Part shown: positions 1 through 39,087 of the stretch, piece after piece
Layout: the number at the start of each line of letters is the position of its first letter
Numbering within the stretch: position 1 is the stretch's first letter
Source of the DNA: Trinickia mobilis
GTDB taxonomy: Bacteria; Pseudomonadota; Gammaproteobacteria; Burkholderiales; Burkholderiaceae
Direction: 5' to 3'
Length of the DNA: 39,087 nt
NCBI RefSeq assembly: GCF_017315705.1
Contig: NZ_JAFLRF010000047.1
Coordinates: 1-39,087, forward strand
Position numbers and translations under genes: made by a program
Notes under the pieces: generated by a model
The model's input: the letters and a program-made list of their open reading frames with translations, nothing else
What the model was told of the DNA's origin: nothing
Database searches by the model: none

Positions 1-81
1 GGGTTGGATACGGCTCGGCAGGCGTTGTCGGTGCGGTTTGGCCGGGGGGCGAGGAAGAAGGTGGAGGAGGCCGCGCAGTGA
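1..81 (+). CDS. 3' end of an upstream protein gene (partial)
   Basis: The first frame is open from the window edge and reads 26 codons to a TGA at 79-81. The tail is rich in Arg, Lys and Glu (ending KKVEEAAQ), as expected for a charged C-terminus, and codon use fits the high-GC host. The fragment is too short to name. The frame could be open by chance, so the call is tentative. Confidence 0.4.
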   Translation, partial: GLDTARQALSVRFGRGARKKVEEAAQ

Positions 82-106
82 TTTGAGCCTTATTGCGTCA
101 GCCATG

Positions 107-129
107 ATCAACTCCTGAGGTGAGTTGAT
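107..129. repeat. short inverted repeat after the partial gene
   Basis: ATCAACTC (107-114) and GAGTTGAT (122-129) form a perfect 8-bp stem with a 7-base loop, 25 bases after the stop of the partial gene. There is no T-run, so it is not a classical intrinsic terminator. The remaining bases from 130 to 288 hold no convincing gene. Confidence 0.35.
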
Positions 130-288
130 GGTGGTCAGCGGGTCGTATGGGTTGCCGCCCATGCGGCCCGCGCTTCGTTTACAGCGTCAGATGCGTACGT
201 GCCTCCTGTTAGCTGCCGGGATTGATGCATGCGATCGAATCACTGTATGGATAATCAGTTATCCGATCAATCTATCCGTTCGGGATAG

Positions 289-1041
289 GGAAGCCGGGGC
301 GATTCACAAGCCTACGAAGCCTTTACCTCCAAAAAAGCCGAAATCGAGGCTCGCTTGGCCGACCTTCAAGCTGCGGTAGTTGAAGCAGAACGATTAAATC
401 GTGCACTCAGGGTGGGTCGGGTCCCGGCTATCGTTGTGGATGTTCTGCGGGCTATCGAGAGGGCTGGGCTGTCTTCCTACTTTACGGTGGTTGGTACGCA
501 CGCCCTGTACGCCTATGAGGCTGCGGCTGGAGTACGCATTGCGCAGGGCGCATTGGCCACCCAGGATGTCGACATGCTTTGGGATGCTCAAAGGCATGTT
601 CGTTTTCTGACAGACATCGAGCGCCTTGACGTTTCGATGCTCAGCATTTTGCAGCGCGTTGATAAGAGCTTTCGGCGCAAAGACGACCATCTCGAGACGG
701 CCATCAACAGCAAAGGTTTTGAGGTCGACTTTTTGCGACGGCCGCCGCAAGACTCTGACCCTCATCCGGTCCGACTGCCTGCTTACGAAGAAGACCTGTG
801 GCCTGTACAGGCCCGGCGTGCGCAGATATTGGCGTCGGCGCCCAAATTCGGGCAGGTCGTGGTGGCCGCGACCGGAAAAATGGCGAGGATGTCGGCCATT
901 GACCCGGAGGTATTCATCGACTTCAAGACCTGGATGGCGAAAGAGGCCCCGGACCGAGACCCGCGTAAGCGCCGACGCGACCAACTGCAGGCCGATATCG
1001 TCTGGACGTTGATGGACCAAGGCTTATTGTTGTCGCGGTAG
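289..1041 (+). pseudogene. GSU2403-family nucleotidyltransferase-fold protein, 5'-truncated
   Basis: The frame encodes the C-terminal two thirds of a GSU2403-family protein (NTP_transf_8 type, putative nucleotidyltransferase fold). Visible features are a short coiled-coil stretch (KKAEIEARLADL), the glycine motif VVGTHALYAYEA, the acidic motif TQDVDMLWD that would bind the metal, and VDFLRRP. Family members are usually about 330-350 residues and carry an extra N-terminal domain. Here family-like sequence continues upstream of the only possible start (TTG at 355, no clear ribosome site) as far as a TAG at 286-288. That TAG could come from a TTG Leu codon by one change. No matching N-terminal domain was found before it. 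I infer a decayed or 5'-truncated gene; expression from TTG 355 as a 228-residue protein is not excluded. Confidence 0.65.
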
Positions 1042-1114
1042 ATGCCGCAACAGGTCGCTGATACAAATGAGCTTGAGAAAACCAGGCCCTAACCCAGCCC
1101 AAGCCCCAGCCCCA

Positions 1115-1303
1115 TTCGCCGTCGTGCAGCAATTGCGCCGCCTGGCCGCCGGAGGTCCACCACACTGCGATGTCCGGCTTGATCTGCGCGAGCTTCTTGA
1201 ACGCGCGGTCGACGTCGAGCGGATACAGCTTGTCGCGCGGCACGCCGTCGGCGAGCAGGGCGGCTTCGAGCACCGTCTGCGGAACGAACGGCGGCGATCC
1301 ATC
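1115..1303 (-). pseudogene. ABC transporter substrate-binding protein fragment (spermidine/putrescine type)
   Basis: About 63 codons on the minus strand read as an internal piece of a PotD-like extracellular solute-binding protein, including VLEAALLADGVP, KLYPLDVDRAFKKL and KPDIAVWWTSGGQAAQLL. Both sides lose similarity at once: there is no signal peptide upstream and the frame runs into unrelated residues downstream. This is a gene remnant rather than a working binding protein, and no transporter partners (ATPase, permease) are present. The rest of 1042-1533 shows nothing else recognisable. The family assignment rests on recalled motifs. Confidence 0.6.
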
Positions 1304-1533
1304 TGCTACGCAAAATGTAATGACTGGAGTACGAAATATCGAATCCGGCCGACCAGGCAAGACACGCCGCACAGCACGACTCCACGCGCGGCAGTGCAGC
1401 AACCGGAACACGCAACAGCGGGCTTGAGAAAAATATACGAAGCCATTTTGTGAATGGCAACGCTCGAATTGTTGGAGCGGCCATAACGTGGCGTCATGGC
1501 CCGCAGCAGGAGGAAAGTCCGGAGAGCCGAGAC

Positions 1534-2460
1534 TTACGCCGGCGTCATCGCGCGCCGGAACGCAAGCGGACTCGCGCCGACCGCGGCGCGGAAGCGATGG
1601 CTGAAGTGGCTGCCGTTCGCAAAGCCGCAAAGCGCCGCGACTTGTTCGAGCGGCATCGTCGTGGTTTGCAGCAGCACGCGCGCGCGGTCGATGCGCTGTT
1701 GCGCAATCCACGAGTGGGGCGGCATGCCGAATGACGTCCGGAACATGCGCGCGAGATGGAATTCCGACAGGCACGCGACGTTGGACAGCTCGCCGAGCGT
1801 CAGCGATTCGGTCAGGTTGGCCTCGATGTAATCGCGCAGGCGGCGCCGCGTCGACACCGACAGTCCGCCCTTGCTCTGAACATTCTCGCGGCGCATCGAT
1901 TGGCCGCGCAGCAAGAGCGAGAGCACTTCGTGCACGATCTCGTTGGCGCGCAGCCGCTCGTCGGCGCCGTCCCACGGCAGCATGGCCAGCGACTGGCACA
2001 GCTCGGCGATGCGGGCGTCTTCGAAATAGGTGCGATCGGCGAGCGTCAGTTCGCGCGGCTCGCGATCCAGCTCGAGCGCCGCGCGCCGCGTGAAATGCTC
2101 GGGCATGAAGTACAGATGCATGAAATGCATGTGCCCGCGCACCCACCAGCGCGATTCGTGATCGCCCGGCAGCGCGCAAAGGCGGCGCGGCGCGCCGAAG
2201 CGGCCCGGGAGCTTCTGGCGTTCGGTCCGGTAGCCGCCGTCGAGATAGCACGACAGCGTGTGGTGGCCGGGATGGTCGTAGGCGGTCTCGGCGACGTCGG
2301 TGTCGCGCGTCCAGACGGCGGCCGCGAGCTGGTCGCCAAGCCACGCGAAGCGCTCGAGCGTCGCGTTGGCGTCGGCGAGCGTGCGGCACACCGACTGCAC
2401 GCCGAGCGAGCGGCCTGCAGGGGAGTCGAGCGTGGCGCAGGCGGGTGGGCAGGCCGTCAC
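1534..2460 (-). CDS. AraC family transcriptional regulator
   Basis: The protein is about 308 residues. The C-terminal ~100 residues form the AraC/XylS DNA-binding region with two helix-turn-helix segments (first around LTLGELSNVACLSEFHLARMF, second around LEQVAALCGFANGSHFSHRF). The N-terminal ~190 residues would be a ligand-sensing cupin-like domain (DHPGHHTLSCYLDGG). The start is uncertain. GTG at 2460 is favoured because a TATACT -10-like box lies at 2493-2498 on this strand; an upstream ATG at 2589 would add 43 residues of low-quality sequence and leave only 33 bases before the divergent exporter. The divergent placement suggests it controls that exporter gene. Its inducer cannot be read from the sequence. 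Confidence 0.85.
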   Translation of the reverse strand: MTACPPACATLDSPAGRSLGVQSVCRTLADANATLERFAWLGDQLAAAVWTRDTDVAETAYDHPGHHTLSCYLDGGYRTERQKLPGRFGAPRRLCALPGDHESRWWVRGHMHFMHLYFMPEHFTRRAALELDREPRELTLADRTYFEDARIAELCQSLAMLPWDGADERLRANEIVHEVLSLLLRGQSMRRENVQSKGGLSVSTRRRLRDYIEANLTESLTLGELSNVACLSEFHLARMFRTSFGMPPHSWIAQQRIDRARVLLQTTTMPLEQVAALCGFANGSHFSHRFRAAVGASPLAFRRAMTPA

Positions 2461-2622
2461 GGTGTCGGGGGGATGAGTGGAAAGATGGCCCGAGTATAGA
2501 GGCCGTCGCGCATTTGCGCCCGGGTGGCGGCAAGCCGGCGCGCATAAAAGCGCAAGGATGGACAAGGCCCGGCGCCGCGGCGATCGCATAGTCGGGCTCT
2601 CGCGTTTCGTTGAACCCGGCTT

Positions 2623-3531
2623 ATGAACCTGCTCCTTTACGTCGTGACCGTGCTGATCTGGGGGACCACCTGGATCGCGATCAAATGGCAACTTGGCGTC
2701 GTCGCGCCGCCGGTGTCGATCGCGCTGCGCTTCTGGTGCGCCGCGATCGTGCTGTTCGCGCTCTTGCGCATCATGCGCCGGCCGATCCTGCCGCCGCGCG
2801 CCGCATGGCCGTTGCTCGCGGCGCAGGCCCTCGCGCTCTTCTGCGTCAACTTCTTGTGCTTCTACTACGCCGAGCGGATCGTTCCGAGCGGCCTCGTCGC
2901 CGTCGTCTTCTCGACCGCGCCGCTGCTCAACTCGATCAACGGCCGCCTCTTCATGGGACGGCCGCTGCGGGCGAGCGCGATCGTCGGCGCGCTCTTGGGC
3001 CTCGCGGGAATCGGGTGCCTGTTCGCGCAGCAAATGGCCGGCCACGCCGGCGATGAGCAGATGTGGCTCGGCCTCGCTATCGCGTTCCTGGGGACGATGT
3101 CGTTCTCCGCCGGCAACCTGCTGTCGAGCCGGATGCAGTCGATGGGCCTGCACCCCATCGTCACGAATAGCTGGGCCATGCTGATCGGCGCGGCGGTGCT
3201 GACCGTCGGCAGCCTGCTGGCCGGGCTGCCGTTCGAGCCGGAATTCACCGTGCGCTACCTCGGCGCGCTTGCCTACCTCGCGGTGCCCGGCTCGGTCATC
3301 GGCTTTACGGCGTATCTGATGCTGGTCGGGCGGATCGGGCCGGAGCGGGCCGCGTACTGCACGGTGCTGTTCCCGATCGTCGCGCTGGCCGTGTCGACGG
3401 TATTCGAGGGCTACCGATGGTCCGCGCTCGCGGTGCTGGGGCTGATGCTCGTGGTCGCGGGCAATCTGGTCGCCTTCGACCTGACGCGGCGCCTCGTTGC
3501 GTGGAATGGCGTCGGCAAGCCGACGCTATGA
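2623..3531 (+). CDS. EamA/DMT family transporter
   Basis: A 302-residue, strongly hydrophobic protein with about ten predicted membrane helices arranged as two repeated five-helix EamA units, the architecture of the drug/metabolite transporter superfamily (RhaT/YdcZ-like inner-membrane exporters). The first helix starts immediately (LLLYVVTVLIWGTTWIAIKWQ) and carries the WGTTW motif typical of EamA proteins. It lies divergent from the AraC regulator with a 162-base gap, a common exporter-regulator pair. The substrate is unknown; EamA members export amino acids, purines or other metabolites. No clear Shine-Dalgarno sequence precedes ATG 2623. The 228 bases between this gene and the aldolase contain nothing recognisable. 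Confidence 0.9.
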   Translation: MNLLLYVVTVLIWGTTWIAIKWQLGVVAPPVSIALRFWCAAIVLFALLRIMRRPILPPRAAWPLLAAQALALFCVNFLCFYYAERIVPSGLVAVVFSTAPLLNSINGRLFMGRPLRASAIVGALLGLAGIGCLFAQQMAGHAGDEQMWLGLAIAFLGTMSFSAGNLLSSRMQSMGLHPIVTNSWAMLIGAAVLTVGSLLAGLPFEPEFTVRYLGALAYLAVPGSVIGFTAYLMLVGRIGPERAAYCTVLFPIVALAVSTVFEGYRWSALAVLGLMLVVAGNLVAFDLTRRLVAWNGVGKPTL

Positions 3532-3759
3532 AAGTGCGCGAATCAATCATGATGACGGAGAGCGTCGCGCGCTACCGCAGCCATACCGAACCGGCCGCGT
3601 AGCCGGGCATCCGGATTGCTTCTTGCTGTCAGGGGGGCGATACCTTGGCCGCATTTGGCGCGATCAAGTGCTGGCACCCCATCCCTTTGCCGCGCAGACT
3701 AAGGCGTATTCACGCCGGCAACCGGTGCCGCTCAGGCGACTTTGACGGAGGGCCACACC

Positions 3760-4797
3760 ATGAGCACTCGGGACGAACTCCAAAGCACGATCGACGCGCT
3801 GGTCCGGGCCGGCAAAGGCCTGCTGGCAGCCGACGAGAGCGGCGGCACCATTGCCAAGCGCTTCAAGACGATCGGCGTCGAATCGACCGAGGAAAACCGC
3901 CGCGCGTGGCGCAGTCTGCTCCTGTCGACCGCAGGCCTCGGCGAGTTCGTGAGCGGCGTCATCCTGTACGAAGAGACGCTCGGCCAATGCGCCGGCGACG
4001 GCACGCCGCTGCCGCAACTGGCGGCGCGCCAGGGCATCGTGCCGGGCATCAAGGTGGACGCGGGCAAGATCGCGCTTGCCCATGCGCCGGGCGACGAAGT
4101 GACCGAAGGGCTCGACGGTCTGGCGAAGCGTCTCGAAGGCTACAAGAAGCAGGGCGCGCGCTTCGCGAAATGGCGCGCGGTGTACAACGTGTCGGATACC
4201 TTGCCGAGCCGACTCGCGATCGAGACCAATGCCGCGTCGCTCGCGCGCTATGCGGCGATTTGCCAGGAAGCCGGCGTCGTGCCGATCGTCGAGCCGGAGG
4301 TGCTGATGGACGGCGGCCACTCGATCGAACGCTGCGCGCAAGTGACCGAAGCCGTGCTGCATGAGGTGTTCGCCGCGCTTCATCGCCACGCGGTGACGCT
4401 CGAGCACATGCTGCTCAAGCCGAGCATGGTCGTCGCGGGCAAGGAGCACGCGCGGCAAGCGCCGTCCGCCGAGATTGCGGCGCAGACGGTGAGCGTCCTC
4501 GGCCGCACGGTGCCGGCCGCGGTGGCGGGCCTCTTCTTCTTGTCGGGCGGGCAGACGCCTGAAGAGGCGACCGCCAATCTCGATGCGATCAATCGCACGG
4601 GCCGGCGCCCGTGGCCGTTGAGCTTTTCCTACGGACGCGCGTTGCAGGAGCCGCCGCTCAAGGCCTGGCGAGGGCAGGCGGCGAATATCGGCGCGGCGCA
4701 AATGGCGCTGATGAAGCGCGCGCGGTTGAATGGCGCGGCAAGCATGGGGCAATACGACGCCGAACTGGACGCCGTGGGCGATTCTGCGACGCGTTGA
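3760..4797 (+). CDS. class I fructose-bisphosphate aldolase
   Basis: A 345-residue class I (Schiff-base) aldolase that interconverts fructose 1,6-bisphosphate with dihydroxyacetone phosphate and glyceraldehyde 3-phosphate in the cytoplasm. Family signatures include KGLLAADES near the N-terminus, GIKVDAG, FAKWRAVYNV, IVEPEVLMDGGH and the Schiff-base lysine at about residue 220 in LLKPSMV. The start was set at ATG 3760, which has GGAGG eight bases upstream; an in-frame TTG at 3742 lies before that ribosome site. A strong terminator follows at 4833. Many Burkholderia also carry a class II aldolase in a cbb or glycolytic operon, so this enzyme may be the gluconeogenic or auxiliary isozyme (inference). 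Confidence 0.95.
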   Translation: MSTRDELQSTIDALVRAGKGLLAADESGGTIAKRFKTIGVESTEENRRAWRSLLLSTAGLGEFVSGVILYEETLGQCAGDGTPLPQLAARQGIVPGIKVDAGKIALAHAPGDEVTEGLDGLAKRLEGYKKQGARFAKWRAVYNVSDTLPSRLAIETNAASLARYAAICQEAGVVPIVEPEVLMDGGHSIERCAQVTEAVLHEVFAALHRHAVTLEHMLLKPSMVVAGKEHARQAPSAEIAAQTVSVLGRTVPAAVAGLFFLSGGQTPEEATANLDAINRTGRRPWPLSFSYGRALQEPPLKAWRGQAANIGAAQMALMKRARLNGAASMGQYDAELDAVGDSATR

Positions 4798-4832
4798 TCG
4801 GCATGCCGCAGATCCGGCGGAACGCACCAAAC

Positions 4833-4866
4833 AAAAAGGCCAGAACACTTCCGCTCTGGCCTTTTT
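4833..4866. terminator. bidirectional intrinsic terminator
   Basis: A 12-bp perfect stem (AAAAAGGCCAGA / TCTGGCCTTTTT) with a 10-base loop. It has A-runs and T-runs on both sides, so it can end transcription of the aldolase gene on the plus strand and of the transporter gene converging on the minus strand. Confidence 0.9.
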
Positions 4867-4920
4867 GCTTTCGGACCGCGGCGGCGACTCAATTGCGCCG
4901 CCGCCGCGTGCGGCTCGACT

Positions 4921-6576
4921 TCAATGCCACGCCATCTGAACGACCTTGACGATCACCAGCCCGACCGCGATCACCAGATACCCACGCAGCACGCCCATCC
5001 AGACACGCTTGGACAGCGTGAGATTCGGCTTCGGCAGTTGTTCGAGCGGCGGCATGCGCCACGTGTCGCGCACCTTCTTCAAGGCCGCCTTGCTCGGCGC
5101 CGGTGCTTCTGCCGCCGCTGCGCTGCGCGTCTTGCGCACGATTTCGGTGGCTGCGTAGCCGACGATGGCGAGCAGCGTGCCGCCGACGAGGATCTCCATG
5201 ATCGCCTTGCCGCTGATATCCGGATACACGGTGGCGGTGGTCAGGATGATCGACAGCACGACCAGAATCCAGATGATCGCGCCCGTGAACAGATTCAGCT
5301 TTTTGCCGTTCACCCACGGACCGAGCACGGCACGGTCGTTGCACAGCAGCAGCAGGAACACGGTGGCGCTCGGCAGGAGCACGCCGGCGAGCGTCTGCAC
5401 GGCCTCGGTCAGAAGGCCGAGCGGGCTGCCCGGCATCAGCACGAGCGCCGCGGCGAGCGCGATGATGCCGAAGTAGACGAGGTAGAAGCCCTTCGCGTCG
5501 AGCACGCTGCGATGCAGCGAGTGACGGATCTTGAACACGTCGCCGATCGCGTAGGCCGTCGCGAGCGAGACAGCGGCAGCGCCGATGATCGAAGCGTCGA
5601 GCAGCGCGACCGCGAAGATCGTCGCCGACGTCGGGCCGACGTACTTGTGCAGCCCGGCGATCACGCCGCCCGCATCGGTGAAGTTGCCGAACTCCGGACG
5701 TCCCGCGAAGAGCGCTGCGCAGAAGGCCATCATCGCGACGGCGCCGATGATCACGAAGGCAATGCCGATCCACAGGTCCGCCTTTTCGTACTTCATGAAG
5801 CGCGGCGTGATGCGCTTGTCGATCACGTAGCTTTGCTGGAAGAACAGCTGCCACGGCGCGACCGTCGTGCCGACAATGCCGATCACGAGCAGCATCACGT
5901 CCGACAGCTTCGAGTTCTTCGGCCAGCTCGGGATAAGGAAGTCGCGCGTGATGACGCTGACCGGCGGATGGATCGACACGAGCACCGGCACCAGCAGCAG
6001 GCTCAAAAGGCACAGCACGATCGCGAAGCGTTCGAAGCGCCGGAAGTTGCCGGTGCTCACGGCGGCCATCGTCAGCACGGCGGCGATGCAGACGCCGAGC
6101 ACCTTCGACACGCCGAGATAGTCGAGCGCAAAGGTGATGCCGATGAATTCGGTGACGATCGTGAGCGCGTTGAGCAGGAACAGGTCGATGACGCTGAAGG
6201 CACCCCAGAACTTGCCGAAGCGCTCGAAGATCAGGCGTGCGTGGCCGACGCCCGTTACGGCGCCAAGGCGCAGCACCATTTCCTGGTTCACGTACAGCAC
6301 GGGGATCAGGAGCGCGAGCGTCCAGAGCAGCGACGTGCCGTAGTTCTGGCCGGCTTGCGTGTAGGTGCCGAACGCGCCCGCATCGTTGTCGCCGACCATC
6401 ACGATGAGACCGGGGCCGAGAATCGCGAGCAGCGTGCGCAGGCGCGCCCACCAGTTGGTGCGCGGCGCGGTGTCGTGGTGCGCGATCGTGCCGAACGCGC
6501 CGCGGATATCGCCGACGTGGGCGTCGTCGAGCACGGCGCTCCGTGTCGTCGACGAGACGTTTGCAGGTGTGGACAT
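4921..6576 (-). CDS. NRAMP-superfamily divalent metal transporter, NRMT-like (possibly Mg2+)
   Basis: A 551-residue inner-membrane protein with a ~45-residue cytosolic N-terminus, about 11-12 hydrophobic helices, and a charged Ala/Lys-rich loop before the last helix. It aligns with NRAMP (MntH) along the whole core, but the two metal-binding motifs differ. The helix-1 DPGN motif is replaced by Asp65-Ala-Gly-Ala68 (within GDNDAGAFGT), and the helix-6 MPH motif by Ala240-Pro-Trp242 (within TTVAPWQLFF). Loss of the soft methionine ligand is the hallmark, as I recall it, of NRAMP-related magnesium transporters (NRMT). Mg2+ transport is therefore more likely than Mn2+/Fe2+, although automatic annotation would say Nramp. 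It is preceded on the same strand by a small gene, a hairpin element and a proline/acid-rich leader peptide, which suggests metal-responsive attenuation. Confidence 0.88.
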   Translation of the reverse strand: MSTPANVSSTTRSAVLDDAHVGDIRGAFGTIAHHDTAPRTNWWARLRTLLAILGPGLIVMVGDNDAGAFGTYTQAGQNYGTSLLWTLALLIPVLYVNQEMVLRLGAVTGVGHARLIFERFGKFWGAFSVIDLFLLNALTIVTEFIGITFALDYLGVSKVLGVCIAAVLTMAAVSTGNFRRFERFAIVLCLLSLLLVPVLVSIHPPVSVITRDFLIPSWPKNSKLSDVMLLVIGIVGTTVAPWQLFFQQSYVIDKRITPRFMKYEKADLWIGIAFVIIGAVAMMAFCAALFAGRPEFGNFTDAGGVIAGLHKYVGPTSATIFAVALLDASIIGAAAVSLATAYAIGDVFKIRHSLHRSVLDAKGFYLVYFGIIALAAALVLMPGSPLGLLTEAVQTLAGVLLPSATVFLLLLCNDRAVLGPWVNGKKLNLFTGAIIWILVVLSIILTTATVYPDISGKAIMEILVGGTLLAIVGYAATEIVRKTRSAAAAEAPAPSKAALKKVRDTWRMPPLEQLPKPNLTLSKRVWMGVLRGYLVIAVGLVIVKVVQMAWH

Positions 6577-6672
6577 TTTTAGTTTTCCTATGCGTAGAGC
6601 TAAAGCGGTCGTGGCGCAGCCTGCCGGACGATGTGGGTCGAGCGAGCGGCGGGCTGCGCGGTTTCAGTGTCG

Positions 6673-6822
6673 TCAGTCAGCGAGCTTCTTGAGCGCGGTC
6701 CAGAGCGCGGCGGCCACGCTGGCCGATGCGTGCGAACGCGGCTCGAGCGTCAGCATCTCGTCGTAGTGCGTGCGAGCTTCGTCGACGCGCGGGAGCTGCG
6801 GTACGAGAAGAGCGAATTGCAT
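6673..6822 (-). CDS. 49-residue small protein upstream of the NRAMP-like gene
   Basis: A short open frame with an excellent ribosome site: GGAGGA at 6829-6834 with six bases to the ATG at 6822. The product starts MQFALLVPQLPRVDEAR and ends WTALKKLAD. It has a short hydrophobic start, an acidic middle and an Ala-rich amphipathic C-terminal helix, and no signal peptide or metal-binding cluster. The stop lies 96 bases before the transporter ATG on the same strand, so the two are probably co-transcribed. I do not recognise the family. It could be a regulatory or accessory micro-protein for the transporter, or a translated leader whose translation affects transporter expression. Confidence 0.6.
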   Translation of the reverse strand: MQFALLVPQLPRVDEARTHYDEMLTLEPRSHASASVAAALWTALKKLAD

Positions 6823-6852
6823 GATGAATCCTCCACAATCATTGAAACCTGG

Positions 6853-6930
6853 GGCCCGAGGGTGGCCAGTCCGGTTTCAGCTCACACGGATCGAGACGAT
6901 CGGACGTGTGGGGAGGAACGAATGCGGGCC
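6853..6930 (-). promoter_or_regulatory. candidate structured leader element (attenuator or riboswitch-like)
   Basis: On the minus strand an outer stem pairs GGCCCG (6925-6930) with CGGGCC (6853-6858). It encloses a strong inner hairpin at 6883-6910: CACACG, three bases, GATCG, a TCT loop, CGATC, then CGTGTG. The element begins six bases after the stop codon of the 23-codon leader peptide and ends about 20 bases before the ribosome site of the 49-codon gene. A leader peptide followed by a stem-loop ahead of the coding genes is the geometry of translation-coupled attenuation. It matches no riboswitch class that I can recall. Confidence 0.5.
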
Positions 6931-6935
6931 TTCCG

Positions 6936-7007
6936 TCAGGCGAAGCAAAAAGTCGGGCGCGTGAGGGCGCAGGTATGGCAAGAGTGACTAGGCTCAGGGT
7001 CGGGCAT
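6936..7007 (-). CDS. 23-residue leader peptide with Pro/acid-rich start
   Basis: An ATG at 7007 is preceded by AAGGA (7015-7019) at seven bases. The peptide begins Met-Pro-Asp-Pro-Glu-Pro and continues SHSCHTCALTRPTFCFA, with three Cys and two His. Alternating prolines and acidic residues directly after the start are what destabilise translating ribosomes when Mg2+ is low; the enterobacterial mgtA leader MgtL has the same kind of N-terminus (from memory, Met-Glu-Pro-Asp-Pro). The stop lies next to the stem-loop element and upstream of an NRAMP-related transporter that may carry Mg2+. I infer a Mg2+-sensing leader peptide. The frame also extends upstream to 7208, but only this short part has a ribosome site. 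Confidence 0.5.
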   Translation of the reverse strand: MPDPEPSHSCHTCALTRPTFCFA

Positions 7008-7388
7008 TTCGATTTCCTTTTGTCTTTCCCGTTGTCGCGTCGCGAAACACGGATGTGTTGAACCACACGCCTTTTCGAACACCGGCGCAGCATGCTGCCG
7101 GCCAGCGAAAAGGCGCAAACGAACGGCGCCGCGAGCCTGATGGCTCGATGCGCCAGACCATCGACGCGGATGTGCGAACGCGCGCACGTCGCGAAGGCGG
7201 CGTATCAATCGAAGAGGTGCGAAGGGAGTACTGCGGAAGCTACTGCGATGCGCACCGTCTGCCTGTCGGCATGACGGCGGCTAAAGAAGAATCAGCGCGG
7301 GGCGTCGTGCCAGTCAGGCAGAAATACTGTTCGAAGATCGACTACTGCAACTGTCCAAGGCATATGCCCCATTTGTGGAAACAACTGA

Positions 7389-7418
7389 ATTTTAGTGATT
7401 TGCTATAAGACAAGTCAA
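7389..7418 (-). promoter_or_regulatory. putative sigma-70 promoter for the leader/transporter unit
   Basis: On the minus strand TTGACT (7413-7418) and TAAAAT (7389-7394) are separated by 18 bases in an AT-rich stretch. This would start a transcript near 7382, giving a leader of about 370 bases before the leader peptide. A closer promoter was not obvious. The stretch from 7008 to 7388 otherwise shows no supported gene. Confidence 0.45.
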
Positions 7419-7537
7419 CGCATACGCAGAAGAATTTTCTTACGTTTCAATTACGTAGCGCGTACGATGCCGAATTCCTCTGCACACCTGCGCATCGGCA
7501 ACGAAGCCGTTGCCGAGCTGCGGACCGTCGTGGCGGT

Positions 7538-7813
7538 TTAACTTGATGCGAGACCTTTGCGCAGCAGTTCGTCGACGAGGCCCGTCATCCCTTCCGGATG
7601 GCTGGCCGCGCGTTCCTTCAGCGTCGCCGCGAGCTCGCCGTCGAGCTTGCACGCGAACGGCACGAGCCCTTTTGCCTGATCGAGCTTGCGCTGCTCGCGA
7701 CGGTCGAGCACTTCGACGATGCCTTTGCCGAAGCGCTCGGAGCGCGTCTGCTTCATCGAGTGGGTCAGTTTGAGCGCCTTGCTCTTTTCAAGGTCGGTTT
7801 TCTTCATTGGCAT
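7538..7813 (-). CDS. conserved hypothetical protein, 91 aa
   Basis: A small basic protein starting MPMKKTDLEKSKALKL and containing ERFGKG, EVLDRREQRKLDQA and VPFACKL. The C-terminal part (HPEGMTGLVDELLRKGL) looks like the second helix of a ribbon-helix-helix DNA-binding fold, as seen in small antitoxin-like or plasmid-partition-type proteins. I recall similar short proteins in Burkholderia genomes, all annotated hypothetical. ATG 7813 has AGGAC about nine bases upstream. No toxin partner lies next to it. The 105-base gap to the dehydratase gene on the same strand makes co-transcription possible. The function is unknown. Confidence 0.75.
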   Translation of the reverse strand: MPMKKTDLEKSKALKLTHSMKQTRSERFGKGIVEVLDRREQRKLDQAKGLVPFACKLDGELAATLKERAASHPEGMTGLVDELLRKGLASS

Positions 7814-7918
7814 GCGGAAGTGTCCTGCGGTTGGAGTGGGGCGGCCTGTAGCCGGTGGGCCCGTATTGTACGCAGTGCGCGCGGGCCAGCCCAGACGGGC
7901 CGGCCCGCCTCGTGCCCG

Positions 7919-9715
7919 TCAATGGTTGTGGCGCGACTCGCCGCGCGTCTCGATGACGTTCAGGTACAGCGTCGCGTGTTCGAGGCAAGCGCCGGTCGCA
8001 TGCTGGCCGACCATGCTGCGATAGATCTCCTCCCAAGGCGTCTTGTGCTGCAAGAGCGGCGCTTTCCACGCGGCGCGCCGTGCAGCGAGTTCGTCCGCCG
8101 AGATCATCACGTCGACCTTGCGCGCTTGCAGATCGATGCGGATCTTGTCGCCGGTCATGAGCAGCGCAAGATTGCCGCCCACCGCCGCCTCGGGCGACAC
8201 GTTCAGGATCGACGGGCTCGCCGACGTGCCGCTCTGCCGGCCGTCGCCGATGGTCGGCAGCGTATCGACGCCTTCCTTGATCAGCGCAGCGGGCGGCTGC
8301 ATGTTGACGACTTCCGCGCCGCCGGGGTACCCGACCGGGCCGCAATTGCGGATCACGAGCACCGATCGCGCGTCGACGCCGAGTTCCGGATCGTCGATGC
8401 GCTCGTGATAGTCCTCGGGCCCCTCGAACACGACGGCGTGTCCTTCGAAGACATTAGGATGCTCGGGGTCGGAGAGGAAGCGCTTGCGGAACGCGGGATC
8501 GATCACGCTGATCTTCATCACGGCGCTGTCGAACAGGTTGCCGGACATGACGACGTAGCCCGCCGCTTCCTTCAACGGCTCGGTGTACCGTCGGATCACT
8601 TCGCGATCCGGCTCGGCGACGCTCGCGAGGTCTTCGGCGAGCGTGCGTCCCGTCACCGTGCGCACGCCGCCGTCCAGCTTGCCGGCGTCGAGCAGCTCCT
8701 TCATCACAGCCGGCACGCCGCCCGCGCGATGAAACGCTTCGCCGAGAAACCGTCCGGCCGGCTGGCAATCGACCAGCAACGGCACGTCCGGCCCGAGCCG
8801 CTGCCAGTCGTCGAGCGTGTGCTCGACGCCCATATGGCGCGCGATCGCGATCATGTGGATCGGACAATTCGACGAACCGCCGAGCGCCGCCGCCGCGACC
8901 ACGGCGTTTTCGAAGGCGCCTTGGGTCATGATGTCCGACGGGCGCAGGTTCTCGTGGATCATGCCGACGATGCGCTTGCCCGTGGCGTAGGCCATCTGCC
9001 CGCGCTCGCGATACGGCGCGGGAATCGCGGCGCAGCCCGGCAGCGACATGCCGAGCGCCTCGGCGAGCGAGTTCATCGACAGCGCCGTGCCCATCGTGTT
9101 GCAGTGCCCCGCCGACGGCGCCGATGACGCCACCATGTTCATGAACGCTTCGTAATCGATCTCCCCGGCCGCGAGCCGCTTGCGCGCATGCCAGACGACG
9201 GTGCCCGAGCCCGCGAGCTTGCCTTGCCACCAGCCGTCGAGCATCGGTCCGCCCGATAGCACGATCGCCGGGAGGTTGACCGTGGCCGCGGCCATCAGGC
9301 ACGCGGGCGTGGTCTTGTCGCAGCCGGTGGTCAGCACGACGCCGTCGAGTGGATAGCCATGCAGGATCTCGACGAGTCCGAGGTAGGCGAGATTGCGGTC
9401 GAGCGCGGCCGTGGGGCGCTTGCCGGTCTCCTGGATCGGATGAACGGGGAATTCGAGCGGGATGCCGCCCGCGTCGCGGATGCCGTCGCGCACGCGCCCG
9501 GCGAGCTCCAGATGATGACGGTTGCACGGCGCCAGGTCCGATCCCGTCTGCGCGATGCCGACGATCGGCTTGCCCGACTGCAATTCTTCGCGCGTGATGC
9601 CGTAGTTCATGTAGCGCTCGAGATAGAGCGCGGTCATGCCGGGGTTGGACGGATCGTCGAACCAGCGGCGGCTGCGCAGGCGGTGCGGCTGGTCCGAGTC
9701 GGGACGATGGCGCAT
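7919..9715 (-). CDS. IlvD/Edd family dehydratase, xylonate dehydratase-like
   Basis: A 598-residue cytoplasmic enzyme of the IlvD/Edd family, which dehydrates sugar acids or dihydroxy acids using an Fe-S cluster and Mg2+. The cluster cysteines are visible at C64 (APCNRHH), C132 (TTGCDKTTPAC) and C205 (SAGHCNTMGT); the catalytic-serine segment DGRQSGTSASPSIL lies near the C-terminus. Long matches I recall in Caulobacter D-xylonate dehydratase (FRSRDWFDNP-like start, MTALYLER, MNYGIT, ETLHGYP and the RHNH C-terminus) favour a pentonate dehydratase over IlvD proper. Other options are L-arabinonate or another sugar-acid dehydratase. GGAGA precedes ATG 9715. No sugar transporter or aldehyde dehydrogenase partner is adjacent, so the pathway is not shown by context. 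Confidence 0.9.
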   Translation of the reverse strand: MRHRPDSDQPHRLRSRRWFDDPSNPGMTALYLERYMNYGITREELQSGKPIVGIAQTGSDLAPCNRHHLELAGRVRDGIRDAGGIPLEFPVHPIQETGKRPTAALDRNLAYLGLVEILHGYPLDGVVLTTGCDKTTPACLMAAATVNLPAIVLSGGPMLDGWWQGKLAGSGTVVWHARKRLAAGEIDYEAFMNMVASSAPSAGHCNTMGTALSMNSLAEALGMSLPGCAAIPAPYRERGQMAYATGKRIVGMIHENLRPSDIMTQGAFENAVVAAAALGGSSNCPIHMIAIARHMGVEHTLDDWQRLGPDVPLLVDCQPAGRFLGEAFHRAGGVPAVMKELLDAGKLDGGVRTVTGRTLAEDLASVAEPDREVIRRYTEPLKEAAGYVVMSGNLFDSAVMKISVIDPAFRKRFLSDPEHPNVFEGHAVVFEGPEDYHERIDDPELGVDARSVLVIRNCGPVGYPGGAEVVNMQPPAALIKEGVDTLPTIGDGRQSGTSASPSILNVSPEAAVGGNLALLMTGDKIRIDLQARKVDVMISADELAARRAAWKAPLLQHKTPWEEIYRSMVGQHATGACLEHATLYLNVIETRGESRHNH

Positions 9716-9811
9716 GGCGGGTGTCTCCGGTGCTTGATTTGAGGTGCGATTGCGTAATGGGATGACGGCGGGGATGGCGGCGGCGCGCGCGTCACGCCGC
9801 CCGCCGAGCCG

Positions 9812-10594
9812 TCATTGTGCGCTTCCCGCGGCCGGGGGCGTGACGCGCGCGCCGTCCACGACGGTATCCATCAACGCGCGCATGCGTCTCCAATGCGAGC
9901 CTTCCCAGAAGACCCGCCGGCAGATGTCACAGGTGACGAACTGCGTGTGCCGCTCGAGCACGCCCTTCGGTGCGCGGTCCGCCACTTCTTCCTTCTCGAT
10001 GCGCCGCAGCGGCGCATTGCAGGTCAGGCACAGCCGGAACGGCTGCGCGCTGCCGGCGAGATCGAGCCGACCGAAAATCTCGCGCAATTGCGCGTCGGGC
10101 TTCAGCGCGCGCACGTAGCAGCCGTGCGTGATCGTGCGGCGCTTGAGCAACTCGCGGTCGCGCGTGAGCACGATCCGTTGCTCGGCCGAGGCGAGCGCTT
10201 CGATCGCGGCGTCGGCGTAGTGGTTGTCGTAGAGCGTGTCGAAACCCGCGAGCCGCAGCAATTGCGCGAGGCCGCCGAGATGCGCGTCGGCGACGAAGCG
10301 GATCGTGCGCAGCGGCGCGGCGCGCACCCGCAGGAGCGGGCGGATGTCGAGCGCTTCGAATTTGGGGTAGACCGCGACGCGGTCACCGTCTTCGAGAATC
10401 TGCTCGAAACCGACCGATTCGCCGTTCACGAGGATCAGTTCCACTTCGGTGTGCGGCACGCCGAGCGCTTCGATCATATGTTTGGCCGTCGCGGCGGGCG
10501 GGCATGCGCAACTGAACGACCGCCTGCGCAGCGGCCGGGCGATGAAGTCGTTCAGCTCTTCATAGAAGCGGAAAGTCGCGGTGACGGGAGCCAT
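9812..10594 (-). CDS. ubiquitin-like/Mut7-C RNase domain protein
   Basis: A 260-residue two-domain protein. Residues ~1-85 form a ubiquitin/ThiS-like beta-grasp domain (Ub-Mut7C; ELILVNGESV, LEDGDRVAVYP). Residues ~95-240 form a Mut7-C domain, a PIN-like RNase fold with acidic residues D103 (VADAHLGGLA), D123 and D146 (LTRDREL). It ends in a zinc ribbon with Cys pairs C189/C192 and C222/C225. The beta-grasp part lacks a C-terminal Gly-Gly, so it is probably a protein- or RNA-binding module rather than a conjugated modifier. The family is inferred to process or degrade RNA; its targets are not established. It stands alone on the minus strand, 96 bases upstream of the dehydratase gene. Confidence 0.88.
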   Translation of the reverse strand: MAPVTATFRFYEELNDFIARPLRRRSFSCACPPAATAKHMIEALGVPHTEVELILVNGESVGFEQILEDGDRVAVYPKFEALDIRPLLRVRAAPLRTIRFVADAHLGGLAQLLRLAGFDTLYDNHYADAAIEALASAEQRIVLTRDRELLKRRTITHGCYVRALKPDAQLREIFGRLDLAGSAQPFRLCLTCNAPLRRIEKEEVADRAPKGVLERHTQFVTCDICRRVFWEGSHWRRMRALMDTVVDGARVTPPAAGSAQ

Positions 10595-10769
10595 CGGATC
10601 AGTATCGCATCAAGGCGGGCCGTGCGCCGGACGCGCGGGTCGCGAAGGTGGGTCAGGCGGCGGTTTCACGATGCGGATCGGCGCGAGGCTCGCCAGCTGC
10701 GCCGGCAGCAAGCTTTGCGCGCCTGTGCTTTACTCCCTGGTTCTTTGCGAAGAGATGAAGGAGCAATCC

Positions 10770-11639
10770 ATGGATATCGGTTTTATCGGTCTGGGCAGCA
10801 TGGGCAGCGCGATGGTGGCGAACCTCCTGAAGGCGGGGCATCGCGTCAGGGTGTGGAACCGCACGGCCGAGCGCGCGCGTGCGCTCACCGAACTCGGCGC
10901 GCAGGTGGTCGAAACGCCCGCGCACGCGTTCGCGGGCGATGCCGTGCTGTCGATGCTCGCCGACGACGCGGCGGCTCGCGAAGTCTTCGATGCCGCACTG
11001 CTCGAACACGCGCCCCGCGGCCTGATCCACGTGAACATGGCGACGATTTCGGTCATCTGTGCCGAGGAACTCGCGCACGAACACGCGTTGCGCGGGCTCA
11101 ACTATGTGGCCGCGCCGGTGATGGGACGGCCCGACGTGGCCGCCGCGGCGAAGCTCACGATCATGGCGGCAGGCCCCGCCGAAGCGATCGATCGCGTGCA
11201 GCCGATATTCGACGCGATCGGCCAGAAGACGTGGCGCCTCGGCTCCTTGCCGCAGCATGCGAACGTTGCGAAGCTCGCGGCGAACTTCACGCTGGCCTCG
11301 GCGGTGGAGACGCTCGGCGAAGTGTCGGCGCTGCTTGGCGGCTATGGCGTCGCGATGTCGGATTTCCTCGACGTGATCACGAATAGCGTGTTTCCCGGGC
11401 CGGTGTATCAGGGCTACGGCCGGTTGATTGCCGAGGGCCGCTACGAGCCGGCGATGTTCAAGGCGCGCCTGGGCCTGAAGGACGTGCGGCTCGCGCTCGC
11501 GGCCGGTGACGCCGCCTCGATACCGCTGCCGATCGCGAGCGTCGTGCGCGACAGCCTGCTCGACGCGATCGCGCACGGCGACGGCGACAAGGACTTCGCG
11601 GTGCTTGGCCAAGTCGCGGCGCGGCGGGCTGCGCGCTAA
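10770..11639 (+). CDS. NAD(P)-dependent beta-hydroxyacid dehydrogenase
   Basis: A 289-residue member of the 3-hydroxyisobutyrate dehydrogenase / tartronate semialdehyde reductase family. The N-terminal Rossmann fold has the glycine motif IGFIGLGSMGSAM, and VWNRTAERA follows the second strand. The substrate-binding region has YVAAPVMGRPDVA, and the catalytic lysine is in NVAKLAANFTLAS. The all-helical C-terminal half mediates dimerisation. ATG 10770 is chosen because AAGGAG lies seven bases upstream; an earlier in-frame ATG at 10755 precedes that site. The substrate cannot be fixed. Family relatives reduce glyoxylate or succinic semialdehyde (GHB dehydrogenase type) or oxidise 3-hydroxyisobutyrate. 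Confidence 0.9.
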   Translation: MDIGFIGLGSMGSAMVANLLKAGHRVRVWNRTAERARALTELGAQVVETPAHAFAGDAVLSMLADDAAAREVFDAALLEHAPRGLIHVNMATISVICAEELAHEHALRGLNYVAAPVMGRPDVAAAAKLTIMAAGPAEAIDRVQPIFDAIGQKTWRLGSLPQHANVAKLAANFTLASAVETLGEVSALLGGYGVAMSDFLDVITNSVFPGPVYQGYGRLIAEGRYEPAMFKARLGLKDVRLALAAGDAASIPLPIASVVRDSLLDAIAHGDGDKDFAVLGQVAARRAAR

Positions 11640-11760
11640 ACGGGGACCGAGCGGGTGGCGGATGCGGGCTCGGCCCGCGCGCCGCAGCCGCCCGGAAAAA
11701 TTCGGCGCGTGCGGGCATAATCGCCGGTTCGACCCATTCTGACTATCCCGCGCCATCGCC

Positions 11761-12396
11761 ATGAGCCTGCATACCTGGTGGCTTTACGTCGCCACCGTTT
11801 TCGTCGTTTCCGCCATTCCCGGTCCCAACATGCTGCTCGTGATGACGCACGGCGCGCAGCACGGCCTGCGCCGCTCGAGCGCGACGATGGCGGGGTGTCT
11901 GTCGGCGCTGGTGCTGATGCTGTCGGTATCGGCGGCGGGGCTCGGCGTGTTCCTCGAAGCGTGGCCGGCGATGTTCAACGCGCTGCGGCTGATCGGCGCC
12001 GCGTATCTCGTGTACCTCGGCGTGAAGGCGTGGCGCGCGAATGTCGACGTGGAGCCTGACGACAAGCATGCCGACGCCGCAGCAAAGCCCGTGCGCTCGC
12101 CTGCCGCGCTCTATCGCAACGGCTTCCTGGTCGCGAGCAGCAACCCGAAGGCGATCCTGTTCGCGGCCGCGCTCTTGCCGCAGTTCATCAACGAGGCGGC
12201 GCCGAAGCTCCCGCAATTCGGGATTCTCGTCGCGACGTTCGCGGTGATCGAGGTGAGCTGGTATCTGGTCTATGCCGGCTTCGGTCTGCGCATCGGCGCG
12301 ACGCTCAAGAGCCGCGGCGTTGCGAAGGCGTTCAATCGCCTGACGGGCGGGGTGTTCGTCGGATTCGGCGCGATGATGGCGCTCGTGCGGCACTGA
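11761..12396 (+). CDS. LysE/RhtB family amino-acid exporter
   Basis: A 211-residue inner-membrane protein with about six hydrophobic helices and the family hallmark AIPGPNMLLVMTHG in the first helix region. GLRRSSATMAG follows, and the conserved NGFLVASSNPKAILFAAALLPQF precedes the second half. LysE/RhtB members export basic or neutral amino acids or homoserine lactones to relieve excess. It is a monocistronic unit after the dehydrogenase gene (121-base gap), and no LysG-type regulator is adjacent. The substrate is not defined by the sequence. Confidence 0.92.
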   Translation: MSLHTWWLYVATVFVVSAIPGPNMLLVMTHGAQHGLRRSSATMAGCLSALVLMLSVSAAGLGVFLEAWPAMFNALRLIGAAYLVYLGVKAWRANVDVEPDDKHADAAAKPVRSPAALYRNGFLVASSNPKAILFAAALLPQFINEAAPKLPQFGILVATFAVIEVSWYLVYAGFGLRIGATLKSRGVAKAFNRLTGGVFVGFGAMMALVRH

Positions 12397-12411
12397 CGCT
12401 CCCTTTTTTGG

Positions 12412-12482
12412 GCGACCCGAGTTAGCGCTTCAGCACTGACTGCGGCCCCATGCAGAGCACTTACTCGGCTCCCATGCAACGC
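12412..12482. repeat. degenerate copy of the 49-bp hairpin repeat
   Basis: The segment reads CGACCCGAGTTAGCGCTT at its start, then a damaged second arm, then the CCCATGCAGAGC tail, followed by a partial second unit ending CCCATGCAACGC. It belongs to the family with intact arrays at 14512-14658 and 28253-28349. It begins about 15 bases after the exporter stop. The second arm (TGACTGCGG) no longer pairs well, so this copy looks decayed. Confidence 0.7.
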
Positions 12483-12670
12483 GATTGATGCCGGCAATTG
12501 CGAGCCGAACACGACGCCGTTTTGCGCGGAATGCACAATCGTTTGCGGTCAAATTCGAACGATGCGGGACGCGTGGACGGTTCGAGATCGCGCGTACCGT
12601 GACCGGCGGCGCGAGGGTTTGACGCTTTTTTGAGAGATATCACCGTTTGAAACAAACTGCCGTTAAAAAA

Positions 12671-12709
12671 CGGCCCGACGGGTCCAAAAAAAAGTTTGCG
12701 GCCCGACGG
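12671..12709. repeat. direct repeats CGGCCCGACGG upstream of the receiver gene
   Basis: CGGCCCGACGG occurs at 12671-12681 and 12699-12709, 28 bases apart, with a close variant (CGGCCCGATCGG) at 12810. They lie in a 536-base, relatively AT-rich non-coding stretch (12397-12932) with several A-runs, upstream of the stand-alone receiver gene. They could be regulator-binding sites, which is an inference from spacing only. I see no other gene in the stretch. Confidence 0.35.
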
Positions 12710-12932
12710 AAAACGATTTCCTTTTAACCGGGCGCTGAAAATCCTTGCGAAAATCAGCGTTTCAGACAACAGTTTGGAGTGCGATTCACAAAAATTGATG
12801 TGATGATTACGGCCCGATCGGCAGAAAGCACAACAGATTGTTGCGGGAACATGAAATCTAATCAGCGTCAAACCGATCAAAGGGAGAAACGACTCGCACA
12901 CGGACCTTGCGGCCCAACCTCGGGAGAGCGCG

Positions 12933-13298
12933 ATGCATAAGAGCATATTGATCGCCGATCACGACGACGATGCGTTAGCCGGCCTCGCCAATCTGGTCGA
13001 GGAGATGGGCTACGACGTGATCCTCGCGCACAGTGCGGCCGATGCGCTCAGCATCGCCGAGCGGCACTGGCCGGATGTCGCGATTCTCGACATCGGCGGC
13101 CCCGAGCTCGATGGCTTGGCCGCCTCGCGCCGGCTGCGGGACATGGCGAAGGCGCGCTCGCTTCTGCTGATCGCGCTCACCGGCTGGGGACAGCCGCAAT
13201 ATCGTGACATGGCGCTCGCCGCCGGTTTCGACGTGCATCTCGTCAAGCCGGTGGGCGCCGATCAATTGAGCTTCATCCTTTCGATGGCGTGCGAATGA
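12933..13298 (+). CDS. stand-alone response regulator receiver protein (CheY-like)
   Basis: A 121-residue single receiver domain with no output domain. The acidic pocket is D9/D11-D13 (IADHDDDA), the phosphoacceptor is D53 (VAILDIG), the switch threonine is T83 (IALTGWGQ) and the conserved lysine is K105 (LVKPVG). GGGAGAG lies about six bases before the ATG at 12933. No histidine kinase is nearby, so it is an orphan that probably relays phosphate or acts by protein contact. The usual LP after the phosphoacceptor is GP here (DIGGPELDG). A long AT-rich 5' region precedes it. Confidence 0.9.
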   Translation: MHKSILIADHDDDALAGLANLVEEMGYDVILAHSAADALSIAERHWPDVAILDIGGPELDGLAASRRLRDMAKARSLLLIALTGWGQPQYRDMALAAGFDVHLVKPVGADQLSFILSMACE

Positions 13299-13357
13299 GC
13301 AATCGGCTTTGGGTGTGGCGCAGAAACAACGCCAGGAGATAGAGGAATATTCTGATG

Positions 13358-13386
13358 TTGCGCCGCATCACAGGGTTTGCTATAGT
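13358..13386 (+). promoter_or_regulatory. sigma-70 promoter of the candidate sRNA
   Basis: TTGCGC (13358-13363) and TATAGT (13381-13386) are separated by exactly 17 bases. The -10 box is close to consensus. The spacing predicts a transcript starting around 13392-13394, which runs straight into the short terminator-ended segment described next. Confidence 0.65.
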
Positions 13387-13392
13387 AGGAAT

Positions 13393-13453
13393 TGTCTCCT
13401 CCATGTCTCCTCTGATATGGATTCAGCCCGCCAACCTAGGCGGGCTTTTTTTT
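13393..13453 (+). ncRNA. candidate small RNA with repeated anti-Shine-Dalgarno motif
   Basis: A ~60-base transcript is predicted between the promoter at 13358-13386 and the intrinsic terminator at 13425-13453. The 5' single-stranded part carries two pyrimidine motifs, GTCTCCTCC and GTCTCCTCT, complementary to GGAGGAGAC-type ribosome binding sites. No credible protein is encoded. This resembles trans-acting sRNAs with exposed CU-rich seeds, such as the CCUCC-type sRNAs known in proteobacteria. It could alternatively be a short untranslated leader that terminates early. Confidence 0.55.
13425..13453 (+). terminator. intrinsic terminator of the candidate sRNA
   Basis: A perfect 8-bp stem, AGCCCGCC / GGCGGGCT, with a 6-base loop is followed by a run of eight T. 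It is too far (127 bases) from the receiver stop and too close to its own promoter to be just that gene's terminator, though it may serve both. Confidence 0.85.
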
Positions 13454-13546
13454 GTCCCGTGCAATGCAGTCCCCACTTTTCTCATTTGGCGGTGCGCCGT
13501 CTTGCCCGGCGTGGATCTCCCAGATCCTGATCTCCGACAGCTTCCT

Positions 13547-13812
13547 TTAGAACTTGTACGACACGGCGACGAAGGTGATGATCGGGTCCGTCTTCAATTC
13601 CGCCTGCGATACGGCGAGTTCCGTGCCGTCCGCGGCCTTGATGATCACCGACGTGGTCGTCTTGAGCGGGATGTAAGTCACCGATGCGGTCACGTCCCAG
13701 TGTTTCGTGAAGAAATACGAGGCGCCCACGTCGAACACCGGCACCCATGACGACGATGCCTTCGCCGATACGCTCGTCGTCCCCGGCTTGCCTGCGCCCG
13801 CCTTCGAGCGCG
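13547..13812 (-). pseudogene. OmpW family outer membrane protein, C-terminal remnant
   Basis: The minus-strand frame encodes the last ~88 residues of an OmpW-type eight-stranded beta-barrel: SSWVPVFDVGASYFFTKHW, then VTASVTYIPLKTTTS, ending TFVAVSYKF with the terminal phenylalanine of outer-membrane barrels. The signal peptide and the first strands are missing. At about 13812 the sequence upstream switches to an unrelated reading frame (next entry). It is a 3' fragment left by a deletion or fusion, not a full gene of ~200+ residues. Confidence 0.7.
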
Positions 13813-14170
13813 GTCGTCCGGTAATCGAACTGGCTGTCGACGCCGAGGTACTCGCCGTCCTGCGAGTCCGGTCCGATCGTCGTCTGCGGCGCGAGGATCG
13901 AGATGCCTGACTCGTCGTCGGCGACGGGCCCGGTCAGGCCGTTTTGCGGATTCGTTGCGAGCGATGAGTTCGCGACGCCGGTTCGGATCAGGATCGGCAC
14001 CAACTGGCCGCGCAACTGGCCGACGATCATGAAACCCTTCGCGACAGGCGACGGCGCGAGCGTCGGCTTCGCTTGGCCCTGGAAGTGGTCGGTTTCGAAC
14101 GCGCCGCTGCCGTCCGCCGGTTGCACGAGGTTCGTCCCCGGCTGCTGGCATTTGCCGGCGTTGATTAAAT
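13813..14170 (-). pseudogene. unrecognised protein fragment fused upstream of the OmpW remnant
   Basis: In a different minus-strand frame about 115 residues read as real protein: NAGKCQQPGTNLVQPADG, VAKGFMIVGQLRGQLVPILI, ADDESGISILAPQT and DGEYLGVDSQFDYRTTALEG. There is no start signal at the upstream end. The downstream end breaks into the OmpW frame at about 13812. It looks like the interior of an exported Burkholderia protein, but I cannot name the family. From 14171 to 14511 the sequence becomes AT-rich and holds no gene. Confidence 0.5.
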
Positions 14171-14511
14171 CGTCAAAAAAATCCGCTTCGAACACTGGAT
14201 TTTTTGCGTCGCGAAGATGGCCGGGGCAGGGGGGCGGGGACTTAAACAAACGGGACCGTGGTAGTGTGCGGAGCTGTTGCTGATCGGCCAAGGCATGTGG
14301 CACAAGGCTTTCAGAAAAAACCGACGCTCATAAGAGAGCGCTCGTTCGCTGCTGAATCAGGAAATTCCCTTTGCGGAACCTTGTGCTTGAGACCGGAGCC
14401 GGTGGAGGAAGGACTAATTGCCGACTTGTATCAAATTGTTATTTGAATAATATTCGTATGATTTATCGAATCGGCTATTAACGGTTTAAAGCAGGATTAA
14501 AAGGTGATCGA

Positions 14512-14658
14512 AGCATTGCATGGGACCGGAGTAAGCGCTGAAGCACTAACTCCGGCCGACCGCTTTGCATGGGGCCGGAGTAAGTGCTGAAGCACTAACT
14601 CCGGCCGACCACTTTGCATGGGGCCGGAGTAAGTGCTGAAGCACTAACTCCGGCCGAC
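14512..14658. repeat. three tandem copies of a 49-bp hairpin repeat
   Basis: Units lie at 14512-14560, 14561-14609 and 14610-14658, each 49 bases long. The last two differ at one or two positions. Each unit folds as GGCCGGAGT, a single A/A mismatch, AGTGC, a TGAA loop, GCACT, then ACTCCGGCC, and carries a TTTGCATGGGG flank. The array lies directly downstream of argC, beyond its terminator. The same architecture with different arm sequence occurs at 28253-28349. Confidence 0.9.
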
Positions 14659-14660
14659 AT

Positions 14661-14685
14661 AAAAAAAACCGGCTCGTCGAGCCGG
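14661..14685 (-). terminator. intrinsic terminator of argC
   Basis: On the minus strand the hairpin CCGGCTC-GAC-GAGCCGG (14669-14685) is followed by eight T. It lies 30 bases after the argC stop. Confidence 0.85.
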
Positions 14686-14715
14686 CTTTGCGTGGAACGA
14701 GCGGCGCGCCTTGCG

Positions 14716-15663
14716 TTAGCGCTTCAAGCCCGTCTCTTCCGCCGCGCCGATGCTCAGGTTCATGCATTGGATCGCGGCGCCCGATGCGCCCTTGCCGAGG
14801 TTGTCGAGCCGCGCGACAGTCACGAAGCGCTCTCGATTGCCGAACACGAACAGGTCGACGCGATTGGTGTCGTTGTTCGCCTGCACGTCGAAGAAGCCGG
14901 CATCGAGGTTGTCTTCGGCATCGAACGGAGCGGCGCGCACGAACGCCTCGCCCGCATAGTATTCGGCGAAGAGCGCCTGCACGTCCTGCGGGCTCACGCG
15001 CTTCGCGAGGTCCTTCGGCGAGAAGTAGGTCGTGACGGCGAGGCCCTGATAGAAGTTGCCGACGATCGGTGTGAACACCGGCGCCGACTTGAGGCCGGTA
15101 TGCGCGACCATCTCCGGCAGATGCTTGTGCGCGAGGGCGAGCGCGTAAGGCCGCGGGCTCATGAGCTTGGCGTTGCCGCCCGCTTCGTAGTCCGCAATCA
15201 TTTTCTTGCCGCCTCCGCTGTAGCCGGTGATCGCGTAGCTGTGCGCGGCGAAGTCCGGCGAGACCACGCCGGCGTCGACGAGCGGCCGCATCGCGAGCAC
15301 AAAGGCTGACGCGTGGCAGCCGGGCACGGCGATGCGCTTGGCCGTGCGCAGGCGCTCGCGCTGCGCACGCGCGAGTTCGGGCAGGCCGTAGGCCCAATCG
15401 GCGGCGGTGCGGAACGCGGTGCTCGCGTCGATGAGCACAGTCTTGTCGTTCTCGACGAGCGAAGCCGATTCGCGCGACGCGACATCCGGCAGGCACAGGA
15501 ACGTCACATCCGAAGCGTTGATGAGACGGCGGCGCTCGTCGATGTCCTTGCGCTTCGCCTCGTCGATGCGCAGAATTTCCACGCCGTCGCGCTGCGTCAG
15601 GTACTCGAAAATCTTCAGACCGGTGGTGCCTTCCTGTCCGTCGACAAAAACCTTCGTGCTCAT
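14716..15663 (-). CDS. argC: N-acetyl-gamma-glutamyl-phosphate reductase (type 2)
   Basis: A 315-residue type 2 ArgC, which reduces N-acetylglutamyl 5-phosphate to the semialdehyde with NADPH in arginine synthesis. The N-terminal nucleotide motif is [13 protein letters not shown], the catalytic cysteine is C116 in [10 protein letters not shown], and [10 protein letters not shown] is the typical substrate loop of the short type 2 form. The start is ATG 15663 (MSTKVFVDG); an open frame extends 36 codons further but has no family similarity. The gene stands alone, as is common for the type 2 gene in Burkholderia. The 254 bases upstream (15664-15917) show no gene. Confidence 0.95.
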
Positions 15664-15917
15664 CTCGAATCTCGCTTGACTAACTGAATTCAACCGGTGG
15701 GCGCGTTCCCGCGAATCCGTAATTCTAAGACCGGATGGCGGCGCGTGCGCGCATGCTTGGCCAAAAAACACGTTGCGCCGCGCAAATGACGCAGATATGA
15801 CACCAATGACGTCAGTTCAGCGGCGGTTGCTCGTCGTTCGACGCCGAATCGCAACCGCATCCGCGCGTCCACGAGCGCGGCGGCAACACGGAATCAAAGC
15901 GCGATCAGACCGCTCAG

Positions 15918-16520
15918 TCAGCGCCCATAGGTGACGACAAGCCGTGCCGAACCAAGCGTGGCCGTACCGATCTCATGATCGAACATCAGCGCGGGGCGGC
16001 CCGTCGCGAGCCGCAGATCGGTCGTGTCGAGCGCGTAGACGGTGATCACGTAGCGGTGCGGCTTGCCGGGCGGCGGGCAGGGGCCGCCGTAGCCGTCGGT
16101 GTCGAAGTCGTTGCGCGCTTCGACGGCGCCGAGCTTTTTCAGATAGCCGGACGCGCTGGCGTTGGCCGGCAACTGGTGAACGCCGGGCGGAATGCCAGCT
16201 ACCGCCCAGTGCCACCAGCCGGGGCCGGGGGAGTCAGGATCGAACATCGTCACGGCGAAACTGCGGGTGCCGGCCGGCGCGTCGTGCCATGACAGCTGGG
16301 GTGAGTGGTTGCCGCCCTTGCAGTCGCCCTGATCGAATACTTGGGCATCCGGCACGGTGCCACCTGACCGAAGGTCGACGCTGGTCACGGAAAAGGCACC
16401 ATCCGCGAGCGCGCGAGGACCATTGGCGATTGTGACAGCGGCGCTCAGGAACGTGAGCACCAGAAACGGCAGACGAGGGTAAGGCGAAGCGCGCGAAACG
16501 ACCAGGCAGCACTTGCGCAT
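15918..16520 (-). CDS. YbhB/YbcL family Raf kinase inhibitor-like protein, exported
   Basis: A 200-residue PEBP-fold protein. An N-terminal signal peptide (basic MRKCCLVVSR, then a hydrophobic FLVLTFLSAAVTI) is probably cut near ALADG. Mature-part signatures are the anion-pocket motifs MFDPDSPGPGWWHWAV and GYGGPCPPPGKPHRY, close to E. coli YbhB/YbcL, with the extra cysteine typical of the periplasmic branch. AGGAG precedes the ATG at 16520. The role of bacterial PEBP proteins is largely unknown; YbcL from uropathogenic E. coli modulates host neutrophil migration. The gene is single, and no partner is evident. Confidence 0.9.
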   Translation of the reverse strand: MRKCCLVVSRASPYPRLPFLVLTFLSAAVTIANGPRALADGAFSVTSVDLRSGGTVPDAQVFDQGDCKGGNHSPQLSWHDAPAGTRSFAVTMFDPDSPGPGWWHWAVAGIPPGVHQLPANASASGYLKKLGAVEARNDFDTDGYGGPCPPPGKPHRYVITVYALDTTDLRLATGRPALMFDHEIGTATLGSARLVVTYGR

Positions 16521-16752
16521 GAGTCGATTCTCCTGTCAGGGGCGAGGCTTTGAGGCTTCTTTGCACGATTAGTGTCCCAATAATGTGCCCGGACATGAAT
16601 TCAAGTCTAACATTAGGGCTGCGCGGCGGTTGTTGGAATTACCGCGACGAAATGTGGGGTTCTGGGTGTCTGCTGTTTCGCGGCGCTGTTACGGATGCGG
16701 GCAGCCCGGCACAGGCCGGGCCGGCGTCACAAACAAATAAATAACGGTTTGC

Positions 16753-17484
16753 ATGAACGAATTATCGGAAAGCAAAATATCCGGGCGGAAGCCGATGCAA
16801 CACCGAATGAAAGTCGTCGTGGCCGACGACCATCCGGTGATTTTGCTGGGGGCCGAGCAGGCGCTGTTGAAATTTCCGGATGTCGAGGTGATAGCGCAGG
16901 CACGTCAATCGACCGAGCTCATCAAGGTGCTGCAGACGGTGCCGGCCGACGTGCTGGTGACCGATCTCGCCATGCCGGGCGGCCAGTACGGCGACGGCCT
17001 GCCGCTCATCGACTACATCCTGCGCCACTTTCCCGGTCTGCGCATCGTTGTGCTGACGATGCTCGAGAACGCGGCGCTCCTCAAGCGGCTTGGCGAGATC
17101 GGTGTGATCGCGGTCGTCAACAAGTCGGACGACCTCGCACACATTGGCCTCGCGATACGCCATGTGATGCACGATCTGCCGTACGCGAGCCCGTCTGTGC
17201 GGACTTCGCTCGACACGCTGCGGATCAACGCGGGCGGCAAGACCGAGGACGTCATCCTCTCTCGCCGCGAGCTCGAGGTGGTACGGCTCTTCGTCTCCGG
17301 GCTGACCATCAAGGAAATTTCGACGCAGCTGAACCGCAGCATCAAAACGATCAGCACGCAGAAAAACATGGCGATGCGCAAGCTCGGCCTCGAACGCGAT
17401 TCGGAACTCTTCCAGTACGCGCAGAGCAATGGGCTGATGAACTTGTCGTCGAACGTGCAGGACAAGCCCGCGGCACCCAAATAA
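16753..17484 (+). CDS. NarL/LuxR family response regulator, RcsB-like
   Basis: A 243-residue two-domain regulator. The N-terminal receiver has the acid pair D25/D26 (VVVADDHPVI), the phosphoacceptor D71 (VTDLAMPGGQYGDG) and IVVLTM. The C-terminal LuxR-type helix-turn-helix contains LSRRELEVVRLF, IKEISTQLNRSIKTISTQK and AMRKLGL. The PGxxYGDG insertion and the NRSIKTIS recognition helix are strikingly close to E. coli RcsB, more than to NarL or BvgA. No phosphorelay kinase is adjacent. The start is uncertain: ATG 16753 has no clear ribosome site, while in-frame ATGs at 16795 and 16807 are possible and the domain starts just after 16807. Confidence 0.9.
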   Translation: MNELSESKISGRKPMQHRMKVVVADDHPVILLGAEQALLKFPDVEVIAQARQSTELIKVLQTVPADVLVTDLAMPGGQYGDGLPLIDYILRHFPGLRIVVLTMLENAALLKRLGEIGVIAVVNKSDDLAHIGLAIRHVMHDLPYASPSVRTSLDTLRINAGGKTEDVILSRRELEVVRLFVSGLTIKEISTQLNRSIKTISTQKNMAMRKLGLERDSELFQYAQSNGLMNLSSNVQDKPAAPK

Positions 17485-17562
17485 ACGAGGAAGCGCGTAG
17501 CCGGCTCGCCCGCGCGCGAAATCGCAAGGAAAGAAAAAGCCGCGGCAGGCGCCAAGCTTGGC

Positions 17563-18249
17563 TTACTGCGGTGCCGCCGTGGCGCCGCCATGCGCCGCGG
17601 ACCATTCGGCCGGCGCGTGCAGGAACTTCTCGACTTCGTCGAGCGTCCTGGCGTCGAAGTAGCCCGATGCCTTCGCGACGCGCAGCACGTCCCACCACGT
17701 GGCGAGCGCGTGCAAGTCGACGTCGATGTCCTTCAACACCGAGACGCTTTCCTTGAAGATGTTGTAGTGGAACAGCACGAAGCAGTGGTTCACCTTCGCG
17801 CCCGCGGTGCGCAGCGCGTTGATGAAGTTGATCTTGCTGCGGCTGTCGGTGGTCAGGTCTTCGACGAGCAGCACGCGCGAACCTTCTGGCAGATTGCCTT
17901 CGATCTGCGCGTTGCGGCCAAAACCCTTCGGCTTCTTGCGCACGTATTGCATCGGCACCATCAGGCGGTCGGCGATCCAGGCCGCAAACGGGATGCCGGC
18001 GGTTTCGCCGCCCGCGACGGCGTCGATCTGCTCGTAGCCGACGTCGCGCAGAATCGTCGTTTCCGCCATCTCCATGAGGCCGCGGCGCACGCGCGGATAC
18101 GAAATCAGCTTGCGGCAATCGATATAAACCGGGCTCGCCCAGCCGGACGTGAAGATGTACGGCTTTTCGGCGTTGAAGTGCACCGCCTGCACTTCGAGCA
18201 GGATCTTGGCGGTCGTGTCGGAGATCGTTTGGCGATCGATGCCTGTCAT
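17563..18249 (-). CDS. pyrE: orotate phosphoribosyltransferase
   Basis: A 228-residue type I PRTase that joins orotate to PRPP to make OMP in pyrimidine synthesis. Signatures are [18 protein letters not shown] at the N-terminus, [14 protein letters not shown], the [10 protein letters not shown] flexible loop and the PRPP-binding motif [14 protein letters not shown]. The start is set at ATG 18249 (MTGIDRQT), with AAGGA about nine bases upstream; the open frame extends 36 codons further without family similarity. The gene is convergent with the RcsB-like gene (78-base gap). Confidence 0.95.
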
Positions 18250-18566
18250 GGGGCGAATCCTTGGGTGATGAGCAAGAGAGGCGGGCGCGTGGCCCAAGTG
18301 GCGCTGATCAATGTGCCCTGGCCGTAGGACCAGGTGCAGGCCGCGCTGGTGTGTCAAGCGGCCGGATTGCTGCGCGCGTAGGCCGACATTTTACCCGAAT
18401 TGAGATGCCTTGCGCCGCCCGGCTGCCGGTATTCGGACTGCCCGTTGCTGCGGGCTTAGGCGAGGAACCGCACGGCATGGGGTCCGGATATGCCGCATCG
18501 CAGCATCGCGGACGCCGCCCCGACGCGGCTCGGGGCCGCTCGCCGTGCCGTACGAATTTGAGATTA

Positions 18567-18588
18567 GGGGGTGTACACTAACTCCCCC
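18567..18588. other. GGGGG/CCCCC inverted repeat upstream of maeB
   Basis: GGGGG (18567-18571) pairs with CCCCC (18584-18588), with a further GT/AC pair after a T/T mismatch, around ACACTA. It lies in the 494-base gap between pyrE and maeB, 156 bases before the maeB start, and could be an operator or a leader hairpin. The rest of 18250-18743 holds no supported gene. Confidence 0.35.
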
Positions 18589-18743
18589 GAAAAACGTACT
18601 GCGCTGTCTTGCCATCCGCCAAGGTTCGAAGGCGCGCCCTAACGGCGCGAAAACGAGCCGCCGCCGACCATCCAACCGGTATTCGCCAACGCGGCTCGTA
18701 GCGCAGTGCTGGGCCCTATTCATAACGTCTCGCAGGCTAAAAC

Positions 18744-21014
18744 ATGGACGAACAACTGAAGCAAAGCGCTCTCGCGTACCACCTGAATCCGAAACCCGGC
18801 AAGATTTCGGTGACGCCCACCAAGCCGCTGTCCAACCAGCTCGATCTGTCGCTGGCTTATTCGCCCGGTGTGGCCGCAGCGTGCGAGGCGATTCACGCCG
18901 ATCCGCTCGATGCGCAGAAGTACACGTCGCGCGGCAATCTGGTCGGCGTGATCACGAACGGCACGGCGGTGCTCGGCCTCGGCAACATCGGCCCGCTCGC
19001 CGCGAAGCCGGTGATGGAGGGCAAAGGGTGCCTCTTCAAGAAGTTCGCCGGCATCGACGTGTTCGATATCGAGTTGTCCGAATCCGATCCCGACAAACTC
19101 GTGGAAGCGATCGCGATGCTCGAACCCACGCTCGGCGGTATCAACCTCGAAGACATCAAGGCGCCGGAATGCTTCTACATCGAGAAGAAGCTGCGCGAGC
19201 GGATGAAGATTCCGGTCTTTCACGACGATCAGCACGGCACCGCGATCATCGCCTCGGCGGCGATCCTGAACGGCCTGAAGGTGGTCGGCAAGAAGCTCGA
19301 TGAAGTGAAGCTGGTGTGTTCGGGCGCAGGCGCGGCGGCGATCGCGTGTCTCGACTTGCTGGTGAAACTGGGGTTGTCAAAGAAGAACACGCTCGTTGTG
19401 GATTCGAAGGGCGTGATCTATGAAGGGCGCGGCAACCTCGACCCGTCGAAGCAGGCCTACGCGGCGAACACCGAAGCCCGCACGCTTGCCGACGCGATCA
19501 AGTCGGCCGACGTGTTCCTCGGCTGTTCGAGCGCCGGCGTGCTGAAGCCCGAGATGGTCAAGGAAATGGGCACCCGGCCGCTGATTCTTGCGCTGGCCAA
19601 TCCGGAACCGGAAATCCGCCCGGAAGAAGCGAAGAAGGTGCGCCCGGACGCGATCATCGCGACGGGCCGTTCGGATTATCCGAACCAGGTCAACAACGTG
19701 CTGTGCTTCCCGTTCATCTTCCGCGGTGCGCTCGACGTGGGCGCGACGACGATCACCGAGGAGATGAAGCTCGCCTGCGTTCGCGCGATTGCCGAACTTG
19801 CGGAAGAAACGGATCAGGGCGACGAAGTGGCGAAGGCTTATGAAGGCCACACGCTCGAATTCGGTCCCGACTATCTGATTCCGAAGCCGTTCGATCCGCG
19901 CCTCATCATCAAGATCGCGCCGGCGGTGGCGAAGGCAGCGATGGATTCGGGCGTCGCAACGCGCCCGATTCAGGACATGGACGCCTACCGCGAGCAGCTC
20001 GGCGCGACGGTCTATCGCACCGGCATGGTGATGCGCCCGGTGTTCGCGGAGGCGAAATCGAAGGCCGCGCGCATCGTGTTCGCGGAAGGCGAGGACGAGC
20101 GCGTGCTGCGCGCCGCGCAGTTCGTGCTGACCGAGAAGATCGCGAAGCCGATCATCGTGGGCCGTCCGGCGGTCATCGAGATGCGCCTGAAGAAGATGGG
20201 CTCGAAGCTCAAGTGCGGCGAGGATTTCGAGATCGTGAATCCGGAAGACGACCCGCGCTATCAGAAGTGCTGGCAGGCGTACCACGAGTTGGGCGCGCGC
20301 GAAGGCGTGACGCCGGAAGTCGCGAAGGCCGCGATGCGCAAGTTCAATACGCTGATCGGTGCGATCCTGGTGAAGCTGGGCGACGCCGACGGCATGATCT
20401 GCGGCATGATCGACACCTACCACAGCCATCTGAAATTCATCGAGCAAGTGCTGGGCCGCGCGCCGCACGCCGAGCATTTCGCCGCGATGAACCTCTTGAT
20501 GCTGCCGGGCCGCAACATGTTCATCTGCGACACGTACGTGAACGAGACGCCGAGCGCCGAGCAGCTGGCCGACATGGCGATTCTCGCGGCGAGCGAAGTC
20601 GAGAAGTTCGGCATCGTGCCGAAGATCGCGTTGCTGTCGAACTCGAACTTCGGCAGTACGCCTTCGGCGTCGTCGCAGCGGATGGCCGAGGCGCGCAAGC
20701 TGATCGCAGCGCGCGCGCCGCAGCTCGAAGTGGACGGCGAAATGCACGGCGATGCGGCGCTGTCGGAGACGATCCGCAAGCAGGCGTTCCCGGGCACGAC
20801 GCTGCACGGCGAGGCGAACCTCTTGATCATGCCGAACGTCGAGGCGGCGAACATCACGTACAACCTGCTGAAGATGATCGGCGGCGAGGGGGTGACGGTG
20901 GGGCCGTTCCTGCTGGGCGCAGCGAGTCCGGTGCATATTCTGACGCCGGCTGCGACAGTGCGGCGCATTATCAATATGACGGCGGTCGCCGCGGCGAATG
21001 TGCAGGCGAAGTGA
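18744..21014 (+). CDS. maeB: NADP-dependent malic enzyme (with phosphotransacetylase-like domain)
   Basis: A 756-residue MaeB-type malic enzyme, which decarboxylates malate to pyruvate and yields NADPH. The N-terminal malic domain (~1-430) shows [48 protein letters not shown] and the nucleotide-binding [13 protein letters not shown] near residue 194, then [13 protein letters not shown]-like sequence. The C-terminal ~320 residues form a phosphate-acetyl/butyryltransferase-like domain ([35 protein letters not shown]), which in this family is regulatory and binds acetyl-CoA rather than being catalytic. Length and order match the family. A strong terminator follows at 21151. Confidence 0.96.
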
Positions 21015-21150
21015 TGCGCAGATGACGTAGTGAGACGCGTCGCCGCTCGGCGATGCCGTCAACGTGAGCTGATTGAACGCGCTGCGCAACGGCTTCGAAG
21101 GCGCGTCTTTCTCGCTCCGTAGCCGGCCTCGACGGATCGTGCGAGCAAAC

Positions 21151-21186
21151 AAAAAGGCTGCTGCCCGAAAGCGCAGCAGCCTTTTT
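21151..21186. terminator. bidirectional intrinsic terminator
   Basis: AAAAAGGCTGCTGC pairs with GCAGCAGCCTTTTT over 14 bases around an 8-base loop. It lies between convergent maeB and the oxidoreductase gene and can serve both strands. Confidence 0.9.
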
Positions 21187-21278
21187 ACGTTGGCAGCCGT
21201 TTGATGCGGTCGAGTCACGTCGGCTTGTATCGGCACCTTCGCTTCATAGCCGACTCGGGGTTGAGCACCGCTACTGCC

Positions 21279-24200
21279 TCAAGCAGCGTGCCGCGCCTCC
21301 CCGCCGCCGGGCGAGCGCCATCGCGCGAGCAGATCGTTCCACTTGACACGAACGGCACGCAGGTTGTTCTCCTTCACATGCCCATAGCCGCGAATTCCAT
21401 CCGGCAGACCGGCGAGTTCGACGGCGAGCGAGAGCTTGCCGGGCTTGAGTCCGCCGATCAGCTCCCGCACCAGCGCCTCGTATTCGCCGATCAGCGCGCG
21501 CTCGGTCCGCCGCTCCTCGGACTTGCCGAAGATATCGAACGCCGTGCCGCGCAGAAACTTCATCTTCGCGAGGACCTTGAACGCGGTCATCATGCGCGGA
21601 CCATACTGCTTCTTGATCAAGTGGCCCTTCGCGTCTTTTTTCGCGGAGGCTGGCGGCGCGAGATAGAAGTTGAGCTTCCAGTCGCCTTCGAATTGCGTCC
21701 TCAGCTTTTCGATGAACGCCGGGTCCGCTTGCAGCCGGGCGACTTCGTACTCGTCCTTGTACGCCATCAGCTTGTACAGATTGCGCGCCACGGCTTCGGT
21801 GAGCGGTTCGTGCATCGCGTCGCCGTCGAGCGCGCGCTCCGCGGCGCGCACTTGCTCGACGAGCGTCGAGAAGCGCTTCGCGTAGGCGGCGTTCTGATAG
21901 GCGGTCAATTGCTCGATGCGCTTCGCAATCAGCGTATCGACGGCCTTCTTCGTGTGCAGCGTGATCACTGCCGCGCTCGTCGCGTCGCTGGCGGCGACGC
22001 CCGTGCTCGCCGGCGACGCGGCGCGCTTCACGCTCGCCAGGTCGTGCGCGGCACGGCGTCCCCACTCGAACGCGGCGAGGTTTTTCTCGACCTGCACGGC
22101 ATTCAGCTCGATCGCGCGCGTGAGCGACTCGTGCGTGAGCGGCAGCCAGCCGCGCTGCCACGCATAGCCGAGCACGAACGGGTTCGTGTAGATCGCGTCG
22201 CCGAGCAGCGCGACCGCGAAATGGTTCGCGTCGACGAGATCGACGTCGTCGCCCGCCGCCGCGCGTACGTCAGCCTCCGTGCTCAAGCCCGGGAACGCCC
22301 AGTTCGGGTTCTTGATGAACTCGGCCGTCGGCGTTTTCGCGCTGTTGATGACCACGCGTGTCGCGCCGTGCTTCATGCGCGACGTGCAGTCGTCGCTCGC
22401 GGTGACGATCGCGTCGCAGCCGATCACAAGACTCGCCTCGCCCATCGCGATGCGGGTCGCGTGAATGTCGGCGGGCGCGTTCGCGATCTGCACGTGGCTC
22501 ATCACGGCGCCGCCCTTTTGCGCGAGACCGGTTACGTCGAGCACGGTGACGCCCTTCTGTTCGAGATGCGCGGCCATGCCGAGGAGCGCGCCGATCGTCA
22601 CGACGCCGGTGCCGCCGACGCCCGTCACGAGCACGCCGTACGGGCGGGCGATCGCGGGCAGGTCAGGCTCGGGGATTGCAGGCAACCCGCCGACATCGCC
22701 GCCGACCGCTTTCGGCTTCTTCAACTGTCCGCCTTCCACCGTCACGAAGCTCGGGCAGAAGCCTTTCAGGCACGAGAAGTCTTTGTTGCAGCTCGACTGG
22801 TTGATTTGCCGCTTCGTGCCGAACTCGGTTTCGAGCGGCTCGACCGACAGGCAATTCGATTGCACCGAGCAATCGCCGCAACCTTCGCAGACCGCCTCGT
22901 TGATGACGACGCGGCGTGCCGGGTCGGGGAATTCGCCTTTCTTGCGGCGGCGGCGCTTTTCCGTCGCGCAGGTCTGGTCGTAGATCAGGATCGTCGTGCC
23001 GGCAATCTCGCGCAGCTCACGCTGGATCGCATCGAGCGCGTCGCGATGATGGATCGTCACGCCCGGCGCGAGCAGCGTCGTGCCGTGATACTTCTGCGGC
23101 TCGTCGGTGACGATCACGATCTTCGCCGCGCCTTCGGCGGCGAGCTGGTGCGTGATTTGCGGCACCGTCAACACGCCGTCGACAGGCTGGCCGCCCGTCA
23201 TCGCAACCGCGTCGTTATAGAGGATCTTGTAGGTGATGTTCGCTTTCGACGCGATCGACGCGCGAATCGCGAGCAGCCCCGAGTGGAAGTAGGTGCCGTC
23301 GCCGAGGTTCGCGAACACGTGTTTTTCGGTCGTGAACGGCGCCTGGCCGGTCCACGCGACGCCTTCGCCGCCCATCTGGCTGAACGTGCTGGTGTTGCGG
23401 TCCATCCAGACGGTCATGTAGTGGCAGCCGATGCCGGCCATCGCGCGCGAGCCTTCCGGCACGTTCGTCGACGTGTTGTGCGGGCAGCCGGAGCAGAACC
23501 ACGGCTTACGCTCGGCTTCGCCGACGCGCGGCTTTGCTAGCGCCTTTTCCTTCGCTTCGATCACGGCAATGCGTGCGGCGATCCGCGCGCGTACGTCGGA
23601 CGGCAGATCGAACTTGTCGAGCCGCGTCGCGATCGCCTTCGCGATGATCGCCGGCGACAGCTCATAGTGCGCGGGCAACAGCCAGTTGCCCATCGGCACC
23701 GACCATTCGCCGCCCGCGCCGTCCTTCTCGTCGAACTTGCCGAATACGCGCGGACGCTGGCCGTCCGGCCAGTTGTACAGCTCTTCCTTGATCGCGTACT
23801 CGAGAATCTGGCGCTTTTCTTCGACGACCAGGATCTCGTCGAGGCCGCGCGCGAACGCGTGCGCGCCTTGCGCTTCGAGCGGCCACACGCAGCCGACCTT
23901 ATAAAGACGAATGCCGATGCGCGAGCAGGTCTCGTCGTCGAGGCCGAGGTCGGTCAGCGCCTGGCGCACGTCGAGATACGCCTTGCCGCCGGTGATGATG
24001 CCGAAGCGCGCATGCGGCGAATCGATTTCGACGCGATCGAGCTTGTTCGCGCGCACATAGGCGAGCGCCGCATACCACTTGTAGTCGAGCAGGCGCGCTT
24101 CCTGCACGAGCGGCGGATCGGGCCAGCGGATATTGAGGCCGCCGTCGGGCATGGTGAAATCGGTGGGCAGCACGATCTGTGTGCGGTGCGGATCGATATC

Positions 24201-24878
24201 GACGGAGGCCGACGACTCGACCACGTCGGTCACGCACTTCATCGCGACCCAGAGGCCCGAGTAGCGGCTCATCGCCCAGCCGTGCAAGCCGAAGTCCAGG
24301 TACTCCTGTACGTTCGAGGGGAACAGCACCGGCAAACCGCAGGCCTTGAAGATGTGCTCGGACTGGTGCGCGAGCGTGGAAGACTTGGCGGCGTGGTCGT
24401 CGCCGGCCAGCACGAGCACGCCGCCATGCCCGGACGAGCCCGCCGAGTTGCCGTGCTTGAAGACGTCGCCGGTGCGGTCCACGCCAGGACCCTTGCCGTA
24501 CCACATCGAGAACACCCCGTCGTACTTTGCGCCGGGGTACAAATTGACTTGCTGCGAACCCCAGACCGCGGTCGCGGCGAGGTCTTCATTGATACCGGGT
24601 TGGAACACCACTTGGTGGCCGGCGAGATGCTTCTTCGCTTTCCACAATGAGAGATCGAGCCCGCCGAGCGGAGAGCCGCGATAGCCGGAGATGAAGCCGG
24701 CCGTATTGAGCCCGGCGGCCTTGTCGCGTTCCTGCTGCAGCATCGGCAGGCGGACCAGCGCCTGGATGCCGCTCATGTACGCGCGGCCGCGTTCGAGCGT
24801 GTATTTGTCGTCGAGCGTGACGGAAGACAACGCGGCTTCGAGCGAAGCTCGCTGACCAGCGTCTAGCGGGGCATTCAT
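21279..24878 (-). CDS. indolepyruvate ferredoxin oxidoreductase family protein (fused alpha-gamma)
   Basis: A 1199-residue fused 2-oxoacid:acceptor oxidoreductase, predicted to turn arylpyruvates (indole-, phenyl- or 4-hydroxyphenylpyruvate) into arylacetyl-CoA with CoA and an electron carrier. Domain order is: pyruvate-binding alpha domain (GFISGYRGSPLGGLD), TPP-binding domain (FCSGCPHNTSTNVPEG; GDGTYFHSGLLAIRA), an Fe-S segment around 660-710 (CEGCGDCSVQSNC, then SSCNKDFSCLKGFCPS), and the gamma domain (GVGGTGVVTIGALLGMAA). The start is ATG 24878 (MNAPLDAG), with GGAGGAG at eight bases; the open frame extends 47 codons upstream without similarity. Such fusions occur in aerobic proteobacteria. 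Nearby hppD, Lrp and paa genes make an aromatic amino acid role likely. Aryl substrate choice is inferred. Confidence 0.93.
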   Translation of the reverse strand: MNAPLDAGQRASLEAALSSVTLDDKYTLERGRAYMSGIQALVRLPMLQQERDKAAGLNTAGFISGYRGSPLGGLDLSLWKAKKHLAGHQVVFQPGINEDLAATAVWGSQQVNLYPGAKYDGVFSMWYGKGPGVDRTGDVFKHGNSAGSSGHGGVLVLAGDDHAAKSSTLAHQSEHIFKACGLPVLFPSNVQEYLDFGLHGWAMSRYSGLWVAMKCVTDVVESSASVDIDPHRTQIVLPTDFTMPDGGLNIRWPDPPLVQEARLLDYKWYAALAYVRANKLDRVEIDSPHARFGIITGGKAYLDVRQALTDLGLDDETCSRIGIRLYKVGCVWPLEAQGAHAFARGLDEILVVEEKRQILEYAIKEELYNWPDGQRPRVFGKFDEKDGAGGEWSVPMGNWLLPAHYELSPAIIAKAIATRLDKFDLPSDVRARIAARIAVIEAKEKALAKPRVGEAERKPWFCSGCPHNTSTNVPEGSRAMAGIGCHYMTVWMDRNTSTFSQMGGEGVAWTGQAPFTTEKHVFANLGDGTYFHSGLLAIRASIASKANITYKILYNDAVAMTGGQPVDGVLTVPQITHQLAAEGAAKIVIVTDEPQKYHGTTLLAPGVTIHHRDALDAIQRELREIAGTTILIYDQTCATEKRRRRKKGEFPDPARRVVINEAVCEGCGDCSVQSNCLSVEPLETEFGTKRQINQSSCNKDFSCLKGFCPSFVTVEGGQLKKPKAVGGDVGGLPAIPEPDLPAIARPYGVLVTGVGGTGVVTIGALLGMAAHLEQKGVTVLDVTGLAQKGGAVMSHVQIANAPADIHATRIAMGEASLVIGCDAIVTASDDCTSRMKHGATRVVINSAKTPTAEFIKNPNWAFPGLSTEADVRAAAGDDVDLVDANHFAVALLGDAIYTNPFVLGYAWQRGWLPLTHESLTRAIELNAVQVEKNLAAFEWGRRAAHDLASVKRAASPASTGVAASDATSAAVITLHTKKAVDTLIAKRIEQLTAYQNAAYAKRFSTLVEQVRAAERALDGDAMHEPLTEAVARNLYKLMAYKDEYEVARLQADPAFIEKLRTQFEGDWKLNFYLAPPASAKKDAKGHLIKKQYGPRMMTAFKVLAKMKFLRGTAFDIFGKSEERRTERALIGEYEALVRELIGGLKPGKLSLAVELAGLPDGIRGYGHVKENNLRAVRVKWNDLLARWRSPGGGEARHAA

Positions 24879-25179
24879 TATGTGTACTCCTCCAACCCAG
24901 TCTGGGATCGCCAAAACTTCTGGGCCTGAAACATCTTTTGAACGTTCCGGCCGGGGCCGCCATATTGACGGTTTTTGAGAAATCCTAGCACTGGTGGAAA
25001 CCCGCCGCAGAACACTCAAAAAGCCTTATTGGGTACGGCTAACCACGGTTTATGACACGTCGATTACGCCGGCCGGCGCGGGATGCAACGGAAGCGCTCG
25101 TTCTGTAACGGCCTGTAAAACCTGGTGCATATGCGGAACCGGTCATAGAACCTTTGTCTAATTCCCGACTTGCTTGATC

Positions 25180-25225
25180 TGCGCGTAGGCGCAGCGCCGC
25201 GACGCTCTGTAGAGTGCGTCGCGGC
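25180..25225 (+). promoter_or_regulatory. two tandem hairpins in the leader of a small exported-peptide gene
   Basis: TGCGC-GTAG-GCGCA (25180-25193) is followed at once by a perfect 10-bp stem, GCCGCGACGC / GCGTCGCGGC (25196-25225), extended inside the loop by TCT/AGA pairing. There is no T-run, so neither is a normal terminator. They sit 37 bases before the small gene's ATG and would fold in its 5' untranslated region. The stretch between the oxidoreductase start (24878) and here shows no other gene. Confidence 0.5.
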
Positions 25226-25262
25226 CGAAAGGCAGTTTTGCAGTGTAGAAAAAGGAGTCTCT

Positions 25263-25445
25263 ATGAACACTCGACACGTCCAGACCTTCCTCATGGTCTC
25301 CGCCGCGTTCTTCGCAATGAGCGCGCCGGTTCGGGCGACAAGCGGCAACACGCTGGCAGCAGCGGTTGCACACACGGCGCAGATCGCCGAGGCGGCCGCG
25401 GACACGAAACAGGTCCATATGACGCTCGAGGAAGCGCGTTTCTAA
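25263..25445 (+). CDS. 60-residue exported protein of unknown function
   Basis: The ATG at 25263 has AAGGAG at six bases. The product starts MNTRHVQTF, followed by a hydrophobic stretch (LMVSAAFFAMSA) and a likely signal peptidase site after PVRA. The mature part is only ~35 residues: Ala-rich, with HTAQIAEAAADTKQVHM and an acidic end (LEEARF). It stands alone, divergent from the oxidoreductase gene, with a structured leader and its own terminator at 25560. I recall many such small secreted proteins in Burkholderia, but no function for this one. Confidence 0.65.
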   Translation: MNTRHVQTFLMVSAAFFAMSAPVRATSGNTLAAAVAHTAQIAEAAADTKQVHMTLEEARF

Positions 25446-25559
25446 CGCGCGAGCCGGGCCAGCCTATCGAGAAGGAGCCGTGTTGACGGCGTTCCTATCG
25501 ACGACGCGCGGCGCGCCCGCCACCCATCACCGGTTCGTGCGATTCACGCACAAAAACAA

Positions 25560-25590
25560 AAGGGCGAAGATCGAGAGGTCTTCGCCCTTT
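25560..25590. terminator. bidirectional intrinsic terminator
   Basis: AGGGCGAAGA pairs with TCTTCGCCCT over 10 bases with an 8-base loop. A-rich sequence lies on the left and a T-rich stretch on the right. It separates the small exported-protein gene from convergent hppD. Confidence 0.88.
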
Positions 25591-25667
25591 CTGCTTGCGT
25601 TCCTTTTGCTTTTTTTAGACAGCGGGTCGCCACAGTTCGCGCGCGACGCGCTCACATCCCCCGCCTA

Positions 25668-26765
25668 TCAGCTCTTGTCCTGCACGACACCGCGCCGGAT
25701 CTGATCGAGTTCGATCGATTCGAACAGCGCCTTGAAGTTGCCTTCGCCGAAGCCCTGGTTGCCCTTGCGCTGGATGATCTCGAAGAAGATCGGGCCGATC
25801 TGGTTCTCGGTGAAGATCTGCAGCAGCAGGTCTTCCTTCGCGCCGTCGATCAGGATCTTGCGCTTCTTGAGTTCGTCGAGCGGTTCGCCGTGGCCCGGCA
25901 CGCGGCGGTCGACGAGTTCGTAATACGTGTCGATCGTGTCGAGCAGTTTGATGTTCGACTCGCGCAGGCCGTCGACGGTGCGGTAGATGTCGTTCGAGCC
26001 GAGCGCGATGTGCTGGATGCCTTCGCCGTGATACGCGTCGAGGTATTCCTGGATTTGGCCGGCCGTTTCCGAGCCTTCCTCGTTGATTGGAATGCGGATC
26101 TTGCCGCAGGGCGACGTCATCGCCTTCGACTTCACGCCCGTCACCTTGCCTTCGATATCGAAGTAGCGGATCTCGCGGAAATTGAAGAGACGCTCGTAGA
26201 ACGCGGCCCATTCCTGCATGCGGCCGCGGTGGACGTTGTGCGTCAGGTGGTCGATGTAGGTGAGGCCGTGGCCGGCCGGGTTCTGGTCGGCGCCGGGGAT
26301 CGGCTCGAAGTCGACGTCATAGATGTCGATGTCGCCGATGCTGCCCGGCTGCGCGCCGTTCTTGCCGCGCCAGCGGTCGACGAAGTAGATCAGCGAATCG
26401 CCGATGCCCTTGATTGCCGGGATGTTCAGCTCCATCGGGCCGGTCTTGTTGTCGAAGCCCCAGGCGCCGAGTCCGAGCGCGTGCTGGTAGGCCTTTGCGG
26501 CGTCCTGCACGCGAAACGCGATCGCGCAGATCGACGGGCCGTGCAGGCGCGCGAAGCGCTGCGCGAACGAATCGGCCTCCGCGTTGACGATGAAGTTGAT
26601 GCCGCCCTGGCGGTACAGCGTCACGTCCTTATGGCGATGCCGGGCGATGGCGGTGAAGCCCATTTGCTCGAACAACTGCCCGAGCGCCTTCGGGTCCGGC
26701 GCGGTGTATTCGATGAATTCGAAACCGTCGGTGCCGACGGGGTTTTCCCAGTTTGGAACCTGCAT
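25668..26765 (-). CDS. hppD: 4-hydroxyphenylpyruvate dioxygenase
   Basis: A 365-residue Fe(II) dioxygenase that converts 4-hydroxyphenylpyruvate to homogentisate in tyrosine breakdown. The protein consists of two vicinal-oxygen-chelate domains. The iron ligands are in the C-terminal one: H173 (YIDHLTHNVHRG), H252 (GIQHIALGSNDIY) and E329 (FFEIIQRKGNQGFGEGNF). The C-terminal segment after this motif matches the family gate helix. It is divergent from an Lrp/AsnC gene with a shared 133-base promoter region, which suggests that regulator controls it. Homogentisate dioxygenase and fumarylacetoacetase genes are not in the window. Confidence 0.97.
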   Translation of the reverse strand: MQVPNWENPVGTDGFEFIEYTAPDPKALGQLFEQMGFTAIARHRHKDVTLYRQGGINFIVNAEADSFAQRFARLHGPSICAIAFRVQDAAKAYQHALGLGAWGFDNKTGPMELNIPAIKGIGDSLIYFVDRWRGKNGAQPGSIGDIDIYDVDFEPIPGADQNPAGHGLTYIDHLTHNVHRGRMQEWAAFYERLFNFREIRYFDIEGKVTGVKSKAMTSPCGKIRIPINEEGSETAGQIQEYLDAYHGEGIQHIALGSNDIYRTVDGLRESNIKLLDTIDTYYELVDRRVPGHGEPLDELKKRKILIDGAKEDLLLQIFTENQIGPIFFEIIQRKGNQGFGEGNFKALFESIELDQIRRGVVQDKS

Positions 26766-26898
26766 CTGCGTCTCCTGATAGGCCCAGCATGAGCCGAATT
26801 GAATAGGCGCAAGTGTAGTGCGGCGGGGGCAGCGGAAACTTGCGAACTTAATCGGCCCTGACTACGATGGCGCAATTTGCTGCCTCGATCAGAGGGAT

Positions 26899-27435
26899 AT
26901 GGGACGGAAAATGGCTGCCATCGAACTCGACGCCGTCGACAGGCGAATTCTTGCGGTTCTTCAGGAGAATGGACGGCTGTCGAATCAGGACATTGCCGAC
27001 CGGGTGAACTTGTCGCCGAGCCCGTGTCTGCGACGCATCCGGCGGCTCGAGGAGAGCGGGGTGATTCGCGGCTACGTCGCGTTACTCGACGCGCAGAAGC
27101 TCGGGCTCGATCTGCTCGCGTATGTGAACGTTCGGCTCGAAAAGCGCGGCAGCCCGGCGGATAGCTTGTCCGGGAGGCGCGGCGACGCCTCGGTGCGGGC
27201 GGGAGCGACGCACGCGGAACGGTTCAAGGCGGCGGTGCAGGCCTGGCCGGAAGTCGTCGCCTGTCATGCGATGACGGGCGATATGGACTACCTGCTGCGC
27301 GTGCAGGTCGAAGACATGGCGCACTTCTCGCGCTTCGTGCAGGACCAGTTGCTGCACCATCCGTCGGTGATCGACGTGAAGACGAGCTTTTCGCTCGAGC
27401 GCATCAAGGAGACGACGGCGCTGCCTATTTTATGA
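26899..27435 (+). CDS. Lrp/AsnC family transcriptional regulator
   Basis: A ~178-residue regulator. The N-terminal winged helix-turn-helix shows LDAVDRRILAVLQENGRLSNQDIA and LSPSPCLRRIRRLEESGVI. The C-terminal RAM/AsnC ligand-binding domain shows VACHAMTGDMDYLLRVQVEDM and VIDVKTSFSLE. ATG 26899 follows GAGGG closely; ATG 26911 is an alternative. The RAM domain has an unusual Arg/Ser/Ala-rich stretch after EKRG (about residues 84-100, SPADSLSGRRGDASVRAGAT), longer than in typical Lrp proteins. Divergent placement beside hppD points to control of tyrosine catabolism by an amino acid effector (inference). Confidence 0.92.
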   Translation: MGRKMAAIELDAVDRRILAVLQENGRLSNQDIADRVNLSPSPCLRRIRRLEESGVIRGYVALLDAQKLGLDLLAYVNVRLEKRGSPADSLSGRRGDASVRAGATHAERFKAAVQAWPEVVACHAMTGDMDYLLRVQVEDMAHFSRFVQDQLLHHPSVIDVKTSFSLERIKETTALPIL

Positions 27436-27523
27436 GCGGCACGCGGTGAGTTGCGCCATCACCGGCGATCGGCTGGGGCTGCGGCGCCGCGAGCGCAGCG
27501 CAGATCCCGCCGCTTCAACGAAA

Positions 27524-27545
27524 ACGGGCGGCCTCGGCCGCCCGT
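27524..27545. terminator. GC-rich hairpin between convergent genes
   Basis: ACGGGCGGCC pairs with GGCCGCCCGT over 10 bases, with only TC in the middle. It lies between the Lrp stop and the GNAT stop on the opposite strand. An A-run on the left gives a T-run for minus-strand transcripts; the right side has a poor T-tail. Confidence 0.7.
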
Positions 27546-27568
27546 CTGGCAGATCCGATTAGAGCCGA

Positions 27569-28237
27569 TTACACGACGATGTCCGACGGCACCATCGATT
27601 CGATGAGCTGTGTCGTGCGGCGCACCTGGCGCTTGATCGCGTAGTCGAACACGGCGGCTTGCTCCTGCAGCATTTCCGCGATGATGCTGGTTTGATCGGC
27701 GGGCGGCAGCGTCAGGTAGGCATCGGCCTCGCCGTATGCGTATTCGATCTTCATGCCGGCTTTCTTCGCGATGTGCATCATTGTCGAGTTGCGCGACAGG
27801 CAGTGCATATAGAGCTGGCTGACGTGCGTGTTGCGGCTGCGGATCGCGGCGCGCTGGAAGAGCTTCGTGCCGATGCCGTTGCCGCGAGAGCTTTCGAGTA
27901 CCGAGACGCCGTATTCCGCGGTGCGCTTCTCGCCTTCGGCTGGCAGGTAGGCCAGATGGCCGACGCCTACCAGTTCCAATTCACGGTTGAACACGCCGAA
28001 CACGGTATCGCGCGAGAAGTCGATCGTGCGGACGTAGTTTTCGATGACGCGATCCGGCACGAATTGGCCGAAACGCAGCAGACGGTCGTCCGAGTCGAGC
28101 GCGAGGAAGTGCACGAGCAAGCGCTCGCGGTCGTTGGACGTCAGTTCCCGGACGAGAGCCGGCGCGCGAAAAGCGGTTTGCAACGGGCGAACGGAAGTCT
28201 CGGTCGGCTCGGCGGCGCGGTTTCGGTGCTGTTTCAT
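27569..28237 (-). CDS. GNAT family N-acetyltransferase
   Basis: A 222-residue protein with one GNAT fold in the middle (~30-185). The acetyl-CoA loop is SSRGNGIGTKLFQRAA, which fits the R/Q-x-x-G-x-G/A motif, and is preceded by TAEYGVSVLE. The ~30-residue N-terminal and ~40-residue C-terminal extensions are helical and charged. Relatives acetylate small molecules or protein N-termini; the substrate is unknown. AAGGAG precedes ATG 28237. The two 49-bp hairpin repeats begin only 16 bases upstream of the start codon, so they lie in or next to its 5' untranslated region. Confidence 0.88.
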   Translation of the reverse strand: MKQHRNRAAEPTETSVRPLQTAFRAPALVRELTSNDRERLLVHFLALDSDDRLLRFGQFVPDRVIENYVRTIDFSRDTVFGVFNRELELVGVGHLAYLPAEGEKRTAEYGVSVLESSRGNGIGTKLFQRAAIRSRNTHVSQLYMHCLSRNSTMMHIAKKAGMKIEYAYGEADAYLTLPPADQTSIIAEMLQEQAAVFDYAIKRQVRRTTQLIESMVPSDIVV

Positions 28238-28252
28238 CGTGGGTTCTCCTTT

Positions 28253-28349
28253 GTCGACCCGAGTTAGCGCTTTAGCGCTTACTCGGGTCCCATGCAGAGC
28301 GGTCGACCCGAGTTAGCGCTTTAGCGCTTACTCGGGTCCCATGCAGAGC
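28253..28349. repeat. two tandem copies of the 49-bp hairpin repeat
   Basis: Units at 28253-28300 and 28302-28349 are identical over 48 bases and repeat with a 49-base period. Each folds as ACCCGAGT, a T/T mismatch, AGCGC, a TTTA loop, GCGCT, then ACTCGGGT, followed by CCCATGCAGAGC. Compared with the array at 14512-14658 the stem arms differ, but pairing is kept by compensatory changes. The remaining 28350-28569 is AT-rich around 28440-28510 and shows no gene. Confidence 0.92.
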
Positions 28350-28569
28350 TTCATCAGGCGCAGCAATGCTGCAACGCAATATGCATTTTAGCGGAAATGA
28401 ACCTGGCGAACTAGGGAAAACCCGTATTTTTGGCTGAGTGCAGCTTCTAAACTTCGCAGAAATGTTATTTAAGTTATTGTTTTATAAGGATATGCTAAAT
28501 GTGTTGTGTAACGGCACAACTCACTGTTCCAGCGCTCGGGCGCCCCCTGGGAATTGCTGCCGTGCAAGA

Positions 28570-29175
28570 TCAGGCCTTGGCGAGCAACCCGTGTTCGAGG
28601 ACGCTCACGACCTGCTCCGCAAACTCGCTATACCCCAGCCGCCCGCCTGGCTTGAGCCACGTGAACGTCCAGTTGATCATGCCGAACACCATCATCGTGA
28701 GCGCGGTCTGGTTTTCCTTCGTGGCGCGTTCGGGATAGGCGCGGGCGAGCTGGCGTGCAAACGCGGCGACGATATCGCGCTGGCGATTGAGCACGATCTC
28801 GCGCTGCGTCTCGAGGAGGTATTTGACGTCGTTCAGGAGCGCGACGTGACGGCTGTGCGAAGTCTCGTATTCGGCGAGAAACGCGCGCACCAGCTCCGCG
28901 AACGTCTCGCGCTCGGATAGCCCGCGCCGCTGGCTCGAACCCTCGACCTCGGCGATGATCAGCATCAGCCGCTTCGTATAGCGGTCGAGCAAGTCGAAGA
29001 GGATCGCCTCTTTGCTCTCGTAGTAGTGATAGAGGCGCGCCTTCGACGTGCCGCTCGCCGCGGCGAGATCGGCCATCGACGTGCTCGGGTAGCTGGTCTG
29101 CGCAAACTTTGCTGCTGCGAGTTCGAGGATCTGCTCGCGCTGGGATTCGTGATCGGGTGCTCGGGTGCGGGCCAT
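28570..29175 (-). CDS. TetR/AcrR family transcriptional regulator (probable phenylacetate repressor)
   Basis: A 201-residue TetR-type protein. The N-terminal helix-turn-helix (~12-58) shows REQILELAAAKFAQTSY, TSMADLAAASGTSKARLYHYYESKEAIL and DLLDRY. The C-terminal ligand domain is all-helical (TFAELVRAFLAEY, VFGMINWTFTWLKPGG). It ends a same-strand run with the DUF1835 gene and paaABCDE, like PaaR, the TetR regulator of phenylacetate genes in beta-proteobacteria that responds to phenylacetyl-CoA. A perfect palindrome at the paaA promoter is its probable operator. The identity as PaaR is inferred from position and family, not from a ligand-site motif. Confidence 0.9.
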   Translation of the reverse strand: MARTRAPDHESQREQILELAAAKFAQTSYPSTSMADLAAASGTSKARLYHYYESKEAILFDLLDRYTKRLMLIIAEVEGSSQRRGLSERETFAELVRAFLAEYETSHSRHVALLNDVKYLLETQREIVLNRQRDIVAAFARQLARAYPERATKENQTALTMMVFGMINWTFTWLKPGGRLGYSEFAEQVVSVLEHGLLAKA

Positions 29176-29208
29176 GACGTGGGTCGCTGAATCGTTGCTG
29201 CGTTGTTG

Positions 29209-30045
29209 TTATTGGGGGGCGCCGGTGCGGCAGGCGCTGGCCGCTGCGCGCAGTTCCAGCGTGCGCCAGTTCGAGGCGTTCGGCAACTTGCCGCGCAACT
29301 CGATGCGTCCGGCCGCGGCGGTTTCGCGGCAGCGCCAGAGCGCGACCGAATCGCTGACGAGAAAGCCGACGTCGGCAACCATCAGTTCAGCGGCGACACG
29401 CGCGGCGATCTGCCATGTGCCGCTCGCGCAGTCGACGAGAATCGCGTCGAGTTCGGCGAAGCTGCCGCTCTTGAACGTGTTGTCTTGCCAGCGGCGCGTT
29501 TCCGCATTCGCCTGCTTGACCTCCTGCCATTCGAGCGCGAGACGGCCGATGCGCAACACGGAGATCGGGGCGGCGTCGGCGAGCTTCGCGCCGAGAATCT
29601 CCGGGCTGAACATGCCGACGGCCGTCGCCCGATCGGAGCGTGCCGCCTTCAACGCGCCGGGGCCGAGATCGTCGATCGAAAGGCGCACTTCGTTGAGCCG
29701 CTGCGGCGTATTGCGCAGGTGATAGGCGGCACGGCGCAGCATCAACTGGTCGGCGGCGCTCTGTGCGTGCCAGATGACGACCGGCGCATCCGTGCTGACG
29801 AGCCGTTCGATGCGTGCAGCCTCGCCGTCGAGTTCCTGGGCGAAATCGAGGCTCGAATCGTCGAACACACGTTCCCAGAAGGCCGTGCGAACGTCGGGCG
29901 TGTCGTCGGCGCCGCGCAGCGGACCGATCGCGAGATCGTCGCGCAGCTCGATCACTTCGTCGCTTCGTCCAGCGTGAAGGAGCGCGACGCGCAAGGCTTC
30001 GGCGGCCGAGCCGCCAGGGATGACGTGGATTGTGCTCATCGACAT
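29209..30045 (-). CDS. DUF1835 domain-containing protein
   Basis: A protein of about 278 residues. The N-terminal DUF1835 domain (~1-120) starts with a STIHVIPGGSAAEALR strand-loop and contains VIELRDDLAIGPL and VIWHAQSAADQLML. The C-terminal part resembles DUF3658 (LDAILVDCASGTWQIAARV, LRGKLPNASNWR). The function is unknown; the fold has been suspected to be nucleotide- or phosphate-binding. ATG 30045 is used, with another in-frame ATG two codons later; the ribosome site is weak. It lies between the paa operon terminator and the TetR gene and is 33 bases from the latter, so the two are likely one transcript. Confidence 0.88.
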   Translation of the reverse strand: MSMSTIHVIPGGSAAEALRVALLHAGRSDEVIELRDDLAIGPLRGADDTPDVRTAFWERVFDDSSLDFAQELDGEAARIERLVSTDAPVVIWHAQSAADQLMLRRAAYHLRNTPQRLNEVRLSIDDLGPGALKAARSDRATAVGMFSPEILGAKLADAAPISVLRIGRLALEWQEVKQANAETRRWQDNTFKSGSFAELDAILVDCASGTWQIAARVAAELMVADVGFLVSDSVALWRCRETAAAGRIELRGKLPNASNWRTLELRAAASACRTGAPQ

Positions 30046-30062
30046 AGCGTGTGAATAAAAGA

Positions 30063-30106
30063 GGCCGCTCGCTGGGCGGACTACCGAGTCCGGCCAACGA
30101 GCGGCC
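30063..30106 (-). terminator. terminator-like hairpin after paaE
   Basis: GGCCGCTCG and CGAGCGGCC form a 9-bp outer stem with an inner GGACT/AGTCC-type pairing. On the minus strand it is followed by TCTTTTATT. It would end or attenuate the paaABCDE transcript before the DUF1835 gene. Confidence 0.75.
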
Positions 30107-30165
30107 CCTAGTTTAAGCGATCGCGCGAGCGCCAAAGTCAGGCGGCCGCGCTCGCGCCAAGCCGC

Positions 30166-31362
30166 TTAGCGCTCGTCGTAACTCACCACGACCTTGTCGC
30201 TGACCGGATGGCACTGGCACGTCAGCACGAAGCCGTCGGCGATCTCCTGCTCTTCGAGCGTGTAGTTCTTCTCCATCCGCACTTCGCCTTCGACTACCTT
30301 CGCGCGGCACGTGCAGCAGACGCCGCCCTTGCACGCGTACGGCAGCGCGAGCCCGGCGCGCAGGCCGACGTCGAGCAGGCTCACGCCTTCGTACGGCAGG
30401 CGCAGCTTGCGCCGCTTGCCGTCGAGGACGATCTCGAGATCCGCGGCGGGCGTTTGCTCGGTGATTTCGACGACGGGCGCGCCCGCCTGCGGCAGCGGCG
30501 TGCCGAAGCGTTCGACGTGGATCTTCTGTTGCGCGACGCCCGCTGCCTTCAACGCGGCTTCGGCGGCATCCATCATCGGTGCGGGGCCGCAGATGAACGC
30601 TTCGTCGATCGCGTCGGCAGGGATGAGTTCCTCGATGAACGCCGCGCACTTCTCCTGATCGAGCACGCCGTTGAAAAGCTCGACGTCCTGCACATCGTCG
30701 GACAGCACGTGGTACAGCGCGAGCCGGTTCATGAAGCGGTTCTTCAGGTCTTCGAGCTCTTCGGCGAACATGATCGCGTCGACGCTGCGGTTGCCGTAAA
30801 TCAGCGTGAACGTGCTGCGCGGCTCGACTTCGAGCGTCGTCTTGACGATCGCGAGCACCGGCGTGATGCCCGAGCCGCCCGAGAACGCGACGTACTGCTT
30901 GCCTTGGTCGGCGTTCAGGTGCGTGAAGAAGCGGCCGTCGGGCGTCATCACGTCGATCGTGTGGCCGGGCTGCAGCGTATCGAATGCGAAGTTCGAGAAG
31001 CGCCCGCCGCGCACGCGCTTGATGCCGATGCGCAGTTCGCCGTCGCGATCGTAGTCGGTCACGCCGACGCAGATCGAATACGAGCGGCGCATCTCCTCGC
31101 CGTCGACATGGGTCTTCAGCGTGACGAACTGACCCTGCGTGAAGCGATATTGCTCGCGCAGCTCGGCGGGGACTTCGAACGAAACCGAGACCGCGTCGGC
31201 GGTTTCGGGGCGCACCTCGCGGATGCGCAGCGGATGGAATTGCGGGGTCGCGGCGGCCTTCCGTCCCCCAAGGGGACTTCCCTCGGGGCGCCGGGCCGCC
31301 CCAAGGGAGGCCGCCGCCTCCTCGGGGGGCGTCGAACGAGGTGAGCGTTGGGGCTGTTTCAT
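30166..31362 (-). CDS. paaE: phenylacetyl-CoA 1,2-epoxidase reductase subunit
   Basis: A 398-residue reductase that passes electrons from NADPH to the PaaABC(D) epoxidase. The ferredoxin-NADP reductase part has the FAD motif RRSYSICVG and the nucleotide motif SGGSGITPVLAI. The C-terminal plant-type 2Fe-2S domain has YACKGGVCCTCRAKV and LTCQCHP. The start is ATG 31362, one base after the paaD stop (TGAGATG arrangement, translational coupling). Typical PaaE is about 360 residues. The extra ~37 residues here are an N-terminal low-complexity stretch (PPEEAAASLGAARRPEG, then SPLGGRKAAA) encoded by a GC-rich repeat (separate entry), after which normal PaaE begins at ATPQFHPLRIREV. Confidence 0.95.
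   Translation of the reverse strand: MKQPQRSPRSTPPEEAAASLGAARRPEGSPLGGRKAAATPQFHPLRIREVRPETADAVSVSFEVPAELREQYRFTQGQFVTLKTHVDGEEMRRSYSICVGVTDYDRDGELRIGIKRVRGGRFSNFAFDTLQPGHTIDVMTPDGRFFTHLNADQGKQYVAFSGGSGITPVLAIVKTTLEVEPRSTFTLIYGNRSVDAIMFAEELEDLKNRFMNRLALYHVLSDDVQDVELFNGVLDQEKCAAFIEELIPADAIDEAFICGPAPMMDAAEAALKAAGVAQQKIHVERFGTPLPQAGAPVVEITEQTPAADLEIVLDGKRRKLRLPYEGVSLLDVGLRAGLALPYACKGGVCCTCRAKVVEGEVRMEKNYTLEEQEIADGFVLTCQCHPVSDKVVVSYDER
31249..31330. repeat. GC-rich palindromic repeat embedded in the 5' end of paaE
   Basis: The stretch contains short inverted motifs such as CCCCAAGGGG, CTTCCCTCGGGG and GCCGCCCCAAGGGAGG. It encodes residues ~12-38 of PaaE, which lie outside the normal family alignment. 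I recall the same nucleotide motif and peptide (AAASLGA, then SPLGG/VPLG) scattered in Burkholderia and Bordetella genomes, so I infer a dispersed repeat that has been captured in frame. Confidence 0.6.
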
Positions 31363-31363
31363 C

Positions 31364-31918
31364 TCAATAGGGTTTGAAGTAGTCGAAGGGTTCGCGGCAA
31401 TCAAGGCAGCGGTAGAGCGCCTTGCAGGCGGTCGAGCCGAATTGCGCGAGACGCTCGGTGTGCGCGGAGCCGCAGCGCGGGCAGGCCGGCGCCGCCATCG
31501 GGCGCGGCGCGAAGCGGATGACTTCTTCGGCGGCGGAGTTCGAACCGCTTCCGCATTGGCCGGTCGGCGGCGCGATGCCGTAGGCGCGGAGCTTCTCCTT
31601 GGCTTCGTCCGTCATCCAGTCGGTCGTCCACGCCGGTGCGAGTGCGGTTTCGATGCGGTACGGCGTCAGCTCGGCGCCGTCGAGCGCGTGCGCGATGTCC
31701 TCGGCGATTTGCGACATCGCTGGACAGCCCGAGTAGGTCGGCGTGATGACGACTTCGAGCACGCCGTCGGCCGCGCGGCTGACGTTGCGCAAGATGCCCA
31801 GTTCGCGAATCGAGACGACCGGGATCTCCGGGTCCGGTACCGCTTCGAGCACGGACCAGGCGCGCTCGAGCACGGCGTCGGCGGTCCGGACGGAAGCTAA
31901 GGCGGCGGTCGATGTCAT
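31364..31918 (-). CDS. paaD: phenylacetate degradation protein PaaD (Fe-S assembly/DUF59 type)
   Basis: A 184-residue PaaD, needed for maturation of the phenylacetyl-CoA epoxidase system. The N-terminal MIP18/DUF59 domain shows VPDPEIPVVSIRELGILR and TPTYSGCPAMSQIAEDI, with the conserved cysteine. The C-terminal zinc ribbon has CPRCGS and CLDCREPFDYFKP. The start is ATG 31918, with CGGAG about nine bases upstream; the open frame continues upstream inside paaC without similarity. It lies 41 bases after paaC and one base before paaE. Confidence 0.95.
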   Translation of the reverse strand: MTSTAALASVRTADAVLERAWSVLEAVPDPEIPVVSIRELGILRNVSRAADGVLEVVITPTYSGCPAMSQIAEDIAHALDGAELTPYRIETALAPAWTTDWMTDEAKEKLRAYGIAPPTGQCGSGSNSAAEEVIRFAPRPMAAPACPRCGSAHTERLAQFGSTACKALYRCLDCREPFDYFKPY

Positions 31919-31959
31919 CGTCGAAACTCCGTGTGCCGTGGGTGTGATCGGCTGTGTAG

Positions 31960-32763
31960 TCACCACGTTGCGCCCGGATGCTGCCGGGCAATGCTTTGCA
32001 TCGTCGCGAGCAGATAGCCCATGTGCTCGGAATGCTCGCCGTGCTTGCCGGTCGTGATGTGTTTGACCGGTTCGGGCAGCGTGAGCGTCGCTTCGTCGAG
32101 CGCGGCTTTCACGTCTTCGAGCCACGCCGCTTCGAATTCGGCGATGTTCGGGCCGATGCCCGTCGCGGCGACCGCTTCCTCCACCGCGTCGGGCGCAAAA
32201 AATTCGCGCGTGTACGGCATCAGGTAGTCGAGCGCCGCTTGTGTGCGCCGATGCGATTCCTCGGTGCCGTCGCCGAAGCGGATCAGCCACTCGCGGGCGT
32301 GATGCAGGTGATAGCGCGTTTCCTTGATCGACTTCGAGGCGATCGCGGCCAGTTGCGCGTCACTCGACGTTTCGAGCGCCGTCCACACGTGCGCCATCAG
32401 CGCCGCGTAGAGGAAATTGCGCACGATCGTCACCGCGTAGTCATGGTCGGCATGCGCGGTGCCGGCGAGCGGCCCGTAGTGCGGCAGTTCGGCCAACGTG
32501 TAGTTCGCGAACTCGCGTTCGGCGCGCCAGTACGCGTAGTCGTCTTCGGTCTTGTTCGCGCCGGTGAGCGCCAGTTCGAGCACCGCGGCGTGCGAGTACA
32601 ACAGGCGCGCTTGACCGATCAGGTCGAGACTCATGTTGGTGAGCGCGATGTCTTCTTCGAGAACCGGACCATGGCCGCACCATTCGGCGTTGCGCTGTCC
32701 GAGGATCAGTGCGTTGTCCGCGAGGCGCAGCACGTACGAGAGATGTTGGGGCGTTGTGTTCAT
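31960..32763 (-). CDS. paaC: phenylacetyl-CoA 1,2-epoxidase structural subunit
   Basis: A 267-residue ferritin-like four-helix protein that lacks a working di-iron site and pairs with PaaA to hold the epoxidase core. Family marks are YVLRLADNALILGQRNAEW near the start, VLEEDIALTNMSLDLIGQAR, KETRYHLHHAREW and the C-terminal HSEHMGYLLATMQSIARQHPGATW. It is seven bases downstream of paaB, so translation is coupled. Confidence 0.96.
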   Translation of the reverse strand: MNTTPQHLSYVLRLADNALILGQRNAEWCGHGPVLEEDIALTNMSLDLIGQARLLYSHAAVLELALTGANKTEDDYAYWRAEREFANYTLAELPHYGPLAGTAHADHDYAVTIVRNFLYAALMAHVWTALETSSDAQLAAIASKSIKETRYHLHHAREWLIRFGDGTEESHRRTQAALDYLMPYTREFFAPDAVEEAVAATGIGPNIAEFEAAWLEDVKAALDEATLTLPEPVKHITTGKHGEHSEHMGYLLATMQSIARQHPGATW

Positions 32764-32770
32764 GACGCGC

Positions 32771-33055
32771 TTACATGTGGTTGACTTCGTCGGGCAGCGT
32801 ATAGAACGTCGGATGGCGATAGATCTTGTCGCCGGCCGGTTCGAACAGCTCCGCCTTTTCGCTCGGATCGGACGCCGCGATCGCCGACGACGGCACCACC
32901 CAGATGCTCACACCTTCCTGGCGGCGCGTGTAGACGTCGCGCGCCATGCGCAGCGCCATCGAGGCGTCGGCGGCATGCAGGCTTCCGCAGTGCTTGTGGT
33001 CGAGCCCTTGCTTGCTGCGTACGAACACTTCCCAAATCGGCCATTCCTTGTTCAT
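32771..33055 (-). CDS. paaB: phenylacetyl-CoA 1,2-epoxidase subunit B
   Basis: A 94-residue subunit that bridges PaaAC heterodimers. It reads MNKEWPIWEVFVRSKQGL, then HKHCGSLHAADASMALRMARD and HPTFYTLPDEVNHM, the standard PaaB pattern. ATG 33055 is used; AAGGAG lies about five bases upstream. The 96-base gap between paaA and paaB contains a short GTCCCATGCAAAG piece (33069-33081) that matches the tail of the 49-bp repeat family. Confidence 0.96.
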   Translation of the reverse strand: MNKEWPIWEVFVRSKQGLDHKHCGSLHAADASMALRMARDVYTRRQEGVSIWVVPSSAIAASDPSEKAELFEPAGDKIYRHPTFYTLPDEVNHM

Positions 33056-33151
33056 TGAATATCTCCTTGTCCCATGCAAAGTTGTCCTGATTCCTGATTG
33101 CGCTCGCGATGAATCAGCACGTATGAGTTCGCCGGGGCGGCTTCGCCAGGG

Positions 33152-34153
33152 TTAAGCGGCTTCCTGATGCGCCCGGCGGCGTTGCTTTTCCGCGTGCGCG
33201 AGGGCGGCTTCGCGAACCCAAGCGCCGTCTTCGTGCGCCTTCACCCGCGTGGCAAGGCGCTCCTTGTTGCACGGCCCGTCGCCGTTCACGACGCGCCAGA
33301 ATTCGTCCCAGTCGATCGCGCCGTAGTCGTAGTGGCCGCGCGCCTCGTTCCACTTGAGATCGGGGTCCGGCAGCGTGACGCCGAGCACCTTCGCCTGGTC
33401 GACCGTCGCATCGACGAACTTCTGGCGCAGGTCGTCGTTCGTGATGCGCTTGATGCCCCATTTCGCCGACTGGTTGCTGTGGATCGAATCCTTGTCGCTC
33501 GGCCCGAACATCATCAGCACCGGCCACCACCAGCGGTTCACGGCCTGCTGCACCATGTCGCGCTGGGCGTCCGAGCCGCTCATCATCGCGAGCAGCGCGT
33601 CGAAGCCCTGGCGCTGGTGGAACGACTCCTCCTTGCAGACACGGATCATCGCGCGCGCATACGGGCCATACGTGCAGCGGCACAGCGGGATCTGGTTCAT
33701 GATCGCGGCGCCGTCGACGAGCCAGCCGATCACGCCGACGTCCGCCCAGGTCGGCGTCGGGTAATTGAAGATGCTCGAATACTTGGCGCGGCCGGCGTGC
33801 AGCGCGTCGATCAGCTGATCGCGCGAGACGCCGAGCGTTTCGGCTGCGCTATACAGATAGAGACCGTGGCCCGCTTCGTCTTGAACCTTCGCGAGCAGGA
33901 TCGCCTTGCGCTTGAGGCTTGGCGCGCGGGTGATCCAGTTGCCCTCGGGCAACATGCCGACGATTTCCGAATGCGCGTGCTGCGAGATCTGGCGCACGAG
34001 CGTCTTGCGGTAGGCGTCGGGCATCCAGTCCTGCGGCTCGATTTTCCCGTCGGCCTCCATCACGGCGTCGAAGCGGGCAAGCTGCTCGGGCGTATCGGCG
34101 GCGGCGTCGAGCGGGGCGACGTTGCCGGGGATGTCGAGGGATTGCGTGTACAT
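33152..34153 (-). CDS. paaA: phenylacetyl-CoA 1,2-epoxidase catalytic subunit
   Basis: A 333-residue di-iron subunit that epoxidises the aromatic ring of phenylacetyl-CoA with O2. The carboxylate/histidine ligand motifs are visible in [20 protein letters not shown] and [13 protein letters not shown], the second being the typical EExxH-like helix, with the first Glu in the preceding helices. Substrate-pocket sequence includes [14 protein letters not shown]. It is the first gene of the paaABCDE operon. A promoter with a 16-bp palindrome lies just upstream (34188-34213). Confidence 0.97.
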
Positions 34154-34187
34154 GGGGAGCGCTCTCGTCCGAAGTTGTCGTTGCTGG

Positions 34188-34213
34188 AGTATAAATCAAC
34201 CGACCGGTCGGTT
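34188..34213 (-). promoter_or_regulatory. paaA promoter with palindromic TetR/PaaR-type operator
   Basis: AACCGACCGGTCGGTT at 34198-34213 is a perfect 16-bp palindrome. On the minus strand it sits directly upstream of a near-consensus -10 box TATACT (34188-34193) and covers the spacer and -35 region, so a bound repressor would block RNA polymerase. The TetR gene at the end of this gene run is the obvious binder. I recall a similar palindrome at paa promoters of Burkholderia cenocepacia. Confidence 0.8.
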
Positions 34214-34447
34214 AATAAATTATTTTGAGTTTTTGGGCGCGACGCTCCGGCGACGACGGCGAGTCGGCGCTAACGTTAGGCGGATTGACACGAGAGCGGT
34301 GCAGAGTGACGGGTGCCGGGCGCGCGCAACCCGATAAAAGGGCCAGGCTGGCCTCATCCCGCCGTGCAAAAAATCCGGCAAACATGCACCATAGGTGCCT
34401 TGAGAAGATCCCTGATCCCATCCTTCTGACCCGCACGTGCTGCCACC

Positions 34448-35920
<1,473 letters not shown>

Positions 35921-35946
35921 GGCGCAGCGCGCTTTAGCGCCGAGGA

Positions 35947-35978
35947 GGGGCCAGGCTTGCGTCGAGAAGCCTGGCCCC
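35947..35978. terminator. intrinsic terminator between zwf and the transglycosylase gene
   Basis: GGGGCCAGGCTT pairs perfectly with AAGCCTGGCCCC over 12 bases around an 8-base loop. It lies 27 bases after the zwf stop and just past the end of the convergent gene. The T-tail is short. Confidence 0.8.
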
Positions 35979-35986
35979 TTCGCGTT

Positions 35987-36460
35987 TCAGGGTGCGGCAC
36001 CCCATGACACCAGCACCTTGTAGATGCCGCGCGCGTATTGGTCGCGCGGCTGCGGGCTCTCGGAGTGATAGGCGCCGATTGCCTTCCACGTGTTGCCGTA
36101 GCGAATCATCTTTTGCTTGAGAATCCACGCGGCCACGTAGACGTTCACGCACGCGTCCTTGAGCGCGTACGGCGGAACGCCGTAGCGGCGCAGCTCGCCG
36201 AAGTGGACCGAGTTGATTTGCGCCTGACCGATATCGATGCTGCCGTCCGCGTTGCGATGCACGGCGTCCGGGTTGCCCTTGGACTCGAACCAGGCGATCG
36301 CGCGCAGGATCACCGGGTTCACGCCCTGATAGGCGCCGGCGCGGTCGAAACAATTGCCGTCGTCGGCATGGCTCGATGCCGGCAGGGCGAAGCCGAGCAG
36401 GGCAAGCAGCGAAATGACGCCGGCCCGGCGCAGGCGCGGCGATGCGAATAGCGAGTTCAT
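35987..36460 (-). CDS. lytic transglycosylase SLT domain protein (IagB/VirB1-like)
   Basis: A 157-residue exported protein. A signal peptide (basic RLRRAG, hydrophobic VISLLALLGFALP) is cut near SSHADD. The rest is a single SLT domain: the catalytic glutamate is E59 in AIAWFESKGNP, followed by GSIDIGQAQINSVHFGEL and AYHSESPQPRDQYARGIY. Its small size matches specialised transglycosylases (IagB, IpgF, VirB1, PilT type) that open peptidoglycan for secretion or pilus assembly, rather than housekeeping Slt. It is the last gene of a three-gene operon with two small exported proteins. Confidence 0.92.
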   Translation of the reverse strand: MNSLFASPRLRRAGVISLLALLGFALPASSHADDGNCFDRAGAYQGVNPVILRAIAWFESKGNPDAVHRNADGSIDIGQAQINSVHFGELRRYGVPPYALKDACVNVYVAAWILKQKMIRYGNTWKAIGAYHSESPQPRDQYARGIYKVLVSWGAAP

Positions 36461-36486
36461 GGCGGACCTCGGCTCCTTGCAGTGCG

Positions 36487-36912
36487 CTAGTGCGTCATGG
36501 CCATGGCCACTGACCCCGCGGCAACGTGCCGGTCACGCGAGGGGGCTTGGAGGAGGGCGTCGAGCTGCGTTTCCACGCTCGTCAAATAAGCATGCGACTC
36601 GTCGCTGACGACCATATGCACCTGCATCTCGGGCGCTTTTCGCACCGGGGCGCGGCGTCCTTTCTTCCAATGGCGGGTTTCCGCAGGCGCGGACGGCTCG
36701 TCGTCGCTGTCGCCGGGGGACGGCGGCAGCGAAGCAAACGACGGAATCGGCGGGAAGACCTGGTTCGGCGCGGCCGTCGCCGTGGTCGGCTTGATCGCGA
36801 TCGGCTTGGGCGCTTCGACCTGGCCCGCCGGGGCTTGAGCATCGACGGCGGGCGGCGCGGCGCACGCGGTGCCGCAAGCGAGCGCGGCGATGGAGATCAT
36901 GAGTCGGAACAT
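36487..36912 (-). CDS. proline-rich exported protein of unknown function
   Basis: A protein of about 141 residues. The start at ATG 36912 (MFRLMISIAALACGTACA) gives a signal peptide, with GGAG/GAAAG-type sequence upstream. The mature part has a Pro/Ala-rich linker (APPAVDAQAPAGQ, FPPIPSFASLPPSPGDSDDEP), then a basic stretch (HWKKGRRAPVRKAP) and a helical C-terminus (SHAYLTSVETQLDALLQ). It looks like a periplasmic spanning or anchoring protein. It sits 17 bases after the lipoprotein gene and 26 before the transglycosylase gene. I do not recognise the family; a pilus or secretion accessory is possible. Confidence 0.75.
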   Translation of the reverse strand: MFRLMISIAALACGTACAAPPAVDAQAPAGQVEAPKPIAIKPTTATAAPNQVFPPIPSFASLPPSPGDSDDEPSAPAETRHWKKGRRAPVRKAPEMQVHMVVSDESHAYLTSVETQLDALLQAPSRDRHVAAGSVAMAMTH

Positions 36913-36929
36913 GGCGAAAGCTCCCTCGG

Positions 36930-37310
36930 TTACTCGGTCGGCTTGACCTGGACGCGGTACGGCTGACAACTGCCCACGGCGACGTTTTCGAGTCGAATGG
37001 CGGCGGTCCGCTGCGGCGCGATCCCGCGCTTCACGGACTGATTCAGATACGCGAAGTCCTGCGCAAGCGCGGCGACGATAATGGTCGTCGGCTGCGGCTG
37101 CTTCGAGGCGACGGTGCCGACCTTGGCAAGTACCTCGGTGAGCTGGGGATCGCGGGCGCCAAGCGCGTCGGCCGGGATCACGAAATCGACGATTTTCTTG
37201 GACGCCGCGGCGGGCGCGCTAACGTTTGCGCTGGCGTCCGAGTGCTGCGACTGGAGTTGGGCGCACCCGGATAGGGCTGCCACGATGACGAGGCCGATAA
37301 GCAGTTTCAC
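36930..37310 (-). CDS. small lipoprotein, first gene of a three-gene operon
   Basis: A 126-residue protein with a lipoprotein signal (MKLLIGLVIVAALSGCAQ; lipobox LSGC). The mature part has a Ser/Ala-rich linker and a compact domain with DFVIPADALGARD, PTTIIVAALAQDFAYLNQSV and IRLENVAVGSCQPYRVQV. The domain length and the single further cysteine recall pilot or secretin-associated lipoproteins of type IV pilus and conjugation systems, but I cannot name it. GGGAGAG precedes ATG 37310. The 267-base gap upstream (37311-37577) holds no gene. Confidence 0.8.
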   Translation of the reverse strand: MKLLIGLVIVAALSGCAQLQSQHSDASANVSAPAAASKKIVDFVIPADALGARDPQLTEVLAKVGTVASKQPQPTTIIVAALAQDFAYLNQSVKRGIAPQRTAAIRLENVAVGSCQPYRVQVKPTE

Positions 37311-37577
37311 GTGTCTCTCCCACGATTAGAGTTGTCTTATCGGCAGGCGCGGCGAATGGTTTACCCCTCGACGCAAACGATTGCCGTGAAATAAGGGAGA
37401 CGGGTCGTTATTCGGGCGGCGCTTGTTCGTAAGCGCTCCCATAGAACGGTTTCGCTCACGCAATCGTGTGATGAAAACACGGCTGTTTGACACGCGAATG
37501 GCAGCATTGCGGCGGATGACGTAAACGCCGGTCCATCAGGCACAATCGCCGTTTCGCCCGAAACCGACGCTATTCGA

Positions 37578-38858
37578 ATGACCTTTCGCAATTTCATCGC
37601 CGTGAGCGCCGCGGCATGCGGCGCCGCATTGTTTTCGCAATTTGCCGCGATCCCTTGCGCCGTCGCCGCGGACGCGCCTCCTCATTGGGTGACGTCCTGG
37701 GCCACCGCGCTTCAGCCCATTCCGGACCGAGCAGACTTGCCGGCGCTGTACCGTGCGCCGGAAGTGGCGGGGCGCACGGTTCGGCAAATCATTTTCCCGA
37801 CGTTATCCGGACGCGGCGTGCGCGTTCACATCAGCAACGCCTACGGCAGAGAGCCGCTGGTGCTGGAAGATGTGCAGATTGCGCAGTCGGCCGGCGGGGC
37901 CGCGCTGGGGGCCGGCAGTTCAATGCCGGTGACGTTTGACGGACGCAAGTCCGTCGTCGTGCGGCCCGGGGAAGAGTTGGATAGCGACACGGTGCCGATG
38001 GAGGTCAGCGCCGGCGCGCCGTATGTCATCAGTTCCTATCTGGGGCAGCAACAGAGGCTGACGGTATGGCACCGCGTCTCGAACCAGGTCAACTACGTAT
38101 CGACGCCCGGCAACCACGCCGCGGATACCGCCTCAGACGCCTATCGGACGAAATTCACCCAATACGCTTGGGTGACGGCGCTGACGGTCGATGCGCCGTC
38201 GTCCGCCGCCATTGCAGCGATCGGCGACTCGATTACCGACGGCATGCGCTCGAGTCTGAATCGGAATCAGCGCTGGCCGGATGCCTTTGGGCGCCGGCTC
38301 GCGGAATCGGGGACGCGCTCGACCGCGATCCTGAATCTTGGGATCAGCGGCAACCGGCTGCTGAGCGATTCCCCATGCTACGGCGACGCGCTCCTGCGCC
38401 GCTTCGACCGCGACGTGCTCGCGCACCCGGGCGTCAAGGCGGTGGTCCTGCTTATCGGGATCAACGACATCAACTTCCCGGCGATGCCGCCGCGCGCGGG
38501 CCTCGACTGCGATTTCCCGCACACGCCCGTGACAGCTCCGAGTTTGATCGCCGGCTACCAGCAGGTGATTGCGGCGGCGCATCGCCACGGATTGCGGATC
38601 TTCGGGGCCACGTTGACGCCGGCGTCGCTGCCGCGTGAGCGCGAGGAGATTCGCTTGGCGGTCAACCGCTGGATTCGGACGAGTGGCGCGTTCGATGGCG
38701 TAGTGGATTTCGACAGCGCGTTGCGCGATCCGGCCCGGCCGGATCGCCTCGTGCCGCGCTATGACAGCGGCGATCACATCCATCCGAGCGATGCGGGCTA
38801 CGCTGCAATGGCCGATGCGGTTCCTCTTGCTGCAGTGACGACTGCCGCGCACCGCTGA
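37578..38858 (+). CDS. exported SGNH/GDSL hydrolase
   Basis: A 426-residue secreted esterase-type protein. A signal peptide (AVSAAACGAALFSQFAA, cut near AVAADAP) leads into a ~185-residue N-terminal beta-rich domain with HWVTSWATALQP, then a C-terminal SGNH hydrolase domain. All four blocks are present: nucleophile S218 in IGDSITDG, the glycine in LGISGNRLL, the asparagine in LIGINDI, and D399-x-x-H402 in SGDHIHPSDAGY. This arrangement is common in proteobacterial acyl- or arylesterases and in polysaccharide deacetylases. The natural substrate is unknown. An ATG start with a weak ribosome site is used. Confidence 0.92.
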   Translation: MTFRNFIAVSAAACGAALFSQFAAIPCAVAADAPPHWVTSWATALQPIPDRADLPALYRAPEVAGRTVRQIIFPTLSGRGVRVHISNAYGREPLVLEDVQIAQSAGGAALGAGSSMPVTFDGRKSVVVRPGEELDSDTVPMEVSAGAPYVISSYLGQQQRLTVWHRVSNQVNYVSTPGNHAADTASDAYRTKFTQYAWVTALTVDAPSSAAIAAIGDSITDGMRSSLNRNQRWPDAFGRRLAESGTRSTAILNLGISGNRLLSDSPCYGDALLRRFDRDVLAHPGVKAVVLLIGINDINFPAMPPRAGLDCDFPHTPVTAPSLIAGYQQVIAAAHRHGLRIFGATLTPASLPREREEIRLAVNRWIRTSGAFDGVVDFDSALRDPARPDRLVPRYDSGDHIHPSDAGYAAMADAVPLAAVTTAAHR

Positions 38859-38885
38859 AGGCACAAAAAAAGTTGCGTCATACCC

Positions 38886-38914
38886 TTGTCACGGAGCGAT
38901 GATCGGCCTACTAT
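38886..38914 (+). promoter_or_regulatory. upstream promoter (P1) of a probable rRNA operon
   Basis: TTGTCA (38886-38891) and TACTAT (38909-38914) are separated by exactly 17 bases, with an A-run (38864-38870) upstream that could act as an UP element. It is paired with a second promoter 113 bases downstream. Confidence 0.55.
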
Positions 38915-38998
38915 TCGCTTCCTCGTTTTTGAAGCGAGAGCCGCTGCAGAAACCAGCGGCCGCAGCGTCAGCGAGATTCAAGCGAATGCAAAAATTCG

Positions 38999-39027
38999 TT
39001 GACGAAGCGAAAAAGAGTCTGCATAAT
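38999..39027 (+). promoter_or_regulatory. downstream promoter (P2) of a probable rRNA operon
   Basis: TTGACG (38999-39004) and CATAAT (39022-39027) are 17 bases apart, with an A-rich tract just upstream. The following sequence (CTCATTTCTCTGCTGC and on to the window end) resembles the leader of Burkholderia rRNA operons as I recall it. No coding frame is supported in 38859-39087, so the transcribed product lies beyond the edge. Confidence 0.7.
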
Positions 39028-39087
39028 CTCATTTCTCTGCTGCGAGTGCAGCGACGCAAGACGGCGCGGAAGTTGGAGCGGTGTTGC

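What the first reader, a model, noticed from the sequence alone, without database searches (positions are those of the whole stretch)
6936..7007. MgtL-like leader peptide ahead of an NRAMP-related transporter
Seen: a 23-codon frame with a good ribosome site whose product begins Met-Pro-Asp-Pro-Glu-Pro, ending six bases before a stem-loop. Known: N-terminal acidic residues interrupted by prolines destabilise ribosomes in low Mg2+, the basis of MgtL control of mgtA in enteric bacteria. Inferred: a separately evolved Mg2+ sensor in Burkholderiaceae controlling a different transporter family. The Cys/His-rich tail (SHSCHTC) might add a second metal or redox input.
Basis: partly seen in the sequence, partly recalled or inferred. 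Interest (0 to 1): 0.8.

Follow-up and report, generated by a model that had tools for sequence, protein, structure and literature searches.

The report
Acidic leader peptide with RNA switch
Ahead of a probable magnesium importer, Burkholderia relatives keep a tiny gene whose product starts with alternating acidic residues, behind an undescribed folding RNA that also sits before other magnesium genes, which suggests a separately evolved way of sensing magnesium shortage.

Summary
The short frame is real (minus strand, 7007-6936, MPDPEPSHSCHTCALTRPTFCFA). An SD-led ORF starting M-(x)-D-x-[D/E] occurs in 38 of 43 Burkholderia, Paraburkholderia, Caballeronia and Trinickia NRMT leaders (0 on the reverse strand, 0.2 in shuffles). 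Picking the best-SD ORF by position alone, 60 of 64 long leaders have that start. In 13 distinct homologues chosen by transporter identity only codons 2-6 look selected as peptide. All are 23 codons long, and the Cys/His tail is not conserved.
The frame belongs to a larger leader: conserved promoter, a structured RNA of about 124 nt without Rfam match (7371-7248), this uORF ('uORF-B'), a conserved 45-49-codon ORF ('uORF-C', 6822-6673), then the transporter. The RNA has a covarying hairpin and a competing helix, like a switch. It also precedes MgtC-family genes (22 of 132 loci), a duplicated ABC permease (14), RND adaptors (4) and MgtA (2).
Best reading: a Mg2+-starvation leader that works like enterobacterial MgtL/mgtQ (ribosome drop-off at early acidic residues), joined to a new RNA element. 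Mg2+ response, drop-off and Rho termination are inferred, not shown.

The parts
7389..7418 (-). sigma70-like promoter, TTGACT (7418-7413), 18 nt, TAAAAT (7394-7389)
   Evidence: Only promoter-like site found in 6480-7850, shuffles mean 0.2; TTGAC and TA.AAT recur just upstream of the RNA element in the relatives' alignments.
7248..7371 (-). structured RNA element of about 124 nt, candidate switch
   Evidence: nhmmer finds it in 43 of 43 Burkholderia/Paraburkholderia/Caballeronia/Trinickia NRMT loci and 6 of 37 others; covariance model R1 scores 127.1 bits here (R1 was built with this copy in it); no Rfam match even at E<=5; fold z -2.13.
7250..7281 (-). hairpin H2 of the element: strand 2 GCCGCCGTCATGCC (7281-7268) with strand 3 GGCAGACGGTGCGC (7263-7250)
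   Evidence: 85-sequence alignment A2: 9 of 13 pairs have changes on both sides, 33 such cells against 9.3 in shuffles, 0 of 500 shuffles reach it. A2 was fitted to this structure; the unfitted A1 gives 4 pairs and 14 cells against 3.4.
7303..7312 (-). strand 1 TGGCACGACG, pairs with strand 2 in the competing helix or with UGCC near the 5' end
   Evidence: Alignment-free test: best helix of strand 2 with upstream RNA scores 19.3 against 12.8 in shuffles, p<=0.05 in 60 of 85 copies. Alignment-based covariation for it is weak, and absent for the 5' helix.
7013..7020 (-). Shine-Dalgarno of uORF-B (AAAGGAAA)
   Evidence: Sequence. Homologues were searched with an SD required, so their SDs are not independent support.
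6936..7007 (-). uORF-B, the finding: 23-codon leader peptide MPDPEPSHSCHTCALTRPTFCFA
   Evidence: the best-SD ORF at this place starts M-(x)-D-x-[D/E] in 60 of 64 long leaders; 13 of 13 distinct homologues chosen by transporter identity are 23 codons long.
6912..6918 (-). candidate anti-Shine-Dalgarno TTCCTCC, complementary to the SD of uORF-C
   Evidence: In DPxP-type leaders it lies 15-18 nt after the uORF-B stop and varies with the SD (TTCCTCC/GGAGGAA, TTCCTTC/GAAGGAA); L219, a DSDS-type leader, has 11 pairs at the same place. In the window alone it is not significant (p 0.40); over all 66 leaders 12 reach p<=0.05.
6827..6836 (-). Shine-Dalgarno of uORF-C (GTGGAGGATT)
   Evidence: Sequence.
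6673..6822 (-). uORF-C, 49-codon ORF MQFALLVPQLPRVDEARTHYDEML..., no Pfam or NCBIfam match
   Evidence: In 13 distinct homologues chosen by transporter identity codons 7-25 (outside the search pattern) vary .198/.186/.361 by codon position, i.e. coding; in 66 distinct ones from the pattern search .446/.295/.500. No family match.
6614..6659 (-). inverted repeat GCGCAGCC...GGCTGCGC just before the transporter
   Evidence: Sequence; conservation not tested.
4921..6576 (-). NRMT-type NRAMP transporter (probable Mg2+ importer), 551 aa
   Evidence: PF01566 E 4.6e-80; best PDB chain 7qia E 1e-47; helix-6 TxxA motif (TTVA), helix-1 D-A-G-A.

Best explanation
uORF-B is a translated leader peptide that reports Mg2+ shortage to a Mg2+ importer, as MgtL does for mgtA, but inside a different and larger leader. 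Shown by comparison: a conserved promoter starts an RNA that first makes a switch-like element, then uORF-B with an M-(x)-D-x-[D/E] start (and, in close relatives, a fixed length), then the conserved uORF-C, then the transporter. Inferred: in ample Mg2+ ribosomes read through Asp3-x-Glu5 to the stop, the anti-SD holds the uORF-C start closed, and the C-rich untranslated RNA lets Rho stop transcription. In low Mg2+ ribosomes fall off at codons 3-5, the RNA refolds, uORF-C is translated and the transporter is made. The RNA element adds a second, uORF-independent input, because it also stands alone before most MgtC-family genes seen.
For: Early acidic motif in 38 of 43 leaders against 0.2 expected. 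Picking the best-SD ORF (SD of 5 or more) 120-300 nt after the element, with no motif used, 64 of 67 long leaders have one and 60 of the 64 start M-(x)-D-x-[D/E]. In 13 distinct homologues chosen by transporter identity (window plus 12 of 12 loci at 90 per cent or more) codons 2-6 vary .113/.000/.297 by codon position, the tail shows no such bias, and length is 23 in 13 of 13, as expected if the early residues and the stop position matter. Position 5 uses all four Asp/Glu codons, and Ser/Pro swap at 4 and 6. Over 132 element loci the genes behind are NRMT 60, MgtC 22, duplicated ABC permease 14, RND 4, and 2 of the 17 unassigned are Mg2+ P-type ATPases. uORF-B is before NRMT 46/60, ABC 10/14, RND 4/4 and both MgtA; its loose pattern hits the reverse strand in 1 of 132. 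Own genome: 4 strong copies, before two NRMTs, an MgtC and a DUF6697-type gene. Acidic residues adjacent or one apart, early in the chain, cause stalling or drop-off, and MgtL EPDP drop-off lets mgtA be transcribed (PMC11282234, passages); Asp2/Glu5 of mgtQ act likewise for MgtB (PMC8092293, passages). C exceeds G (31:17) over 6993-6916, as a Rho site would.
Against: No expression or Mg2+ data. The commoner DSDS form lacks Pro between the acidic residues. Asp3 is not universal: L163 has MPGSDS and L209 MPASDN at the same place, and 3 of 67 long leaders have no ORF with an SD of 5 or more there. Synonymous codons are also fixed (AGT, and TTA 14 of 14, ATA 7 of 7 at codon 9, rare in this window), so RNA or codon identity matters too. 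Only 2 of 30 sampled MgtA loci carry the cassette, and only 3 of 22 MgtC leaders carry uORF-B. The anti-SD is not significant in the window alone. Helix 1 of the transporter reads D-A-G-A, not the DxxG of NRMTs, and one member of the NrmT group carried Mn2+ instead (PMC4072509, passages).
Confidence: 0.55

Rival explanations
1. The RNA element is the sensor (a riboswitch for Mg2+ or another ligand). uORF-B and uORF-C only relay its state by translation and Rho, as uORF1/uORF2 do behind the M. tuberculosis M-box; the acidic start is secondary.
For: The element is in every Burkholderia/Paraburkholderia/Caballeronia/Trinickia NRMT leader tested (43 of 43) and stands without uORF-B before 19 of 22 MgtC genes. 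It has a covarying hairpin and a competing helix. The Mtb M-box leader has the same order: aptamer, rare-codon uORF1, anti-SD, conserved uORF2, Rho (PMC12810186, passages).
Against: It does not explain why the uORF at that place starts with D-x-[D/E] in 60 of 64 long leaders, or why acidic-Pro uORFs sit before NRMT in 13 of 37 other loci, 8 of them without a detected element.
Confidence: 0.25
2. uORF-B is a rare-codon attenuator: slow decoding of AGT, TTA or ATA and Cys/Ser codons senses tRNA charging or general translation state, not Mg2+.
For: TTA in 14 of 14 Leu and ATA in 7 of 7 Ile at codon 9, AGT in 17 of 22 Ser at codon 4 (40 aligned distinct homologues), though TTA, ATA and AGT are 0.7, 3.7 and 5 per cent of their codons in 8 long window ORFs taken as genes. 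Salmonella mgtP responds to charged tRNA-Pro (PMC8092293, passages).
Against: The DPxP subgroup, including the window, has neither TTA nor ATA at codon 9, and the acidic start is kept where these codons are not.
Confidence: 0.1
3. The conserved thing is an RNA motif, not the peptide: uORF-B starts on a degenerate second copy of the element core, a site for an RNA, protein or the ribosome.
For: The best match to the element core within the leader starts within -12..+6 of the uORF-B start in 27 of 45 distinct leaders (24 exactly at -3), 1.4 expected (the window was not in this set). Direct similarity exceeds shuffles (13.7 against 11.1; p<=0.05 in 16 of 46) and the reverse complement does not.
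Against: The window itself is not significant (p 0.40). The leaders share descent, so these are not independent. The mean match score is a negative log-odds. Codons 2-6 change mostly at third positions and never at second positions in 13 homologues chosen without the motif.
Confidence: 0.1

Closest known systems
MgtL leader of mgtA (Salmonella, E. coli)
   Same: Short SD-led ORF in the 5' leader of a Mg2+ transporter, acidic residues one apart within the first five codons with Pro between (EPDP there; DPEP here), C-rich leader compatible with Rho.
   Different: Other transporter family, other organism group, a separate structured RNA upstream, a second conserved uORF; most distinct homologues have Ser, not Pro, at codon 4 (22 of 40). 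Homology to MgtL beyond the motif and PhoP dependence were not tested.
mgtQ between mgtC and mgtB (Salmonella)
   Same: Very short ORF with Asp2 and Glu5 that promotes translation of a Mg2+ transporter through alternative stem-loops hiding the next SD (PMC8092293, passages).
   Different: mgtQ is 8 codons and lies inside an operon; here 23 codons in a 5' leader.
M-box riboswitch with uORF1/uORF2, M. tuberculosis pe20 leader
   Same: Order: structured RNA, poorly conserved rare-codon uORF1, anti-SD, conserved uORF2, gene; tied to Mg2+ and mgtC (PMC12810186, passages).
   Different: The RNA element here does not match M-box or any Rfam family, and uORF-B has an acidic start.
M-box before NrmT in Clostridium acetobutylicum
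   Same: RNA-level control of an NRAMP-related Mg2+ transporter (PMC4072509, passages).
   Different: M-box; the paper says most Mg2+ riboswitches act through an intrinsic terminator. Here no Rfam match, and no terminator-like site on the leader strand in 6480-7850.

Membership tests
MgtL-type (ribosome-destabilising) leader peptide | short SD-led ORF in the leader of a Mg2+ transporter gene | tested here: met
   Mg2+ specificity of this transporter is predicted, not measured.
MgtL-type (ribosome-destabilising) leader peptide | acidic residues adjacent or one apart within the first codons, kept in evolution | tested here: met
   38 of 43 loci; 60 of 64 long leaders by a pick that ignores the motif.
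MgtL-type (ribosome-destabilising) leader peptide | proline between the acidic residues | tested here: inconclusive
   Pro at codon 4 in 17 of 40 aligned distinct homologues, Ser in 22, Gly in 1; the window itself has Pro.
MgtL-type (ribosome-destabilising) leader peptide | Mg2+-dependent drop-off and Rho-dependent termination | not testable with these tools
   Only a C-over-G excess at 6993-6838 was seen.
MgtL-type (ribosome-destabilising) leader peptide | controls mgtA | tested here: not met
   Gene here is NRMT; cassette before MgtA in 2 of 30 MgtA loci.
M-box (ykoK) and other Rfam RNAs | match to the covariance model | tested here: not met
   No match for 6500-7620 at E<=5; none over the leader at gathering thresholds; in six other element loci only tRNAs.
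NRMT (NRAMP-related magnesium transporter) | helix-6 TxxA/T in place of A/CxxM | tested here: met
   GTTVAPW here; GTT[VI]APW in 80 of 80 relatives; signature from PMC8806188 (passages).
NRMT (NRAMP-related magnesium transporter) | helix-1 DxxG in place of DxxN | tested here: inconclusive
   D-A-G-A here: neither DxxN nor strictly DxxG.
NRMT (NRAMP-related magnesium transporter) | transports Mg2+ | not testable with these tools
   One NrmT-group member carried Mn2+ (PMC4072509, passages).

The most novel reading that the evidence does not exclude
Burkholderiaceae use an undescribed class of Mg2+-responsive switch RNA, spread over NRMT, MgtC, MgtA and other transport genes, and couple it in the long leaders to an independently evolved drop-off peptide (M-(x)-D-x-[D/E]) and a conserved small ORF, so that RNA folding and ribosome stability sense Mg2+ together.
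Probability: 0.4. Interest if true: 0.9.

Novelty: new variant of a known kind. Interest (0 to 1): 0.77.

Why it matters
If true, sensing Mg2+ through ribosome drop-off at early acidic residues evolved more than once: D-x-D/E here, and acidic-Pro starts (MDPSSS, MDEGPS) before the same transporter type in Pseudomonas and Bradyrhizobium loci. It also adds a structured RNA without an Rfam match that marks a Mg2+ gene set in a large group of soil, plant-associated and opportunistic bacteria. Both parts can be tested with reporters, cell-free translation and RNA probing.

Tried and rejected
Led nowhere: a fuzzy pattern search for the element matched unrelated places; RNAalifold on all copies with a plain alignment gave only part of the structure. 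A supposed third uORF (MGHMPWTVAVVDLRT...) was dropped: the frame has no consistent start codon across loci and is the element core read as protein. The lookup used the wrong strand for L081 and L082; corrected. One script stopped on an index error after printing the needed strings.

Considered and rejected: membership in M-box or any other Rfam family; an intrinsic terminator in the leader (one search finds none on that strand); a conserved metal-binding Cys/His tail; the weak fifth own-genome element hit C58:96925, E 0.0066, treated as chance by its sequence. Results against: the 5' helix shows no covariation; the competing helix shows none on A1 and only partly on A2, so it rests on the alignment-free test; a class-wide sample found the element in 0 of 368 other genomes (strict filters, few candidates scored per genome, so weak copies would be missed).

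Circular counts set aside: the 40 aligned homologues and the 20 were chosen with patterns that require Asp3 and Asp/Glu5, so their invariance and their zero change at second positions prove nothing. I replaced them (pick by SD and position; pick by transporter identity). The uORF-C figure included positions fixed by its search pattern; one search leaves them out. My odds did not need changing.

Dropped rows: of 54 element copies one identical sequence was left out of A1. One search was given 81 sources chosen by hand; one of its 85 matches (L006 1233-1316, E 0.0045) is probably chance and stays in the counts. All 129 non-own places in the table were fetched. The own copies C66 and C50 are not among the 132 classified loci, which include the weak own hit (L103). 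L179 is counted as NRMT on a 28 per cent match. The 67 long leaders are those with a classified gene more than 400 nt behind the element. The pattern admits chance frames (for example L167).

Full report
What is there. On the minus strand, 7007-6936 encodes MPDPEPSHSCHTCALTRPTFCFA behind AAAGGAAA. The gene that follows on the same strand, 6576-4921, is an NRAMP-family protein (PF01566). Its best solved relative is PDB 7qia, E 1e-47, which I identify from recall with EleNRMT. It has the helix-6 TxxA signature of NRAMP-related Mg2+ transporters but D-A-G-A in helix 1, where the paper gives DxxG (PMC8806188, passages read). Between the two lies a second small frame, uORF-C, 6822-6673 (MQFALLVPQLPRVDEARTHYDEML...), with no Pfam or NCBIfam match.

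Is the frame more than chance. Eighty NRMT loci were fetched by the transporter alone (which kept the best 80 of 576). Of the 43 titled Burkholderia, Paraburkholderia, Caballeronia or Trinickia, 38 have an SD-led ORF starting M-x(0-1)-D-x-[D/E] in the leader, against none on the reverse strand and a mean of 0.2 in shuffles. By the five without it are L011, L017, L033 and L035, whose leaders are short, and L020, which has MPGSDS. Of the 37 other loci, 13 have an acidic-plus-proline start (MDPSSSRPV in Pseudomonas, MDEGPSRPV in Bradyrhizobium), against none on the reverse strand and 0.8 in shuffles. These motifs were defined after looking. A pick without the motif was therefore run: in 67 leaders with the gene more than 400 nt behind the RNA element, 64 have an ORF with an SD match of 5 or more starting 120-300 nt after the element, and the best-SD one starts M-(x)-D-x-[D/E] in 60. 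The four others are MPDDPC, MPGSDS, MPASDN and one unrelated frame.

What is selected. All 12 sampled loci with a transporter at least 90 per cent identical to the window's have the uORF. With the window these give 13 distinct sequences, all exactly 23 codons. Variation by codon position is .113/.000/.297 in codons 2-6, but .404/.491/.496 and .463/.355/.400 in codons 7-12 and 13-23. So the acidic start behaves as peptide and the tail only as length; the Cys/His tail of the finding is not conserved. uORF-C behaves as coding.198/.186/.361 over codons 7-25 in the same loci. In 40 aligned distinct uORF-B starts (chosen with a pattern that requires the acidic residues) position 5 is written with all four Asp/Glu codons, and positions 4 and 6 are Ser or Pro with one Gly exception.

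The RNA element. Aligning the leaders showed a highly conserved block starting about 18 nt after a conserved TTGAC...TA.AAT promoter. nhmmer finds it in 43 of 43 of the Burkholderia-type loci, in both own NRMT copies and in 6 of 37 other loci. A covariance model, R1, gives four strong copies in the own genome and hits in 77 of 200 genomes of the family sample, but in 0 of 368 others in a class sample run with strict filters. Its 3' hairpin H2 covaries: 9 of 13 pairs have double changes, 33 cells against 9.3 in shuffles (the alignment was fitted to the structure; the unfitted A1 gives 4 pairs and 14 cells against 3.4). The 5' arm of H2 can instead pair with an upstream strand: mean helix score 19.3 against 12.8 in shuffles, p<=0.05 in 60 of 85 copies, although column-based covariation for this helix is weak. 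Two mutually exclusive helices are the anatomy of a switch. The window copy folds with z -2.13. Rfam gave nothing for this leader at E<=5, nothing over it at gathering thresholds, and only tRNAs in six other element loci.

What the element and uORFs sit before. I classified 132 element loci (all 129 non-own places and 3 own): NRMT 60, MgtC family 22, duplicated ABC permease 14, DUF6697-type 7, a 77-aa ORF 5, RND adaptor 4, a 72-aa ORF 2, OprB 1, none 17. Two of the 17 are Mg2+-translocating P-type ATPases (MgtA). uORF-B is present in 46/60 NRMT, 10/14 ABC, 4/4 RND, 3/22 MgtC, 8/17 unassigned (both MgtA loci among them) and 0 of the remaining 15 leaders. uORF-C is present in 47, 10, 1, 2, 9 and 0 of these groups. 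Both occur together in 66 of 132. The loose uORF-B pattern hits 71 leaders forward and 1 on the reverse strand. So uORF-B and uORF-C form a cassette placed between the element and various genes, while the element alone serves most of the MgtC genes seen. Own genome: NRMT (this window), an NRMT paralogue with uORF-B MPDSDSYPIRRSTRLLSFTVKSE, MgtC, and a 77-aa/DUF6697 pair. As a counter-check, of 30 MgtA loci taken by the MgtA protein only 2 carry the cassette.

How it most likely works. Acidic residues next to each other or one apart early in the chain make ribosomes stall or fall off; MgtL does this at EPDP in low Mg2+ and so prevents Rho termination before mgtA (PMC11282234, passages). mgtQ uses Asp2 and Glu5 to free the mgtB start (PMC8092293, passages). 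uORF-B has the same kind of start. In the DPxP-type leaders an anti-SD sits 15-18 nt after its stop and varies together with the SD of uORF-C, though the window alone is not significant and 12 of 66 leaders reach p<=0.05. The 78-nt stretch 6993-6916 has the largest C-over-G excess of the leader (31:17). The nearest whole-leader analogue I saw is the M. tuberculosis M-box with uORF1, anti-SD, uORF2 and Rho (PMC12810186, passages). I therefore infer Mg2+-dependent drop-off on uORF-B, with the RNA element as a second input. None of these dynamic steps is shown here.

What does not fit simply. Third codon positions are fixed too: AGT, and TTA 14 of 14 or ATA 7 of 7 at codon 9 among the 40, although rare in eight long window ORFs taken as genes. 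The uORF-B start also resembles the element core in register: the best core match within the leader lies within -12..+6 of the start codon in 27 of 45 distinct leaders (24 at -3) against 1.4 expected, with weak scores and shared ancestry; the window itself is not significant. Either codon speed or an RNA contact may be selected as well.

Novelty. Of nine paper searches sent, eight ran (one search failed on its wording). In their listings I saw no paper on this leader, this RNA or an acidic leader peptide in Burkholderiaceae; the library holds only open-licence papers, and several listings were capped. Function is of a known kind (MgtL-like control), while the parts list and the RNA are new to me, so I file it as a new variant of a known kind.

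Noticed in passing
window 13393-13453 (+): Match to Rfam RF02278, Betaproteobacteria toxic small RNA, 74.5 bits; the only Rfam hit in the window at gathering thresholds.
   Followed up: no
uORF-B starts and element cores of relatives (window 7007-6978 and 7371-7330, -): Nucleotides at the uORF-B start resemble the element core in the same register (GACAGT..CAGT.GTC or TAGTCGATCTTCGA), possibly a degenerate second copy; significant in 16 of 46 leaders, not in the window alone.
   Followed up: partly
uORF-B homologues in element-bearing leaders: Very rare codons are fixed: TTA 14 of 14 Leu and ATA 7 of 7 Ile at codon 9, AGT for most Ser at codon 4, against 0.7, 3.7 and 5 per cent usage in long window ORFs.
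   Followed up: partly
NRMT loci of alphaproteobacteria (L045, L047, L067, L073, L074) and an unassigned MAG (L079): ORFs of about 60-72 codons sharing a [CM][HP]W...D...G-R-x...W pattern lie in the leader, in some with a short MNDGP or MNPR uORF: perhaps a parallel leader system (by eye).
   Followed up: no
L104-L106, L108, L113, L115, L229; L111, L117, L127, L136 and own L102: The element also precedes a 123-aa DUF6697-type protein, directly (first group) or behind a 77-aa-type ORF (second group), with no uORF-B or uORF-C; the link to Mg2+ is unknown.
   Followed up: partly
L001 4173-4538 and 4749 onward; L002 4443 onward: Second NRMT gene in tandem with its own element; in L001 an MgtC-like N-terminal frame lies between them (by eye).
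   Followed up: no
L120, L140, L144, L145, L147, L156, L166, L171-L174, L177, L178, L226: Element before a duplicated binding-protein-dependent ABC permease of unknown substrate (PF00528 twice in the two tested; others by tblastn); a possible Mg2+-related uptake system.
   Followed up: no
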